64,000 bases of DNA from Streptomyces sp. NBC_01224 (lineage in GTDB: Bacteria; Actinomycetota; Actinomycetes; Streptomycetales; Streptomycetaceae), in assembly GCF_036002945.1 (NCBI RefSeq), contig NZ_CP108529.1, forward strand, positions 372,001 through 436,000, written 5' to 3'. The notes under the pieces were generated by a model, which was not told the origin of the DNA, searched no databases, and saw nothing but the letters and a program-made list of their open reading frames with translations. A program made the translations under genes and the position numbers. Below are positions 1 to 64,000 of the stretch, one piece after another (positions within the stretch are counted from its first letter, which is position 1; every line of letters starts with the position of its first letter).

Positions 1-2956
1 GCTGGGCGAGTTCGCGCTCGTAGTCGACGGTGATGGAGCCGTAGTAGTTGACCACCGAGCTACGGGCCGGGGAGATGTGCGCCAGGACCTCGGCGTCCAC
101 CTCGCGGCCGGCGGTACGTAGTTCATCGACGGCCAGGCCCATGTACTCGGTGTGCCAGCAGACCACGCTGTTGGTCACGACGGTCAGGCACCACGCCTGC
201 TCGTTCTGCTGCTCGGGCTGGCGCCGGGCGACCTTGCCCTCACGGGCGTAGTGGAGCTGGCGGCGCAGGGCGTGCAGGGACTCGCCCTTGTTCAGCTGGC
301 GGGCGATCTTGCGGCGGTAGCCCTCCTCCGACAGGTACTTTGCCGCATAGATCGTTCTGCGGATTGCCCCGTACTCCTTGAGCGCGGCGGCCAGCGCGTT
401 CTGCCGGGAGGACGCGGACAGCTTGCCGACGATCAGGGACGCGGTGGCGTGCCCGTACTTCAGCGAGCCCGCCAGACGGAGCAGGTCGTCCCAGTGGTCG
501 GCGACCAGGTTCAGGTTGGCCTTCTTGGTCAGCAGCGGCCCGGCGGTCGGGAAGCGTTCCTCATAGTCGGCCTTCGCGCCCATCCGGTACAGGGTGATTT
601 TGCCCAGGTCGCGGATGCGGGGCGAGAGCTGCTTGCCGACCAGGTCGAAGAGCCCGATGTTGACCAGGGTCACGCCGTGCGTATCGGTCGCGTGCTCGCT
701 GATCGGCAGGTCGGTGGCGTTGCCGAGGATTTCGTCCAGCACGTAGTGGGCCTCGCGGTGGGTGGCCACGATGACCTTGGTGCCGAAGGTGGAGTGCTGG
801 TCGGAGACGTGGGTGTAGGTGGAGATGCCCTCCGAGACGAAGTACTTGTTCAGGTGCCGGGCGGTGATCGACTTGCCCCGGGTGGGGAACCGCTGCCCGT
901 CGGAGGAGGACAGTGTGCCGGAGCCGAACATGGTCGTCATCGGCAGTCTGTGGTGGTAGTTGACCAGGCAGACGTTGGCCTCGCGCAGTGTCTCCTCCCG
1001 GATGTACCACTCCGCGGTCCACGCCAGCACGTCGTACGGGATGCCGCAGGACGCGGCCATCCCGTGCAGTCCGAGGTTGGTGGAGAGCCCGATCAGGCAG
1101 GCGATCAGGTTCCTTTTGAGCTGCGGGGAACGGGCCTGCTTGCCGCTGGCGTGGGTGAAGCAGTCCAGGTACCCGGTGTGCCGGTCCATCTCCACCAGCA
1201 GCGAGGCGATCGGCACGTTCGGCAGCATCTTCTCCAGCTCGCCGTGCAGCTCCTCGGCCTCGGACGGGATGTCCTCCGCCGTCAGCGGCGAGATCACCAG
1301 CTCACCGGCATCGTTGAGGCGCACGGGTCCGTTGCCATGCTTGAGGACCCCCTCCAGGTCGGCGAGGGACTCGTCAAGTTCTTCCATCACCAGCGGCAGG
1401 GCCTCGGAGAAGTCGGGGCTCTTGCCGACCAGGCGGCAGAACTCCGCCCGGTGCGTCTCCCACTGGGCGGGCTTGAACAGGTAGGCGGCGGGGTTGTCGT
1501 AGCGACGGGAACCCGGCACGTACACGTCCCCCGACCGCAGGCCGTCGCGCAGCGCGAGCAGCGTGCACAGCTCCCAGTAGTGCCGGTAGGCGGTCGCATC
1601 ACCCTTCGCCGCGGCCTCATCCAGGTAGCCCTGCCACCGGGTCGGCACGAACAGCGCGGGGGCGCCTTCGGGGACATTGCGGGCGCCGGTGGCGTTCAGC
1701 TCCCGCAAGATCTCCAGGGCCTCGATCAGCGGCTTCGCCTCGGTGCCGCCTCTGAACCGCACCGTTTCCAGGACCTTCGGGGCGAACTGTCGGATGTAGG
1801 TGTAGGAGCCGTCGAGTAGCGCCAGGTGCCCGTGGTCGCGCGGCAGCCGCACGGTGGCCCCGGCGTGCGCGGCCCGCAGTCGGCTCATGCCGATCTCCCC
1901 GCGCAGCAGCGTCCCGACCTCCTCGTCCGGGATACCCGTGTCCGCGAGGACGGGCAGGATCTCGTCCAGCAGGGCGAGCCGGTCCTCCGACCGCTTGGCC
2001 CGCTCGGCGAGCACCTCGCGCAGCTTGATCTTCGCCCGCGACTCCGAGCCAGACAGGGTCTGGTCGAAGAGCTGCACCACAGAGTCCAGGACATCGACCG
2101 CGGGCTGCGCCAGCAGCGTGAGCAGGATCGGGTGACGCCGGTTGGGCTCGCGCCGCACAAGAGCCTGCGCCGTCAGACGGCGGCCGATCTGAGCCAGGTA
2201 ACGGCGGCGTTCGGCGGGCAACGCGGACAGATCCAGTGCGTCGGCGCCCAGCCCCCGCAGGAACAGCAGCTTCTCGACCTCACCCTTCACGCTCGCCGGC
2301 GACCCCTGCACCGGACCCGTCACCATCCAGTGCAACCGCGTCGAGCCCAGCGCCGGCTCGACCACCAGCAACCCGTCCAGCCCCCGCACCTGCTCGCCGG
2401 TGAGCAGGTGGGCCACCCGGCCGTGGGTCTCCTTCTCCGCGGCCTTGCGCGCGCTGGCGACCTTCTCCAGCAGCGAGACGACACCCGGCCGGATCACCTT
2501 CACCGAGCGAAGGTACTCACACCCCAGCCGGAACAGCAGGCTTGGGGAGTCGTGTTCCATCGCGCGGGCCAGCAGGAACTCGTCCAGCGCTTTGAACTCG
2601 ATCGCTTTCGCGGGCTTCCGCGACAGGTACTCGGCAATCTCCCGCAAGTGATCCGTGCGGGTCTGCCCACGCTCTCCGTAGCCCGCCAAGCCGGCGACGG
2701 AGACCCCGAGCTGCCTCGCCAGACGCCCCACCGCCGCAGGCGGCGCGGAGGGGACGTCGTCGGGAACGAACCCCAGCCAGGGCAGAGTCGAGAGCTGAAC
2801 GGCGGCACCGAGTACGTTCTGGGCCCGGCGGAACTTGCTGAGGAACGCCTGATCGGCCGAGGTGAGCGTGAAGTAGCGGATCAGCTCGTCCTTGCCGATC
2901 GCGGGGAAGGACCGTAAGCCCTCCAGCTCCTCATCAGAAAACACCCGCGTGGCCAT
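1..2956 (-). CDS. tnpA: Tn3-family transposase TnpA (3' end cut by window edge)
   Basis: Translating the complement from the ATG at 2956 gives 985 uninterrupted codons that run off the left edge. Tn3-type TnpA proteins are about 990-1000 residues, so only a few C-terminal residues are missing. The protein should catalyse replicative transposition by cleaving and joining the 38-bp-type ends. The DDE residues are recognisable: Asp in SSSDGQRF (about residue 684), Asp in ATDTHGVT (about 762) and Glu in NKGESLHAL (about 892). A conserved HVSDQHSTFG segment also matches the family. The N-terminal half carries the usual MATRVFSDEELEGL opening. No resolvase or res site lies within the window, and I could not identify a terminal inverted repeat upstream of the gene. 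The reading frame looks intact, so the element may be active. Confidence 0.93.
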   Translation of the reverse strand, partial: MATRVFSDEELEGLRSFPAIGKDELIRYFTLTSADQAFLSKFRRAQNVLGAAVQLSTLPWLGFVPDDVPSAPPAAVGRLARQLGVSVAGLAGYGERGQTRTDHLREIAEYLSRKPAKAIEFKALDEFLLARAMEHDSPSLLFRLGCEYLRSVKVIRPGVVSLLEKVASARKAAEKETHGRVAHLLTGEQVRGLDGLLVVEPALGSTRLHWMVTGPVQGSPASVKGEVEKLLFLRGLGADALDLSALPAERRRYLAQIGRRLTAQALVRREPNRRHPILLTLLAQPAVDVLDSVVQLFDQTLSGSESRAKIKLREVLAERAKRSEDRLALLDEILPVLADTGIPDEEVGTLLRGEIGMSRLRAAHAGATVRLPRDHGHLALLDGSYTYIRQFAPKVLETVRFRGGTEAKPLIEALEILRELNATGARNVPEGAPALFVPTRWQGYLDEAAAKGDATAYRHYWELCTLLALRDGLRSGDVYVPGSRRYDNPAAYLFKPAQWETHRAEFCRLVGKSPDFSEALPLVMEELDESLADLEGVLKHGNGPVRLNDAGELVISPLTAEDIPSEAEELHGELEKMLPNVPIASLLVEMDRHTGYLDCFTHASGKQARSPQLKRNLIACLIGLSTNLGLHGMAASCGIPYDVLAWTAEWYIREETLREANVCLVNYHHRLPMTTMFGSGTLSSSDGQRFPTRGKSITARHLNKYFVSEGISTYTHVSDQHSTFGTKVIVATHREAHYVLDEILGNATDLPISEHATDTHGVTLVNIGLFDLVGKQLSPRIRDLGKITLYRMGAKADYEERFPTAGPLLTKKANLNLVADHWDDLLRLAGSLKYGHATASLIVGKLSASSRQNALAAALKEYGAIRRTIYAAKYLSEEGYRRKIARQLNKGESLHALRRQLHYAREGKVARRQPEQQNEQAWCLTVVTNSVVCWHTEYMGLAVDELRTAGREVDAEVLAHISPARSSVVNYYGSITVDYERELAQ

Positions 2957-3381
2957 CGGCCCCTCCCGCCCCATTCGATCAGCACAGTCGGGCACCACCG
3001 ATACCCGGCCGGGAGGCGCGGGCAGACGAAAACCCCCGAACTGGCGGCGCCAGGGCGGGGTTGCTCTACTCTCCCGCGCTCGTGACGCGAGCTGGTCCCT
3101 CATCGCACAGGTTCACCATGGTCGGATCGGCCTTGATCTGCTTCGAGCACCGCACCGAGCACCGCGGCCGACAGCTCATCCGGCTACTCCTCGGACTCGA
3201 ATCAGGCCAGATCAGGAGCCGCTGCACGGCATAGCGTTGTTTTTTCGGCGAGAACTACTTGGACCCCAGGAGGAGGTGCCCGCTCGATCCTGGCGGCTTC
3301 ATTGACACGCTTTAGGGATTGCGCAATCGGGGAACCATTGTGAGGACACACTGAGCGCATTTCGCCAACCAAGGAAGACTC
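2957..3381. other. Intergenic region between TnpA and the two-TM protein
   Basis: These 425 bases hold no gene I can support. This is where the other transposon end or a res site might lie, but I see no convincing GGGG...TAAG-type terminal repeat. A perfect 12-bp palindrome, GATTGCGCAATC, sits at 3317-3328, about 55 bases before the downstream GTG start. A TTGACA hexamer at 3302-3307 precedes it without a good -10 box. The palindrome could be an operator for the downstream gene, but this is inference only. Confidence 0.4.
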
Positions 3382-4146
3382 GTGGACCGTCCGAATCACC
3401 TACAGGCAGAAGACCTGCCCTCGTTCGAGCGCATCCTGGATCACGCACTGAACTCCCCCGCGATCCAGAACGAGAGGCGCCGCACTCCCAGGCCTCTCAA
3501 CAATGAACAACTGCGCACCCGGGCACTCGGCGCGCGCACCGCCATCGCCGCCTCGGCCGCTGCCGAATACCGCGCATACCGTCAGATGCTCGCAGCCTCG
3601 GCCCCATCGGGCGCGGCGCTTCGTCGTGCACGGCGCGAGTCCGACGGCGCGGCAGCCAACACAAGCAGCACGCTGCATGCGGTGGCCGTTCTGGTACCGG
3701 GGCTGTCCGCCACGGCTGCCGCGGTCTTCGGCTTGATCGGCTTCGCGTTTCGGGCTGTTGACAGGCACTCACATCTCGCCGACGTCATGCTCCTCGCCGG
3801 TCTGGCTGCGACAGGGGTCGCGGTAGTGACTGTGCTGGCCGGTCTCGTCTGGATGCTGGTGGCAGCGGCGCGCAACCGCTCGACGGCCGGTGGTACGGAT
3901 CCCGAGGTGGACCACGCGCGTGACGCGTGGCAGGAGGCACTGCTCGAACGCGGGATTCTGCCCTTCCTGTCCAACTCGCTGCAGGTCGTGAGCCCTGAGG
4001 ACGCCGACCATCCGGATATGACGGACACATCACGTGCGGCAGGCGGCGCGAAGGGGGTTCCGGAGCCGCGCAGGCGGCCGGGTTTCAGTGCTCCCGACTT
4101 TTCGAGTCCCGACTTCACTGGCCCTGAGCTACCTGGAGCGGACTGA
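3382..4146 (+). CDS. Hypothetical two-TM membrane protein
   Basis: Translation gives 254 residues from a GTG start preceded by GGAAGA at a good spacing. I do not recognise the family. The first ~95 residues are soluble and rich in Arg and Ala. Two hydrophobic stretches follow (about residues 100-128 and 132-160), giving a hairpin in the membrane with both ends probably cytoplasmic. The remainder is acidic and Pro-rich, with a short repeat near the C-terminus (APDFSSPDFTGPE). It may be a membrane-anchored regulator or a passenger next to the transposon. No partner gene suggests a role. The next gene in this direction lies 700 bases away, so it is probably monocistronic. Confidence 0.6.
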   Translation: MDRPNHLQAEDLPSFERILDHALNSPAIQNERRRTPRPLNNEQLRTRALGARTAIAASAAAEYRAYRQMLAASAPSGAALRRARRESDGAAANTSSTLHAVAVLVPGLSATAAAVFGLIGFAFRAVDRHSHLADVMLLAGLAATGVAVVTVLAGLVWMLVAAARNRSTAGGTDPEVDHARDAWQEALLERGILPFLSNSLQVVSPEDADHPDMTDTSRAAGGAKGVPEPRRRPGFSAPDFSSPDFTGPELPGAD

Positions 4147-4379
4147 TCACATCGGGACGATGCCCGACCCGCCGCTCATCGTGCCGCGCTCCTCCCGGCG
4201 AGATGCGCCGCCTCCGCCTGCACGGGCCGCCCGAGAACATCCGGGCCGGCCGTCGCGATGACATCCACCCGATCCGCCGAGTCAAGGTGGAGCAGCAGAC
4301 CCACCATGGGTGAACCTCTCAGTACCAGCCGTGCCACTGCCCGCCCACAGTTGTCGATCCTGGGGTCGGGGTCGGCAAG

Positions 4380-4530
4380 GTGACCGAAGTGGTCCTGCTG
4401 CTCCTCGCCCTCGCCCTGACCCTTGCATGTGCGGTGTTCGTCGCGGCCGAATTCTCCCTGACCACGATCTAGCGCAGCGAGCTGGAACGCGCCGCCGAAG
4501 CCGGCTGGCGGGAGCGCAAGTGCGCGATCA
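4380..4530 (+). pseudogene. Relic of CNNM/CorC-type hemolysin-family membrane protein (N-terminus only)
   Basis: From GTG 4380 the frame reads TEVVLLLLALALTLACAVF then VAAEFSLTTI, closely matching the first membrane segment of actinobacterial hemolysin-family (CNNM plus CBS domain) transporters. A TAG at 4470-4472 replaces what is normally a GAG codon before RSELERAAEAG. About ten codons later similarity stops. The intact family protein is over 400 residues, so this is a short 5' relic ended by an amber mutation and a deletion. Confidence 0.7.
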
Positions 4531-4811
4531 CGGCATCGTCGCTCTTGCCCCGGTCGATCGCGTCGAGGATCGCCTCAGCGGTGAAGGCGGGCCCCGTGGT
4601 GTCCGCTTCGGCGATGACGTGCCGGGCGGGCCAGGGGCGGTCGGTCTGCGAGACCGCGATGTCCAGGACACAAGAGACGGGGCACCCGCCCCTACTTGGA
4701 GTGAGACGAACACAGGGCAGACCTTCTGTGGGTGACGCCCCTGCTTCCCATCAGCGACTGGTGCTCCCGAATGCCTCTCACCCCAGTGACCCACAGGCGG
4801 CACACCGGACG

Positions 4812-4849
4812 CCGACAATAAATCTTGTCTTGACAAAATTCTTTGTCGG
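4812..4849 (+). promoter_or_regulatory. Double-palindrome operator overlapping the arsR-like promoter
   Basis: Two perfect inverted repeats of the form GACAA-N6-TTGTC lie in tandem at 4814-4829 and 4832-4847, separated by TT. The outer edges extend the symmetry to CCGACAA...TTGTCGG. A consensus -35 TTGACA (4830-4835) is embedded at the centre. A 17-base spacer leads to GATTCT (4853-4858), a weak -10, only six bases before the GTG start at 4865. Binding of the adjacent ArsR-type protein here would block RNA polymerase, so autorepression is likely. The close -10/start spacing suggests a leaderless transcript. Confidence 0.7.
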
Positions 4850-4864
4850 AAGGATTCTGGAACG

Positions 4865-5539
4865 GTGCTGGACGTCGCTGTGATCGAAGAACCCGCCGCG
4901 GCCGAGGCGTCTCTGGACCCGATACGGTCCCGGATCCTCGCCGCCCTGGCCGAGCCCGGCTCGGCCGCCATGCTGGCCGTCCGCCTGGGGCTGCCCCGGC
5001 AGAAGGTCAACTACCACCTGAAGGAGCTGGAGCGTCACGGGCTGGTCGAGCTCGCCGAGGAGCGGCGCAAGGGCAACGTCACCGAGCGGGTGTACCGCGC
5101 CACCGCCGCTTCCTATGTGATCTCCCCCAGCGCCTTGGCCGCCGTCAGCCCGGACCCCACCCGGTCTCCCGACCGGCTCTCCGCCCACTGGCTGCTGGCG
5201 CTGGGAGCCCGGCTGGTGCAGGAGGTCGGGGCGCTGCTGACCGGCGCGGCCCGAGTTCGGCGACGGGTCGCCACCTTCGGCATCGACGCCGAGGTGCGGT
5301 TCGCCTCCGCGGCCGACCGGACGGCCTTCGCCGATGAACTGGCCCAGGCGGTGGCGACCCTCGTCGGCCGCTACCACGATGAGGCCGCCCCAGAAGGCCG
5401 GAGCCATCGAGTGATCGTCGGGCTCCACCAGATCCCCTCACCGCAGCCCGGCCCTGACGCGAACGCGGCCGGCCCGCAGCAGCAGTCCGGGGGGACGCAC
5501 GAGACCGAACCCGAAGCAGGACAGGACAACGCACCATGA
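4865..5539 (+). CDS. ArsR-family winged-helix transcriptional regulator
   Basis: The product is 224 residues from GTG 4865. Residues ~18-85 form an ArsR-like winged helix: PIRSRILAALAEPGSAAML, then LPRQKVNYHLKELERHGLV, then a wing with ERRKGNVTERVYRA. The C-terminal half is an Ala/Arg-rich effector-type domain, and no metal-binding Cys cluster is visible, so it is probably not a metal sensor. The stop overlaps the next start (ATGA, 5536-5539), so it is co-transcribed with the SRPBCC gene. This ArsR plus SRPBCC plus DHFR-like arrangement is common in actinomycetes. The tandem palindrome directly upstream is the obvious autoregulatory site. Confidence 0.88.
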   Translation: MLDVAVIEEPAAAEASLDPIRSRILAALAEPGSAAMLAVRLGLPRQKVNYHLKELERHGLVELAEERRKGNVTERVYRATAASYVISPSALAAVSPDPTRSPDRLSAHWLLALGARLVQEVGALLTGAARVRRRVATFGIDAEVRFASAADRTAFADELAQAVATLVGRYHDEAAPEGRSHRVIVGLHQIPSPQPGPDANAAGPQQQSGGTHETEPEAGQDNAP

Positions 5540-6273
5540 CGCACCCGTTCGAGATCGAGCTGGAAACAACCCTGCCGACGGGCCCGGAACAGGTCTGGGA
5601 AGCGATCGCCACGGGACCAGGGATCGACTCCTGGTTCATGGGCCGCAACGAGGTGGAGCCACGCGAGGGCGGGGCCGCGGCCATGGAAACCGGGGGCCAC
5701 CGGGAGGAGGCGGTGGTCACGGCCTACGAGCCCGGCAAACGCTTCGCGACCCGCACGGCCACCGCCGAGGACGGCCGGTTCATGGCCTTCGAGTACCTGA
5801 TCGAGGGGCGGGACGGCGGCAGCACCGTGCTCCGCGTCGTCCACAGCGGCCTGCTCGGCGACGACTGGCAGGACGAGTACGACGCCCTGCGCCGCGGCTG
5901 GCCCTTCCACCTCCACACGCTCCGGGAATACCTGACGCACTTCCCCGGACGCACCGGCGTTCCCGTCTTCGCCCTGGCGCCGACCGGCGGGAGATCGGCG
6001 CTGGAGGTGCGGGCGGCACTCGGCCGAGGGCTGTCGCTGCCGAGCCCGATCCCCGTGGGCTCGCAAGTACACGCCGCGCCGGCTGGTCTGCCGCCACTGG
6101 ATGGCGAAGTGGTCTGGTCCGACGACGAGCGCATGGAGCTCCGCACCGCCGACGGGATCTACACCTTCCACCACGGCTCCGGCATGGCGCTGATGTTCCA
6201 CCACCTGTTCGGCCCGGACACGGACGGCGCCGAGGCCGCCTGGCAGCGGTGGCTGACCGGACTCCTCAGCTGA
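5536..6273 (+). CDS. SRPBCC (AHSA1-type) domain protein
   Basis: The product is 245 residues. Residues ~1-145 form an SRPBCC/AHSA1 START-like domain: FEIELETTLPTGPEQVWEAI, then DSWFMG, ETGGHREEAVVTAYEPGKRF and the closing helix GWPFHLHTLREYLTHF. These domains make a hydrophobic ligand pocket. The C-terminal ~95 residues are a second segment found in some actinobacterial members, with HHGSGMALMFHHLFG near the end. The start overlaps the arsR-like stop by four bases, so translation is coupled. The physiological ligand is unknown; the linked regulator suggests induction by a small molecule. Confidence 0.85.
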   Translation: MTHPFEIELETTLPTGPEQVWEAIATGPGIDSWFMGRNEVEPREGGAAAMETGGHREEAVVTAYEPGKRFATRTATAEDGRFMAFEYLIEGRDGGSTVLRVVHSGLLGDDWQDEYDALRRGWPFHLHTLREYLTHFPGRTGVPVFALAPTGGRSALEVRAALGRGLSLPSPIPVGSQVHAAPAGLPPLDGEVVWSDDERMELRTADGIYTFHHGSGMALMFHHLFGPDTDGAEAAWQRWLTGLLS

Positions 6274-6451
6274 CCTCCGCGAGCCGCTCAGAACGCCCGT
6301 CCGCACGACGTGTGCCAGATCCCGGTGCAACCGGAAAAGCTGCCTGATGCGGCGCTCCGGGATCCATCATCACTAGATCTCTGCCGTCTCGAACACGACC
6401 GAAGCGGCAGCAAGCAACCGAAAACCGAACACGAGACACCAAGGAAATCTC

Positions 6452-7024
6452 ATGCGTACCCTGATCAGCACCGCCTTCATCTCGCTTGACGGCGTAGTGG
6501 AGGGCCCCGGCGGCGAACCGGGCTACCGAAACTCTGGATGGACCTTCAAGGACGTCGAGTTCCTCCCCGAGGCGTTCGAAATCAAGGGACGGGAGCAGAA
6601 GGAATCCACCGCGATCCTCATGGGCCGGGTCAGCTACGAGGCGTTCAGCCCGGTGTGGCCGGACATGGAGGAATTCGCCGACTACAAGTCGATGCCGAAG
6701 TACGTCGTCTCCACCACCCTCACCGACGACGACCTTGTCTCGAACTGGGGCGAGACCACCATCCTGCGCTCGCTCGACGAGGTGGCCGCGCTGAAGGAAA
6801 CCGAGGGAGGCCCGATCATCATCCACGGCAGCGCCTCCCTCAACCACGCCCTGTCCGACGCGGGCCTGATCGATCGCTACCACCTGCTCGTCTTCCCGCT
6901 GTTGCTCGGCGCCGGCAAGCGCCTGTTCAGCACCACGGACAAGGACACCCAGAAGCTGAAGCTGGTCGAGTACGAGGCGTACTCCAACGGCCTGCAGAAG
7001 AACGTCTTCGACGTCGTCCGCTGA
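6452..7024 (+). CDS. Dihydrofolate reductase-family protein (RibD C-terminal-like)
   Basis: The product is 190 residues, the usual length of small DHFR/RibD-C-like reductases of actinomycetes. Typical features are TLISTAFISLDGVVEGPGG at the N-terminus, ILMGRVSYEAF, PKYVVSTTL, GPIIIHGSASLNHAL and LLVFPLLLGAGKRLF. The family binds NADPH; real substrates are mostly unknown and true folate reductase activity should not be assumed. AAGGAAATCTC precedes the ATG. It lies 178 bases after the SRPBCC gene and may be read from the same promoter. A small inverted repeat (GTCTCG / CGAGAC) flanks the gap just before it. Confidence 0.9.
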   Translation: MRTLISTAFISLDGVVEGPGGEPGYRNSGWTFKDVEFLPEAFEIKGREQKESTAILMGRVSYEAFSPVWPDMEEFADYKSMPKYVVSTTLTDDDLVSNWGETTILRSLDEVAALKETEGGPIIIHGSASLNHALSDAGLIDRYHLLVFPLLLGAGKRLFSTTDKDTQKLKLVEYEAYSNGLQKNVFDVVR

Positions 7025-10000
7025 CAAGGCTTTGACTCTCGCCCTGCCGTCGCCTCCTCATACGCGACACTCGCGGAGACACTCGCTCGGTGCCCAGGTC
7101 GACGGCGAGGTTCTTGAGGGCGGCCCCCAGCTTGGGCAGCAGGTCGCGCTGCGCGTCCACCAGCTGCCGGTACTGGCGGACCGTCTCCTGCCCGACGATG
7201 ATGGCGTCAGGGGTCCTGCCGAGTTCCGCGAGCAGGAACGCGTAATTGGCCAGGGACTGGGCGAAGCTCGGCCCGTGGGTGGCGGGCTCCGCTGCCGCAA
7301 GGGACCGGAACGCGGCGACGGCCTCCGCAGCCGTCGCAACCGCCCGATCCCCGCGCCTCAGGTCTGCGAGCGTCGCGGCATAGTCGTTCAGAGTGGTGGC
7401 AAGCAAGGGCAGATATCCGTCGGGGGCATCGACTGCGAGCCTGCGGTAGACGGCAATTGCTTCCCGCTGGTGTTCGGCGGCCTCCTTGATGCGGCCGGCG
7501 ATCACCAGCCTCGACGCATGGTTGTTGAGAGCAGCGGCGAAATACGGCAGATGGATGTCGGCCGCCTTGCGTTCGAGCCCTCGGTACAACTCCACGGACT
7601 TCTTGGACGCGTCGATGGCCTCCGTCAGCCGGCCAAGGTCCGCCAGCCAGGCGCCGAGGTTGTTGAGGCAGCCGGCGAGCGCCTCGGTATAGGCGGGGAC
7701 ATCCGGGTTCGCCTCGATGAGTGCACGGTACGCGGCGCATGCTTCGGCGAGCACGGCGATCGCCTGGTCAGCACGGCCTGCGCCGGCGAGCTGGGCGCCG
7801 AGTTCATGCAGGACGGTCGCGAGGTCTGCCAGGTGGACGTCGGGGCTCGCCGCTGCCAGTTCGCGGTGGAGGGCCACTGCTTCGCGCCTGGCCTTGAGGG
7901 CCGGTGTGCTGCGACCACGCTTCATCAGATGGTCGGCCTGGTTGCGCAGAGCGGTGGCGAATTCGCGTGTGCGGAACTCCGGCTTCTTCTGACGGAGAGA
8001 CCGATAGGCATCGACCGATTCCCCCACGGCCCTCAGTGCTTCTTTCGGCCGACCCGCTGAGGCGAGCAGCACGGCCAGGTCGTTCAGGTAGCCCGCAAGG
8101 GAATCCTCGTAGCTGCCCGGTTCGGTGCGGGCAAGACGGCGATGAATCCTGATGGCCTCCTCCAGGGCGCCCACGGCCTCATCCGTGTGCCCCAGCTCTT
8201 CATGGGCCTGGGAAAGAGTGCAGAGATAGGTGGCGAGGTCGGCCCCGTGAGCGTGGAAATGTTCCCGCAGGAGGACGCGATGGATTTTGACAGCCACGAT
8301 GCTCGTTGCCAGTGCCTCGTCCGATCGGCCCAGCATCCTCAGGGAATTGGAGAGGTTGTTCAGGCTCATGGCGAAGTCGGCTGTGTGGGTACCGGGATGC
8401 AGGCGCTCAAGCTCACGGTAGAGGTCCACGGCCTCTTCGGCGGCGAGCAGTCCCAGGTCGTAGCGTCCCAACTTGCCGAGGAGGACAGCGACGTTGTTGA
8501 GGCTGCCCGCAACCTTGGCCCCATGTATCCGGGGTCGGACCCACTCAAGCTCACGATGGAGGGCGAGTGTCTCCTCGGCCAGGGTCAGAGCGTCTTCTGT
8601 TCGGCCGATTTCATCGAGCACATTGGCAAGGCTGCTCGTGCACATGGCCAGATCGGCGCGATGCACACCCGGAAGGATGCGCTCCAGGTCACGACAGAGG
8701 TTGACGGCTTCCGTGGCAGCGGCCAGCGCGTCAGGGGGGAGTGCGAAGGATAGAGCGCACAGAGCCACTCCCGGACCGCGGCCCGGCGGTCGTACGTCGT
8801 GCCGTCGCGCGGGGCGAGGCCGGGCAGCCGTCCCAGCACGGTGTCTGCCTCGCTCTGGTTCTCCGCACCCATGAGGAGGGCCGCGACCAGCGCCTCGCTC
8901 AGTGTGGCCGACAGCGGCCCCAGCCCGTGCGCGGCCGCGGTGGTCTCCCAGTAGCGGCGTTCGTGGACCAGGAGACGGTCCTCGATCGTCTTGCCACCCG
9001 GGGACACGGGGCTGCCCGAGGCGGCCGGATCGGCGTCGCCCGCGGCGTCTAGCAGATCGGCCAGAGCCGTCATATGGAGCGTGAGAGCGCCTCCGAATCC
9101 GGGTTCATCCAGGTTGGGTGTGGCCAGTCGAGCGGCGACGCCATGCCAGTCGTGGTGGTCCCAGCCCGAAACCCGGGGAAGGTTGCGGGCGAAGCTGTCG
9201 ACTGCCTCCCGGTACGCCAACAGCCGGGAGCTGCCGGCCTCGGGCTCCAGGGCCTCCAGCTCAGCGACGGGCGTGGCATCCAGGACGTCCTCCACGCGGC
9301 TGTCGTGGGTGCCGCTCTGGAGGGCGGTCCACCAGTCGCCGGCCGTGCGTGCCAGGAGAAGAATCTTGAACGCTGTGCTGCCGCTGCCGCCGCGTCGTAA
9401 CGCGGTCTCGATGAGGGACAGGGCCTGTGGACCGCAGGTCTCCGCGTAGTCGACCACGACCAGCACCGGCCGTGCGGCACCAGCCAGTTCTCCGAGGTCG
9501 GCCGGTGGCACCTCGGGCCGCACCCACAGCACGGTGTACTGCCCTGCACCAAGCCGGTCCGCCACGTACTGGGCAAGTCGGGTCTTCCCCTGCCCGCCCG
9601 GGCCATGGACGAGACAGGTGCCGAAGCCGGGCTGTTCTGCCCAGGCCAGCAGTCGACCAACGAGCTGCTCACGTCCGCGGAAGGGCACGATCTGGCGCTG
9701 CGCGTGCAGGAGGCGCGCCAGAGAGGCCAGCGGGGCGTCGGCCAGCAGCGGCGGATGACCGAGTTGCTGCCACTCCGCCGCCTCCAGCGACAAGGCGATC
9801 CCAGGTGCGTATTCCTCCAGCGCCGCCCGGAAGTCCGGGATGCCGAGCAGCAGATAGGCGGGCACTGCTTCGAGGACGCCGTGCGCACGCCCCTGGGGAT
9901 CCGCGGCAATGACGCCCATCAGCAGATCGGCACTGAACAGAGCGCCACCCGAGAGGCCCCCCCCCAGGGGGAAGCCCCGTCCGCACGGGGAGCGGGCGGA

Positions 10001-10786
10001 TGGCCGTCGACATTCATCACATAGCGGTTGCCGATGGAACGGTCGCCGAAATTGAGGGTGCCGACCGGGTGGAGGTAGTCGTTCGGCCGGCCCTTCTGCT
10101 GCACCATATTCGGCAGGCCCCACGTCTCGCGGGGGTGCCCGGGTGCTGCTGGCCAGGCGCCCCCAACGCGTACCGGACGAAGAGCACGGGGGAATCCAGG
10201 AGGGATCGTCCACCAGCACGAGGGCTGCGTCGTCGCGGCCCTCGGGTGTACCTCGCCAGACGACGCGTGCCGTGCACGGTGGGCGTCCGTGCTGGAAGAC
10301 CGTCACCTGGTTGCCGGGCTCGGGACAGACGTGTGCGCTGGTGAGCACCAGATGCGCGGCGACCGCGTAGCCGGAACCGGGCTTTCCTCCGGGGCCGTTC
10401 ACTCCGACGACCCGCGACTGCTCCATCCTCGAATCCCCCCCTGGCGCTGTTGCCCAGTCGGGAATGTAGCCGCTCAGGTCCCCGGGACCTTCCTCCCGGT
10501 CCGCGCTGCCGTGGACGTACAGGTCGCCGCCGTCGGACTTCTGCGGCGTCAGCGAGATCTTGACCCGGTGCGTGTCGCCCTTGGCCGCGCCGAGCTCGGT
10601 GCCCGCCGTCACCACCCACGCCTTGAAACCGGCCTTGGCCTTCACGTCCTTCCGCAGCTCCACGGCGAACTCGAGTTCCACCTCACCGACCTTGAACTGC
10701 ACCTCCTTGTCGGCTCCTTGTACCGGCCGCCGCCAGCAGCTCGTCGCGCACGGCGGCAACCGCCTTCGCCAACTCGATCTCCATGA
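6927..10786 (-). pseudogene. Trypco2-trypsin-NTPase-TPR conflict-type protein, interrupted by several frameshifts
   Basis: Reading the complement from ATG 10786 and correcting frame changes reveals one multidomain protein. First is a trypsin-co-occurring domain (MEIELAKAVAAVRDELLAAA, then VQFKVGEVELEFAVELRKDV). Next is a trypsin-like protease with TSAHVC (His near 10332) and SGGALFS (Ser near 9951). Then comes a STAND-type NTPase with P-loop GPGGQGKTRLAQ (about 9580-9605) and VLVVVDYAET, followed by about twelve tetratricopeptide repeats (8730-7110). Frame changes lie near 10715-10735, between 10110 and 10160, at a run of nine G/C (9957-9965) and at a run of six (8734-8739). The last ~55 residues are unlike TPR and overlap the convergent DHFR-like gene. 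In intact relatives the NTPase is thought to sense a signal and gate the protease. Whether this copy is decayed or mis-sequenced cannot be settled here. Confidence 0.75.
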
Positions 10787-11021
10787 TTGGCCTTCCTGCC
10801 GCGGCAGCCCCCTCGGCCTGCAATCTCTGGCGAGACAACGGTAGGGGAAGCGCGCCGAACTCCCGACGCCCGGGTCCGGCCGCCCGGTTGAAGCCGTGAC
10901 CGGGTCAGGCGGGTTCCCTGCCGCCCGGGCCGAGGCGGAAGGGGGCGTGGGCGTCCGTCATGAGACTTGCGTACGCGGCGACGCGCAGGACCCAGCGGTG
11001 GATGCCGAGGCCCGGGAGCAC

Positions 11022-11668
11022 CTGTGCGGCTCGCACCGGATGAGTACGACCTCGCCGACGGAGCACGGGCGCGGCGTGGCCGTTGGACCATCGACGCCCT
11101 CCTGGACGCGGTGCCCGCCGCCGAGGACGCCCATGTCACCACGAACGGCGCGGCAGCGCTGGTACTCATCGCGACCGCCCTCGCGCAGGCCCGCGAGATC
11201 ACCGTCAGCCGGGGCGAACTCATCGAGATCGGCGACGGATTCCGTCTTCCGGACCAGCTGACCAGCACGGGCGCCCGACTGAGGGAGGTCGGCACCACCA
11301 ACCGTACCCACCTCGCCGACTACGCCGCCGCGGTCGGCCCCGGCACCGGGTGGACACAGCTGCCGTCCGGAGTGACGGCGGCCTTCGCCGACGTCCCCGG
11401 TCACCACCGGTTCATCACCAACATGCTTGCGGGAGTCGGCCCCGTGCCCGCCGTCCTGCTCGTCATCGCGGCTGACGAGGGCTGGTCGCGACAGACCGAG
11501 GAGCACGTGGCAGCGCTGACGGCCCTGAATGTGCGTCACGGCCTGATCGCCGTGACCCGCACCGACCTCGCCCCACCGGAGACACATTCTGATGCGGACC
11601 GTGGCGTCTGCGAGCTGCGGGAACACGCTCTGGAGAACGCCGTCGGGATTCTGCGCGACGCGGCCTGA
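11022..11668 (+). pseudogene. Chimeric relic: internal selA segment joined in frame to a selB segment
   Basis: The open frame here first matches the middle of L-seryl-tRNA(Sec) selenium transferase: [73 protein letters not shown]. Without a stop it then changes to the selenocysteine elongation factor SelB: TQLPSGVTAAFADVPGHHRF, NMLAGVGPVPAVL, AADEGWSRQTEEH, ALNVRHGLIAVTRTDLA. In Streptomyces selA and selB are adjacent, so a deletion from mid-selA into early selB explains the join. The PLP-lysine region of SelA and the P-loop and C-terminal mRNA-binding part of SelB are missing. The frame continues upstream to about 10967 without recognisable sequence. It cannot support selenocysteine insertion. 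Confidence 0.8.
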
Positions 11669-11990
11669 CGGCAAGTCTCCCGCGTTCAACGGCGCCATGC
11701 CCGCCGTCTGCGAACGTATGGGCTGATCCGCGACCGGCTATCGGGCCGCCATTTGCCACGTTTGCCGGTAATGGCGGAATTCACAGCGAGGGCATCACCG
11801 ACGATTTTGCGCCTGCGCCATTGGAAGATATTTCCTGTGATTCATGTCACATCATCTTCGTAAATGATCACGTCTTCGCGTGTCCACATCCTGGGATCAC
11901 TGTGAAAGGATGCCGACGTGCCGTCCTCGGCCAAAGTAAAAACGTTCATCCGATCCATCGATCGTCTGAATCAAATGCGGGAGGGCGAGA
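11669..11990. other. AT-richer leader upstream of the ATP-grasp gene
   Basis: This 320-base stretch is noticeably less GC-rich than its surroundings and contains no gene I can support. It carries a perfect CRP-type palindrome (listed separately). It probably contains the promoter of the ATP-grasp unit; I cannot assign -35/-10 boxes with confidence. Confidence 0.4.
11836..11851. promoter_or_regulatory. CRP-type palindrome TGTGA-N6-TCACA
   Basis: The sequence is TGTGA, six bases, TCACA, a perfect match to the general CRP consensus. It also fits the GTG-N6-GNCAC pattern known for Streptomyces Crp. It lies about 140 bases upstream of the ATP-grasp start, within the AT-richer leader. Crp-type control of specialised metabolism is established in Streptomyces, so regulation of the following biosynthetic genes is plausible. 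A chance occurrence cannot be excluded. Confidence 0.45.
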
Positions 11991-13157
11991 ATGCCGAGAG
12001 TGATCGTCATCGGATATCGAGGCGATCTCGACCGGGCGCTGCGACGTCGCGGCCTGGATCCTTTCTATGTGGTCCAGGCACCCATGGGTGCGCCGGACGA
12101 CCGGGAATCCTGCTGGGTCGCCGATTTCGAGAACGCTCAGGAAGTGCTCCGTGCAGTGCTCGCCCGACGGCTAGACAATATCGCCGGCGTCTTGTCCGTC
12201 CATGAAATGGGAGTGTTCACCGCGGCCTATCTGCGGCAGCAGCTGAGGCTTCCTGGAAATACGGATTCGCGCACCGTTCTCTCTTTCCGCGACAAGTACC
12301 TCCAGAAAAGCAGACTTCTCCCCGAGGTCCGGCGGGCGCGTTGTCGACATGTACCGAAGGGCACTTCTTACCAGGAACTCATCGACGACCTGGGCAAGAT
12401 TTTCGTGGTCAAGCCGGCGACCGGGGCCGGCGCTCTGCGCACGAACATCATCCGTTCCGCGGAGGAGTACGAACGCGCCCTCGCGCTCTTCTCGGGGACG
12501 TCGGACGTGGAGATCGTCGCCGAGTCGTTCATCGACGCGCCGGAGGTCTACATCGACGGCATTTGGAGAGACGGTGAGCTCCAGTGGTCGTCCATGGGCC
12601 GCTACCACGAAGCACCGGTCGACGCCGCTCACGACGGGACCCTCGCCGCTTGGGTGCTGGACAGAAGGCTCCACACCGGGTTGTTCCAGCAGGCCGAGAC
12701 GATCGTCCACCAGGTCCTCGGGAGCCTCGGCGCCCCCGATTGCGTCTTCCACTTGGAGATTTTCGAGGAAGAAACGGACCTCACATTCGGCGAGTGCGCC
12801 ATCCGGCTTCCCGGTGGGCTTTCCCCACAGGTCAATGAATTGACTTACGGTGTCGACCTGTTCGACGCCGAGATCAGCCTGGCGCTCGGTGAACCGCCGA
12901 CCCAGATGGGGCGCGACGGAGCGCCCGACCGTTTCTATGGATTCGTCCTCCTGCGGCGCCCCGACAGCGGCCACCTGACCCAGGAGGATTTCGAGCGCGC
13001 CTTCCGGTTCGACCAGATCCACTACGACTCGTCACCCGACGCGCCGGTCGGTCCCTACGGCCGTATCGGCCAGGCGATCGTGTCCGACCCGGACGAATCC
13101 AAACTGGAGAAGACGATTCACGACATCGTCCGATTCAACGCGACCGGCGGAACATAA
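11991..13157 (+). CDS. ATP-grasp domain protein, probable carboxylate-amine/thiol ligase
   Basis: The product is 388 residues from an ATG with GGGAGGGCGAG just upstream. It opens with a Rossmann-like pre-ATP-grasp segment (PRVIVIGYRGDLDRAL). The ATP-grasp fold follows: SFRDKYLQKSRLLPEV, GKIFVVKPATGAGALRTNII with the nucleotide-binding Lys, VEIVAESFIDAPEVYIDGI, and a metal-ligand region VFHLEIFEEETDLTFGECAI ending NELTYGVDLFD. Such stand-alone enzymes activate a carboxylate as acyl phosphate and couple it to an amine or thiol. The next gene encodes an adenylation-carrier protein, so the pair probably forms part of a small specialised-metabolite pathway. A hairpin immediately after the stop may limit read-through into that gene. 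Confidence 0.85.
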   Translation: MPRVIVIGYRGDLDRALRRRGLDPFYVVQAPMGAPDDRESCWVADFENAQEVLRAVLARRLDNIAGVLSVHEMGVFTAAYLRQQLRLPGNTDSRTVLSFRDKYLQKSRLLPEVRRARCRHVPKGTSYQELIDDLGKIFVVKPATGAGALRTNIIRSAEEYERALALFSGTSDVEIVAESFIDAPEVYIDGIWRDGELQWSSMGRYHEAPVDAAHDGTLAAWVLDRRLHTGLFQQAETIVHQVLGSLGAPDCVFHLEIFEEETDLTFGECAIRLPGGLSPQVNELTYGVDLFDAEISLALGEPPTQMGRDGAPDRFYGFVLLRRPDSGHLTQEDFERAFRFDQIHYDSSPDAPVGPYGRIGQAIVSDPDESKLEKTIHDIVRFNATGGT

Positions 13158-13186
13158 AGGGCGCCTTCGGCCCGTAGAAGCGCCCT
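13158..13186 (+). terminator. Stem-loop between the ATP-grasp and adenylation-carrier genes
   Basis: AGGGCGC (13158-13164) pairs perfectly with GCGCCCT (13180-13186), and an inner TTC/GAA adds pairs across a one-base bulge. It starts directly after the TAA stop of the ATP-grasp gene. It could be a terminator or an attenuator between the two genes. There is no U-tract, as is usual in Streptomyces. Confidence 0.5.
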
Positions 13187-13289
13187 CGCCAGCTGTCCGC
13201 AGCACGTTCATCAACCGTCCGCTCGCCAGGGAAAGTGTGGCCCACCTCTGTCCGCTTTTCCATTCCCTTCGACCGGAGGTCATCTTTCC

Positions 13290-15180
13290 ATGCCGGAAAC
13301 ACGTCATGTCGCGACGCTTCCCGACCTCTCGATCGTGCGGCGCTCGACACATCCCGCGGTGTCACCTTCGTCGGCGGCTCATTCCTTTCCTACGCGGAAT
13401 TACGGGAGTCCGCCGCGCGCATTGCGCAAGGACTGCGCGACGACGGCACCGTCCCGGGCGACCGCGTGCTGATATCGGCCACCGAGACCGAGCATTTCTT
13501 CCCCGCTTTCTGGGGCTGCGTGCTGAGCAGCGTCGTGCCGTGCCCGGTCGCCTCGACGGCCGATCCGGCGCGGTGGCGCGGCCAGTTGGAGCATCTGCGG
13601 ACGCTGCTCGGCGACCCGCCGGTGATCAGCTCCAAGGAGGCCCCTCGCGAACTACCCGATGTGGGCCTGCGATCGGTGACCGTCGAGGAGCTGAGCCATG
13701 CAGCGGCCGGGCCACAGCCGCTGCACACGCCCGCCCCGGACAGCCTCGCCCTGCTGATGCTCACCTCCGGGTCCACCGGGGCGAGCAAGGCCGTCCGGCT
13801 CACCCACGCCAATCTCCTTGCCGCGCAAGCCGGGAAGGCGGGGGCGCTCGACCTCGGACCCGGCGACACCTCGTTGAACTGGATCTCGGCCGACCACATC
13901 GCCGCCATCGAGGCCCATCTGCTGCCCATGTTCAACGGAGCGGCCCAGGTCATGACGGACCCGGCCACGGTCCTCGCCGACCCCCTGGAGTTCCTCCGGC
14001 TGATCGCCGCGCATCGCGTGCGGGTGACCTTCACCCCCAACTTCCTGTTCGGGCAGCTGAATCAGGCGATTGCACAACAACCGCTTACGGATGGCGAGTT
14101 GGACCTGTCGCACGTCCGGCACATCATCTCCGGCGGCGAGGCCACCGTGACCGCCACCGTGCGGAGCTTCCTGGCGGCGCTCGCCCCGTACGGGCTGCGC
14201 GGCGACGTGGTCGTGCCCGCCTTCGGAATGACCGAGACCTGCGCGGGCAGCGTGTTCAACCGCGACTTCGCCGCCCGCGACCTGGCCTCGGAGTTCCCGC
14301 CACTCGGACGCCCCGCGCGCGGTCTGGAGATCCGTGTCGCGGGGGGAGACGGCACCGTGCTGTCCTCCACGCGGCAGCCCGGCTGCACCAAGCCGGGAGA
14401 GGTGCAGCTGCGCGGCACGATGGTCACCAGCGGGTACTACGGGAACGAGACGGCCACCGCCGAGGCGTTCACCAAGGACGGCTGGTTTCGCACCGGGGAC
14501 CTCGGACGCCTGGACACCGACGGCCGGTTGACACTCGTCGGCCGCACCAAGGATTCCGTCATCGTCAACGGCGTCAACTACTACAGCCACGACCTGGAAG
14601 CGGCCCTCGACGAACTGGACGGCGTGCGGCGCGGGCACGTCGCCGCCTTCCCGGTCCGGCCCGAAGGCGCCGACTCCGAACAGCTCGCCGTCGCCTTCGT
14701 CCCCGCCGACGACGCGACGGACGAGACGTCCCTGTACCGAACGCTCGTCGCGATCCGCAGCTCCACGGTCATGCACTGGGGATTCAGGCCGCATCTGATC
14801 CTGCCCGTCGCCGAGTCGGACATCCCCCGCAGCAACCTCAACAAGATCCTGCGGGCGTGCCTGCGCGCCGCCGTCGAGGCCGGTGACCTGGACGCCGCGG
14901 CCCACCGCGCGGACGAGGTGAGCGCCCGGTTCCTCAGCGACCACGTGGCTCCGGAAGGCGACGTCGAGACCACGCTCGCCGAGGCCTACGCCCGCGTACT
15001 GAACATCGAGCAGGTGCCCGCGACCGTCAGTTTCTTCGATCTGGGCGGCACCTCGCTCGACGTGCTGCGACTCAAGCTGCAGATCCAGGCGGCGTTCGGC
15101 ATCGCGACGTACCGATGGCGACGCTGCTGCAGGCGCCGACCGTGCGCGCGCTCGCCCGCCGGCTGACCTGGAGGAGGCGT
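13290..15180 (+). pseudogene. NRPS-like adenylation plus carrier didomain protein with two frameshifts
   Basis: An adenylation domain is clear: SFLSYAELRESAARIA, LTSGSTGASKAVRLTHAN, ISGGEATVTATV, PAFGMTETCAGSVFN, GWFRTGDLGRLDTDGRL, TKDSVIVNGVNYYSHDLE and SNLNKILR. A carrier domain follows with the phosphopantetheine Ser in FFDLGGTSLDVLRLK. The natural start is probably ATG 13290, after GGAGG, reading PETRHVATLPDL. One base is missing near 13330 before DRAALDTSRGVTF. A second single-base change near 15108 shifts the carrier end, which resumes as DVPMATLLQAPTVRALARRL in another frame. The intervening frame is open from 13235 to 15166. After correction no stop follows, because the sequence runs into a relic on the other strand. 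The substrate cannot be read from sequence alone. Decay or sequencing error are both possible. Confidence 0.75.
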
Positions 15181-15189
15181 AGTCGAAGG

Positions 15190-15662
15190 CCCGTTTCGGC
15201 GCGGGAGAGTGTCCCCGAAAAGTTCGACGGAGGTGGCGAGGGTCCGCTCCGCCAGCGCATACAGGGATTCCGAAGTCAGCCCGAGGCGCGCCCTGCTGAT
15301 GGCCAGCGCCCGCAGCTCCTTGGACCGCGACACCAGAGCCTGTACCAGGTCGGCGGCGCCGTGGACGACCTGCTCGCGGTTGTCGGCTACCAGCAGAACG
15401 GCGCCGGGGCCCAGTGCTCCGACGACGGCCTCGACAAGATCCCCGCCCCCGGCGAATTGCCGACTCTCCCCGACCCCGATCGCCGATGCAACCTCCCCTG
15501 CCACATTGTCGTCAGCGGTGACACCGGCGAGCGGCACGAAGTGCACCACCCACTGTTCGGCGGCTGACGGCATACGCGAGCCGGGTCTTGCCGAGACCGC
15601 CGGGGCCGATGACATTGACGACCCGTGCGGTGCGCGGCAGCCCGGTCACGGCGTCGATGGCG
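15190..15662 (-). pseudogene. Relic of AfsR/LuxR-type regulatory ATPase
   Basis: The complement encodes VVNVIGPGGLGKTRLAYAVS, a STAND-ATPase P-loop. After a frame change it reads QWVVHFVPLAGVTADDNVAG, EVASAIGVGESRQFAGGGDL, LGPGAVLLVADNREQVVHGA, ADLVQALVSRSKELRALAIS and GLTSESLYALAERTLATSVE. This is the N-terminal part of the NTPase module of large SARP/LuxR-like regulators. The expected Asp-Asn in the Walker B region is still recognisable. No effector or DNA-binding domain is present on either side, so it is a fragment trapped between two other broken genes. Confidence 0.7.
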
Positions 15663-16165
15663 CTTGACAGGGACCTCCAGCTTCTTCCCGGTCAAGGTGC
15701 GCGGCACGGCAGCTATCGGAACGATGACATCCGGAACGTGCCAGGTGAGAGCGTGTGTTTGATCGACGTCGTGATGGCAATCCGAAGTGCGTCGTCGACG
15801 GACTCCCCTTCGGCGAGGACGACGAAAAGCGGCATGACGTATCGACTGTCCGGCAGTTCGGCGCCGATGACCGGACTGTCTGCGATCTGGGGAAGCTGCT
15901 CGACAACGGCGTAGATGTCGGCGGACCCCATCCGCACGCCCATGCGGTTGAGTGTTGAATCCGAACGTCCCGCCACCACGACCGACAGGTCCGGTTCGAC
16001 CGTGACCTAATCGCCGTGCCGCCAGATTCCGGGATAGACATCGAAGTAGCTCGCCAGATAGCGCTGGTTCTCCGGGTCGTTGACGAAGTGCAACGGCATC
16101 GAGCGAAGCGGTGCCGTCACCACCAGCTCCCCCTGCGCCCCGACGCACCCGACTCCCTCCTGCCC
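15663..16165 (-). pseudogene. C-terminal relic of acetoacetyl-CoA synthetase-like ligase
   Basis: Reading down the complement from about 16165, the fragments GAQGELVVTAPLRSMPLHF, NQRYLASYFDVYPGIWRHGD, TLNRMGVRMGSADIYAVVEQ, DSRYVMPLFVVLAEGESVDD and VPRTLTGKKLEVPVKRH match the C-terminal quarter of acetoacetate-CoA ligases. A TAG stands where the family has Trp after WRHGD, and a further frame change splits the end. The first ~480 residues, with the AMP-binding core, are missing. The relic directly abuts the AfsR-like fragment, so a recombination joint lies near 15660. Confidence 0.75.
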
Positions 16166-16205
16166 GGCACGGGGAGGAGGGAGAGTGAGGCGAGGCCGTC
16201 GCCGG

Positions 16206-16790
16206 TCAGGCGGACATGTCGGACGAGGCTCGGCCGAGCTCGCGGACGAACTCCTCCGCCCGGGGCCATGCGCCGTAGCCGGAGGCAGGGTTGAGGTGTC
16301 CGACCGGGCCGAGGTCAACGAGGCGGCTCCCCCATGCCCTGGCGAGATCAGCGACGCGATCGGCAGTGGCCAGGGGGTCGTTCGTGCTCGCCGCGACGAT
16401 GCTGGGGAAGGCCAGGGGTGTCCGGGGCGTCGGCGTCCAGCCGTTTTCGCGCAGGACTTCCAGGGTGGGGTAGCCCTCCGGCAGCGGTGTGTCGAAGTCC
16501 GGCGGCGCCGCCAGCAGTGCGCCCTCGACGGGACGCCGGTGTCGTTGCGCCCAGTGCACGGTGGTCATCACCCCGGCACTGTGGGCAACCAGTACGACGG
16601 GCCCGGAGATGTCCGACAGCGCCTTGTTGAGTGCGGCAACCTGGGCGTCGCGGCTCAGCCTGTCTTTCTCCAGCGGGGGAACGGTTCGGGCGTCGGCGAT
16701 CTTGTTGGCGAGGGCGGTCTGCCAGTGGTCCGGCACATGATCGCGCAGTCCGGGGACGATGACGACCGTCGGCTGTGCGCTGAGACTCAT
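16206..16790 (-). CDS. RBBP9/YdeN-type alpha/beta hydrolase
   Basis: The product is 194 residues, matching the small RBBP9/YdeN serine hydrolase family. The N-terminal strand TVVIVPGLRDHVPDHWQ, the nucleophile elbow AHSAG (Ser71), the acid in ASTNDPLATAD and the His in VGHLNPASG make a complete catalytic triad. The start overlaps the stop of the upstream MFS gene by four bases, placing it last in the BKACE operon. Natural substrates of this family are poorly known; here it could hydrolyse an ester or thioester in the same catabolic route. Confidence 0.88.
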   Translation of the reverse strand: MSLSAQPTVVIVPGLRDHVPDHWQTALANKIADARTVPPLEKDRLSRDAQVAALNKALSDISGPVVLVAHSAGVMTTVHWAQRHRRPVEGALLAAPPDFDTPLPEGYPTLEVLRENGWTPTPRTPLAFPSIVAASTNDPLATADRVADLARAWGSRLVDLGPVGHLNPASGYGAWPRAEEFVRELGRASSDMSA

Positions 16791-18118
16791 GACTGCAACT
16801 CCGGGGTCTTGAGCGCCGGGCCGGTTAGCAGCCCCAGGCGGCGCAGGTCATTTTCGTAGGAGAACTTGCCGATGGTGAAGGCCACGCTGCCCGCGAGCGC
16901 GACGAGCGGGATCACCTGCAGTGCGCCGAGCAGGCCCAGGTGGTCCGCGAGCATGCCCGTCACCGCGGGCCCGGGAGCCAGCCCGAGCAGGCTGTTGGCC
17001 AGAGTAAGGGTGGCGAAAGCCGTCGCCGCAATGGCGGCGGGGGTCAGATTGGCTACCATGGCGGCCGCCGGACCGGCGGTGCCGCCGGCCACCAAGGTCC
17101 CGGCCGCGATCAACACAAGCTGCAGCGGGCCGACCGGCAAGTGGAATCCCGTCATCAACAGCACGAACGACCCGAGCGCGCAGACGATCGCAACGATCCA
17201 CTTCCGGGCTGCGGCCTTCCGGCTGAGGCGGTCCGCGACGATCCCGCAGAGGATCATGCCAATGCCACTGATCAGCGCGAAGACCCCGGCGGCCAGGCCG
17301 GCCTTCGCAGGAGGCATGTCGTAGTACCGGTTGAGGAAACTGGGTATCCACGCGAGCAGGGCCATCGCGATGAACATCTGCAGCCCGCTGCCGATGTAGG
17401 CGCAGACCACGGAGACCGAGGAGAACAGCCTCGGCAGCTGGGTCCGGACGGGGGCGCGTTCCCCGGACACGGCGCTGTTGCGGATGGACGCCGGGCCCAG
17501 CCTCTTCTCGGTGACCACGAGGCCGTAGACCGCGGCCAGGACCAGTCCGAGGATTCCCATCGCGCCGAACGCCCAGCGCCAGCCATGCTCCTGGGCGATC
17601 ACACCGCCGACCGACACGCCCAGCACGGATCCGAACGAACCCCCCGCCATGAAGGCTCCGGAGAGCGTGGCCCGCAAACCGATGGGGAACACGCTGAGGA
17701 CCACCGCGATGCCGACGCTCCCGTAGGCCGCCTCTCCGACGCCGACCATGAACCGGCCCAGGAACATCTGGCCGTAGCTCGCGGAAATGGCACAGCCCAG
17801 GGTCGCCAGGCTCCACGCCGTCGCGGCGATGACCAAGGTCCTGACCCGGCCCCAGCGGTCCGCCAGAAGCGACAGGGGAAAGGTGAGCACTCCGACCATC
17901 AGGGCAACGATGCCGCTGAGAGAGCCCAACTCGGCATCGGAGAGCAGCCATTCGGCCTTCAACAGGGGAAAAACCGCGTTGAGGACCTGTCGCGACATGT
18001 AGTCGGACAGCAGAAGCCCAAAACCGAGGGCGAACACGAGCCAGGCATAGCTACGGGATACAGCCGGTGTGGCGGGAGACGTCCCCGGCACCGTTGTGCC
18101 GGCAGTGTGCAGTCCCAT
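16787..18118 (-). CDS. MFS transporter
   Basis: The product is a 443-residue, twelve-helix major facilitator. Key features are the first helix FALGFGLLLSDYMSRQ, the loop 2-3 motif LADRWGRVRTLVIA, and the matching motif in the second half, VADRLSRKAAARKW. The pattern is that of organic-acid (ACS/AAHS-like) proton symporters rather than drug exporters, but the substrate is inferred. I place the start at ATG 18118, because AAAGG lies eight bases upstream; GTG 18127 and ATG 18124 are in the same frame. It sits between the TauD dioxygenase and hydrolase genes and probably imports the compound degraded by the operon. Confidence 0.88.
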   Translation of the reverse strand: MGLHTAGTTVPGTSPATPAVSRSYAWLVFALGFGLLLSDYMSRQVLNAVFPLLKAEWLLSDAELGSLSGIVALMVGVLTFPLSLLADRWGRVRTLVIAATAWSLATLGCAISASYGQMFLGRFMVGVGEAAYGSVGIAVVLSVFPIGLRATLSGAFMAGGSFGSVLGVSVGGVIAQEHGWRWAFGAMGILGLVLAAVYGLVVTEKRLGPASIRNSAVSGERAPVRTQLPRLFSSVSVVCAYIGSGLQMFIAMALLAWIPSFLNRYYDMPPAKAGLAAGVFALISGIGMILCGIVADRLSRKAAARKWIVAIVCALGSFVLLMTGFHLPVGPLQLVLIAAGTLVAGGTAGPAAAMVANLTPAAIAATAFATLTLANSLLGLAPGPAVTGMLADHLGLLGALQVIPLVALAGSVAFTIGKFSYENDLRRLGLLTGPALKTPELQS

Positions 18119-18148
18119 GGGCATCACCTTTTCGTCTCTGGTCGCGGC

Positions 18149-19066
18149 TCAGAAAGGTTGGTCGCCGACAATCCCCGCGCGCTCCATCTTGCGGACGGCG
18201 GGCCAATAGTCCTGGACGGCGTAATGCTGGGTGGAGCGGTTGTCCCAGATGGCGACGCTGTTCTTCTGCCAGCGCCAGCGCACCTGGTACTCGGGCACGG
18301 CCGCCTGGCTGATCAGGTAGTTCAGGAGACCGCCCGATCCGGGCGCGTAGTCCTGGCCGAAGCGCACGTTCTCGGGCGTGTGGTAATTGACGAAGTGTGT
18401 GGTGAAGGCATTGACGAAGAGAATCTGCTCGCCGGTCTCCGGGTGAGCACGCACCACCGGGTGCTCCGGGTCCGGGAAGCGGGCCTTCAGCTCGTGACGT
18501 TGCTCCGTCGGCATCACAGCGCCGAAGGTCGCCTCGATGCTGTGCCGTGCGCGCAGGCCCGCAATCTGCGTCTTGATGTGCTCCGGCAGCCTGCGATAGG
18601 CCTCAGCCATGTTGACCCAGATCGTGTCACCACCGACCTCTGGTGTTTCCACGCAGCGCAGCACGGCGCCCATGGGCGGGCACGCGCGCCAGGTTGCGTC
18701 GCAGTGCAGCGCGTTCTCGTAGTGCTCGGGTTTGCTGTCCAGATCCTTGTAGATGCGGACCAGCCCCGGGTGTTCGGGGTCGCTGCCGACCACCGGATGG
18801 TCCTCCAACGGGCCGAAGCGCCCGGCGAAGGCGATGTGTTCGGCGCGCGTGATCTCCTGGTCCCGCAGGAACAGGACCTTGTACTGCAGCAGCAGCGCCT
18901 TGATCTCGGCGAACAGATCGCCGTCGCGCGCGGCGTCGCCGAGGTTCACACCGGACAGTTCGGCGCCGATGGTGCAGGTCAGCGGCTCAACCTTGATCGA
19001 GGTACGGAGGACGCCCGGACGCACCAGGGCGGGCGTGCCTTCCTTCGGGCGGACGGTCTGGGACAT
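18149..19066 (-). CDS. TauD/TfdA-family Fe(II)/2-oxoglutarate dioxygenase
   Basis: From ATG 19066, preceded by AGGAGTG, the product is 305 residues, normal for the family. The iron-binding facial triad is visible: His121 and Asp123 in ENALHCDATW and the distal His281 in STQHYAVQDY. LLQYKVLFLRDQEITRAEH and FGPLEDHP near the N-terminus are typical of TauD/TfdA. Such enzymes hydroxylate a carbon next to a heteroatom and so release sulfite, phenol or amine. In this operon it could open a xenobiotic or amino-acid-like substrate, the product then being handled by the oxidoreductase and BKACE enzyme. An in-frame GTG at 19087 is less likely as start. Confidence 0.92.
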   Translation of the reverse strand: MSQTVRPKEGTPALVRPGVLRTSIKVEPLTCTIGAELSGVNLGDAARDGDLFAEIKALLLQYKVLFLRDQEITRAEHIAFAGRFGPLEDHPVVGSDPEHPGLVRIYKDLDSKPEHYENALHCDATWRACPPMGAVLRCVETPEVGGDTIWVNMAEAYRRLPEHIKTQIAGLRARHSIEATFGAVMPTEQRHELKARFPDPEHPVVRAHPETGEQILFVNAFTTHFVNYHTPENVRFGQDYAPGSGGLLNYLISQAAVPEYQVRWRWQKNSVAIWDNRSTQHYAVQDYWPAVRKMERAGIVGDQPF

Positions 19067-19105
19067 GTGCTCACTCCTGGGGGTCACGTGCGGGGCACGG
19101 CGAGC

Positions 19106-20077
19106 TCAGAGGACGAAGACGGAAGATCCCGTGGTCCGTCCCGCTTCCAGGTCACGATGGGCCTGTACCGCGTCCTGAAGGGCGTAGCGCTGGTTGATCT
19201 CGATCTTGATACGACCAGCCGCGACGTGCCCGAACAGTTCCCCGGCCAGGGCGTCCCGCTCCGCCGGCTCGGCGATGTAGTCGGCCAGAGCGGGACGGGT
19301 CACGAACAGCGAGCCGTGGATGGCCAGTTGCATGGCGTCGAGCGGTGGAACTCCTGAGGCCGTGCCGAAACACACCAGCAGGCCGCGGCGTTGCAGCGAG
19401 GCCATGGATCCGGCGACGGTGTCCTTGCCGATACTGTCGAAGACGACCGGGACGCCCTTGCCGTCGGTCAGTTCACGCACCCGCTCGGCCACGTTCTCGC
19501 GCCGGTAGTAGACGATGTGCTCGCAGCCGTGGGCGCGGGCGACCTCGGCCTTCTCCTCGCTGGAGACCGTGCCGATCACCGTGATGCCGAGCAGCTTCGC
19601 CCACTGGGAGACGATCAGACCGACGCCGCCGGCCGCCGCGTGGAGCAGCACGGTATCGCCGGACTTCAGCGGGTGGATCCGGCGCAGCAGGTATGCCGCG
19701 GTGAGTCCGCGCATGGTCATCGCCGCGGCGGTCTCGCAGCCGATCTCGTCCGGCAGCTTGATCAGTGAATCCGCGGGCATGACCCGCTCCGTGCTGTAGG
19801 CACCCAGCGGACTGCCGGTGTAGGTCACACGGTCGCCCTCGGCGACATGCGGCACCCCCTCGCCCACGGCCTCGATCACACCCGAGGCCTCCACGCCGAG
19901 CCCCGCAGGCAGCGGAGCCGGGTACAAGCCGGTGCGGAAGTAGGTATCGGCGAAGTTGAGTCCGACGGCGACGTGCCGGATCCGTACCTCGCCCGGACCC
20001 GGGTCGCCGACGACGACCTGTTCCCACCGCATGACCTCAGGGCCACCGGTTTCATGGAATCGAATGGCGTGTGCCAT
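19106..20077 (-). CDS. Zn-independent quinone oxidoreductase (MDR family)
   Basis: The product is 323 residues from ATG 20077 (MAHAIRFHETGGPEVMRWE), the exact length of Qor-type NADPH:quinone reductases. The GroES-like domain holds GLNFADTYFRTGLYPAPLPA. The Rossmann part holds LLHAAAGGVGLIVSQWAKLL, GTVSSEEKAEVARAHGCEH and VFDSIGKDT. The structural-zinc Cys cluster of alcohol dehydrogenases is absent. It lies 39 bases before the dioxygenase gene and 82 bases after the BKACE gene. It may reduce an enone intermediate or relieve quinone stress. Confidence 0.9.
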   Translation of the reverse strand: MAHAIRFHETGGPEVMRWEQVVVGDPGPGEVRIRHVAVGLNFADTYFRTGLYPAPLPAGLGVEASGVIEAVGEGVPHVAEGDRVTYTGSPLGAYSTERVMPADSLIKLPDEIGCETAAAMTMRGLTAAYLLRRIHPLKSGDTVLLHAAAGGVGLIVSQWAKLLGITVIGTVSSEEKAEVARAHGCEHIVYYRRENVAERVRELTDGKGVPVVFDSIGKDTVAGSMASLQRRGLLVCFGTASGVPPLDAMQLAIHGSLFVTRPALADYIAEPAERDALAGELFGHVAAGRIKIEINQRYALQDAVQAHRDLEAGRTTGSSVFVL

Positions 20078-20159
20078 GACGTGCTCCGTTTGCTCGTGTG
20101 TGGGGGCTGTGTGGGGCGACGGCGGGGCGGGAACCCTGGCCGCCGCCAGTAGGATCGAA

Positions 20160-21218
20160 TCAGCTCTTGAGGTCGCGCAGCATGGAACCGCGCCGGCCGG
20201 GGCGGCGGTTGGGCACCATGCCGAGCCGGTCCAGGGTCTCGTCGGCGTCCGAGTACCATTCGCCGATCCTGTAGATCTTCTTCGCCTCCTGCCCGGTGGC
20301 GATCTCGCGCCCGAGCGCATGGGCGATCTTGACCATCTGCTCGACCTGCTCCACGGAGGACATCCGCTCGCCCTTGTGCCGCCACAGGTTGTCCTCGTTG
20401 CCCACCCGCACGTGGGTGCCGAGGGCGATGCCGATCGCGTTCATCGGCGCCACCGCGCGCATGGATGCCTCGATGGTGAGCACGGCGCCGTCCGGGACAC
20501 GGCGGATGAACTCGATCAGATCGGCCGGGTGCCGGCCGGCGAACCCGCCGCCGATGGCAACGTAGTTGAGCACCAGCGGACCGCTGTAGATGCCCTTGCG
20601 GATCAGCCGCTCCACGGTCTCCAGCTGCGCCATGTTGGCGAGTTGGAAGTGCGGCTGGATGCCGTTGGCACGGAGCCGCGCGAGGTGCTCGAGGTAGAAG
20701 TCCGGCCCGGCCTCGACCACCATGTCCCGATAGGCCTTGTAGTAGCCGGGCTTGGCGATCGAGGTGCCCTCGATGTCCTCGTCGTCGAAGAGCTCGACGA
20801 TGTTCATCTGGTTGGTATTGATCGCGATCGTCACCTGGTCAGGCCCCGGAGTGATCTCGGCCAGCATATGGCGAGTGTCGTAGCTGAGCCACTTGGCGTC
20901 GCCGCCCTCGTCCTCGGGGGCGAAGGAGATCGACCCGCCGATCTGCAGGACCATGTCCGGCACGGCCTCGCGCAGGCGGGCCATCAGTTCGTTGAACATG
21001 GAGATGCGCTTGGATCCGTGGCCGTCCAGCTCGCGCACGTGGATGTGCAGCACCGTGGCGCCGGCGTTGTAGCAGTCGACGGCCGCCCGCACGTGCTCGT
21101 CCATGGTGAGCGGTAGGTCGTCGGCGTCACCGGGCAACCACTCCGGCCCGTAGGGCGCGGCCTGGATGACCAGCCTCTCCTGGTTCTCCGGATACAGGGA
21201 GTCGTCGAAGAAGTGCAT
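20160..21218 (-). CDS. BKACE-family (3-keto-5-aminohexanoate cleavage-type) enzyme
   Basis: The product is 352 residues with a strong AAAGGAGATGG site before ATG 21218. It belongs to the DUF849/BKACE family, metal-dependent TIM barrels that condense a beta-keto acid with acetyl-CoA to give acetoacetate and a new acyl-CoA. The metal ligands His58-x-His60 are in VLHIHVREL. LVLNYVAIGGGFAG, ASMRAVAPMNAIGIALGTHV and RVGNEDNLWRHKGE are family features. It is the first gene of the operon that continues with quinone oxidoreductase, dioxygenase, transporter and hydrolase. BKACE substrates vary widely (lysine, carnitine and others), so the exact keto acid is not known. Confidence 0.88.
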   Translation of the reverse strand: MHFFDDSLYPENQERLVIQAAPYGPEWLPGDADDLPLTMDEHVRAAVDCYNAGATVLHIHVRELDGHGSKRISMFNELMARLREAVPDMVLQIGGSISFAPEDEGGDAKWLSYDTRHMLAEITPGPDQVTIAINTNQMNIVELFDDEDIEGTSIAKPGYYKAYRDMVVEAGPDFYLEHLARLRANGIQPHFQLANMAQLETVERLIRKGIYSGPLVLNYVAIGGGFAGRHPADLIEFIRRVPDGAVLTIEASMRAVAPMNAIGIALGTHVRVGNEDNLWRHKGERMSSVEQVEQMVKIAHALGREIATGQEAKKIYRIGEWYSDADETLDRLGMVPNRRPGRRGSMLRDLKS

Positions 21219-21602
21219 GGTCCATCTCCTTTGTCGGATGGGTCTTCACTCGCCACACGCATCACTGCCTTCGATGCGAGGCCCGGAGGGCTTGCGAGGA
21301 GCGGACGCGGGAATGCAGACGGGGTTCCCGGGCTCGCCGGGGGCTCGGATACGATCGGCGGGCCCGGGAGGGAACATTCGGCTGCGGGCAGGATTTCTGC
21401 CCGTCCTCGTGGGATCGGCCTTGTCCCTTGCGGTGAGGCAACGTTAAGGGTGGGCCAGGGCGCGCGCTTGACCGAAGGTGACAGAAGACTTACCGCTTGG
21501 GGACATGCCTTGCCGTCGCGGCCGCCGTCCCCGGTCCCAGGCAGGGTCATGCCGGGATATGGCGTGAACGGCCGTTCCACACCCCTGCAGAAATCTGAGT
21601 GG
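21219..21602. other. Probable promoter region of the BKACE operon
   Basis: This 384-base gap between the AraC-type regulator and the BKACE gene holds no gene I can support. Because both neighbours are on the minus strand, it should carry the operon promoter and the regulator's binding sites. I see no strong palindrome or consensus boxes. Confidence 0.4.
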
Positions 21603-22625
21603 TCACTCCTCGCCGGAAGGCCGCTGCCCGGTACCGCGGACCCGCCACTCCCTCGGGCTGCAGCCGAACCGCTCGCGGAACCAGCGCGAGAAAGCACTCG
21701 GTGCCGAGAATCCCAGAAGCCCGGAGATCTCCGTGAACGAGCGGCGCGGGTTCGCCACGAGCTGCTCCGCGAGCTGGGTACGTGTGGCGTTGAGAACGGC
21801 GGAGAACGTCTCGCCCGAGGCCGCGAGGTGCCGGTGGATCGTCCTCCGGTCGATGCCGAGGCTGTCTGCGACCTGCTCGATCGAACAGCGCCCGGTGGGC
21901 AGCAGGACTTCGATCAGCTCACGCACCCGGTCCAGCACGGTGGTGTCCTTCGAGACCGCGATGGACTCGAAATACTGCCGGGCATAGGTCCGCAGCAGCG
22001 GGTCCGACATGGGGTTGGGAGCCTTGAGATCGCTGGCGTAGAAGACGATCCCGTTGAACTCCCGGTCGAATTCCACTACGGGACCGAAGAGGCGCCGGTG
22101 GGTACCGGGATCCACCGGCGCGTCGTGCGTGAAGCACACGGACAACGGCTGCCACCGGTTACCGAGAAAGCTGCGGAGGACCCCGTGGAAAGCGCCCACG
22201 GCCAGCTCCGTGGCCTGGCGGGCGGCCATCGCCTCACCCAGCTCGAGGCTCACCTTGAGGGTGGCCAGGCCGTTCGCCCCGGAGAGCCGGCTGCGGAGCA
22301 TCTCGTTGTACATGTGCTCATGGCGGACGAGAAGTTCGAGGGCACTGCGGACATCGGGCTCGTCGCGCAGGACCAGACTGATGGGGCCGAGATTGGAGAA
22401 GCTGCGCCGCTCGGCGAGGAGCAGGCCGAAGTCCCCGCGCCGTGAGGCCGCCGCCGAGAGTTCGAGCAGCTGGGTGACCGCCGTGCCGGGGATCCATCTG
22501 TCCTGGACCGTGAGGCCGACAGGGTCAAGGCCCACGCGCTTCATCAGGGCCCGCGCATCGATGCCCAGCGACTGGCTGACCTCGACATAGTTGTTCAGCG
22601 CTGCATTGCGGACAAGAGGCTTCAT
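21603..22625 (-). CDS. AraC-family regulator (OruR/ArgR-like ligand-binding domain)
   Basis: From ATG 22625 the product is 340 residues, matching AraC regulators with an N-terminal 'arabinose_bd'-type domain. That domain spans about residues 1-200 (LNNYVEVSQSLGIDARALMK, ISLVLRDEPDVRSALELLVR). The double helix-turn-helix spans about residues 235-330: CSIEQVADSLGIDRRTIHRH and SFTEISGLLGFSAPSAFSRW followed by FRERFGCSPREWR. GTG 22673 is in frame but has no ribosome-binding site. It sits upstream of the BKACE operon on the same strand and divergent from the dioxygenase-relic/acyl-CoA ligase unit, and probably controls both. Confidence 0.9.
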   Translation of the reverse strand: MKPLVRNAALNNYVEVSQSLGIDARALMKRVGLDPVGLTVQDRWIPGTAVTQLLELSAAASRRGDFGLLLAERRSFSNLGPISLVLRDEPDVRSALELLVRHEHMYNEMLRSRLSGANGLATLKVSLELGEAMAARQATELAVGAFHGVLRSFLGNRWQPLSVCFTHDAPVDPGTHRRLFGPVVEFDREFNGIVFYASDLKAPNPMSDPLLRTYARQYFESIAVSKDTTVLDRVRELIEVLLPTGRCSIEQVADSLGIDRRTIHRHLAASGETFSAVLNATRTQLAEQLVANPRRSFTEISGLLGFSAPSAFSRWFRERFGCSPREWRVRGTGQRPSGEE

Positions 22626-22989
22626 GGGCGCGCTCCAGGGGGCTTTGTCCCCAAGTGATAAGTGAGATGTCACGTCACGTCAAGCCATGGGCCACGTCGT
22701 GACCTAGCGTTGCACCACTGCGGTGAGGTTCTCCGCCTGGATGCGGCGCCCCGGCCGATCGGAAATTCAGCGGAGAGCACCATGGCAAAAAAGTTCACGT
22801 GCTGACCAGCCCTGAAAAGGCGGCACGGAATTTCCTGCAGATCAATGAATTCGGGGCAATGACACGCACCGAAGCCGTCAGAGATATTCCGCAAGGAAAG
22901 GCGAGAGGTCGTACGCACGATTTCTGTTCCAGCCAGCAATGAGCTGCACACGAGTCCGAAGAAAGACGTACGACCTGAGGGAAGTCACC
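22626..22989. other. Divergent regulatory region between araC-type gene and dioxygenase relic
   Basis: No gene is evident. Near 22668-22682 three TCACG/TCA-like units follow one another (GTCACGTCACGTCA), a direct-repeat pattern of the sort AraC proteins bind. The rest contains no recognisable promoter boxes. Confidence 0.4.
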
Positions 22990-23525
22990 GTGAAAAGCGT
23001 GATCAACGTGCTGCGTCGGCCCTGCACCGGGCCGGCCGTGTGGGCGGGTCCGGACCTGGCGGACTCCGAGGAATGGGTCCTGCGGCTCTCGCCGGCGCAG
23101 ATCGACGAACTCGAGGCGGCCCTGCGCGCGGTGCGTGCGCGGGGCCTTCCACTGCTGAAGATGACCGCCGGCGATTTTCCGCTGCCGACCCTGGCCGGCG
23201 AACTGGAACGCATCGCCGGCGTACTGGAGAACGGACGCGGATTCGTGCTCGTCAAACGCATTCCGGTCGAGCGATACAGCCAGGCGGCGGCAAACACCAT
23301 TTTCTGGGGAGTGGGCCGGCATCTGGGTGTTCCGGTGTCGCAGAAGGCATCAGGCCACATGCTGGGCCACGCCCGGGACACCGGCCGTAGCCTTGCCGAC
23401 CCGGGAACGCGCGAATACCAGACCAGAGCGAGGTTGCCGTTCCACACCGACGGATCCGATGCCCTCGGGCTGCTGTGCCTGCGAGCGGCCCGCTCCGGCG
23501 CACGCACCGCCGTCGTCAGCCGGCC
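22990..23525 (+). pseudogene. Truncated TauD/TfdA-type dioxygenase (N-terminal part)
   Basis: From GTG 22990, preceded by GAGGGA, the frame encodes the first ~178 residues of a TauD-like dioxygenase: LADSEEWVLRLSPAQIDELE, GDFPLPTLAGELERIAG, NGRGFVLVKRIPVERYS, FWGVGRHLGVPVSQKASGHM, and the iron motif FHTDG (His152, Asp154) followed by LGLLCLRAARSG. After about 23525 similarity ends and the distal His is missing, so it cannot bind iron normally. The frame stays open for another 60 non-homologous codons and then runs in frame into the acyl-CoA ligase. The reading is a 3' deletion that left the ligase behind a dead dioxygenase. Confidence 0.75.
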
Positions 23526-23703
23526 GTGCGGCAGGGACGCGGCCTGCCGCCCGGCTTCTGGGGAGATCCGCACAGCACCGGCAGCGGCCCCGATCGCGGC
23601 GGGGTTGCCCCCGCGACGTGATCGCCACGCAAAAATCCGTGGGCCTCGGCGGCTGCCGGCACCCATGGTGACCGCCGCCACCCCAGATCAAAGAGGAAAC
23701 CGA

Positions 23704-25209
23704 ATGAACAACCTCGCCACGCTCCTGACCGAATCCGCCCGGGCCCACGGCGACCTCGTCGCCGTTCGCCAGGATGAGATCGCCCTCACCTATGGCCAAC
23801 TGAACGACGCGAGCGCCCGGTTCGCCACACTGTTGCAGACCAAGGGCGTCCGGCCGGGCGACCGCGTCGCGTTGGTCATGCCCAACGTCACCTGTTTCCC
23901 GGTCGCGTACTACGGCATCCTCCGCTGCGGTGGCGTGGTGGTACCGATGAATCCGCTGTTGAAGGCCCGTGAAATAGCCTTCACACTCCGGGATTCCGGA
24001 TCGCGGATCGTGGTGACACTCCCGCGGTGCGCGGACCAGGTCGCAACGGCCGCGGCGGAAGTCGGGGCCGACTGCCTGGTCGCCGACTCGACGGCGTTCG
24101 ACACCCAAGTGCGGGCCGCCGAACCGATGCCCCACGTCGTCGACCGGGCAGAGGACGACACTGCCGTGATCCTCTACACATCGGGCACGACAGGAACCCC
24201 GAAGGGCTCCGAGCTGACCCACCGCAACCTGATGACCAACGCGGCCACCGCGACCGAGACGCTGCTCCACGTCAGGCCGGGCGACGTACTGTTCGGGGGC
24301 CTGCCGCTGTTCCACGCCTTCGGGCAGACCTGCGCTCTCAACACTGCCGTCGCCGCGGGCGCCACTTTGACCCTGCTGCCGAGGTTCGAGCCGGCCAAGG
24401 CGCTGGAGATCATGCATCACGACGGGGCCACCGTCTTCCTGGGCGTCCCCACGATGTACACAGCCCTGCTCCACACCGAGATCCCCGACGGCTACGACCT
24501 CTCACCACTGCGCCTGGCCGTATCCGGCGGTGCTTCCTTGCCGGTCGAGGTACTGCACGACTTCGAACGGGAATTCGGCGTCACGGTGCTGGAGGGCTAT
24601 GGGCTGTCGGAGACTTCGCCCGTCGCGTCGTTCAACCCCCCGGACAGGCCACGCAAGGCCGGCTCGATCGGCCTCCCGATCCGCGGGGTCGAGCTCAAGG
24701 TCGTGGCGGACGACGGCACCTCGGTGGGCCCGGGCGAGGTGGGTGAGATCGCGATCCGCGGCGACAACGTGATGAAGGGCTACTGGAATCGTCCGGATGC
24801 GACCGCGGATGCCATCCGGGACGGGTGGTTCCACAGCGGCGACCTGGCCCGAGTCGACGAGGACGGCTATTACTTCATCGTCGACCGGAAGAAGGACCTC
24901 ATCATCCGCGGCGGATACAACGTCTACCCACGTGAGATCGAGGAGGTGCTCTACGAACACCCGGCCGTCGCCGAGGCCGCAGTGGTCGGCGTGCCGCACG
25001 CGAGCTACGGAGAGGAGATAGCCGCCGTCGTGACCCTCCGGGACGGTGCACGGATCACGGCCGATGAGATACGCGACCATGTCAAACAGCGGGTGGCGGC
25101 CTACAAGTATCCGCGGATCGTCACATTCACCGACGTACTCCCCAAGGGAGCAACCGGCAAGATCCTCAAGCGGGAGATCGTCGTCAAGCAGAAGGCTTCC
25201 ACGGACTGA
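23704..25209 (+). CDS. Acyl-CoA ligase (AMP-forming, fatty-acid/aryl-CoA type)
   Basis: The product is 501 residues from ATG 23704, with AGAGGAAACCG upstream. The adenylate-forming motifs are all present: ILYTSGTTGTPKGSELTH, GGLPLFHAFGQT, EGYGLSETSP, GWFHSGDLARVDEDGYY, DRKKDLIIRGGYNVYPREIE and the catalytic Lys in PKGATGKILKRE. It converts a carboxylic acid, ATP and CoA to the acyl-CoA. The reading frame is open upstream through the dioxygenase relic, so a 740-residue fusion could also be made, but the internal site looks like the real start. Likely partners are the divergent BKACE operon products, which use CoA thioesters. Confidence 0.92.
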   Translation: MNNLATLLTESARAHGDLVAVRQDEIALTYGQLNDASARFATLLQTKGVRPGDRVALVMPNVTCFPVAYYGILRCGGVVVPMNPLLKAREIAFTLRDSGSRIVVTLPRCADQVATAAAEVGADCLVADSTAFDTQVRAAEPMPHVVDRAEDDTAVILYTSGTTGTPKGSELTHRNLMTNAATATETLLHVRPGDVLFGGLPLFHAFGQTCALNTAVAAGATLTLLPRFEPAKALEIMHHDGATVFLGVPTMYTALLHTEIPDGYDLSPLRLAVSGGASLPVEVLHDFEREFGVTVLEGYGLSETSPVASFNPPDRPRKAGSIGLPIRGVELKVVADDGTSVGPGEVGEIAIRGDNVMKGYWNRPDATADAIRDGWFHSGDLARVDEDGYYFIVDRKKDLIIRGGYNVYPREIEEVLYEHPAVAEAAVVGVPHASYGEEIAAVVTLRDGARITADEIRDHVKQRVAAYKYPRIVTFTDVLPKGATGKILKREIVVKQKASTD

Positions 25210-25389
25210 ACCGATCTGGTTCGACGACGGCAACCGCAGGAAGACGCCGCGTGCGCAGCGTGGTGGGGCTTCTGGTCGACGGTCTGCGTAAGCCGCGCTG
25301 TTCGGATCGTGGTGGATGCCTGCCCGGTCCTCGCTGTTCCGAGCCGGGCGACGGCCGGATTCGGATCCGCTGATGGCGCTGTTCGCCGC

Positions 25390-25730
25390 CACCGCCCGGC
25401 GCCGGCCAACGAGCAGACGCCGGGAGCGTTCTGGCGTGGGCTGCGGCTGGTGGCGGTGGAGGGCACGTGCTGGGATGCCGCTGACAAGTCGCCCGGCCGA
25501 CCGAGGGGGCCTTCGGTCGTCCGGGCGACACCCTTGGCCCGGACAAGGCGGCGTTCCCGCAGGTACGGATGGCGGCGCCGGTGCAGGGTGGCACGCGCGC
25601 GGTACCTGATACGGAGCTGGACGACTGCCGGGCCGGGGAGCCGACGCTGCGAGCCCGCGTCGAGTGGCTGGTCGGCGGGCCCGGCCATGCTGGTCCTGGC
25701 CGACCGGGTCTTCCCCGGCGTGTCGTGATG
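25390..25730 (+). pseudogene. IS4-family transposase relic
   Basis: Three frames together give an IS4-type transposase core: TPGAFWRGLRLVAVEGTCWD, GAFGRPGDTLGPDKAAFPQV, RMAAPVQGGTRAVPDTELDD and GPAMLVLADRVFPGV. The family usually has IDGT at the first catalytic site; here it is VEGT, so the Asp is replaced by Glu. With at least two frameshifts and no ends, it is dead. The surrounding 25210-25824 contains nothing else I can identify. Confidence 0.7.
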
Positions 25731-25824
25731 GCGGGTGTTCACCACCGCCACGACACGCCGAGTGACGCACTCTCGGGCGGCGGAGCACCTCGGGGGTGGT
25801 GCCACGGTGTGCGTGGCCGCCCTG

Positions 25825-27159
25825 TCAGTTCTGGAGTTCCCCGAGCCAGCGCAGGGCGCTCCGGCTCGGCAGGAAGCAGTACTCGCCGCCGCGGGTGACG
25901 ACGAAACGCGGCAGTGGGGCGAGGCGCCGTCGAAGCGGTCGCCGGGGAATGGTGAAGCCGGTGACTCCGTCGTGGGATCCGGTGACAGGGTCTTTGGTGT
26001 TGCCCGCGCCGAAGAAGACGCCGTCGTTCATCCATTCCGACTGGACGAACTCGAACTGCCGCCCGAGGTGGGCTCCGATGAACGCGAACATCAGGCCGCG
26101 GTCGGCCCCGTCGTCCTCCAGGACCCCCTCGGGCAGCGGCGAACCGTAGACGGCGCCGCGTCTGATCATGCGGTGCAGGCGCACTTCACCCGCCACCGAG
26201 GCATCGCGGGGGTTGGCCCGGCGGATGTGGCAGCCGCCGGGCGTGATGAACCCCGCAGGATCGTCTCGCTCGTACAGGAAGGTGTTGCGGCGGTCCCCGT
26301 CGGTACCGAGAGCGGGGTCGTCGCACCGCGGACTGAGCGCGAGGGGGGCTCCGCTGCGCCAGCGCCCCATGATCTTGGCCGCGAGCAGTTCCTCGTCTTC
26401 GGGAGAAGTGGCGTTGTCCCGAAGGTAGCGCCGGAACGCGGCAACGTCCTGGTGGAGCTTGCGGAAGACCGCGTAGCTGCCGTTGCGCCCCAGCACCTCC
26501 GGCTGCGGGGTCTGGAGACCGCCGATCTCGTCCCGGTAGCCGAGCACGAACTCCCCGGCCTTCAGCGGCGACTCCAGCCGGTTCGACCCGGCGATGCCGC
26601 TTCCTTCGACGGCTGGATGGCTGACGCCGTCGCGATAGCCGAAATGCTCGGTCTCGGTGGGCAGCGCGTAACAGTCCTGCCGCCAGATCGCGGTCACACC
26701 GGAAAGGTGGTCGTACGCGGGGCGGGCCCGATCGAGGGCCGCCTCCAACTGTTGGGGGTCAGGCGCGACCGCCGTGAGCACCACATGGACATCCGGCGTG
26801 CCCAGCGACGCTTCCCAGTTCTCGGGGCTGCTCTCGCCGACGTCGCCCAGCGTTCCGGCCCGGGCGGCCATCCCCTGCCGGAACTCCCAGGCGAACGTGT
26901 CCAGTGATGCGCGCGGCACACCCAGGGCCTCCAGACCGTGGCAGGAGACCGCGACACTGACCCAGGTGTCCCCCCGGGGGCTGACCGAGTCGGCGGCGGA
27001 GGTCACCACCACGCTCGCGCGCCGCATCAGCTCCCGCCCGTCCGCCCGGTCATCGACGCGGAACACAAGGTAGGTCGCCGCGTAGGGAGTCGGCCGGGGG
27101 CTGAGAACCCCGCGCTGAATATCGTCGAGTTCCAGCGCGACTTGCGTAGGCCCGCTCAC
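25825..27159 (-). CDS. DyP-type heme peroxidase
   Basis: The product is 444 residues, with GGGAGG before GTG 27159. DyP hallmarks are present: the distal-side motif GYRDGVSHP with catalytic Asp177 (GxxDG), the proximal heme-ligand His329 in VRLHRMIRRG, and the closing segments NDGVFFGAGNTKDP and GGEYCFLPSRSALRWLGELQ. No Tat or Sec signal is visible, so it is cytoplasmic unless packaged. No encapsulin gene or C-terminal encapsulin-targeting peptide is seen. It is the last gene of a three-gene operon, 19 bases after the 337-residue protein. DyP enzymes use H2O2 to oxidise dyes, phenolics or porphyrins; the natural substrate here is unknown. Confidence 0.93.
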   Translation of the reverse strand: MSGPTQVALELDDIQRGVLSPRPTPYAATYLVFRVDDRADGRELMRRASVVVTSAADSVSPRGDTWVSVAVSCHGLEALGVPRASLDTFAWEFRQGMAARAGTLGDVGESSPENWEASLGTPDVHVVLTAVAPDPQQLEAALDRARPAYDHLSGVTAIWRQDCYALPTETEHFGYRDGVSHPAVEGSGIAGSNRLESPLKAGEFVLGYRDEIGGLQTPQPEVLGRNGSYAVFRKLHQDVAAFRRYLRDNATSPEDEELLAAKIMGRWRSGAPLALSPRCDDPALGTDGDRRNTFLYERDDPAGFITPGGCHIRRANPRDASVAGEVRLHRMIRRGAVYGSPLPEGVLEDDGADRGLMFAFIGAHLGRQFEFVQSEWMNDGVFFGAGNTKDPVTGSHDGVTGFTIPRRPLRRRLAPLPRFVVTRGGEYCFLPSRSALRWLGELQN

Positions 27160-27178
27160 GGTTCACCTCCCTGCGAAG

Positions 27179-28192
27179 CTACTTCGAAACGAGGTTCCGC
27201 CAGAAATTCCGCAGACTTTCGTCGCCGCCGAACAGCGAACTGAAGATCGTGGAGTCCGCCAGCAGCACATCGCCGGCCCGTTCACCGCTCGGAGGCATCC
27301 ACAGGAACATGTTGAACTCGGTGTTGCCGGCCTCGGTGAACGGATGCGGCCTGGAGGTGTCGATCGGCTGCCTGGCCAGCACGCGGATGACATCCGGCTC
27401 GTCGGTCGTCACGGCGTAATGCGGCAGGTGCATATGGAAGTTGAAGTTCGTCACCCCTTCCAGCCACCCTTTCGCGTCCAGGTCCCTCACCGTGGAGAGC
27501 GGGGCGATCTTGCTCTTCTCCCGCACCGCGGGGCGCAGTCCGTAACGGTTCTCGACCGGCACCGCGAGGCCCTGCATCAAGTCCCGGACGTAGGTGGCGA
27601 ATCGCTGCTGGCGGGGGACCAAGGGATCTCCGTGATGGTGGTACTCCACGTCCCGCACGGCCAGATCGTCCGACGCCCCGACGTCATGGTGAGGCCCCAG
27701 GACCAGACGGGCGTCCTCCCGGCCGAGGAAGGCCCGCAGTGCCTCAACCTCCTCGGGCCGGGCCTCCTGCCCGGTGACCATGTGATCCAGCCCGAACACG
27801 AAGAGAGTGTCGGTGTCGGCCAGTACGCGCTCGTCGAGCGGGGTCCGGAACCCGGCCTGGTCGATGCGCTGATACACCGGAACGGGGTGCCCGGTGACCT
27901 CCTCGACGAACTGCTGAAACGGCACCCAGGCCCAGAAGAACAATTCCAGCGAGCCGGCGATGCCCTGCTGGAAGTACAACGGGTCGGACCACTTCGGATC
28001 CTCGTAGGCAGGCCACGCCACCCGCCTGACCTCCGTCATCGTGGAGAACCGGTTGTCCAGCTCAGCCGGATTCCTGCCCGCCTCGGCCGGATAGCTCCAC
28101 GAGACGTAGATGCTCACCCGTCGCCGACCAGGGGTGTATTCGCGCGGGACGTGGTTCTGGTTGTAGGTGCGCGCGGTCCTGACCTCGCTCAT
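27179..28192 (-). CDS. Unknown protein, His-rich, in DyP operon
   Basis: The product is 337 residues from ATG 28192, after GGAG. I do not recognise a family. Residues ~125-170 (DTLFVFGLDHMVTGQEARPE, then LVLGPHHDVGAS) recall ThuA/class I glutamine-amidotransferase-like folds, but this is only a resemblance. Three His clusters stand out: HHD at 168-170, HHH at 185-187, and HMHLPHY with His 253, 255 and 258. They could bind a metal. WSYPAEAGRNPAELDNRF near the N-terminus and LWMPPSGERAGDVLLAD near the end are further distinctive segments. The gene sits between the 176-residue protein and DyP on one transcript, so the three probably act together. Confidence 0.75.
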   Translation of the reverse strand: MSEVRTARTYNQNHVPREYTPGRRRVSIYVSWSYPAEAGRNPAELDNRFSTMTEVRRVAWPAYEDPKWSDPLYFQQGIAGSLELFFWAWVPFQQFVEEVTGHPVPVYQRIDQAGFRTPLDERVLADTDTLFVFGLDHMVTGQEARPEEVEALRAFLGREDARLVLGPHHDVGASDDLAVRDVEYHHHGDPLVPRQQRFATYVRDLMQGLAVPVENRYGLRPAVREKSKIAPLSTVRDLDAKGWLEGVTNFNFHMHLPHYAVTTDEPDVIRVLARQPIDTSRPHPFTEAGNTEFNMFLWMPPSGERAGDVLLADSTIFSSLFGGDESLRNFWRNLVSK

Positions 28193-28236
28193 CTCGTCTC
28201 CGATCCGCAATGGGACAAGCACACGACAGCCCGTTC

Positions 28237-28767
28237 TCACTGCAACTGGTCGAGCATCTCCGACAGGGCATCCTTGATCCGCAGAGCCTTCTTGATCTCA
28301 TCAGCGGACACGTACGGGTACTCCCCGTACTCGATGAAGCTCGGGCAGTGGTGTTCGCGCACAAACCTGACGAACGCCTCAGGGTTGGTCCGCCAGTCCT
28401 CGGGGAATCCTTCGAGGTTCTCGAAGGCCGTGTTCACCCCCGCCTTGCCGAAAAGCGCGATGGCGTCCTCGGTGTACTTGTCGAAGTCGGTATCGAAGAT
28501 CCCCTGATACATGAAGCGCGTGTCGTCGTCGAAGAGCACCCAGCGCAGGTAGTGCAACTTCAGTGGCGCGAGGAGATGCGGGTCTTCCTCCAAAGCCTCG
28601 GCCAGAGTGCTGCCGTAGGCGCGCATCGCGTCGGCTCGGCCCGGCTTGACCTTCGCGACGATGGTGAACCCGTAACACGCCGGCGTCTTCGGAAACACGG
28701 GACCGTATTTCCCCTGCTCGAGCCGGTCGATCTCGGGGATGACCGCCGCCTGCGGCTTGATCTCCAT
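28237..28767 (-). CDS. Unknown 176-aa protein, possible alpha/beta-barrel, first gene of DyP operon
   Basis: ATG 28767 follows GGAGGAGCGG closely, fixing the start; longer upstream reading has no site. The sequence has the look of a ferredoxin-like alpha/beta-barrel (ABM/DyP-like fold): YGFTIVAKVKPGRADAMRAY, LHYLRWVLFDDDTRFMYQGI and FDTDFDKYTEDAIALFG. A conserved-looking NTAFENLEGFPEDW and REHHCPSFIEYGEYPYVSAD follow. No catalytic motif is evident. The product could be a substrate-channelling or heme-handling partner of the peroxidase. It begins an operon whose second and third genes follow after 44 and 19 bases. Confidence 0.75.
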   Translation of the reverse strand: MEIKPQAAVIPEIDRLEQGKYGPVFPKTPACYGFTIVAKVKPGRADAMRAYGSTLAEALEEDPHLLAPLKLHYLRWVLFDDDTRFMYQGIFDTDFDKYTEDAIALFGKAGVNTAFENLEGFPEDWRTNPEAFVRFVREHHCPSFIEYGEYPYVSADEIKKALRIKDALSEMLDQLQ

Positions 28768-29206
28768 GTCCGCTCCTCCCGCCACCTGTCGGCCGGGAAC
28801 AATCCCTCCGATTGTCCCACGCAACAGGCCCATCCGCCTCGTGAGCAGCACTGCCGTGATCCCGGTCGCGGGGGGGTGCGCAGCACCGTCGGCAGCCTGG
28901 CCGGGTCCGGGCAGGCCATTGTTCTTCACGGCATCGCTCACCGAGTGCTTGGAGGCTGCCCCGCTCCTGGGGCAGGACCAAGTACATCGACCTTGCCGAC
29001 AGGCCGGCAATGGGCGTGCAGCTCGGCCGAACCAGCGGACCACCGGGCCGCATCAACAACCCCGCCCGTACACAGCCCAACGAGCAACCTGCGGCCTCGT
29101 CACCTCGCGCACGGCTGCAGCACGCCCTGATGAACGCGGGTGGGGCAGCACATGGGTGGCCGAGCGGGCCCCCTGTTGCGGGGGACCGCCCGGCCGGACT
29201 GTGTGG
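28768..29206. other. Intergenic region between subtilase and DyP operon
   Basis: No gene can be supported in these 439 bases. It must hold the DyP operon promoter (minus strand, near 28800-28900). A short C5/G5 hairpin lies at the subtilase end. I see no strong operator. Confidence 0.4.
29169..29184 (-). terminator. Candidate terminator after the subtilase gene
   Basis: CCCCC (29169-29173) and GGGGG (29180-29184) flank a six-base loop, 23 bases past the stop of the minus-strand subtilase. The stem is short, so this is only a candidate. Confidence 0.35.
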
Positions 29207-32200
29207 CTACCGGACGTCGTAGGCGCGGGTGATGGTCTGGGTGACCGCGTTGCCGTTGGCGTCGGTGAAGGTGGCCTTCGTCATGACCTGCTTGCCGGAG
29301 GCGCCGGTGTGGTCGAGGACGGCCGTCCACTTGCCGTCCTGCTGCTCGGTCGGCGCCTGGGTCCAGGTGGTGCCGCCGTCGTAGGAGTAGGACAGCGAGG
29401 CCGCCGTGATCGCGCCCGGGGTGTACCCGGCGTGGCCCTCGACCGACAGGCCGACCTTGATGCCGCTCTGCGCGGGCAGGGTGTTCATGCCGTCCACCGG
29501 CAGGTCGTACGCCGGGTGGAGCAGCGGCAGGCCGCGGGAGTAGACGTCCGGCTCCCGGTGGGAGCGGAAGCTCCAGGTGGTGGTGGCGGCGGTGGAGCGC
29601 AGCCAGTTGCGGTCCGCAGTGTCGATCTTGGCCAGGTTCTGGGTGAGTTCGTACGCGGAGTCCTCGTCCGGCACCTCGAACACGCCGTACGGATAGGTGA
29701 GTCTGCCGATCTGCTCACCGTTGCGCTTCAGCGACATGTTGCCGAGGTCGCCGAAGGACCCGCCGTAGGTCCAGTGGTCGCCGGAGCCGTCGACCCAGAG
29801 GGCGTTCTGGATGCCGAACAGGTTGCCCTGCCGCTCGGCGGCCAGCATCAGGTTGCCGTCGGCATCGCGCGCCGCGCCCGGCCGCAGGGGGCCGCCGTAC
29901 CATTCCTCGGCGCTCCGCTGTCCGGCCTTGTAGGTGCGATCGTGGTCGTCCATGAACGCGGCGAACGGGAAGCTCGTCATCGCGCCGTGGTACCAGGCGT
30001 CGTCGCCGGTCGTGTAGTAGGCGGTGCGGGTGCCAGGCACGTGGACCGTCTGGTACAGGCTCACGGGGATCTGGGTGTCGCTGCTCCCGGAGGGACGGAG
30101 GAACAGCGCGTCGATGTAGTCGGCCTCCTTGCCCATGGCATGCCACGTCTCGGTGACCTGGGCCAGCCGGGAGTCATTCGGCTGGTAGGCCTGGTCGGAG
30201 TGCAGCGGCCCCTCGGTCGGGAACGACAGGTTGTAGACGTAGGACGAGCCGTCCTCGGAGCCGGTCGCGCGCCAGGTGGGCCGGAACTCGAAGGTGCCCT
30301 TGTGAGCGCGCCCGTCGATGTCTGCGTAGAACTTCTTCACGGCGCCGCCGGCCGTGAGTGTTCCGCTGAGCTGCCAGGTGTCGTCCCACGTGCGGGCGTA
30401 GTTCAACGTGGTGCCCTGCAGCGTCGAGGGGCGGTTGGTGTGCAGGCTCAGCTGGTGGGCCTTGCGGGCGTCGAGGACGACGGTGGTGTCCTTGGTGATC
30501 CGCATCTGCGGGTGGGCGAGGTAGCTGACCGATTCGGGCGTGTTGCTCGCGTCGGGCGTCGCCACGAAGCTGCTGAGGGCGTAGTCGCCCGGGCGCACAC
30601 GGTAGATCTGCTCGGACGCACCCGCGTTGGTGCGGCGCTCGCCCTCGTCGGAGTCGATGCTGGCGACGTCCAGGGAGGAGGAGCCGGTCGCGGGCTTGCC
30701 GTTGCGGTCGACGACCTTGACCCGGAGGGTGACCGTCTCCGGCTGGACGTAGAGCGTGACGGGCACGGAGACGTGCACATCGCCGCCGGTGGCCAGGACC
30801 CGGCCGGTGACCGCACCGTACTGGGCGGGCTTCAGACGGGCGGTGGGGTCGATCTGCAGCGGCACCTGAGCGGTGGCCCCCGCCGGGACCGTCACCTTGT
30901 TCTGCTCCGGCTTGATGATTCCGGAGGTGACATCGCTGCCGTCGTTGCCGTGCACACCGCTGAGCTTCAGATGGAGCGTCAGGTTGCTGTCGCTGGTGTT
31001 GGTGAAGGGCACCTGCACGGTGGTGCGGTCCGACGCGTCCTGCGGCCAGTTGTAGCTGCCGGCCTGGACAGCCGGCGCGGAGAGCGCCTTCTGGTTCACC
31101 GCGCCGAACACGTCAAGCACCCCACCGCCGGTCTGGTCGGCGCCGGCGACCTTGCCGCCGGTGCGGGCGGAGGAGACCAGGGCAGCCTTGATCTGCTGCG
31201 CGGTCCAGTCCGGGTGCGCCTGGCGGACGACAGCCGCAGCGCCCGCGACATGCGGGGTGGCCATGGAGGTGCCCGACATCGTCCGGTAGGCATAGACGCC
31301 GCGGCCGCCCGCGGCCGCCGCCGAGATGTCGACGCCGGGGGCGGCGATCTCGGGCTTGAGGGTGTGGGTGACGGCCACCGGACCGCGACTGGAGAACTGC
31401 GCGGTGGTGTCGTCGCGGTCGACGGCGCCCACGGTCAGCACGCCGGGCACACACCCGGGCGAGGAAACGGTCTCGGCGCCCGGGCCGGAGTTGCCGGCGG
31501 CGACGACGAACAGGGTGTGCTTGCTCTTCGACAGCTCCTGCGTGGCCTGGGCCATCGGGTCGGCGCAGTCGCCGATCCTGGGGTTGCCCAGGCTCATGGA
31601 GACGACGTCGGCCTTCTGGTCGACGGCCCACTGCATACCCGCGATGATCCAGGAGTCCAGGCCGTAGCCTGCGTCGTTGAGGACCTTGCCGATGAGCAGG
31701 GAGGAACCGGGGGCGACGCCCTTCTTACGGCCGTCACTCGCCGCTCCGGACCCGCCGACCGTGGAGGCGGTGTGCGTGCCGTGGCCCACATGGTCGTCGG
31801 TGGTCTTGGAATCCGTGAAGTTCTTGGACGCGTCCACCCGGTTCACCAGGTCCGGGTGCTCGGCGTCCACACCCGTGTCCAGCACGGCGACCTTGGTGCC
31901 CTTGCCGTCGTAGCCGGCCGCCCAGGCCTCCGGCGCGTGCACCTGCGCGGTGGACCGGTCCAGCGTGGCCTCGACCTTGCCGTCCAGCCACAGCTTCTTC
32001 AACGTGGAGCCAGAACGTGAGCGCGGGTTCGTGACGTCCTGCCAGAAGGCGGCGGCGGTGTCCTTGCCGGCCCTGAGCGCGACGCCGTCCACAGCCGGGA
32101 GGCTCAGGCCCCGATCGGCTCCGCGCGGAGCCGCCGGCGCGCTGTCGGCGACGTTCACACTGTTCTGGTAAGTGGCAATAAGCGGCAACGTGTCGGTATG

Positions 32201-32590
32201 TGTGTCGTCGTATCCCTGGCGGATGAGCCCGGTGACATTGAACAGCTGCTCGTCGACCTTGCCCTGGGCGATCGCCTGAGAGGCGTCCTCCGGGTAGACG
32301 TAGAGGTCCTTGCCCCTCTGATAGGTCTGCACCATCGGCTGTGTGCCGTCCTTGCGGGGCAGCACCGCCGCCGAGCTGCGACCCGACGTGTCCGTGGTCA
32401 CCATCACCTTGTCGCCGGTGACGAGCGTGACCGTCACCTGCTTGCCACCTGCGGCCTTGCTGCCGATGACGGGCCTCTTCCCCGAGGCACCGTCAGGCGG
32501 AGTGTCCGCCGCGCCGGAAGGCGCGACCGCCGTGACGGCCAGGACGGCGGCGGTCGCCGTGCCCAAGGCCATACGCGTTATGGAACGCAT
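29207..32590 (-). CDS. Secreted S8-family (subtilisin-like) serine peptidase
   Basis: ATG 32590, preceded by AGGGAGA, gives 1127 residues; longer in-frame starts lack a site. The N-terminus MRSITRMALGTATAAVLAVT with AVAPSGAADT is a Sec signal peptide. An ~170-residue propeptide-like region follows. The catalytic triad is complete: Asp238 in VAVLDTGVDAEHPD, His in VGHGTHTAST (about 271) and Ser in MSGTSMATPHVAG (about 442), with the oxyanion Asn in AAGNSGPGA. The remaining ~650 residues are beta-rich, as in large Streptomyces extracellular subtilases. The gene should be expressed for extracellular protein degradation. A TrmB/LuxR regulator lies immediately upstream on the same strand. Confidence 0.93.
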   Translation of the reverse strand: MRSITRMALGTATAAVLAVTAVAPSGAADTPPDGASGKRPVIGSKAAGGKQVTVTLVTGDKVMVTTDTSGRSSAAVLPRKDGTQPMVQTYQRGKDLYVYPEDASQAIAQGKVDEQLFNVTGLIRQGYDDTHTDTLPLIATYQNSVNVADSAPAAPRGADRGLSLPAVDGVALRAGKDTAAAFWQDVTNPRSRSGSTLKKLWLDGKVEATLDRSTAQVHAPEAWAAGYDGKGTKVAVLDTGVDAEHPDLVNRVDASKNFTDSKTTDDHVGHGTHTASTVGGSGAASDGRKKGVAPGSSLLIGKVLNDAGYGLDSWIIAGMQWAVDQKADVVSMSLGNPRIGDCADPMAQATQELSKSKHTLFVVAAGNSGPGAETVSSPGCVPGVLTVGAVDRDDTTAQFSSRGPVAVTHTLKPEIAAPGVDISAAAAGGRGVYAYRTMSGTSMATPHVAGAAAVVRQAHPDWTAQQIKAALVSSARTGGKVAGADQTGGGVLDVFGAVNQKALSAPAVQAGSYNWPQDASDRTTVQVPFTNTSDSNLTLHLKLSGVHGNDGSDVTSGIIKPEQNKVTVPAGATAQVPLQIDPTARLKPAQYGAVTGRVLATGGDVHVSVPVTLYVQPETVTLRVKVVDRNGKPATGSSSLDVASIDSDEGERRTNAGASEQIYRVRPGDYALSSFVATPDASNTPESVSYLAHPQMRITKDTTVVLDARKAHQLSLHTNRPSTLQGTTLNYARTWDDTWQLSGTLTAGGAVKKFYADIDGRAHKGTFEFRPTWRATGSEDGSSYVYNLSFPTEGPLHSDQAYQPNDSRLAQVTETWHAMGKEADYIDALFLRPSGSSDTQIPVSLYQTVHVPGTRTAYYTTGDDAWYHGAMTSFPFAAFMDDHDRTYKAGQRSAEEWYGGPLRPGAARDADGNLMLAAERQGNLFGIQNALWVDGSGDHWTYGGSFGDLGNMSLKRNGEQIGRLTYPYGVFEVPDEDSAYELTQNLAKIDTADRNWLRSTAATTTWSFRSHREPDVYSRGLPLLHPAYDLPVDGMNTLPAQSGIKVGLSVEGHAGYTPGAITAASLSYSYDGGTTWTQAPTEQQDGKWTAVLDHTGASGKQVMTKATFTDANGNAVTQTITRAYDVR

Positions 32591-33032
32591 GAATCTCCCT
32601 ATGTGAGCCATGAACATATGCCAAACTGCGGCTGCAGCCTGGCAGACGTGTGGCTTGATTGGGGATGCCGCGCGTGACGGGTTTCCCACGTGGCGGTATT
32701 CCGTCACGCGGTCACATCAATTGGTTCGTCAGCTCGGTGGATCTTCGGGCCCGGCAGATGGGGGCGCGCTTCGCCGGGCCGACGCTCGCCCGGATGCTCT
32801 CGCCGAAGGGGGCGCACGGGCACATTCACCCGCTCCTTGACCAGCAGCAGTCCCCGGCCTGCCTCAAGCTCCTTCCGTGACGCCGATTCCTCCGGATCCG
32901 TGCGGACTCCGATCCGCCGCCGGGGAACGGGCCCGTCGGCAGTGAAGCAGAACCCCGCCAGGAGTTGGCGGCCACCCTCGCAGGGGCCACCGACGGGACG
33001 GAAGATCCTTGGCTGTCAGGCCGAAGAGGAGG
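32591..33032. other. Upstream region of the subtilase gene
   Basis: This 442-base gap contains no gene I can support. Its subtilase-proximal half is somewhat less GC-rich and should contain that gene's promoter. No clear inverted repeat was found. Confidence 0.35.
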
Positions 33033-34061
33033 TCAAAGCCAGCCCGCACGTGCAGCGTGCCATCCGAGTTGCAGGCGCGACTCCACCCCGGCAAGGTCCA
33101 TCAGACGGCGTATCCGTCGCTCCACGGTGCGTATGGAGAGACCGAGTTGGGATGCCGCCCGCCGGTCGGAGATCCCTGCCAGCAGCAAGGCCAGGACCTC
33201 CAGTTCCTCCTCGGTCGGCTGCTGATCGGCTGCCGGCTCCTCGCGCACGCCCGTGGCAGTGGTGTACATCGGCCGGGCCTGGGCCCATTCCTTCTCGAAA
33301 AGATGGACCAGGGCCGTCAGCAGGCCGCTGCGGTGCACCACGATTGCGCTCGGCTCACCGCCGGAGTCCGCCAAGTCCAGTGGCACCATGGCGCGCTCCC
33401 GGTCCGACACGACCATCTTCAGCGGCAGCGAATCGACCAGGCGAAGCTCGACGCCTGCCGTGACGGCCGCCCGCACGTCCCGCACGACGTCGTGACTGTC
33501 GAGATAGTTCTTGTCAGCCACGACCCGGAAGTCGACCCCGCGGTCCAGCGCGGAACTCTCCGACGTGTCGGTATCCTCGCGCGGTACCGCGATGGGCGCG
33601 CCGACGAGGAAGACAAGCAACTCCCGCTGAGCGCCGCGCTGCAGTTGGTGGAACCGGTGTGCGACCTGCTCCACGCCGACGACCACCTCCACGACACCGC
33701 CCGCAGTGTGTGCGGCGGTGCTGCGGTACTGCTCGGTCAGCATCGAGAACGCGGTCTCGGCCTGGTGCAGCGCGTTGCGCTGCTCGACGAGGAGCGGGGC
33801 CAGGGCGACCGAGGGCGGTGTGAGCCGGTAGTGGGCAGGCCGGAGACCGGCATCGCAATCGGCCGAGTCGGATGCCCCGCTCTCGGCCGCGGTGGCGACG
33901 GCCACCAGGCCGCGCGCCGCCAGGTCGAGCAGAATGCGCATGCTCTCGGCCTTGTCGAGTCCGGTTTGCCGGGCGAGGTCCTGCGCGGAGGCTGTCGGGC
34001 GGGCCAGCAGTGCCGTGTAGATGGCCTCTTCGGCCGGGCCCAATCCCAGCGCCTGCAGCAT
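33033..34061 (-). CDS. TrmB-like / LuxR-type helix-turn-helix regulator
   Basis: From ATG 34061, after GAGGAG, the product is 342 residues. The N-terminus is a TrmB-like winged helix (LQALGLGPAEEAIYTALLAR, SAQDLARQTGLDKAESMRIL). The middle is a phospholipase D-like/TrmB effector region. The C-terminus is a LuxR-type HTH: EEELEVLALLLAGISDRRAA, SQLGLSIRTVERRIRRLMDL. Such TrmB-LuxR hybrids are frequent in Streptomyces, often beside genes for secreted peptidases. It is on the same strand and upstream of the subtilase, making that gene the likely target. Confidence 0.87.
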   Translation of the reverse strand: MLQALGLGPAEEAIYTALLARPTASAQDLARQTGLDKAESMRILLDLAARGLVAVATAAESGASDSADCDAGLRPAHYRLTPPSVALAPLLVEQRNALHQAETAFSMLTEQYRSTAAHTAGGVVEVVVGVEQVAHRFHQLQRGAQRELLVFLVGAPIAVPREDTDTSESSALDRGVDFRVVADKNYLDSHDVVRDVRAAVTAGVELRLVDSLPLKMVVSDRERAMVPLDLADSGGEPSAIVVHRSGLLTALVHLFEKEWAQARPMYTTATGVREEPAADQQPTEEELEVLALLLAGISDRRAASQLGLSIRTVERRIRRLMDLAGVESRLQLGWHAARAGWL

Positions 34062-34592
34062 CCGGCTCCTCCTCGGGTGGCCACCGTGTCCGGTCCTGGC
34101 GCAGCTCCCGTGCACCGAGCGGATTCTTCTCAGCCGAACCCTATCCCTCTGTCAGGTTGTCGCCATTGGCTGTTCGCCTGGCCGGTACCCCGGCCAGGAT
34201 GCCGATCACCCGGGCTCCAGCCTGCTCGAAAGTCGACGTGAGCGAGGTCCTGATGGCGCTCCTCGCCTGCGAACCCCGCCTGGCACCGACCGCCCGGACT
34301 CCTACTGATCACCGACAGGGCGGGCCGGCTCCCCCGCCGAGGCCGCGACGTCCGACCGTGCCACGGGGGTACGGCCCCTGCGTCCACCGGGGCGCGGCCG
34401 GCCAGGACATCATGGACACCGCAACGATGCCCGTGGCCGCGTCTCCCCCGGCACACTCTGCGGACCTCGATCGCCCCCTGCCCCAGGCTGCGGTCCACCG
34501 GGTCCCGGCCGCCAACGCCGCCTACGCCGCAGCCCGGCCGGTCCTTGAGGAGGACACGCCGGGCCGGTGACGACGGTGCGCGGAGACCGCGG
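34062..34592. other. Region without a supported gene
   Basis: The 531 bases between the regulator and the esterase end show only short open frames. On the minus strand near 34140-34250 a segment reads TSTFEQAGARVIGILAGVPA and is protein-like. It has no start or family I can name and may be a relic. A short plus-strand frame (34411-34563) has no ribosome-binding site. Confidence 0.35.
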
Positions 34593-35948
34593 TCAGGTCT
34601 CCGCGCCCAGCCAGGTCTCCCGTACGGAACGGAGCGGGTCGCGCGCCGTGCGGGACTCCGTGTTCCAGATACGGGTCTCGCGCCGCTCGGTGGAGTAGGA
34701 GGGCCAGGCCGCACCGGGGTCGAGGTCGCGGACGAAGGCGACCCAGGCCGTGTGCACGGCGTCGGCGAGCTGCTGCGGGGGCACCTCCCCCAACGCCTTG
34801 TCGACCCCTTCGGCGCCCAGAAGGTCGAAGACAAAGGGAAGGTCGACGCAGTGGTGGGCCAGGCCCTCGAAAGCGGGTGCGGTCGCGGTCCAATCGAACT
34901 GGTAGAGCCACGTGGGGAGATCGCGGCTCGCCCGGGACTCGGCGAGGGCAAGGGCGGGTGCACGGAAGATCTGGTCGGTGAGGGCCTGACCAGCCTCTCC
35001 CTCCGCGACTGCGTTGAACTCGTGCGTGGTGCAGCCGATCATCAGCGGGATGTGCTGGCCCGCCGCGCCGGCGATGAGTGCCTCCGGTACGGGTTCGGGG
35101 ATCAGCACTCCGTCGGCGAAGGGGGCGAGGACCAACATCGGGAGGGCATCGCGATCGGGACCGGGGGCGTTCAGCGCGTCCTGGAGGGCGAGGATCTCCT
35201 CGTCCGTCAGGCTCTGGAGCGCCTCGGCCGTGGCGGGCACTCCGGTGCGTGCGGTGAAGAACTCGGAGACGTTCACCGCGAACTCGGGGCCCTGCGGTCG
35301 CATGACCGCGCCCGAAGCCGAGATCGCTGCCCGGAACAGGCCCGCCGCGGCCGGCGTGGCCAGGAGTGTTTGGACCGCGCCGCCGCCTGCCGACTGGCCG
35401 GCGATGGTCACCTTGTCCGGGTCCCCACCGAAGGCGGCGATGTTCTCCCGCACCCACCGCAGGGCTGCGATCCAGTCGAGCACCCCGCGGTTGTCGGGCG
35501 AGTCCTCCATGTGCAGGAAGCCCTCGATGCCGAGCCGGTAGCCCAGTGATACCAGGACCACTCCGTCACGGTTGAAGGCGGTGCCGTCGTACCAGGGGCT
35601 GGCCGAGCAGCCCGCGACGAAGCCGCCGCCGTGGATCCACACGAGGACGGGGAGGCCGGCCTGCCCGGCGGCTCGGGCCGGGGTGAACACATTGAGGTTC
35701 AGGGTGGAGTCACCGGGAACGCAGGGCTCGGGGATGGTGGTTGCCTCGGCGAACGGACGGCGCTGCGCGGTGGGTCCGTACACGCGGGCGTCGAGGACGT
35801 CGACCCACGGCTCCGGGGGGACGGGCGCGGCGAAGCGGAGCGGTCCGATCGGCGGCCGGGCGTAGGGAATACCGAGGAAGCGGACGCCTGTCTCGGTACG
35901 TTCGCCACGCACCGGTCCGTGGCTGGTACGGATGATGTCTTCCGTCAT
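34593..35948 (-). CDS. Type-B carboxylesterase/lipase
   Basis: The product is 451 residues, slightly short for the PnbA-like carboxylesterase family (about 490-510). Present are RFLGIPYARPPIGPLRF, the oxyanion loop VLVWIHGGGFVAG and the nucleophile Ser186 in IAGQSAGGGAV. A conserved Cys pair is not obvious. The C-terminal third is abbreviated, and the candidate His is in EGLAHHCVDLPFVFDLLG. No signal peptide, so it is intracellular. It hydrolyses ester bonds of small aliphatic or aromatic esters. The gene lies downstream of the FAD oxidoreductase on the same strand, 217 bases apart. Confidence 0.9.
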   Translation of the reverse strand: MTEDIIRTSHGPVRGERTETGVRFLGIPYARPPIGPLRFAAPVPPEPWVDVLDARVYGPTAQRRPFAEATTIPEPCVPGDSTLNLNVFTPARAAGQAGLPVLVWIHGGGFVAGCSASPWYDGTAFNRDGVVLVSLGYRLGIEGFLHMEDSPDNRGVLDWIAALRWVRENIAAFGGDPDKVTIAGQSAGGGAVQTLLATPAAAGLFRAAISASGAVMRPQGPEFAVNVSEFFTARTGVPATAEALQSLTDEEILALQDALNAPGPDRDALPMLVLAPFADGVLIPEPVPEALIAGAAGQHIPLMIGCTTHEFNAVAEGEAGQALTDQIFRAPALALAESRASRDLPTWLYQFDWTATAPAFEGLAHHCVDLPFVFDLLGAEGVDKALGEVPPQQLADAVHTAWVAFVRDLDPGAAWPSYSTERRETRIWNTESRTARDPLRSVRETWLGAET

Positions 35949-35972
35949 GCGGGGCCTCTCTGGCGGTGTCGG

Positions 35973-36113
35973 TCAGCGGCGGGGCGCGGCGCGCTCGATG
36001 CAGTGGCGGGTACGCACCAGGACCTTCGCATACTCGGCCATGCGGTCGGCGATGACGGATGTGACGGCAATACACCCGTCGTGGAACAGCTTCGTGGCGT
36101 CGGCCCCCCTCAC
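35973..36113 (-). CDS. Possible small ORF or gene relic
   Basis: A 46-residue frame from GTG 36113 reads ADATKLFHDGCIAVTSVIAD then RMAEYAKVLVRTRHCIERAA. The composition is protein-like and unlike a random Streptomyces frame, but the start has only a weak upstream site and I recognise no family. It may be the 3' end of a lost gene between the esterase and the oxidoreductase. Confidence 0.25.
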   Translation of the reverse strand: MRGADATKLFHDGCIAVTSVIADRMAEYAKVLVRTRHCIERAAPRR

Positions 36114-36165
36114 GGACTCACTGCGGGAATCGTCGGGCCGCTCCTGGCAGCAGCCGAGTCCGGTG

Positions 36166-37560
36166 TCAGCTGTCGAAGCCGAGACCGAAGCGGTCCAGGG
36201 CCTTGAGCCAGAGGTTGCGCCGGCCGGCGTTCTCGTCCGCGCGAGCGAGGGACCACTTGGTGATGCCGATTCCCAGGGAGCGGACCGGCTCCGGCGGGAA
36301 GGGCAGGGGCTTGCTCCGGACCATCTCCAGCGCGGTGCGCCGGGTGCGGTCGCCTGCGAGCAGGTCGAGCATGACCTCTGCGCCGAAGCGCGTGGCCCCG
36401 ACGCCGAGTCCGGTGTAGCCGGCGGCGTAAGCGACCTTCCCGCGGTGACTCGTGTCGAAGAACACGCAGAAGCGGGTGCTGGTGTCGATGGCGCCGCCCC
36501 ACGCGTGCGTGAAGCGGACGCCTTCCAGTTGCGGGAAGGTCCGGAAGAAGTGCTGGGCGAGGGTGGCAAAGGTCTCCGGCCGCTGGTCGCGCTCGGCGCT
36601 GACACGGCCTCGGTAGCGGTGGACGGCGTCGTACCCGCCCCACAGGACGCGGTTGTCCGCGGACAGGCGTACGTAGTGGAACTGATTGGCACTGTCCGCG
36701 AATCCCTGTCGGTTGCGCCAGCCGACGGAAGCCAGCTGGGCGTCGGTCAGTGGTTGTGTCATCAGGGCGTAGTCGTACACGGGCACGGTGTAAGGGCGGT
36801 GGCGGCGGACCAGGGAGGGGTAGGCGTTGGTGGCGAGCGCCACGCGCGCGGCGTCGATGCGGCCGTAGGGGGTGCGGACGGCGATTCCGGAGCCGGCCTC
36901 GGTGAGCTCCGTCGCGGGAGTGTGCTCATGGATGCGCACTCCGAGGTTCAGACACGCCTGCTTCAGGCCCCAGGCCAGCCTGGCCGGGTTGACCATGGCG
37001 ACGTCGTCCTTGTTCCAGAGGCCGCCGAGGAAAGTCGGTGAGTCGATCTCGGCCCGTACGGCGTCGGCGTCGAGGAGGACCGGGCTGCCGCCGTACCGGG
37101 TGGCGTTCTCGGCCTCCTCCGTCAGGCCCGCGGCCTGATAGGGCTCGGTGGCCACGACGAGAGAGCCGGTGCGTTCCCAGGCGCAGTCGATCCCGTGCCG
37201 TTCGATCGTGTCCTCGATGGCCTGGAGGTTCTCGCGGCCCAACTGCTCCAGCAGACCGATCTCGTTCGGCCAGCGCTGCAGTCCGTTGTTGAGGCCGTGG
37301 GTGAGGCTGGCTTCGCAGAATCCGCCGTTGCGGCCCGAAGCCGCTCCACCCACCTCCTGCGCCTCGATCAGCACCACGTCGGCGGACGGGTCGCGTTCCT
37401 TGGCGATCAGTGCGGTCCACAGTCCGCTGTATCCGCCGCCGACCACGAGCAGGTCGCAGCGGGTGGCCCCGACGAGAGCGCCGGCTGCGTGGGGCCGGTC
37501 GGGGTCGTCAAGCCAGAAGGGGATCGGTTCGGCGTCCCGGAGCGAGATGAGGGGGTCCAT
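36166..37560 (-). CDS. FAD-dependent amine/amino-acid oxidoreductase (DadA/PuuB-like)
   Basis: ATG 37560, after GAAGGAG, gives 464 residues, as in gamma-glutamylputrescine oxidase-like DAO-family flavoproteins. The FAD dinucleotide-binding motif is CDLLVVGGGYSGLWTALIA, followed by VVLIEAQEVGGAASGRNGGF. WNKDDVAMVNPARLAWGLKQ, the substrate-site VYDYALMTQPL and the closing flavin motif AAGYTGLGVGATRFGAEV agree. It oxidises a secondary or primary amine using O2. The substrate is not defined by the sequence. It is followed on the same strand by the carboxylesterase. Confidence 0.9.
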   Translation of the reverse strand: MDPLISLRDAEPIPFWLDDPDRPHAAGALVGATRCDLLVVGGGYSGLWTALIAKERDPSADVVLIEAQEVGGAASGRNGGFCEASLTHGLNNGLQRWPNEIGLLEQLGRENLQAIEDTIERHGIDCAWERTGSLVVATEPYQAAGLTEEAENATRYGGSPVLLDADAVRAEIDSPTFLGGLWNKDDVAMVNPARLAWGLKQACLNLGVRIHEHTPATELTEAGSGIAVRTPYGRIDAARVALATNAYPSLVRRHRPYTVPVYDYALMTQPLTDAQLASVGWRNRQGFADSANQFHYVRLSADNRVLWGGYDAVHRYRGRVSAERDQRPETFATLAQHFFRTFPQLEGVRFTHAWGGAIDTSTRFCVFFDTSHRGKVAYAAGYTGLGVGATRFGAEVMLDLLAGDRTRRTALEMVRSKPLPFPPEPVRSLGIGITKWSLARADENAGRRNLWLKALDRFGLGFDS

Positions 37561-37655
37561 GAGGCGGCTCCTTCGGAATAGGGAGGAACGTGCCTCCGAA
37601 GTGCCGCCATCAGACCGCTTGGAGGTCATAACGTCAACGGTGTTGTCATAAGCGC

Positions 37656-38030
37656 TCAGCCGACCCCGGGCTCATCGCCCGCGGCCCCCTCGGTCACGGC
37701 CCCGTCGGCCAGGTCGATCCGGTCCAGCATCTCGTCCGCGATCCGCGACGCACCGGGCTCACACCGCCGCGCCAGCTCACGGAAGAGCTCCTCGGCGCGC
37801 GCAGCCGGCCAGTCCTCGGGCAAGTGCTCGGCGGGCAGATAGGGGGCGTCGCGCACAAGTTCCAGCCAGTCGGTGTGCAACAGGAGCTGCAGCGCCATGT
37901 CGTCCGCGGCTCCGCCCGGCGGAACGGAGCCGCCCCACCGATCGATGAAGGACCGGTAGCCGGTGGCGATCGCGTCCACGTCGAAGGCGGCGTGCAACAG
38001 TGACCCGGCCTCGGTCGGCGGCGCGGCCTC
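37656..38030 (-). pseudogene. paaX: C-terminal relic of a PaaX-family repressor
   Basis: The complement encodes AAFDVDAIATGYRSFIDRWG, LQLLLHTDWLELVRDAPYLP, AEHLPEDWPAARAEELFREL and ARRCEPGASRIADEMLDRID. This is the C-terminal domain of PaaX-type regulators of phenylacetyl-CoA-like catabolism. The winged helix and middle domain are gone: at about 38030 the sequence changes directly into the plus-strand amidohydrolase. Its partner gene on the other side is also 5'-truncated, so one deletion removed both starts and the shared promoter. Confidence 0.75.
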
Positions 38031-38033
38031 GCC

Positions 38034-38741
38034 ATGGAAGGCCCTGATGTGATCCCCGAGCCCGAACTCCGCCGCCGGCGGGGCGACGTCGACTCGGCGC
38101 GGGGCGGGGAGATCGCCGAATCGGCCCGGGAGCACCCGGACGTGATCATCCCGTTCGCGGGGGTCGATCCGTACAAGGGCAGGGCCGCCGTGCGCCAGAT
38201 CCGCCGGCTGGTCGCCGAGTACGGGGTCCGGGGATTCAAGTTCCACCCCAACATCCAGGCGTTCCACCCCAATGACCGCATGGCGTACCCGCTGTACGAG
38301 GCCATAGAGGAGGCCGGCGCGATCGCCGTCTTCCACACCGGGCAGACCGGCATCGGTGCGGGGGCGCCCGGAGGCGGCGGCATCCGGCTGAAGTACTCGA
38401 ACCCGCTGGACGTCGACGACGTCGCCACCGACTTCCCCGGGATGCGGATCATCCTCGCCCACCCGTCCTTCCCCTGGCAGGACGAGGCTCTCGCCGTGGC
38501 CACGCACAAGCCGGAGGTGTACATCGATCTGTCGGGCTGGCCGCCGAAGTACTTCCCGCCACAGCTCGTGCGTTACGCCAACAGCCTGCTGCAGGACAAG
38601 GTGCTGTTCGGGTCCGACTACCCGCTGCTCGCCCCCGACCGCTGGCTCGCCGACTTCGCGAAGCTGCCGGTCAAGGACGAGGTGCGTCCGAAGATCCTCA
38701 AGGAGAACGCGGCCCGGCTGCTCGGCCTGACGGAGGAGTGA
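38034..38741 (+). CDS. Amidohydrolase-family protein, N-terminally truncated (4-hydroxyphenyl-beta-ketoacyl-CoA hydrolase-like)
   Basis: The open frame gives at most 235 residues, of which those from ESAREHPDVIIPFAGVDPYK onward match PaaX-linked amidohydrolases. FKFHPNIQAFHPNDRM, AVFHTGQTGIGAGAPGGGG, IILAHPSFPWQDEALAVATH and FGSDYPLLAPDRW supply the later metal and catalytic residues (His, His, Asp). The family is ~285-300 residues and starts with an HxH motif in its first ten residues; that part is missing, so the metal site is incomplete. ATG 38034 has no ribosome-binding site. I judge it non-functional or barely expressed. The ligase gene follows after three bases. Confidence 0.7.
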   Translation: MEGPDVIPEPELRRRRGDVDSARGGEIAESAREHPDVIIPFAGVDPYKGRAAVRQIRRLVAEYGVRGFKFHPNIQAFHPNDRMAYPLYEAIEEAGAIAVFHTGQTGIGAGAPGGGGIRLKYSNPLDVDDVATDFPGMRIILAHPSFPWQDEALAVATHKPEVYIDLSGWPPKYFPPQLVRYANSLLQDKVLFGSDYPLLAPDRWLADFAKLPVKDEVRPKILKENAARLLGLTEE

Positions 38742-38744
38742 GCC

Positions 38745-40265
38745 ATGCGCAACCAGGGGATTGGTTCCTGGACCGCCCGGCGCAATCGCAAGACGCCACG
38801 CCGCCCCGCCCTCGTCCACGAGGGTCGCGGCCTCACCTACGGGGAGTTGCACGACCGCTGCACACGGCTGGCCCATGCCCTGCGTGACGCAGGGGTCGAG
38901 CGCGGGGACCGGGTGGCCTTCCTCGGCCCGAACCATCCGGCCTTCCTGGAGGCCCTCTTCGCGGCGGGGCAGCTCGGGGCGGTCTTCGTACCCCTGAACT
39001 CCCGTCTCACCGTGCCCGAACTGGTGCACCAGATCACCGACTCCGGCAGCCGCGTCCTGGTCCACGCCCACCGGCCGGCCGCCGACATGGCGGAACTCGC
39101 GGACCGGGCCGGTCTCGCGACGCTGATCGCTGTGACGGCAGGTCCGGGACTCGCCTACGAGGAGACGATCGCCGCCGCCTCGGCGGAGGAGATCGATGAA
39201 GAGGTGGGGCACGAGGAGCCCTGCCTGATCATGTACACCTCGGGCACCACGGGCAGGGCGAAGGGCGCCGTCCTGACCCATGGCAACATCATCTGGAACA
39301 GCGTCAACGTCCTCGTCGACACCGACCTGTCCGGCGAGGACGTCGCGCTCGTCAGCGCGCCCCTCTTCCACACGGCGGCCCTCAACATGACTGCCCTGCC
39401 CACCCTGCTCAAGGGCGGCACGGTCCTGCTGGAGTCGTCCTTCGATCCCGACCGCACGCTTGAGCTGGTGGAACAGCACCGTGTCAGCTGTCTGTTCGGG
39501 GTTCCGACCATGTACGACGCGATGGCCTCGGCGCCGGACTGGGGCACCGCCGACCTGTCGAGCCTGCGGACCCTCCTCTGCGGCGGGGCACCCGTCCCCG
39601 CCCGCACCGCGCGCGCCTATCTGGAGCGCGGACTGGCGTTCGTCCAGGGGTACGGGATGACAGAGACCTCGCCCGGGGCGCTCGTCCTGGACCGCGCCGA
39701 CTCCCTCGACCGCGTCGGCTCGGCCGGGGTACCGCACTTCTTCACGGATGTCCGCGTCCGGAACGCGGCGGGCGAGGACACGGCACCGGGCGAGAAGGGC
39801 GAGGTCGTCGTCTCGGGCCCGAACGTCACGCCCGGCTACTGGAATCTTCCGGAGGAGAGCCGCGCGGCCTTCACCGAGGACGGCTGGTTCCGTTCCGGCG
39901 ACGTGGCGCTGGTCGACGCAGACGGCTATGTGCATCTGGTCGACCGCCTCAAGGACATGATCATCTCGGGTGGAGAGAACATCTACCCCGCCGAGGCCGA
40001 GGACGCGCTCCTCGAACATCCGGACGTCATCGAATGCGCGGTCTTCGGCGTGCCCGACTCCAAGTGGGGCGAGGTCGGCCGGGCCGTGGTCGTCCTCTCT
40101 CCGGGCTCCGCCACGACGGAGGCTCAACTCCTCGCCCATCTGAACGGCCGACTGGCCCGCTACAAGATTCCCCGGACCTTTCGCCTCCTGCGCGGCACGA
40201 TGCTGCCGCGCAACGCCACCGGAAAGCTGCTCAAGGGCGTCATCCGGTCCGAATTCGGCGACTGA
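38745..40265 (+). CDS. Acyl-CoA ligase (AMP-forming)
   Basis: The product is 506 residues starting three bases after the amidohydrolase stop. Motifs in order: LIMYTSGTTGRAKGAVLTHG, SAPLFHTAALNM, VQGYGMTETSPGAL, GWFRSGDVALVDADGYVHLV, DRLKDMIISGGENIYPAEAE and the catalytic Lys in PRNATGKLLKG. Together with the upstream amidohydrolase and downstream MaoC hydratase it resembles the PaaX-linked route for aromatic or phenylpropanoid-type acids. The gene is intact, but its promoter region appears to have been lost in the deletion upstream, so expression now depends on other sequence. Confidence 0.92.
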   Translation: MRNQGIGSWTARRNRKTPRRPALVHEGRGLTYGELHDRCTRLAHALRDAGVERGDRVAFLGPNHPAFLEALFAAGQLGAVFVPLNSRLTVPELVHQITDSGSRVLVHAHRPAADMAELADRAGLATLIAVTAGPGLAYEETIAAASAEEIDEEVGHEEPCLIMYTSGTTGRAKGAVLTHGNIIWNSVNVLVDTDLSGEDVALVSAPLFHTAALNMTALPTLLKGGTVLLESSFDPDRTLELVEQHRVSCLFGVPTMYDAMASAPDWGTADLSSLRTLLCGGAPVPARTARAYLERGLAFVQGYGMTETSPGALVLDRADSLDRVGSAGVPHFFTDVRVRNAAGEDTAPGEKGEVVVSGPNVTPGYWNLPEESRAAFTEDGWFRSGDVALVDADGYVHLVDRLKDMIISGGENIYPAEAEDALLEHPDVIECAVFGVPDSKWGEVGRAVVVLSPGSATTEAQLLAHLNGRLARYKIPRTFRLLRGTMLPRNATGKLLKGVIRSEFGD

Positions 40266-40310
40266 CCGCCTCTCATCAACAGAATCCCTCTCAGCACCCG
40301 GGAGTACCGC

Positions 40311-40766
40311 ATGCCCCTCACCGTCAACGGAATCGACGAGATCAAGGCCCAGGCCGGAGCCGATCTCGGCCACAGCGGCTGGCTGGAGATCCTCCAGCCG
40401 CGCGTGGACACCTTCGCCGACGCCACCGGCGACCACCAGTGGATCCACACCGATGCCGAGCGCGCCAAAGCCGGCCCCTTCGGCGGGACCATCGCCCACG
40501 GTTACCTCACCCTCTCCCTCCTGATCCCCCTGTGGAGCGAACTGCTGCGGGTCGAGGGCGTCTCGATGGCTGTCAACTACGGTCTGAACAAGGTCCGTTT
40601 TCCCTCTCCGGTGCGGGTCGGCGCGAAGGTCCGCGCCCACGGCCGGGTCGTGTCCGTGGAAGAGATCCAGGTCGGGGTCGCGGTCGTCGTCGACCTGACC
40701 GTGGAGATCGACGGTTCGGCGAAGCCCGCCTGTGTCGCCCAGGCGGTGTGCAGGTTCTACGCCTGA
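40311..40766 (+). CDS. MaoC-family enoyl-CoA hydratase
   Basis: The product is 151 residues, the normal single hot-dog size. The hydratase-2 active site is DATGDHQWIHTD, with Asp41 and His46. GPFGGTIAHGYLTLSLLIPL forms the central helix, followed by VNYGLNKVRFPSPVRVG. It hydrates trans-2-enoyl-CoA (R-specific). It follows the ligase by 45 bases and precedes a strong hairpin, so it ends the transcription unit. Confidence 0.92.
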   Translation: MPLTVNGIDEIKAQAGADLGHSGWLEILQPRVDTFADATGDHQWIHTDAERAKAGPFGGTIAHGYLTLSLLIPLWSELLRVEGVSMAVNYGLNKVRFPSPVRVGAKVRAHGRVVSVEEIQVGVAVVVDLTVEIDGSAKPACVAQAVCRFYA

Positions 40767-41401
40767 GTCGTACGACGAGCCCGAGGGGCGCCCACCGAAG
40801 CCGCCGCCCTCGGGCTCACCCCCCTCACCGTCGCTCTCCGGCAGCCACGCCGCCGCATAGAGCATGAGCTCAGGGGCGAAGGAGCAGCCGCTGTCCCGCA
40901 CACGGCGCCCTGCGGCCGCCTGGCCCCGCCACTCCTCGGAAACCGTTCCTGGGCAGTGAGCAGGAGTGAGTCCTGGCTCACCGGTACACCCCGAACGGTG
41001 TTGGGCGCACTGGTCCTCCGCCTTCTCGTCCTGGGCGGCGACGCATATCACGTATGCGGTCCGTCCCAGGTGGGCGGAATCCCTACGACCCGGCCATGTG
41101 GGTGTGGCCAGAGGCGACGGAGAGGCCCCGAACCATCACTCCGGTGATACGGCGGCCCCGACTGCTGACGCCACACCCGGCGTCCCAGATCGCTTCACAC
41201 ACGTTACGCACACCCCGCCAGGCACACCCACAGACCGGAACACCGTTCACTCAATCGTTTCCATGTTCGCCAAAACAAGGTACCGGACCAGCAGTTGTGA
41301 ACCTCACTGGGCAGTCTTACGACAACAGCGTTGACATGTAAATGAGCACCTCGGTTGCATGACCGTTCGACACATCCCTCCCTCTCGCCTTGGAGCACCT
41401 C
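40767..41401. other. Intergenic region between MaoC and YtcJ-like genes
   Basis: The 635 bases hold the MaoC terminator at the start and presumably the amidohydrolase promoter at the end. A TTGACA at 41332-41337, with TTGCAT 18 bases further on, is a candidate promoter about 40 bases before the ATG. On the minus strand near 40850-41050 a protein-like frame (GCSFAPELMLYAAAWLPES) has no start I trust. Confidence 0.4.
40777..40817 (+). terminator. Terminator hairpin after the MaoC gene
   Basis: GAGCCCGAGGG (40777-40787) and CCCTCGGGCTC (40807-40817) form a perfect 11-bp stem with a 19-base loop, ten bases past the MaoC stop. It should end the amidohydrolase-ligase-MaoC transcript. Confidence 0.75.
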
Positions 41402-43036
41402 ATGGCCAAGCCCGATCTGATCTTCACCCGTGGCCCCATCCACACCGGCGATCCCGCGCGCACCCGGGCAAGCAGCCTGGCCGTCACCGGGGAGCGCATC
41501 ACCGCCGTCGGCCATGACGAGGTGCGCGAACTGATCGGCCCGGACACCGAAGTCATCGATCTCCAGGGCAAGTTGCTGCTCCCCGGATTCCAGGACTCCC
41601 ACATCCACGCCGTGTTCGGCGGAATGGAACTGGCCGAGTGTGATCTGACCGGCACCGTGGGCGTCGAGGACTACCTCACCCGCATACGCTCCTACGCCGA
41701 CGCGCACCCGGACCGCTCGTGGATCACGGGCGGCGGCTGGTCCTTGGAGAGCTTCGACGGCGGACTGCCCACCCGACAGCTCCTCGACTCGGTGATCCCG
41801 GACCGCCCGGTCCTTCTGGCCAACCGCGACCACCACGGCGCCTGGGCCAACACCCGGGCGCTCGAACTGGCCGGCCTCACCCGGGAATCCGTCGATCCCT
41901 TCGACGGCCGGATCGAGCGTGAGCCGGACGGCACCCCGAGCGGCATGCTGCAGGAGGGCGCCACCGCCCTGGTCTCCCGGATCGTGCCGCCCAGCACACC
42001 GGCGGACCGCCTCGGCGGTCTGCTGCGGGCCCAGAAGCTGCTGCACTCCCTCGGAATCACCGGCTGGCAGGACGCCCTGCTGGGCGTGTTCGGCGGCAAT
42101 CCGGACCCGTCCGACGCCTATCTGGCGGCCGCCCGTGAAGGCACGCTCACCGCCCGGGTGACAGGGGCCCTGTGGTGGGACCGCGAGCGGGGGGCTGAGC
42201 AGATCGCCGAACTGCTGTCCCAGCGAGAGCAGTTGAGCCACGGACGGTTCCGGGCCCGTGCGGTGAAGATCATGCAGGACGGCATCGCCGAGAACTTCAC
42301 GGCGGCCATGACCAGCCCTTACCTCGACGGCTGCGGCTGCGCCACCGCCAACTCGGGTCTGAGCTTCGTCGACCCCGTCGCCCTGCGTTCGTACGTCACC
42401 GAGCTCGACGCCCACGACTTCCAGGTTCACTTCCACGCGCTCGGCGACCGGGGGGTGCGGGAGGCCCTGGACGCGGTCGAGGCAGCCGTCGAGGCCCATG
42501 GGCGGCGTGGCAACCGCCACCATCTCGCCCACCTCCAGGTGGTCCACCCCGACGATCTGGATCGCTTCGCACGGCTCGGCGCCATCGCCAACATCCAGCC
42601 GCTCTGGGCCGCACACGAACCCCAGATGGACGAGCTGACCATTCCCTTCCTCGGACCCGAACGGGCCTCCTGGCAGTACCCGTTCGGCTCCCTCCTGCGC
42701 GCTGGAGCCACCCTGGCCGCAGGCAGCGACTGGCCCGTCAGCAGCCCCGATCCGATCGCCGGAATCCATGTCGCGGTGAACCGGATGGAACCCGAGGCCA
42801 CTGACGGGCGGGTCTTCCTGCCGGAGCAGCGCCTCGACCTCGCCACCGCGGTCGCCGCCTACACCGCCGGCTCGGCACATGTGAACGGGCTCGACGACAC
42901 CGGCAGTCTGCTCCCTGGCCACTTGGCCGACCTGGTGGTGCTGGACCGGGACATCTTCACGCTGCCTCCGGAGGAGATCGCCGAGGCCCAGGTCCTGCGC
43001 ACCTACGTAGGCGGCACGCTGGTGCACTCCGCCTGA
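41402..43036 (+). CDS. YtcJ-like metal-dependent amidohydrolase
   Basis: ATG 41402 lies six bases after GGAG and gives 544 residues, typical of the YtcJ/NfdA-like amidohydrolase-3 family. The N-terminal metal motif is PGFQDSHIHAVFGG with His67 and His69. LANRDHHGAWANTRAL, KIMQDGIAENFTAAM, VHFHALGDRGVREALDAVE, HHLAHLQVVHPDD and the Asp in AAGSDWPVSSPDP complete the site. Members hydrolyse N-substituted formamides and other amides. It faces the convergent LacI gene, beyond which lies the ABC importer. Uptake and hydrolysis of one compound is a reasonable inference. Confidence 0.9.
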   Translation: MAKPDLIFTRGPIHTGDPARTRASSLAVTGERITAVGHDEVRELIGPDTEVIDLQGKLLLPGFQDSHIHAVFGGMELAECDLTGTVGVEDYLTRIRSYADAHPDRSWITGGGWSLESFDGGLPTRQLLDSVIPDRPVLLANRDHHGAWANTRALELAGLTRESVDPFDGRIEREPDGTPSGMLQEGATALVSRIVPPSTPADRLGGLLRAQKLLHSLGITGWQDALLGVFGGNPDPSDAYLAAAREGTLTARVTGALWWDRERGAEQIAELLSQREQLSHGRFRARAVKIMQDGIAENFTAAMTSPYLDGCGCATANSGLSFVDPVALRSYVTELDAHDFQVHFHALGDRGVREALDAVEAAVEAHGRRGNRHHLAHLQVVHPDDLDRFARLGAIANIQPLWAAHEPQMDELTIPFLGPERASWQYPFGSLLRAGATLAAGSDWPVSSPDPIAGIHVAVNRMEPEATDGRVFLPEQRLDLATAVAAYTAGSAHVNGLDDTGSLLPGHLADLVVLDRDIFTLPPEEIAEAQVLRTYVGGTLVHSA

Positions 43037-43040
43037 GGAC

Positions 43041-44090
43041 CTAAGACGGCCGCCGCGAGGACTCCCGGACCAGCAGGCGCGTCGGCACGAGCACGCCCGA
43101 GGGCCCTTCGTCGCCGTTCTCCAGGGCGGCGACGAGGAGTTCGATCCCGGCCTCGGCAACCTCCCGGGGCTGAAGGCTCAGCGTCGAGATCGGAGGTTCG
43201 GTGTGCTCGGCCGTACCGTCCTCGCTCACGCACACCACGAGAAGGTCGCCGGGTACGTCGTAGCCGTGGCGGCGTGCCGCCTCCAGGACGAGCGGCGGGC
43301 TCAGCTCCGCCACCACGAAGAGGGCGTCGGGCCGCTCGGCAGCCGTCAGCGCGCTGTCCACCGCCCGGACCACCGGGCCGTTGCCGGCGTCGGCGGCGAA
43401 GGTCACCCGGGCCGTGTGGCCGCGTGCGGCACACCAGCCCCGGTAGGCAGCCAGAACCCCCCGGTGGAAGCGGGTGGTGCTGTCGGGCAGCACGAGCGCC
43501 GTCCGCCGTGCGCCCTGCGATCCCAGATGCTCCAGGGTTGTGCGGACCGCCTCCTCGGCATCGACGTCCACCCAGTGCGCTCCAGGTCTGCCGTCCACCG
43601 ATCCGTCGCTGAAGACGGGGATACGGGCGGCAAGCAGATCCTCCACCACCCGGTCGTCGGCAACCGGATCGGCAACTATCACCGCTTCGAGCGGCAGGTC
43701 GGCCCACTCGCTGTGCAGCGATCCCGCGGGCAGCATCACCAGGGCGTACCCGCGTTTGAGCGCCGAAGCCGCCGTGGCGCTGGTCAGCTGGGCGAAGTAC
43801 GGCGACTCCAGATACGTCCACGGGGTCCCTGCGAACTCCCCCACGACGTAACCGATCAGCCGGGCCCGCCCCGCACGCAACTGCCGGGCGGTGGCGTTGG
43901 GCCGGTATCCCATCCTGCGCGCAGTCTCCCTGGCCTTCTCCCGCACTGCCGGCGAGAGCCTTCCCGTGCCATTGAGGGCCGCCGAGACGGTGGTCTTGGA
44001 GAGGCCCGCCTCGCGGGCGACATCGACGAGACGGACGCGGGGCGGGGCAGTCCGCAAAGTGTGCGCGCCGCGTTGGGGAGCTGAGGTCAT
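43041..44090 (-). CDS. LacI-family transcriptional repressor
   Basis: From ATG 44090 the product is 349 residues. The LacI helix-turn-helix and hinge are RLVDVAREAGLSKTTVSAAL, NGTGRLSPAVREKARETARR and MGYRPNATARQLRAGR. The periplasmic-binding-like effector domain follows (LIGYVVGEFAGTPW, VVEDLLAARIPVFSDGSVDG). It ends five bases from the convergent amidohydrolase stop and is divergent from the ABC operon. The intervening sequence has a 16-bp perfect palindrome inside the ABC promoter, the expected repressor site. Ligand unknown, likely the imported substrate. Confidence 0.9.
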   Translation of the reverse strand: MTSAPQRGAHTLRTAPPRVRLVDVAREAGLSKTTVSAALNGTGRLSPAVREKARETARRMGYRPNATARQLRAGRARLIGYVVGEFAGTPWTYLESPYFAQLTSATAASALKRGYALVMLPAGSLHSEWADLPLEAVIVADPVADDRVVEDLLAARIPVFSDGSVDGRPGAHWVDVDAEEAVRTTLEHLGSQGARRTALVLPDSTTRFHRGVLAAYRGWCAARGHTARVTFAADAGNGPVVRAVDSALTAAERPDALFVVAELSPPLVLEAARRHGYDVPGDLLVVCVSEDGTAEHTEPPISTLSLQPREVAEAGIELLVAALENGDEGPSGVLVPTRLLVRESSRRPS

Positions 44091-44142
44091 GCACTGATGC
44101 TGCCACCCTCGCGACCTCAGCAAAACCGTTCCCGCAAAGTCT

Positions 44143-44170
44143 TGCGCGGGAACGTTCCCGCATCAATACT
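44143..44170 (+). promoter_or_regulatory. Promoter of the ABC importer operon with LacI operator in the spacer
   Basis: A perfect 16-bp palindrome GCGGGAACGTTCCCGC at 44146-44161 has the CG-centred form of LacI operators. A second inverted half, GTTCCCGC at 44128-44135, lies upstream. A candidate -35 TTGCGC (44142-44147) and -10 AATACT (44165-44170) are 17 bases apart with the palindrome between them. Repressor binding would block the importer promoter and could also control the divergent lacI gene. Confidence 0.75.
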
Positions 44171-44226
44171 CGCTCCATCCCCCAGCGCCCGTCACTACAC
44201 CCGTAAAGGGGTGGGTCTCCTTGCGC

Positions 44227-45858
44227 ATGTCCAGAGCCACCGCGCTGCTTGTCTGTTCCGCCGTCGTCACGGCCGCCACCGCCGGCTGTTCCGGCGCGAC
44301 CGGGTCCCGGCCCGGCGGCGGCGCCCCCGCCTACACCGTCACCCCGAACTCCCCTGCGGCGAAGGGCTCCCTCGACTCCTTCACCTGGTCGCTGTACGCC
44401 GAGCCCTACACGCTCGACTACGCCCTCGCCTACGACTACCCGCCGAACACCGTGCTCGCCAACGTGTGCGAGCAGCTGTTGCGGGTCACCCCCGACATGA
44501 AGATCGAACCCGGGCTGGCCGTGAAGTACGCGAACCCGGACCCGAAAACCTGGGTGTACACCCTTCGACCGGATGTGAAGTTCCACGACGGATCGACCAT
44601 GACGGCGGACGACGTGGTCGCCTCCCTCAAACGCCACATGGATCCGGCCACCGGATCCCCGTGGGGCTCGTCCTTCAAGAACGTCGCCTCCATCAAGAAG
44701 AGCGGCCCGCTGGAGGTGACGATCCGGCTCAGCAAGCCCGACGCGCTCCTGAACGAACTCATGGCGGCCTCCCCCGGCACCGTCGAGAGCGCCGCCTTCC
44801 TGGCCAAGGCCGGCAAGGACTACGGCGGTCCCAAGGGCAAGGTCAACTGCACCGGCCCCTACGCGCTCGACAACTGGGCCCAGGGCGACAGCCTCACCCT
44901 GAAGAAGAACACCGCTTACTGGAACCGGTCGCTGACCCCCAAGACCGACACTGTGACATTCACCTTCATCGAGGACGCGTCCGCCCGCACCAACGCCTTC
45001 CTGTCCGGCACGGCCGACGGCGGCTACATGGTGCCCTCTTCCTCCCTCGCCCAGCTGCGCACCGGCTCGAAGGGCACGGTGTACTTCGGCCCCAACACGG
45101 CGGCCTCCGATCTCGCCGTGCTCGACTTCAAGGGCCCGCTCGGAGACCTCAAGGTCCGCCAGGCCCTCTCCATGGCCCTCGACCGCAAGAGCATCGTCAA
45201 GGCTGCCGCCGGCGGCATCGGCATTCCCGCGAAGGCGCCCGCCGCGCGCGGCGCGTGGGCGCTCGCGCCCGAGAAGGCCGACGACTACTTCAAGGCGCTG
45301 CCCGAGCCCGAATACGACGTGGCCGGCGCGAAGAAGCTGATCGCCGAGGCCGGTGCCACGGGGCGCAAGGTCACCCTCGTCACCAGCTCGCTCGCCCCGG
45401 AGATCAGCGTCGTGGCCAACGCCGTCCAGGCGGCCGGCAAGCAGATCGGCCTCGACGTCGAGCTGAAGGCCGTCGCCCCGGAGGCGTACAGCAGCATCTT
45501 CGTCGACCCCAGCGCCCGCAAGGGACTTGACCTCGTCATCACCAACGGGTATGACAACACACCCGATCCGCTGGAGTTCTACCAGTACCTGCGCACGGGC
45601 GACTTCGGCAACTACGGCAACTGGTCCGACGCCGAGTTCGACGCCGCCTTCGACAAGGCGAACGCGGAGCCCGATGCGGCGCGCCGCGCGGAACTGACCG
45701 CCGAACTCCAGCGCATCGCCGTGCGCGAGCTCCCGATCATCCCGCTGTACGAAGCCCCTTACTCGGTCTTCCTCGGCAGCCGGGTGACGGGCGCGCCGAC
45801 CGGCATCGCCCAGCTGTACTACCCATGGGCCGCGACGATCGGGGCCGCGCAGCAATGA
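44227..45858 (+). CDS. Peptide/nickel-type ABC transporter substrate-binding lipoprotein
   Basis: The product is 543 residues from ATG 44227 (TTG 44221 is in frame). The N-terminus RATALLVCSAVVTAATAGCS is a lipoprotein signal with Cys in the lipobox, so it is anchored outside the membrane. The SBP_bac_5 fold is clear: WSLYAEPYTLDYALAYDYPP, GLAVKYANPDPKTWVYTLRP, VKFHDGSTMTADDVVASLKR and YGNWSDAEFDAAFDKANAEP. It captures a peptide-like or other organic ligand and hands it to the permeases. It starts a five-gene operon with overlapping or closely spaced starts. Confidence 0.92.
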   Translation: MSRATALLVCSAVVTAATAGCSGATGSRPGGGAPAYTVTPNSPAAKGSLDSFTWSLYAEPYTLDYALAYDYPPNTVLANVCEQLLRVTPDMKIEPGLAVKYANPDPKTWVYTLRPDVKFHDGSTMTADDVVASLKRHMDPATGSPWGSSFKNVASIKKSGPLEVTIRLSKPDALLNELMAASPGTVESAAFLAKAGKDYGGPKGKVNCTGPYALDNWAQGDSLTLKKNTAYWNRSLTPKTDTVTFTFIEDASARTNAFLSGTADGGYMVPSSSLAQLRTGSKGTVYFGPNTAASDLAVLDFKGPLGDLKVRQALSMALDRKSIVKAAAGGIGIPAKAPAARGAWALAPEKADDYFKALPEPEYDVAGAKKLIAEAGATGRKVTLVTSSLAPEISVVANAVQAAGKQIGLDVELKAVAPEAYSSIFVDPSARKGLDLVITNGYDNTPDPLEFYQYLRTGDFGNYGNWSDAEFDAAFDKANAEPDAARRAELTAELQRIAVRELPIIPLYEAPYSVFLGSRVTGAPTGIAQLYYPWAATIGAAQQ

Positions 45859-46808
45859 CGCGCTATCTGATGAGCCGCCTCCTCGGCCTGACGACGGTAC
45901 TGCTCGTCACCTCGTTCATCGTCTTCGGCACCGTGCATCTCGCGCCGGGCGACCCGGTGACCTTCCTGCTCCACGGCCGCCCCGCGACCCCGGACGCGGT
46001 CGAGGCCCTGCGCGCGCAGTACCACCTGGACGACCCGCTGCCGGTCCAGTACACGAAGTGGCTCGGCGGCGTCCTGCACGGCGACTTCGGCCGCTCCACC
46101 CAGTTCCACCAGGACGTCGGCTCCCTCATCTCCTCCCGCCTGCCGGGCACCGCGCTGCTCGTCGGGTACGCGGCGCTGCTGGTCGGTGTCCTCGGAGTGA
46201 CGGGCGGCATCATGGCCGCCCTGCGCCCCGGGGCGGTGGACCGCGCAGTACTCCTCGGCACCGGCGTGGCCACAGCCACCCCCTCGTTCGTCAGCGCCAT
46301 CGCGCTCGTCTCGCTCTTCTCCGTCCAACTGGGCTGGTTTCCCGGGCCCGGAGGCACTCCCGAGGGCCTCGGCGACCGCCTCTATCATCTGACACTGCCC
46401 GCCTTCGCCCTGGCGATCACATTCGCCGGACTGCTGGCCCGGGTCACCCGGTCGGCAATGCTCGACGAACTCGGGCGCGAACACGTCGAGGTGGCGCGCG
46501 CCCGCGGTGTCGCGAGAGGCGCCGTGGTCCGCCGGCACGTGCTGCGCAACGCGATGGGCCCCATCGTCACCGTCGGCGGCACCATGCTCGCCGGCCTGCT
46601 GATCAGTACCTCGATCGTCGAAACCGCCTTCAACGTGTCCGGTATCGGCTCCCTGCTGGTGCAGTCGGTGACAGCCAAGGACTTCGCCGTCGTTCAGGCG
46701 ATCACCCTGCTCAGCGTGGCGGCGTTCGTCGTCGTCAACCTGATCGTCGACCTGCTCGTGCCGATTGTCGATCCCCGGCTGTCCCTCTACGGGGAGGCTT
46801 CCCGATGA
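45855..46808 (+). CDS. ABC transporter permease, DppB-type
   Basis: ATG 45855 overlaps the upstream stop (ATGA), giving 317 residues. Helix 1 is MTRYLMSRLLGLTTVLLVTS with VHLAPGDPVTFLL after it, as in DppB/OppB. The EAA-type loop that contacts the ATPase is EHVEVARARGVARGAVVRRH. Six membrane helices are predicted by eye. It overlaps the next gene by four bases. Confidence 0.92.
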   Translation: MTRYLMSRLLGLTTVLLVTSFIVFGTVHLAPGDPVTFLLHGRPATPDAVEALRAQYHLDDPLPVQYTKWLGGVLHGDFGRSTQFHQDVGSLISSRLPGTALLVGYAALLVGVLGVTGGIMAALRPGAVDRAVLLGTGVATATPSFVSAIALVSLFSVQLGWFPGPGGTPEGLGDRLYHLTLPAFALAITFAGLLARVTRSAMLDELGREHVEVARARGVARGAVVRRHVLRNAMGPIVTVGGTMLAGLLISTSIVETAFNVSGIGSLLVQSVTAKDFAVVQAITLLSVAAFVVVNLIVDLLVPIVDPRLSLYGEASR

Positions 46809-47692
46809 CCACCACCGTCTCCCCCGCGTCCCCCTCCCCGGGTGCGCTACGCCGCCGCCGGGGCCTGCGCGGACTGCGGGTTCTCGGCCAGGGCCCACTG
46901 TTCACGGCAAGCGTCGTCGTACTCGCGGCGCTCGTCCTGATCGCGGTCCTTGCCCCCGTGCTCGCACCGTACGACCCCGACGTGCTCGACTTGTCAGCGA
47001 GCCTGACGGGAACCAGCGGTGACCATCTCCTCGGCACCGACCAGTCGGGCCGCGACATCCTGTCGAGGCTCATCCACGGAGCGCGGACGGGCCTGCTCGG
47101 ACCACTCCTCGTGGTCGGCGTCTCGACCCTCCTGGGCACGCTCATCGGCATGGTCGCCGCCTGGCGCGGTGGCTGGGCCGATGCCCTGCTGTCCCGGTCG
47201 ATGGACCTGGCCTTCGCGATTCCCGGACTGCTGCTGGCCATCCTTCTGGTAGCTGTCCTCGGCTCGGGCATGGCCGCGCCCGTGATCGCCATGGCCGTGG
47301 CCTACACCCCGTACGTCGGACGCCTGGTCCGAGGTATCGCCCGCCAGGAGAAGGCCCGCGCCTACATCGAGTCCTACCGCGTGCAGGGCTGGTCGGGCTG
47401 GACGATCTGCCTGCGTCATCTGCTGCCGAACATCGCACCCACCGTGTTCGCGCAGTCCGCGATGAACTTCGGCTACGTACTGATGGATCTGGCCGCGCTG
47501 TCCTTCCTCGGGTTCGGGGTGCAGCCGCCCACGGCCGACTGGGGAGCCATGATCAACGAAGGCCAGTCGGCGATCCAGCAGGGGGCGATGCTGCCCGCGC
47601 TCGCGCCGTCCGCGTGCATCGTCCTCGCCGTGGTCGCCTTCGGCATCGTCGGCGAAGGGCTCGCCGACCGAATCGCGAAGCGGGAGCGGTGA
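46805..47692 (+). CDS. ABC transporter permease, DppC-type
   Basis: The product is 295 residues from ATG 46805, overlapping the DppB-type stop. It has the OppC N-terminal helix and the family segment HLLGTDQSGRDILSRLIHGA. The EAA loop is RAYIESYRVQGWSGWTICLR with HLLPNIAPTVFAQ. It pairs with the DppB-type protein to form the pore. Confidence 0.92.
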   Translation: MTTTVSPASPSPGALRRRRGLRGLRVLGQGPLFTASVVVLAALVLIAVLAPVLAPYDPDVLDLSASLTGTSGDHLLGTDQSGRDILSRLIHGARTGLLGPLLVVGVSTLLGTLIGMVAAWRGGWADALLSRSMDLAFAIPGLLLAILLVAVLGSGMAAPVIAMAVAYTPYVGRLVRGIARQEKARAYIESYRVQGWSGWTICLRHLLPNIAPTVFAQSAMNFGYVLMDLAALSFLGFGVQPPTADWGAMINEGQSAIQQGAMLPALAPSACIVLAVVAFGIVGEGLADRIAKRER

Positions 47693-47697
47693 GTCCC

Positions 47698-48678
47698 ATG
47701 ACCGAGTATGAAACCCCCGCCCTGGAGATCGACGGGCTCGGCGTCCGTCTGCCCGGCGAGCAGGCGGCCCGGCCCATCCTCGACGGCGTCACGCTGCGGG
47801 TCGAGGCCGGCGAGACCGTCGGCCTGGTCGGCGAGTCCGGCTCGGGCAAGTCGGTCGCGTGCCGCAGCGTGCTCGGGCTGCTGCCGCCTCGGGCGCGAAC
47901 GAGTGGTGAGGTGCGGGTCGCGGGCCACGACGTCCTGACCATGAACCGCGCCGAACTGGCCGGGCTGCGCGCCAGACAGGTTGCGATGATCTTCCAGGAC
48001 CCGCGCGCGTCCGTGAACCCGCTGCGCCGCGTAGGCGACTTCCTCACCGAGGGACTGCGCGGTGCGGGAACCCCCGCCGCCGCGGCCGAGAACCGGGCCG
48101 AGGAACTCCTCGACGCGGTGGGCATCCGCGATCCGCGGGGCGCGCTGCGCCGCTACCCGCACCAGTTCTCCGGCGGAATGCTCCAGCGCGTGGTCATTGC
48201 GGCTGCCCTCGCGGGCGAGCCCGCCCTTCTGGTCGCCGACGAGCCGACCACCGCCCTCGATGTCACCACCCAGGCGGAGATCATCGCGATCCTCACTCGC
48301 CTCCAGGCCGCACGTGGCACCGGAATGCTCTTCGTCACCCACGACCTCGAACTGGCCTCGGCGATCTGCGACCGCGTGTACGTCATGTACGCGGGCCGGA
48401 TCGTCGAAACCAGCGGCACCGACGCGCTGTTCGACCGCCCACGCCACCCGTACACGGCGGGACTCCTCGCCTGCACGCCCCGTATCGAGACCGGAGCCGC
48501 CGCCCCACGCCCCATCCCGGGCCGACCCGTCTCCCTCGCCGAGGCCCCACCAGGGTGCGCCTTCGCAGCGCGCTGCGCCCATGCGCAGCCGCGCTGTTCC
48601 GAGGAGACGCCCGAACTTGCGCACCACGGCGACGGGCTCGCCGCGTGCCACCGCGCCGACGAAGGGATCAAACTGTGA
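47698..48678 (+). CDS. ABC transporter ATP-binding protein, DppD-type
   Basis: The product is 326 residues from ATG 47698. Walker A is GLVGESGSGKSVACRS, the Q-loop is MIFQDPRASVNPL, the signature is QFSGGMLQRV, Walker B is LLVADEPTTALDVTTQ and the switch His is in FVTHDLELA. The C-terminal oligopeptide-transporter extension with four Cys (GCAFAARCAHAQPRC, AACHRAD) is present and in related proteins binds a cluster or metal. GTGA overlaps the next gene. Confidence 0.93.
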   Translation: MTEYETPALEIDGLGVRLPGEQAARPILDGVTLRVEAGETVGLVGESGSGKSVACRSVLGLLPPRARTSGEVRVAGHDVLTMNRAELAGLRARQVAMIFQDPRASVNPLRRVGDFLTEGLRGAGTPAAAAENRAEELLDAVGIRDPRGALRRYPHQFSGGMLQRVVIAAALAGEPALLVADEPTTALDVTTQAEIIAILTRLQAARGTGMLFVTHDLELASAICDRVYVMYAGRIVETSGTDALFDRPRHPYTAGLLACTPRIETGAAAPRPIPGRPVSLAEAPPGCAFAARCAHAQPRCSEETPELAHHGDGLAACHRADEGIKL

Positions 48679-49487
48679 CCGGGGCAACCGGGGAACTCGT
48701 CGTTCAGAGGCTGTGCAAGCGGTACGGAGACCACACGGCGGTGGAGGACGTGTCCTTCACCCTGCCGCCGGGCTCCTCCCTCGGCATCGTCGGCGAATCC
48801 GGCAGCGGCAAGACCACGACGGTGCGGATGCTCGTCGGCCTGGAGCGCCCCGACGGCGGCACCATCCGCATCGGTGGACGTGACCGCTCGGCGCCCGCCC
48901 GGGGCAGAGCCGAGCGACTCGCCCGCGCACGCGAGATCCAGATGGTCTTCCAGGATCCGTACCTGTCCCTCGATCCGCGGGTGACCGTGGGCCGGTGCGT
49001 CGAGGAGGTCCTGCGCCTCCACTTCCCGATGGAGGCGACGGCCCGGCAGGAGCGCGTCGCCGAACTCCTCGACCAGGTCGGGCTCGGCGAACGGGAGGCG
49101 GCCGCCCTGCCCGGCAAGCTGTCCGGCGGCCAGCGCCAGCGCGTGGCGATCGCCCGCGCGCTGGCCGCCGAACCGCGCGTCCTCGTCCTCGACGAGGCCG
49201 TGGCGGCCTTGGACGTGTCCATTCAGGCGCAGGTCCTCGAACTCCTGGGCACCATCCGGCACGAGGTCGGCATCGGCTTCCTCTTCGTCACCCATGACCT
49301 CGCCGTCGTCCGGCACATCACCGACGAGGTGATGGTCCTCAGGGAGGGACAGGTGGTGGAGGCGGGCCCCACGACCGAGATCCTGGACGCGCCTCACCAC
49401 CCCTACACACGTCTGCTGCTCAGCTCCGTCCCCCGACGCGGCTGGAACCCCGCCGACGCCGCGGCTGCCCGCCGCTCCCTCGATTGA
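48675..49487 (+). CDS. ABC transporter ATP-binding protein, DppF-type
   Basis: GTG 48675 overlaps the previous stop (GTGA) and gives 270 residues. Walker A is GIVGESGSGKTTTVRM, the Q-loop is MVFQDPYLSLDPR, the signature is KLSGGQRQRVAIARAL, Walker B is VLVLDEAVAALDVS and the switch His is in FVTHDLAVV. It lacks the C-terminal Cys extension, ending GWNPADAAAARRSLD, and is shorter than typical DppF (~320). It is the last gene of the importer operon. Confidence 0.92.
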   Translation: MTGATGELVVQRLCKRYGDHTAVEDVSFTLPPGSSLGIVGESGSGKTTTVRMLVGLERPDGGTIRIGGRDRSAPARGRAERLARAREIQMVFQDPYLSLDPRVTVGRCVEEVLRLHFPMEATARQERVAELLDQVGLGEREAAALPGKLSGGQRQRVAIARALAAEPRVLVLDEAVAALDVSIQAQVLELLGTIRHEVGIGFLFVTHDLAVVRHITDEVMVLREGQVVEAGPTTEILDAPHHPYTRLLLSSVPRRGWNPADAAAARRSLD

Positions 49488-49499
49488 CCAACCCGATCC

Positions 49500-49722
49500 G
49501 AGCCCCGGACGCCTCGGCGTCCCTCAACTTCCCGCCGAGGGCCTGGAGGCCCTCGGCCTGGGCGCGGACGACCAGCTCGTCGATGAGCCGGTCATTCACG
49601 GCCCGCGCCGGCTGCGGCCCGGCCGCCTCAACAGATTCGGCCTCGGTCATGTTGTTGCCGGTCATCGACGCATCTTCCTTGATGGGAGTGACACCGAACG
49701 ATTCACGGTTCTCGGCCTGCAT
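49500..49722 (-). pseudogene. IS256-family (mutator-type) transposase N-terminal relic
   Basis: From about 49722 the complement reads MQAENRESFGVTP, then AGPQPARAVNDRLIDELVVR and AQAEGLQALGGKLRDAE. This is the start of Streptomyces IS256-type transposases. The sequence is cut at about 49500, where the ABC operon ends, and lacks the whole catalytic domain. A perfect 10-bp hairpin GCCGAGGGCC-tgga-GGCCCTCGGC lies inside it at 49534-49557, and a smaller one (GACGCCtcGGCGTC) at 49508-49521. Confidence 0.7.
49534..49557 (+). terminator. Hairpin past the ABC operon, candidate terminator
   Basis: A perfect 10-bp stem with a four-base loop lies 47 bases after the DppF-type stop. It falls inside the IS256 relic, so it may simply be old coding sequence, but it is stable enough to end the ABC transcript. 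Confidence 0.5.
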
Positions 49723-50152
49723 CGTGGATCGTTCACCCTCGTATGTACGGGGCGAAGTGAGCTGTCCGATACGGAGTGGGCTCGGATGGAGAGCGGCACT
49801 TGTCGCGAAACGTCGGGCGGGATGGGCGGTGAAAGTGTCACCGGAAGGTGATCAAGGGGAGGATTCACTTGGCCGGTGAGGGCGGTCGACGCCCGCTGGA
49901 CCTACTGGTCACACCAAGCTGTGGGGTGACGGCTCGCAGAGGATCCTCGTTCTGGAACGGTTGCGTGTGCCCAGACCGACCGGCGGGCGTCCACGCGCGT
50001 CCCGGCTGCTGACCGCCGACAAAGCGTACTAGCCACGTCGTCACCGCCGTTACCTGCGGCGGCGTCAGATCGGGCTTGCGGTTTCCGCTGCGTCAACTCC
50101 TACGGTCGTCCATGTGGCCGGAGAGACCGGCCCGGCGATGGGAGGCACGGCA
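49723..50152. other. Region with an IS5 relic before the TipA-like gene
   Basis: Apart from the IS5 fragment at 49960-50090, no gene is seen. The part before 49900 may include the IS256 terminal region, but I cannot match an inverted repeat. The promoter for the TipA-like gene should be just before 50150. Confidence 0.4.
49960..50090 (+). pseudogene. IS5-family transposase fragment
   Basis: The plus strand reads RVPRPTGGRPRARP and, after a frame change, LLTADKAY, a TAG stop, then PRRHRRYLRRRQIG. This matches the DDE-region segment (normally ...ADKAYSSR.HRRYLRRRGI) of IS5-group transposases of Streptomyces. It is about 45 codons long and carries an amber stop and a frameshift, so it is dead. 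Confidence 0.65.
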
Positions 50153-50914
50153 ATGGCCTGGTCGATCGCGGATGTGGCCCGGATGTCCGGGGTGACATCC
50201 CGGACGCTGCGGCATTACGACGAGATCGGACTGCTGCCGCCTGCGCGGATCGGAAGCAACGGGCACCGCTACTACGAAGAGGCCGATCTGCTGCGGCTGC
50301 AGCAGATCCTGCTGATGCGGGAGTTGGACCTGGGACTGCGCGAGATCCAGGCGGTTCTGGACAGCCAGGTCGACCAGGTGACTGTGTTGCGCGAGCACCA
50401 CCGGCGGCTGCTCAGGGAGCGTGACCGGCTGGAGACGCTCGTCCGCACGGTCGGGCGGACCATCGCCGAATTGGAGGAGGGGAAGGACAACAACGACATG
50501 GCAAGGATCAACAGGCCGGAGAACCTGTTCGAGGGATTCGAGCACTACTCGGCTGAGGCCGAGGTGCGCGAGCGGTGGCCGAAGGCGTGGGAGCAGTCCC
50601 GACAGGCCATCGAGACGATGACCGCCGAGGATCAGGAGCAGTGGCAGCGTGAGGTCACGGCACAGATGATCCGTATTGCGGAGTTCATGGTGGCCGGCAC
50701 ACCGGTTGCCGATCCTGCGGTGCAGGTCGAAGTGGACGCCCACTACCAGGGCGTCTGCCAGTTCTGGACCCCGGACGCGGCCGCCTACAAGGGACTGGGA
50801 CAGACCTACGTCGATGACCCGCAGATCCGTGCGAACTACGACAAGATCGCCGACGGGCTGGCCGTCTACCAGCGCGACGCGATGGTCGTCTACGCCGATG
50901 CGCGACTGAACTGA
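50153..50914 (+). CDS. MerR-family regulator with TipAS-type effector domain
   Basis: ATG 50153 follows GGGAGG by ten bases and gives 253 residues, the size of TipAL. The MerR helix-turn-helix is WSIADVARMSGVTSRTLRHY with the wing LPPARIGSNGHRYYEEADLL. A dimerising helix follows (about residues 70-115). The C-terminal ~135 residues are a TipAS antibiotic-recognition domain: FEGFEHYSAEAEVRERWPKA, WEQSRQAIETMTAEDQEQWQ, DAHYQGVCQFWTPDAAAYKG and YDKIADGLAVYQRDAM. TipA proteins sense thiopeptides and other ligands and activate transcription, usually of their own gene. An 8-bp hairpin follows the stop. Confidence 0.93.
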   Translation: MAWSIADVARMSGVTSRTLRHYDEIGLLPPARIGSNGHRYYEEADLLRLQQILLMRELDLGLREIQAVLDSQVDQVTVLREHHRRLLRERDRLETLVRTVGRTIAELEEGKDNNDMARINRPENLFEGFEHYSAEAEVRERWPKAWEQSRQAIETMTAEDQEQWQREVTAQMIRIAEFMVAGTPVADPAVQVEVDAHYQGVCQFWTPDAAAYKGLGQTYVDDPQIRANYDKIADGLAVYQRDAMVVYADARLN

Positions 50915-50929
50915 CCGCCGGCTCACACT

Positions 50930-50953
50930 GCCGGGGGGCTGCAGACCCCCGGC
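50930..50953 (+). terminator. Terminator after the TipA-like gene
   Basis: GCCGGGGG (50930-50937) and CCCCCGGC (50946-50953) form a perfect 8-bp stem with an eight-base loop, 15 bases after the stop. Confidence 0.7.
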
Positions 50954-51115
50954 GACAAGCAACTCTCTCCTACGGCTACGGCCGCTGGCACATGCCGTCG
51001 GGCAAGCTCGACCGGGGCGAGTCCCTGAGCGCCGGGGCCGCGCGGGAGCTGCTGGAAGAAACCGGTGTCGTAGGCAGGTTGGATGCGGTCGTGTGTTCGG
51101 TCGGACAGCCCCTGC
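50950..51115 (+). pseudogene. Nudix hydrolase fragment
   Basis: The plus strand encodes YGYGRWHMPSGKLDRGESLS then AGAARELLEETGVVGRLDAV. The Nudix box is complete (G-x5-E-x7-RE-x2-EE-x-G). The protein lacks its N-terminal strands and everything after about 55 residues, where the sequence changes near the convergent methyltransferase end. A start at ATG 50992 is possible but would give a non-functional piece. Confidence 0.7.
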
Positions 51116-51763
51116 CTAGGCTTTGCGGGCAAGCAGTTGAATCTCCTGGAACTGCCGCCGGTCGGTTGGCTGAGGTTCGCGAACCATCCGGGCCACCTCG
51201 GCCAACCCGGACTTGCGCAGCATCGCGGCAAGGTGATCAGGCCACCACCGATAGGCCGGCGCGACTGTGTGATCGAAGACCTGCGTCGGGTGAGACGGAT
51301 CATCGCTTGCCGAAAAGCCGACCAGAAGGTGGCCGCCAGGTGCCAGCACACGGTGGAACTCCGCCAGGATGACGGGGAGTTCTTGCGGCGGAGTGTGGAT
51401 GATGGACCAACGTGAGAGTACGCCGCCCAACATGCCGTCAGCGATGTCCAACGCGGCCATCGAGCCCACGTCGAACCGCAGGCCCGGATAGGCCTGTCGA
51501 GCCAACTTGATCATCGCGGGAGAGGTATCAACGCCGAACGGCGCCAGCCCCAGCTCGTCCAGATAAGCGGTGATATGGCCAGGTCCACACCCCAGGTCCG
51601 CGACCTGACCGTCCCCGCTCGCACTTGCGACCTCGGCGAAGGCACCCAAGATCGCGCGGTCCAGGGGACTGTCACGCAGCGTGTCGCGGAACAGCTGCGC
51701 GTAGGTGGGGGCAGCAGCGTCATAAGCCTCGCGGGTGGCACTGAGGGCATCGTGTTCGACCAT
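51116..51763 (-). CDS. Class I SAM-dependent methyltransferase
   Basis: From ATG 51763 (MVEHDALSATREAYDAAAPT) the product is 215 residues, as in UbiE/type-11 methyltransferases of actinomycetes. Motif I is VADLGCGPGHITAYL, motif II region GVDTSPAMIKLARQAYPGL, post-motif GGVLSRWSIIHTPPQELPVI and FHRVLAPGGHLLVGF. The longer frame reaching 52066 lacks homology before this start. The acceptor is unknown. It is convergent with the Nudix relic. Confidence 0.9.
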   Translation of the reverse strand: MVEHDALSATREAYDAAAPTYAQLFRDTLRDSPLDRAILGAFAEVASASGDGQVADLGCGPGHITAYLDELGLAPFGVDTSPAMIKLARQAYPGLRFDVGSMAALDIADGMLGGVLSRWSIIHTPPQELPVILAEFHRVLAPGGHLLVGFSASDDPSHPTQVFDHTVAPAYRWWPDHLAAMLRKSGLAEVARMVREPQPTDRRQFQEIQLLARKA

Positions 51764-52233
51764 GCTCGCAACAGTAGTTCCTGGCCCCGAGGCGAGCCGA
51801 GAGAAGCACGATCTTCCCTCCCGCCCGTTCGCCCGGGCTGTCGCCGGTTCGGAGAAGCCTGGGTCCGCCGCCCGATGCTGCACGTCAACCCCAAGACGCT
51901 GCCCCACCTCGCGGAGCTGGAGACCGGCCTTCCCGCCCGCCGAGCACGCGCCGAAGCCGAGGGCCGGGTCGGTGAGATCGAAGGCATCGACCTCACCTTC
52001 ACGTTCCTTCGGGCGAAGGGACTGGCCCCAACGTCGAGCCCAGCGAACGCCTGTCGACCTCGGCATCCCTGCACACCGTACGAAGGAGTCGGGATGACCT
52101 TCCCCAGGCCGATGCTTGGAAGCAACCAGCTGTCATCGGAGGACGATGCCGATGCCTCAGCTCCGGGCGGACCGGTGACCCGCTCCGCGCTCGCCCTCAA
52201 CAACCAGTGGAAGTTGTCTTCACTGAGGAAACC
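51764..52233. other. Region with a recombinase-associated relic
   Basis: Between the methyltransferase start and the DinB end no intact gene is seen. Plus-strand 51873-52030 carries the fragment described separately. The remainder contains the methyltransferase promoter region and no recognised sequence. Confidence 0.35.
51873..52030 (+). pseudogene. N-terminal fragment of a mobile-element protein (integrase/recombinase-associated, tentative)
   Basis: The frame reads PMLHVNPKTLPHLAELETGL, then PARRARAEAEGRVGEIEGID and LTFTFLRAKG. This resembles the conserved opening of a Streptomyces mobile-element protein that I associate with site-specific recombinases, but I cannot verify that. It stops abruptly, with no catalytic residues. 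Treat the family as a guess; the relic nature is clearer. Confidence 0.4.
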
Positions 52234-52803
52234 TCACTGGCCTACCCTTCCGTCGATGCGCTCGCGCAACAGGTCGGCGTGCCCGCAGTGGCGGGCGTAC
52301 TCCTCGATCCTGTGCACCATCAGTTCCCGAACTGAGGTCCCGTCCTTCCCCAGACGCTCGCTCAGATCCGGGTGCCTGGCCAGCGCGGCGTCGGTCTCGG
52401 CCTGCTCACAATCCAGAGCGGAGTACGCAGCATCGACCTCGGCCTGCTCGGCGACGGCTCCGTCGAAGTCCGCGTCCTTCTCGCCGTACAGCTTCACCAG
52501 TGGATCACCGTCGCTGATCCAGTTCCGCCAGTCCCGTTCCACTTCGGCGAGGTGTCGAAGCAGACCGAGCAGCGACATCGTCGACGGCGGAACCGACCGA
52601 CGGGCCAACTGTTCCGCATCCAGACCCTCGCACTTCATCCGCAGGGTCATGCGGTAGTCCGCCAGGAAGTCCCGCAGCGTCGCGAGCTCGCCGTCCGAAC
52701 TGACTCCTTCGCTGTTGCGCGGGTCGTCGTCCGGGTCAGCCCACATGTCGGGGTGGACGGTTGCTCGGCTCCATCGACCGGGTTGATCACTCATGCGTTC
52801 CAT
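52234..52803 (-). CDS. DinB/DUF664-family protein
   Basis: From ATG 52803 the product is 189 residues; ATG 52794 is an alternative. It has the DinB-like four-helix pattern: TLRDFLADYRMTLRMKCEGL, DAEQLARRSVPPSTMSLLGL, LRHLAEVERDWRNW with the metal-type His, and VRELMVHRIEEYARHCGHAD with the second His pair, then LLRERIDGRVGQ. Members are putative thiol- or metal-dependent transferases; the substrate is unknown. The frame is open upstream to 53019 and reads CDPSAFAQVAGYVGHMSGML there, which could be a further relic or an N-terminal extension. Confidence 0.87.
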   Translation of the reverse strand: MERMSDQPGRWSRATVHPDMWADPDDDPRNSEGVSSDGELATLRDFLADYRMTLRMKCEGLDAEQLARRSVPPSTMSLLGLLRHLAEVERDWRNWISDGDPLVKLYGEKDADFDGAVAEQAEVDAAYSALDCEQAETDAALARHPDLSERLGKDGTSVRELMVHRIEEYARHCGHADLLRERIDGRVGQ

Positions 52804-53338
52804 GTTCGGCCATGAGAGCCCAAGTTGACCAGTGATTTTCCCAAAGGCGATCACCTCCAGACTCCGTTGAGGACCCGGGGCAGGTGTGCCCCCGTCCGGC
52901 TCGCCCATGCCGAGCATGCCGCTCATGTGCCCCACGTACCCGGCCACCTGGGCGAACGCGCTCGGGTCGCAGCCGAGTTGCTTGTGCGCTTCGATCCGAC
53001 CGAGGCGGGCGTACAGCAATGGCCGATGCGGATTCGGTCAGTGATAGTCAACGCTTATGCGCGCTGGTCGAATTGATGCTCGGAAAGTACGTTGGTTGCG
53101 TCCTGTCGGCATGCCAGTGTCATAGGCGCGACGAACAGCGGACCGGTGATCACGAAGGAGGTAGGCAGCGCCTATAAGCTGTGGAACGCCGACGATGGAG
53201 CCGCCATCGGCACGATCCCGGGCGACACCGATTCCACGGCGGTCTTTCGGGGTGCCGAGCCCAGCTGTCGTCGTACAGACCAAAGCCAGCGGACAGACAG
53301 CCTCTGGGAGTGTCGGGTACCGGCGGACCGCTTGCTGG
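52804..53338. other. Region between DinB and CHAT genes
   Basis: No gene is confirmed in these 535 bases. The minus strand upstream of DinB is open (see that entry). Plus-strand 53130-53270 has a WD40-like fragment, KLWNADDGAAIGTIPG, with no start or repeats around it. Both look like leftovers. Confidence 0.35.
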
Positions 53339-56254
53339 TCACACGACGATGCAGGTCATGGCCGCCCACAGCAGGGGCGAGTGCTCGATCCGGCCGCCGG
53401 CGCGCCAGCGGTTGAGCTGCTCGCGCTGCCAGCGGCCGAGCCGGTGTACGGGGTCGCGGTGCTCGTGGGCGGTGTCGACGGCGATGATCGCTTCCGACAG
53501 CGGGCGTACGGACTCGGCCAGGCCGGCCAGCCGGTGGAAGGCGAAGCTGGTGGGCAGTACCCAGCGGGTGGCGGTGACCAGCTCGGCACCGTTGTGGATC
53601 ATCGCTGTCGCCAGGCCGAACGACTCGGCGAACCGCAGATCGCCGCCGCTCTCGCAGCCGATGAGGGCGACACGGGACGGCGCGGGCCAGATCCGCGCAC
53701 CCGGCTCCCCGTCCGCGCGCAGGGGGAGCGTGCCGAGCAGGAGGTCCTTGGCGGACAGCGGCCGATGGGTGCGGATCGGCTCGGCCAGGCCGTCGGTCCC
53801 CTGTCCGCAGCACAGATGGAGCGTGCCGTCCTCGCTCTGCCCGCCCTCGACCGGCGCGCCGCTCACGTGCCCGACGTACATCAGTCTGCGTGCACCCTTG
53901 CGGAGCATGCCGCTCAGCCAGTCCCGGTCCAGGTCGGTGCGGCGGAATGCCTCGGCCGGGGTGGTGACGGACGGTACGACGGTGCCCGTGTCGAGGCGGC
54001 TCTGGACGAACGACAGCAGCTCCGGGTCCGAGTCGGGCGGTCCCAGGACCGAGCCGAGCGAGGAGTCGGCCCGGAATCCGGGCACCCGGGGGTCGAGGAC
54101 GAGAACGACCGTGTCGGCGTCGGTGTCCGCGTCCGGCGTCGGACGCGCGGCCGGATCCTGCCGCTGCAACGACACCGGGGCGGTGGTCACGACGTCTGCC
54201 AGATCGATGAGCCGAACATCGTCGTCGTCGACGGCGAGCAGTTCCCAGGGGACCTGGGCGACCCGGGACGACGGCTGAATCCGTACCAGCGGACGGCCCG
54301 CCCCCGCCGACACCTGACGTATCTGCGTCGTCAGCCCCTCCGGCCACAGCGCCTCGGCCAGCACACGCGCGAGCCGGTGTTCGGTCCGGTGATCGGACAT
54401 CGCTCCCGAGTCGAACGCTCGCCGTATCCCCTCCGCTCCGCCGCCCGCCCCAGGCAGCGCGGCGGCCAGCGCACCGACCGCCTGGTCGACTTCGTCACCG
54501 GGCCCGCGGCCGGTGCCGAATCCCCGGGCCCCGCCGGCCCACGTCCAGGTCATGAACAGGTCCCCGGCGTCGGCCAGCCGGACCTGGACCACCGGGCGGC
54601 TCGTCAGGTCGTCGGTGATCCAGAACGGCACCTCTTCCTCGCTCACGATCGGCCGGTGATAGCGGAACTCGGCCGCCGCGATGTACTCCTGGAGCGCGAC
54701 GCGGCCGGATTCCGGCGGCATCCGCACCTTCGGCGGCGGTGCGACGCGCAGGCCGGCGGAGGCAGCGGCCTCCGCCGCCACCCCCCCGAGCATCATCGGG
54801 CCGTCGCCATGCCCGTATGCCTTCATGGCCGCACTCGGGAAGACCGATTCGGCGGAATCGGCCGACCCGGAGGGCGAGGTGCGCGTCGCCGACAGCGGCG
54901 TACGGTCCAGTGCCAGGGAGGCGCCCGCGCAGCGGTGTTCCACCAGTTCGAAGAGCAGTCCCTGGTCCTGTCGGCGTACGGCGAGGCGGAAGACCAACTG
55001 CATGGCGTCGTCCGCCAGTTCGAGCCACTGACTGCGCGCGTGGGCGGTGACGAAGTCGTAGCGGGCCGCCTCCAGGGCCAGCGCGGCGGGAAGGGCGAGG
55101 GAGAGCGCGGTGCCGATGGACTCCGTCTCGTGGTCGCCGTGGTGCGTGAGGTTCAGGTTGCGCTCAAGAGTTTTCGCGAGCATGAGGTCGACCTGTGCGC
55201 ACCGCTCGTACACCTCCCGTGCCTGGTACACCTCGCGGGCCTCGTGGGCCAGCCGTTTCATCTCCTCGATGTCGCCCCGGTCATGGGCGTGCTGAGCGCC
55301 CAGCAGCATGGTGTCGGCGGCGGCGATCGAGGCGCCTATTCGTTCGAACCGGGCCAGGCTCGCCCCCAGCAGGTCGTCTGCGCCGGTGGTCTCGCCACGC
55401 CGGCCGGCGAGAAAGCCACGGGCCTGTTCACAGACCGCCAGGTCACCGAACCGCCCCTGCCGCTCGAAGACCGCGGATGCCTCGGCGAACAACCGCTCCG
55501 CGAGGTCGAGGTCGCCCCGGTGCATCGCGACGTACGCCCGGTGGGCGACCAGCGACTGCAATTCACCGGTGTCCCCCATCGCCCGGAAACCGTCCTCCGC
55601 GCGGGCGAAGTAGTCCTCGGCCGGATCGAACCGCCCTGTCGAGGCGCAGATCACGCCGAGGGCGGTCAGCAGCCGCGGCACGGTCTCCACGACAGACGCC
55701 GGCAGGGTGGACAGCAGCACCGAGGCCTGTTCCTCGGCCGCTCCCCACTCGCCCCGCTCCATCAGCAGATGCACCCGGTTCAGGCCGAGTTCGGAAGTAC
55801 GCAGCCCCTCGGGATCGTCGAACTCGAGCAGCCGGACCGCCGCCTCGTCCAGACACCCCAGCGCCTCGTCCAGGCGCCCGGTCCTGCGCAGCAGGTCGGC
55901 CCTGGCGAGCAGCGTCTTCAGCCCGATTTCCAGCCACAGTTGACGACCGCGCGGCCCCATCGGCACCGACGCGATGCCGTCGAGCAGGCCGCGGGACCGC
56001 TCGACGGCTTCCTCCGCCCCGACCAGGTCAGTGGCGGTGAGCCGGACGCTCGCGATGTCGGACAGCAGGTGCGCCCGCAGGAACCGCACATCGGGCGAGT
56101 CCTCGATGGACTCGGCCACGGTGAGCAACTCCTCGTAGACGGCGCACGCGGCCCCGGAATCAGCAGCCAGCTGATGCTCCTCGGCCAGGGCGAAGCCGCT
56201 GTCGAACGGCTCCCCGTACAGTTGCGTCACCGCTGCGTTCTCCTCGTCCGGCAT
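53339..56254 (-). CDS. TPR-CHAT domain caspase-like protease
   Basis: The product is 971 residues. Residues ~20-420 are tetratricopeptide-type helices (GRLDEALGCLDEAAVRLLEF, GRFDPAEDYFARAEDGFRAM, GDLDLAERLFAEASAVFERQ). A linker with a possible beta domain follows (~430-640). Residues ~650-970 are a CHAT caspase-like protease. The catalytic dyad is visible: His796 in RRLMYVGHVSGAP and Cys867 in RVALIGCESGGDLRFAESFG. The closing ELVTATRWVLPTSFAFHRLA is also typical. It is the last gene of a tight operon, starting three bases after the 428-residue gene's stop. By analogy to other CHAT proteases, it should cleave a protein target on a signal carried through the TPR region. No gasdermin-like substrate gene is seen nearby. 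Confidence 0.9.
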   Translation of the reverse strand: MPDEENAAVTQLYGEPFDSGFALAEEHQLAADSGAACAVYEELLTVAESIEDSPDVRFLRAHLLSDIASVRLTATDLVGAEEAVERSRGLLDGIASVPMGPRGRQLWLEIGLKTLLARADLLRRTGRLDEALGCLDEAAVRLLEFDDPEGLRTSELGLNRVHLLMERGEWGAAEEQASVLLSTLPASVVETVPRLLTALGVICASTGRFDPAEDYFARAEDGFRAMGDTGELQSLVAHRAYVAMHRGDLDLAERLFAEASAVFERQGRFGDLAVCEQARGFLAGRRGETTGADDLLGASLARFERIGASIAAADTMLLGAQHAHDRGDIEEMKRLAHEAREVYQAREVYERCAQVDLMLAKTLERNLNLTHHGDHETESIGTALSLALPAALALEAARYDFVTAHARSQWLELADDAMQLVFRLAVRRQDQGLLFELVEHRCAGASLALDRTPLSATRTSPSGSADSAESVFPSAAMKAYGHGDGPMMLGGVAAEAAASAGLRVAPPPKVRMPPESGRVALQEYIAAAEFRYHRPIVSEEEVPFWITDDLTSRPVVQVRLADAGDLFMTWTWAGGARGFGTGRGPGDEVDQAVGALAAALPGAGGGAEGIRRAFDSGAMSDHRTEHRLARVLAEALWPEGLTTQIRQVSAGAGRPLVRIQPSSRVAQVPWELLAVDDDDVRLIDLADVVTTAPVSLQRQDPAARPTPDADTDADTVVLVLDPRVPGFRADSSLGSVLGPPDSDPELLSFVQSRLDTGTVVPSVTTPAEAFRRTDLDRDWLSGMLRKGARRLMYVGHVSGAPVEGGQSEDGTLHLCCGQGTDGLAEPIRTHRPLSAKDLLLGTLPLRADGEPGARIWPAPSRVALIGCESGGDLRFAESFGLATAMIHNGAELVTATRWVLPTSFAFHRLAGLAESVRPLSEAIIAVDTAHEHRDPVHRLGRWQREQLNRWRAGGRIEHSPLLWAAMTCIVV

Positions 56255-56257
56255 CCG

Positions 56258-57544
56258 TCAGTAGTCCTCACTGGTGGCAGCAGCGGCGATCTCGGCAAGG
56301 AACAGCCCCGAAGAAGCGTCGTGAGGCGACGCGTCGTACGCCAGGGGCTGTACCGCGGTTGCGAGTCGCCGCCGGACCAGCGCGCGGATCGCGTCGCGGT
56401 CTTCGCGGCCTTCGGGACCCGGACCCGGGTCGAATCCGGGCAGCAGTACACCCACCTCGAAATGCGGCGGCATCGCCCCGGCCGAGAGGTGCAGGTCCAG
56501 ATCCGCCCGACCGGTCCACATGTCGTCCCGTCTGGCGAGGAACACCCGGTCCGATTGGCCACCGTTCACACGGACCTCCGCCACGAGGGGCGCACCGCCG
56601 GCGGGTGCCGCGACGTGCGCGACGACCTCGACCTCGATCCGCCGACGCGCGCCGAGTGCGCGAGCGGTCCAGGACACCGCGTGCTCGGAAGCGTCGACGA
56701 AGCCGGGCGGGTATCGGCGCCAGTCGTTGGTCCCCGAGCCCCGGGCGATCACCCGGCCGCCCGCAAGGAGCGGTTCGCCCGCCGCAAGTGCGTAGCCGTC
56801 GCGCCGTGCGAACAGCGCGCCGGGGCCGACCGGGGCACCGGCCGGACGGCGCTGGTCCAGGGATGAGCGGAGGCGGCGCAGCGCCGCCCCGTCCAGCCCG
56901 GCGCTGTCCGCCGCGTCGTCGATCAGCCGCAGGACGCTCTCCAGGTGGCGTGCCGTGTCCGCCGGCTGTGGTGCCGCGCGCCACCACTGGATCAGCGGGT
57001 CGAGGGCGGCCTGATGCTCCTCGATCAGTTCGGCCACGCAGTCATCGGGCTGATCACCGAAGTCGTCGAACAACTGCTGGCACCGGTGGGTGAGCGCGGC
57101 CAGCTCCAGACCGAGCACGTCCGGTTCGAGCGCCGGTATCCCGTCCTCGTACGACGCCGGCCACCACCGGGACGCCCAGTGCCCGAAGCCGAGCCGGGCG
57201 GCGCCGCCCGCGAGCGGGGTCATGCCCGCCGTCACCCGAACACCGGTCGGCTCCCCTGCCGCGCAGGCGTGCACGGCGGCGGCGGTGCGCTCGCCGTAGA
57301 CCGCCCACAGCCACTGCTGCGCCCGCCCCGCGTCATGCACCTCCGCCACTGGCAGACCCGGTTCCCCGAGGACGGGCCAGACCAGAACCGCGCCCGCCAC
57401 GTCGAGAACGGCCCCGGTGAAGCCGGAACCCACGGCGACCGCGTCGCTGCCGTCCTCGGCCCGGTTGACGACAGGGCCGGCGGCGACCCGGATCGTGCCG
57501 TCCCCGCCCCTCGCGACATGGACGTCGATGCCGGCCTGCGCCAT
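56258..57544 (-). CDS. Unknown 428-aa protein, middle gene of CHAT operon
   Basis: ATG 57544 overlaps the stop of the preceding gene (TGATG), giving 428 residues. I recognise no family. The N-terminus is beta-rich and repetitive in style (DVHVARGGDGTIRVAAGPVV, VGSGFTGAVLDVAGAVLVWP), suggesting a cytosolic beta-barrel or propeller-like module. The centre is helical (ALTHRCQQLFDDFGDQPDDC). The C-terminal third is beta-rich again (RRIEVEVVAHVAAPAGGAPL, GRADLDLHLSAGAMPPHFEV). There is no signal peptide or membrane segment. Coupled translation with both neighbours indicates a stoichiometric complex with the CHAT protease and the 456-residue protein. Confidence 0.8.
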   Translation of the reverse strand: MAQAGIDVHVARGGDGTIRVAAGPVVNRAEDGSDAVAVGSGFTGAVLDVAGAVLVWPVLGEPGLPVAEVHDAGRAQQWLWAVYGERTAAAVHACAAGEPTGVRVTAGMTPLAGGAARLGFGHWASRWWPASYEDGIPALEPDVLGLELAALTHRCQQLFDDFGDQPDDCVAELIEEHQAALDPLIQWWRAAPQPADTARHLESVLRLIDDAADSAGLDGAALRRLRSSLDQRRPAGAPVGPGALFARRDGYALAAGEPLLAGGRVIARGSGTNDWRRYPPGFVDASEHAVSWTARALGARRRIEVEVVAHVAAPAGGAPLVAEVRVNGGQSDRVFLARRDDMWTGRADLDLHLSAGAMPPHFEVGVLLPGFDPGPGPEGREDRDAIRALVRRRLATAVQPLAYDASPHDASSGLFLAEIAAAATSEDY

Positions 57545-58914
57545 CACGCGCTGCTCCGCTCGGCCGCTTCCGCGGCGGTCGCCGACAGCGTGCGCAGCGC
57601 CGACCGGACCCTGGCGCGGTGGTCCATCATCACCGAGCGGGCGACCCCGTCGAGCACCGCCCAGGCCGACGCGATGTCGCCCAGCGGTGCGTCGCGGACA
57701 TCCCGCCCGTGCAGCCGCACCCACAGCCGACGCATATAGGCAGACCAGGGGGTACGGAGGTCCTGGGCGAGGGCGTCCAGGACGCCGCCGTCCGGGTCGG
57801 GGCGGGGAGAAACGGTCATCCGGCGTGCACGAAGAGCCGAAGCCTCCCGTCGCCAGCGGCTGTTGACGGCCCGGTGTGCCGCTGTCCGCCCCAGCGCGGA
57901 ATCCCCGCTGCCCAGCGGATCGAGACCGACCGCGAGCCGGCCGCCGAGGACCACGGCGGCGCGCAGGCTCTCGTCGTACAGACCGAGCGGAGCGCAACTG
58001 CGTCCGACCTCCCGCCCCACGAGCTCAGGCACCGTCGGCAGTTCCTCGCGCCGGGCCGACGACTGCAGAACGACGAAGAGCCGCTCGAAGAGCGTGCGGT
58101 CCAGCGGCGCGGGAAGCGTGGCCGTCGAAGCACCCCGCCCGGCCTCCGGACACGGCGGCACCTGCCACGCGGTCAGCCCCAGATGCACCGGGAGATCGTC
58201 GCGGCCCCAGACACCGCTCGCCTCCGCCCACAGGGCCCGGCCGAACAATCCTCCGTGTCCCGCCTCGACCATGGCCGTGTACTCCGGCGAGTTCCGCGAC
58301 CGCCCCGGCGCGCCGCAGGCTTCCAGCACCTCGGCCGCCAGCACGACCGCCGCGACCGCGTCGGCGGCCGGGGCCGGCTGATGACTCTCCCACGCGGTGG
58401 CCAGCTCCCCATCGAGCCGGGCGCGCCGGACAGCGTCCGCCAGGTGATCTTTCAGCACTTCCACCGTGCGTCCGCCGGCCGCGCCGGCCACGTCCTCCAC
58501 CACCGCCCTGGCCACCGTGTCCGCACCGGCCGAGGGCCTTCCGTGCTCGGTGGCCAGCTCGAAGCAGCGCTGGAAGTACAGATCCTGGGGGTTGCCCGCC
58601 ACGATGCCCAGAGCCCGGCGGGTCCTCTTGAGCAGCGTGAACCACTGTGCCGTCGCCTCAAGACGCGCACCTGACTCCCGGATCAGCGCGTCCAGGCGCG
58701 CGGCCTGCGCCGGTCCGAGGAAGTCGACCGCGAGTTCAGGATGCGTCGCGGGCCTGATGATCAGCGGCAGCACGATCAGCTTGACGGTCCGGGTCAATGG
58801 TGCGCCACCGGGGCCGCTCAGCGACTCCAGCCCCGGCCCGAGGCCACGCCAGGCCCGGTCGATGACCATGGCGCGCGGTCGGCGCTCGCCGGTCTGCTGG
58901 CTCGGAGGCGGCAT
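57544..58914 (-). CDS. Unknown 456-aa protein, first gene of CHAT operon
   Basis: The product is up to 456 residues; ATG 58869 (MVIDRAWRGLGPGLES) is an alternative start and neither has a clear ribosome-binding site. No family is recognised. It is mainly helical: DFLGPAQAARLDALIRESGA, RLEATAQWFTLLKRTRRALG, DALAQDLRTPWSAYMRRLWV and SAWAVLDGVARSVMMDHRAR. A hydrophobic VKLIVLPLIIRPA segment near residue 45 is too short for a membrane helix. Its stop overlaps the next start, so the three genes are co-translated. It may be the sensor or adaptor of the system. The divergent small-protein cluster begins about 110 bases away. Confidence 0.78.
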   Translation of the reverse strand: MPPPSQQTGERRPRAMVIDRAWRGLGPGLESLSGPGGAPLTRTVKLIVLPLIIRPATHPELAVDFLGPAQAARLDALIRESGARLEATAQWFTLLKRTRRALGIVAGNPQDLYFQRCFELATEHGRPSAGADTVARAVVEDVAGAAGGRTVEVLKDHLADAVRRARLDGELATAWESHQPAPAADAVAAVVLAAEVLEACGAPGRSRNSPEYTAMVEAGHGGLFGRALWAEASGVWGRDDLPVHLGLTAWQVPPCPEAGRGASTATLPAPLDRTLFERLFVVLQSSARREELPTVPELVGREVGRSCAPLGLYDESLRAAVVLGGRLAVGLDPLGSGDSALGRTAAHRAVNSRWRREASALRARRMTVSPRPDPDGGVLDALAQDLRTPWSAYMRRLWVRLHGRDVRDAPLGDIASAWAVLDGVARSVMMDHRARVRSALRTLSATAAEAAERSSA

Positions 58915-59022
58915 GTGAGGAGAGTACGTCGTCCGGAACGGGCGGGCGAACCTGGGATCGGTAGGTGTCCCCGGCCGCTAGCGTCCACACCGTCAGGCCG
59001 GGCCGACGGCGAGGAGGGAACC

Positions 59023-59283
59023 GATGACCAGGACGGTCAACCGCGCGGCATCGGCCGTGGGACGGTCACCTCGGTCGCCGGGCAACCCGTCAGCCGCCCC
59101 GGCGGATCGTCGTACGAGGCGACCGTCCAACGGCCTTTCCCCGCCGGCCTGACCGGCCGCCTCCAGGTCGGCCGCGTCGTCACCGTCCCGTACCTGCCGG
59201 TCGCCGAGAACGAGGTCTCCCTCCGGCTGCCAGCCAACCCCCGTGTCCGAACCGCACCGGACATCACCACAAGGAGAGCCGTC
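59023..59283 (+). pseudogene. Small beta-rich domain with probable frameshift near its start
   Basis: ATG 59023 has an excellent GAGGAGGG site, but its frame ends after 42 nonsense-like codons. A neighbouring frame encodes a convincing domain: GTVTSVAGQPVSRPGGSSYE, then ATVQRPFPAGLTGRLQVG and VVTVPYLPVAENEVSLRLPA. This resembles the same kind of short beta-domain found at the end of the next gene and in DUF3592-like proteins. One base change near 59045 would join them. The corrected frame has no stop before the next gene's ATG and would read into it. Confidence 0.45.
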
Positions 59284-59709
59284 ATGGGAATCTTCAGGAA
59301 ACGTCGCCGGAACCGCGAGGAACGGGCGGCCGAGATCGCCGGCAAGGTGGCCAGCGGCAAAGGCTTCTACGGCCGCGCCACGCGTGCGTTCCTCGGGAAC
59401 GAGGACTTCACCAGAGTCCAGCAGTCGATCGGTGCGTACAACTCCGGCCTGGACGTCCGGCAGTTGCTCGCCATGGGAGCGCCGACCGTACCCGCCGTCG
59501 TCGTATCGATCAGCGACACCGGCAAACTGGTCAACTTCGAGCCGGTCGTCGACCTGGTCCTGCAACCGTCCGGGACCACCGACCGGATCACCCTCCAGAC
59601 CATCGTCTCCAAACTGCGGATCCCCCGCACCGGCGACCAGGTGCTGCTGGTGTCCGACCCCGCCCGGCCCGGCGGATACCTCTACGCCGGGGACGGCGTG
59701 GCACCGTGA
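59284..59709 (+). CDS. Small protein with C-terminal beta-domain, unknown function
   Basis: ATG 59284 follows AAGGAG at ideal spacing, giving 141 residues. The first 30 are very basic (MGIFRKRRRNREERAAEIAG). The second half, VPAVVVSISDTGKLVNFEPV, VDLVLQPSGTTDRITLQTIV and RIPRTGDQVLLVSDPARPGG, is a short beta-barrel-like domain common in Streptomyces small proteins. GTGA overlap couples it to the next gene. Function unknown. Confidence 0.75.
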   Translation: MGIFRKRRRNREERAAEIAGKVASGKGFYGRATRAFLGNEDFTRVQQSIGAYNSGLDVRQLLAMGAPTVPAVVVSISDTGKLVNFEPVVDLVLQPSGTTDRITLQTIVSKLRIPRTGDQVLLVSDPARPGGYLYAGDGVAP

Positions 59710-59984
59710 CCCCGACACCGTTGCACGAGGCGCCGGCGACCGATTCCGTCCTGCTCTCCTTCGACGGCCGGGTGCTGGAGGTGTTCGGCTACACCGACGC
59801 CGCCCGGCACCACATCTGGGAGGAGCCTCGTCTGGAGTTCCGACCCGGCCGAAGCCGCAGACTGACGATCACCACCAAGCACGGCAGACGCCACTCCATC
59901 CCGTACGACCCGCACCGGCTCGTCGGCCTGCAAGCCCTGGCGGACCGGCTGGCGCGGAGCCGACCCGAGGGCTCGGAGCACTGA
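59706..59984 (+). CDS. Small hypothetical protein
   Basis: The product is 92 residues from GTG 59706, which overlaps the previous stop. TDSVLLSFDGRVLEVFGYTD, AARHHIWEEPRLEFRPG and LTITTKHGRRHSIPYDPH suggest a PH-like beta fold ending in one helix (LVGLQALADRLARSR). No family is named with certainty. It is separated from the next gene by one base. Confidence 0.7.
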   Translation: MTPTPLHEAPATDSVLLSFDGRVLEVFGYTDAARHHIWEEPRLEFRPGRSRRLTITTKHGRRHSIPYDPHRLVGLQALADRLARSRPEGSEH

Positions 59985-59985
59985 C

Positions 59986-60471
59986 ATGGCCGACGACGGG
60001 GACAGGGACGAGACCGGCCCCGAGCCAACGCAGATGGCGCAGATATCGCGGGTCGGCCTGGGGGAAACCACATCCCTGTGCATCAGTGCCGCGGTGATGT
60101 GCCTGTGCGGTCCGGTCATGCTGGGCTTCGCCGTCCTCACCGGCGCGGAGCTCATGGTCATGGGCATCGTGTTCACGGTGGTCTTTGTTCCCCTGGGCCT
60201 GGGGCTCTGCGGCAACGCTGTCGTGGAGAGAGAGCACAACCGGCGGCTCGACGCCGTCGGGGTTCCGGCGACCGCGGAGATCACCGACCTGACCGACTTC
60301 GACTGGAGCGGGGAGGAATCCGGCGTCACGGTCGGTCTACGGGTCAGCGGGCCGGGGTTGCGGACGTTCGAGACGACCTGGAAGCGCACGCACCATCCCG
60401 CCCTGCGCGTAGGTCTTCGGCTCCCAGCCGTCGTCGACCCGTCCGGCGGCCGGTTCCGTGTCGAGTTCTGA
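59986..60471 (+). CDS. DUF3592-like membrane protein
   Basis: The product is 161 residues. Two membrane helices lie at about residues 30-50 and 55-77 (SAAVMCLCGPVMLGFAVLTG, VMGIVFTVVFVPLGLGLCG). The cytosolic or external domain (ATAEITDLTDFDWSGEESGV, TVGLRVSGPGLRTFETTWKR, LRLPAVVDPSGGRFRVEF) has the DUF3592-type beta pattern. It is part of the co-directional small-protein cluster. Confidence 0.78.
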   Translation: MADDGDRDETGPEPTQMAQISRVGLGETTSLCISAAVMCLCGPVMLGFAVLTGAELMVMGIVFTVVFVPLGLGLCGNAVVEREHNRRLDAVGVPATAEITDLTDFDWSGEESGVTVGLRVSGPGLRTFETTWKRTHHPALRVGLRLPAVVDPSGGRFRVEF

Positions 60472-60551
60472 GCGGGCTCGCCCGCGGAGGGGGCAGCGGT
60501 GACTGCGCGGCGGCGAAGTCTGCTCAGGGGTCCTAGTCGTAGGTGGGGAAG

Positions 60552-61406
60552 ATGAGCAGTTACGAGGTACTGGGGCTGTGGTGGGTGGTGCCCGCGGGGC
60601 TGGCGCTGCTCGGCTACGGGCGCTCGCTCGCCGGGGTGACCCGGGCCCAGCGAGCGGTATGGGTCAAGGCGCGGATCGTAGAAGTGGAGCAGCCGGCCCA
60701 CGGCGACTCCAAGAGGCCCGGGATACCGGTGACGATCGCGTTCCAGGACCCGGCCACCGGGCAGGAGTTCACCCTGCCGAACGCAGGCAAGCACGGCGAC
60801 GCGGTCCAGGAAGCCTGGGTAGGCAGGGAACTTGACGTGCGCTACCCATCCGGGCAACCGCACCGGTTCCTCATCGTGATCGACACCGCGGGCGAGAAGA
60901 GCGGACGCAAGGGCCCCGACTGCGCGGTCGTCCTGCTCCTCATCGGGCTGGTGATCCATGCGACCGTCGTCTGGGGCTACCCGTGGGCACTGCTCGGCTT
61001 CGGTGCCCTGCTGACCGCCCTCGCGGCGATCAGCCCCGACATTCGCATGGTGCGCGCCCGCAACGCCCTGCTGGCCTCGGCCGTCGCCGTCCCGGCGCGT
61101 GTCGTGGCCGTCACCAAGGACATCTACACCGACGGAGAGGCCGGCGAGATCGTCAACCACGCCCCCGTCGTCACCTTCACCACCCGTCAGGGCACCCATG
61201 TCACTGTGCTGTCCCGCGACGGCATCCCCGAACCGGGCCTGTCCCTCGGCCGCGACCTCACCATCCACTACGCCCCCAAGGACCCGGCCGTCTACACGCC
61301 CGACCCCGCAGCCGACCGCCGCTCCGGAGCGAAGAGCATCGCCTTCATCGTCACCCTCCTGCTCACCGGAACAGCGGCGATCGTGACCGGCGCGGCCACG
61401 CTGTGA
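60552..61406 (+). CDS. DUF3592-like membrane protein with two repeated domains
   Basis: From ATG 60552 (GTG 60543 in frame is likely part of the ribosome-binding region GGTGGGGAAG) the product is 284 residues. It has an N-terminal helix ([19 protein letters not shown]), a first beta-domain ([50 protein letters not shown]) and two central helices ([20 protein letters not shown]). A second beta-domain follows ([53 protein letters not shown]) with a final helix. The duplicated layout is typical of Streptomyces DUF3592 proteins of unknown function. Confidence 0.82.
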
Positions 61407-61849
61407 CGCCTCAGGCCTCGTCGCAGGGCGAGGCACCGGCACCGCCCGCGTCGCCGGGTACCGCTGCCAGGGCTACGCCTCGCAGGTCAGCGCCGCCTGG
61501 ACCTTCCAGCCCCGGCAGACCCAAACATCCGCGCCGTGGTCATCAACATCCGCGCCGTGGTCATCGCCGACCTCCATCGGCACCGCATGGGCGGCCAACC
61601 CATCTGGAAGCCAAGGGCCATCGGCCAGGGCTGGGCCGGGCTGGGCTGACAGCCTCGACGGACTCGCCCACGCGCACGGAGTCGACATCGAGTGACAACA
61701 TCGTCGGCTCGCTCAGCCACGACTGCAGATCTCAGTCCCCGACATACTTCTTCCTGGCCACACACAACCCTAGTGACGGCACCTCGTGCCGAACGCGCAC
61801 ACCAAGCACCGACGATGCACGGAACCTCGGAACAGAAGGCCCACACATC
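61407..61849. other. Region between DUF3592 and beta-lactamase genes
   Basis: No intact gene is seen. It contains the 21-bp tandem repeat listed separately. A weakly protein-like plus-strand frame reads [20 protein letters not shown]. The beta-lactamase promoter should lie near 61750-61830, which is less GC-rich. Confidence 0.4.
61524..61565. repeat. Two perfect tandem copies of a 21-bp unit
   Basis: The unit AACATCCGCGCCGTGGTCAT plus C occurs at 61524-61544 and again, identical, at 61545-61565. It lies in non-coding sequence. The period of 21 keeps any reading frame. It is probably a replication-slippage duplication. Confidence 0.9.
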
Positions 61850-62821
61850 ATGCACTCTCGCCCCCCTGTCCCCCGTCGTGGTGCTCTCGCCACACTGGCC
61901 GGGCTCGCGGCCTTGCCACTCTCCGGATGCACGGCCACGCCGGATGCCGCCTCCCCGAGTCCGTCGGGCACGACTCCACCCGCCACCGTGCCCGCCGCAT
62001 CGGCACCGGTCGATCCGCATACGGAGCACGCATTCGGCGAAATGGAGCGGAACTTCGACGCCCGGTTGGGGGTGTACGCCCTCGACACCGGCAGCGGCCG
62101 GACCGTCACCCACCGGCCCGACGAACGCTTCGCCTACGCCTCCACCTGCAAGGCGTTGCTTGCCGCCGCCATGCTGGACAAGCACTCCCTCCGGCAGATG
62201 GACCGGCTCGTGCGTTACGGCCGCGACGATCTCATCAGCAACTCGCCGATCGCTGAGAAGCACGTCGCCACCGGACTGACCCTGCGTGAGTTGTGCGACG
62301 CCGCCATCCGCTACAGCGACAATGCCGCGGCCAACCTCCTCTTCCACGAACTGGGCGGCCCTCGGGGCCTGCAGGACGCTCTCCGCGCGCTCGGTGACGA
62401 CGTCACCCGCTGCGACCGCTACGAAGCCGACCTCAGCGAGGCCGCCCCCGGTGACCTCCGTGACACCAGCACACCCCGCGCCCTGGCCACGGATCTGAAA
62501 GCGTACGTCCTCGGCACCACGCTCCCCGCGGACAAGCGGGCTGTGCTGACCGACTGGCTCAAGCGCAACACGACCGGCGACAACACCATCCGCGCAGGCG
62601 CCCCCGACGGGTGGCAGGTCGGGGACAAGACCGGCACTGGAGGCTACGGCACACGCAACGACATCGCCATCGTCTGGCCCCCGGGCGCCGCCCCCGTCGC
62701 CCTCGCCGTCCTCTCCCGCCGCGACACCAAGAACGCCGAACGCGACGACGCGCTCATCGCCCGCGCCGCCGAGGTCGCCCTCGAAGCAATTGCCCGGGGC
62801 TCGCAGTCACGGCCCGGTTGA
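61850..62821 (+). CDS. bla: Class A beta-lactamase, lipoprotein with Tat-like signal
   Basis: The product is 323 residues from ATG 61850. The signal [20 protein letters not shown] contains a twin-Arg and ends in a lipobox (LSGC), so export and lipid anchoring are expected. Class A motifs are complete: Ser98-x-x-Lys101 in [16 protein letters not shown] at 156-158 in [10 protein letters not shown], the omega-loop Glu192 in [12 protein letters not shown] followed by LRDTSTP, and KTG from Lys260 in [15 protein letters not shown]. The residue usually Asn in ExxLN is Ser196 here. That Asn helps position the deacylating water, so catalysis may be altered. The enzyme hydrolyses penicillin-type beta-lactams outside the membrane. 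A strong terminator follows. Confidence 0.94.
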
Positions 62822-63409
62822 GAGGCCCTGGTCGCACCCGGCCGGGGAATCTCCGCAGGAGCGTGATGGCGAGCTCGGCCTTCAGTCGGCCGGCTTCGCG
62901 GCAAGAACGCTCCACGCCGATCACGAGATCACCCCGTACGGCAGGACGAGGAGCACACGACGGTGGCCGGCCCGGAGTTCCGGGCCGGCCACCGCCGCGC
63001 GTCGGGACGGTGCTACTCCTCGTACACGGTGGTGCGTGTCAGCCGAAAAGCGCAGCGTCTCCCGGAAGGAGAAGAGCACCACCAGTGCGGACACCAGCGC
63101 CAGCCCCATCAGGTGGAAGCGGCGTTTCGAAGGACCCGCCCCACGGCGCCTGACATCGGCCTCGACATTCGTACAGGCGTCCCGCATTCCCCCCGCCGTC
63201 ACCCGTTACGGCGAGCCAGAAGCCCCGTGTCTGGAGCATCCGTGCCATTCGATGACCTGCTGGAGGACACGATGAATCCTGTACCCGCCCCGCGCATCAG
63301 CCCATCGGATTCGAACAACGGCGGCCCGTCCCGGCTATCCCCACCTCGGGGTACAGCAGGTTGACACCTTCGACCGCCGTTCAGCACGCCCGGATACGAG
63401 GTGGAGGGC
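62822..63409. other. Region between beta-lactamase and ABC relic
   Basis: It contains the strong hairpin at 62961-62994 and, on the minus strand, an open frame from ATG 63187 to 62921 with SD-like GGGGGA. That frame encodes one membrane segment (RRFHLMGLALVSALVVLFSF). Its last third is made by the terminator hairpin, so it is a doubtful gene or a relic. Nothing else is recognisable. Confidence 0.4.
62961..62994. terminator. Strong bidirectional terminator hairpin
   Basis: CGGTGGCCGGCCCGG and CCGGGCCGGCCACCG form a perfect 15-bp stem around the loop AGTT. It is 140 bases past the beta-lactamase stop. The symmetry would work on either strand. Confidence 0.8.
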
Positions 63410-63622
63410 ATGAGTGAGGAGTCCGTTGACCAGACGAAGAACGGCGACGAGGTCTCGGAGTCCGAACGCCTCCTGTTCGGCGAGGAGTTGGCATACGACA
63501 TCGGCTCGAACCGGCACCAGGGGGCGTGGCTCGCCCTCGACCTGTGGGCAATGGCCCGTACGCTGCCGAAACCGATTGCGCGGGACTTGCCCTCGTGCGC
63601 ACTTCAACTCCTAGCCTCCTGA
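63410..63622 (+). pseudogene. Probable N-terminal relic of an ABC exporter-type protein
   Basis: ATG 63410 has GGAGG just upstream and gives 70 residues. ERLLFGEELAYDIGSNRHQG, AWLALDLWAMARTLPKPIAR resembles the cytosolic opening of Streptomyces fused permease-ATPase transporters (pattern LFGG..YD.G...H...WL.L..MA..LP). It ends after SCALQLLAS without any membrane segment. Assignment is tentative; it could also be a small protein of its own. Confidence 0.4.
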
Positions 63623-63625
63623 GGC

Positions 63626-64000
63626 ATGGAGACAGAGACGAAGAGCAGGAACCTGGGGCGCGACGGCATCGCGGTCAGTGCGCTCGGCTTCGGGTGCTGG
63701 GCCATCGGCGGCGAGTGGGCGGACCCGGACGGCAATCCGCTCGGCTGGGGCAAGGTCGAGGACGAGGAGTCCGTCGCGGCGGTCCGGCGGGCACTGGAGC
63801 TCGGCGTGACGTTCTTCGACACGGCCGACGTGTACGGGACCGGGCATAGCGAACGGATTCTCGCCCGGGCTCTAGCCGGGCGCCGTGATGACGTCGTCAT
63901 CGCCACCAAGTGGGGCAATCGCTTCGACGAGCAGGCCCGCACGCTGATCGGGGGCGACAGCTCCCCCACGTACGCCCGCGATGCGCTCGTCGCCTCACTG
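63626..64000 (+). CDS. Aldo/keto reductase (3' end cut by window edge)
   Basis: From ATG 63626 the visible 125 residues match the aldo/keto reductase family: VSALGFGCWAIGGEWADPDG, then VRRALELGVTFFDTADVYGT with the catalytic Asp and Tyr, GHSERILARALAGRRDDVVI and the catalytic Lys in IATKWGNRF. The rest, including the nicotinamide-binding C-terminus, lies beyond the window. It reduces a carbonyl with NADPH; the substrate is unknown. Confidence 0.93.
   Translation, partial: METETKSRNLGRDGIAVSALGFGCWAIGGEWADPDGNPLGWGKVEDEESVAAVRRALELGVTFFDTADVYGTGHSERILARALAGRRDDVVIATKWGNRFDEQARTLIGGDSSPTYARDALVASL

Follow-up and report, generated by a model that had tools for sequence, protein, structure and literature searches.

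A minus-strand operon in the window (the whole 64,000-nucleotide stretch of Streptomyces sp. NBC_01224 DNA analyzed here) may encode an undescribed, adaptor-controlled, envelope-linked CHAT protease module, a reading to which we assign a probability of about 0.5 from comparison of related loci. CHAT proteases are bacterial cousins of caspases, and we know of few regulators for them. Strong comparative evidence ties the CHAT protease encoded here to two unannotated protein families and to envelope proteins, one of the latter being a paralogue from the mycobacterial 19-kDa antigen family. The module is common in Mycobacterium, where it has one gene order, and could therefore reveal the role of a caspase-like protease in that genus. 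The window covers 372–436 kb of its contig (C1), near one contig end and on a chromosome arm.

The original prediction described three genes (here A, B, and the TPR-CHAT gene, all on the minus strand; Table 1) joined by an overlap and a three-base gap, and this arrangement was confirmed. Base 57544 is common to A and B, and 3 bases (56255–56257) separate B from the TPR-CHAT gene. An A/B overlap of 1 or 4 bases was found in 31 of the 33 loci having both genes, and of 31 Streptomyces loci, 24 have a gap of exactly 3 bases between B and CHAT. Codon position 3 takes most of the between-species substitutions in the operon genes. A 1223-aa plus-strand ORF running across TPR-CHAT was dismissed as an antisense artifact and not a gene.

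Table 1. Features of the operon and its divergent neighbors, with examples of the linked lipoprotein gene. Coordinates are window positions unless a locus is named.
Feature	Position	Strand	Remarks
Gene A	57544..58914	(-)	456 aa; no family match, predicted all-helical, without transmembrane segment
Gene B	56258..57544	(-)	428 aa; no family match
Conserved C-terminal peptide of B, FLAEIAAAATSEDY-COOH	56261..56302	(-)	after variable linker
TPR-CHAT gene	53339..56254	(-)	971 aa; TPR_12 and PF12770 matches
TPR part of TPR-CHAT	about 54620-56254	(-)	
CHAT part of TPR-CHAT	about 53339-54619	(-)	
Predicted catalytic His796 codon (YVGH)	53867..53869	(-)	His in 41/41 homologues
Predicted catalytic Cys867 codon (C.SG)	53654..53656	(-)	Cys in 41/41 homologues
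Decayed M remnant (C-terminal about 50 codons)	59089..59238	(+)	M profile E = 1e-9, 33.5 bits
D1	59284..59709	(+)	141 aa; divergent neighbor of A
D2	59706..59984	(+)	92 aa; about 13/32 loci
D3	59986..60471	(+)	161 aa; two predicted transmembrane segments; often present
D4	60543..61406	(+)	287-aa membrane protein, DUF3592-like
Lipoprotein gene, locus L073	13330-13893	(-)	
Lipoprotein gene, locus L081	4042-4527	(+)	
Lipoprotein gene, locus L033	7669-8439	(-)	

The CHAT half of the fused protein (residues 546–971) matched PF12770 with 39.1 bits (cut-off 24), and the same family was matched by 11 of 14 homologues, the best at 3.1e-17; with the full-length chain as query, the search filters let this match slip. 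The predicted His796/Cys867 dyad is intact, with the histidine in the context YVGHVSG and the cysteine in LIGCESG, and the pair is invariant in the 41 sequences compared, which upholds the original assignment. TPR repeats were recognized in the other half (TPR_12). By these matches, TPR-CHAT is a caspase-like (CHAT) protease with an intact dyad and predicted activity. TPR and CHAT are two genes in Mycobacterium, Nocardia, and others, and one fused gene in loci of the window type. In nine Streptomyces species (loci L002, L019, L022–L024, L026–L028, and L030), the fused gene is split again by a one-base change at an identical junction; the split point follows EEEVPFW, a GTG re-start lies a few bases on in most, and both halves are still conserved. 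A programmed frameshift was considered for these nine species and rejected, as no slippery site was seen and an indel of one base followed by re-initiation explains the split more simply. The genome has a second CHAT-domain gene (L036, G000 C1 3057267-3057620), which also exceeds the Pfam cut-off.

The partner proteins A and B had no match in Pfam, NCBIfam, PADLOC, or PDB sequences, whether single sequences or diverse alignments were used, in line with the claim that they belong to no known family. The invariant motifs of A include RLW.RLHGRD, near its C terminus, and those of B are GHW..RWWPAS, ALAAG, and W..PPG..DA. B is predicted to consist of an α/β N-terminal part and a β-sandwich-like C-terminal part. 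In most genera, its tail reads F/L-x-AE-x-x-A...(D/E)Y/F at the C terminus; this tail is not conserved in the g37, L084, and L070 versions. The tail has the form of a docking motif, for which the TPR arm would be the obvious putative receptor, and we infer that A and B serve as adaptors or regulators of the CHAT protease. The AlphaFold check proposed for both partners did yield models, but these were built from shallow alignments and are of low confidence (pLDDT 59 for A and 60 for B), and fold searches with them returned nothing usable. A weak match of B to a CBM56 β-sandwich (E 0.025) came from such a low-confidence model and was set aside.

A scan with B returned 34 loci, nearly all from Streptomyces, and wherever the contig allows, A lies directly upstream of B and TPR-CHAT directly downstream in these loci. 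A, B, TPR, and CHAT occur together in essentially every intact locus covered by the analysis, namely 33 of the Streptomyces type and about 40 from other genera. All four components are carried by 19 of 20 loci from other lineages (two divergent Streptomyces versions included), the exception being a fragment of A, and by the enlarged set of 42 loci apart from the A fragment and L137, where TPR was undetected. Among 395 genomes of the class, A is present in 33 and B in 33, with 32 genomes common to both; the sole mismatches are a 65-residue fragment of A and a 28-residue match to B at a contig edge. In a phylum-wide sample of 297 genomes, A was confined to genomes of this class. A was detected in 12 of 150 Streptomyces genomes sampled (8%) and in 97 of 149 Mycobacterium genomes sampled (65%), the latter set being assigned to Mycobacterium because of its strong PPE genes and bifunctional LysX. 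The cassette is also carried by five Streptomyces megaplasmids and one Nocardia record. In five Mycobacterium genomes (G562, G577, G573, G649, and G626), the match to A is fragmentary or broken into pieces, suggesting either that the module is decaying in some species or that the fragmented assemblies have gaps.

Two gene orders were found: A-B-TPR-CHAT in Streptomyces, Nocardia, and others, vs. TPR-CHAT-A-B in Mycobacterium. Distances in the A, B, and CHAT trees are correlated (r = 0.90–0.96, Mantel p = 0.0005), so the genes travel together. In Streptomyces, locus L084 clusters with g37 sequences in the A, B, and CHAT trees, and a second locus, L070, falls near Nocardia in two of the three; these positions indicate transfer. 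Collectively, the genome comparisons show A, B, TPR, and CHAT to be a single evolutionary unit that is relocated and lost as a whole. A fixed gene group had been predicted, with gene-order conservation across actinomycetes named as the test, and order, spacing, and co-occurrence are indeed conserved across loci.

The prediction of a three-gene operon was correct in that the three genes are real, but three are too few. Judged by conserved linkage, the gene M for a membrane protein is part of the cassette as well, and the Mycobacterium and Nocardia versions add a gene for a lipoprotein; the best evidence that both belong is that they are kept through relocation of the module. The lipoprotein gene, of the Myco_19_kDa family, is linked in every one of the 29 loci from Mycobacterium and in four from Nocardia, and linked lipoproteins scored 101.9 and 59.7 bits against PF05481 (cut-off 23). 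The cassette lipoprotein of these genera is thus a member of the 19-kDa lipoprotein antigen family and a linked paralogue within it, whereas Streptomyces loci, like those of other lineages, lack the gene. No link between this family and a protease module was found among the open-access papers searched. The order in the 29 Mycobacterium loci is lipoprotein-TPR-CHAT-M (opposite strand)-A-B, with few gaps: M was undetected in two loci (present in 27/29) and TPR in one. The cassette has at least two chromosomal addresses in Mycobacterium, at uvrA/lysX in 18 of the 29 loci, beside a second conserved gene in 8, and elsewhere in 3. The loci in which it lies between uvrA and lysX-infC are L073, L077–L079, L083, L123, L124, L126–L130, L133, L134, L136, and L138–L140.

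In most lineages other than that of the window, M lies immediately 5′ of A on the other strand, and Mycobacterium and Nocardia are among those with an intact copy there; the M profile matches 34 of 42 loci. The M protein has an N-terminal hydrophobic segment, recognized by sequence inspection, and one or two domains resembling DUF3592 (PF12158). Against the cut-off of 25.3 for that family, D4 scored 23.8 bits and Nocardia M 16.0 bits. Remnants similar to the one in the window are present in L002 and L021. The original prediction also drew attention to a divergent cluster starting 110 bases away; the link is real, with D1, which takes the place of M in Streptomyces, found in every one of the 32 Streptomyces-type loci whose sequence covers the region 5′ of A, but the starting point was wrong, and the cluster's products are at most candidate proteolysis targets. 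The plus-strand ORF about 110 bases from A lies within the decayed M remnant and does not mark where the conserved neighbor begins, and the first conserved divergent gene is D1, which begins 369 bases from A. D1 is found in one further family (L072, E = 1e-36). A single hhalign comparison (P 8.7e-4) hints that D1 may be distantly related to the second domain of M; this result is only suggestive and was not accepted as proof of homology. D4 is linked in 20 of 32 loci and lies on the other side of the operon in 8 of those 20. Neither M nor D1 was found in g37 loci. The envelope link is not universal, because Streptomyces and other lineages lack the lipoprotein gene, M has decayed in the window, and M and D1 were undetected in g37.

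In the reading we prefer, that of an adaptor-controlled, envelope-linked protease, A and B would form a complex with the TPR arm, with the C-terminal peptide of B docking into a TPR (or CHAT) surface, and this complex would keep the protease inactive until a signal arrives. An envelope signal is suggested because the module contains a membrane protein and a lipoprotein; sensed at the cell envelope via M, D4, or the lipoprotein, it would free the protease to cut one or a few host proteins. The outcome might be an envelope-stress response, phage defense, or cell death. A physiological role is favored by how common the cassette is in Mycobacterium and by its unvarying gene order there; its patchy occurrence and transfer in Streptomyces favor a role in conflict. 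A more specific version is held only tentatively, namely an undescribed envelope-to-cytoplasm caspase-like cassette (lipoprotein, TPR, CHAT, M, and the new families A and B) in which envelope damage frees a cytoplasmic protease and leads to a stress programme or death. If correct, such a cassette would exist in most sampled Mycobacterium species and be mobile among actinomycetes, and damage to the surface or envelope, for example by phage or antibiotic, would set off the protease.

Among described systems, CATRA (caspase/TPR-associated, PF20270) is a multi-gene, caspase-dependent conflict system (PMC8195603), and by its name and published description it resembles the cassette in both respects. 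Membership in CATRA was ruled out by PF20270, by CATRA loci, and by profile comparison. The CATRA-C domain has no match in A or B, the best score in the genome being 15.6 bits, elsewhere and below cut-off. A and B have no detectable similarity to the CATRA-C and GT4 proteins of L101–L112 (<1% probability in profile comparison), and the TPR-CHAT profile finds nothing at E ≤ 1 in 12 CATRA loci. The lack of similarity to CATRA proteins agrees with the expectation that the partners are not domains of an already described CHAT system. One actinomycete genome (G111) has four CATRA-C loci (L101, L106, L109, and L110); the L101 protein ends, by inspection, in a GT4-glycosyltransferase-like region, and several CATRA proteins have GT4-type regions. 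EACC1-caspase and other ternary conflict systems of multicellular prokaryotes that depend on caspases (Kaur et al. 2020, PMC7159879) likewise pair a peptidase of the caspase superfamily with a constant set of partners that includes a membrane-associated one, although EACC1 is a single-TM protein and the caspase there has variable effector domains, neither of which was seen in the cassette. Pfam scans of A, B, and D1–D4, with a library that may lack an EACC1 model, gave no EACC1 or EAD match, and vWA/MoxR had no match in the cassette. A search of the open-access literature returned no paper on mycobacterial or streptomycete CHAT operons or on this gene group.

An antiphage or abortive-infection system, in which A and B would detect infection and the CHAT protease would respond by killing or arresting the cell, is a possible but doubtful alternative. 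It would account for the patchy occurrence in Streptomyces (12/150), the site on a chromosome arm here and on megaplasmids in other Streptomyces, and the horizontally mosaic versions L070 and L084, and Craspase is one of the known conflict systems in which a CHAT protease acts (PMC10028731). However, no core component matches a known antiphage system in PADLOC-DB 2.0.0, no convincing defense genes occur among the neighbors tested, and no relative of the cassette was found in IMG/VR viral contigs. Weak PADLOC matches among the neighbors proved to be an ABC-transporter ATPase and a subtilase, which do not point to a defense island. A prevalence of 65% in Mycobacterium, with constant order and often a single address, would also be unusual for a defense cassette. 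The earlier proposal of a role in cell death or phage defense is unsupported.

Rather less likely is a regulatory protease that cleaves an inhibitor protein and so controls transcription or development, as Csx29 cuts Csx30, with A as a candidate substrate. The analogy has some appeal, since Csx29, the protease of Craspase, cuts an operon-encoded sigma-factor inhibitor once its RNA-guided partner binds target RNA (PMC10028731); the TPR-CHAT architecture equals that of Csx29, including the N-terminal TPR arm, the C-terminal CHAT protease, and the His/Cys dyad, and A is predicted to be helical and is co-encoded. Control of the protease by partner proteins is probable in the cassette too. Against this proposal, the conserved unit has no sigma factor gene, and the A, B, and CHAT profiles match no PDB sequence, any Csx proteins in the PDB included. 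Actual kinship with type III-E CRISPR-Craspase, suggested by TPR and CHAT in a single protein, is barely conceivable: there is no CRISPR repeat array at 50–64 kb, no cas gene (Cas7-11 and Csx30/31 included) was found among the neighbors tested, A and B are unrelated by sequence to the Craspase partners, and the CHAT profile reaches no PDB chain. The lack of a known function for any of the genes could point to simple hitchhiking, with an orphan TPR-CHAT gene beside unrelated hypothetical genes; this is very improbable, being contradicted by co-occurrence, spacing, tree congruence, and joint relocation, and is refuted as far as linkage is concerned.

The window also holds several other genes. 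Downstream of the operon are a gene for a TipAS/MerR drug-sensing regulator (50114-50914, plus strand) and a mycothiol-S-transferase/DinB-family gene (52234-53019, minus strand), for neither of which a conserved link was seen. A subtilase-family protein of 1166 aa is encoded at 29207-32707 (minus strand). The divergent cluster ends in a class A β-lactamase-family gene (61847-62821, plus strand) that had no match in related loci, and just upstream of it is a perfect two-copy 21-bp tandem direct repeat (61524-61565).
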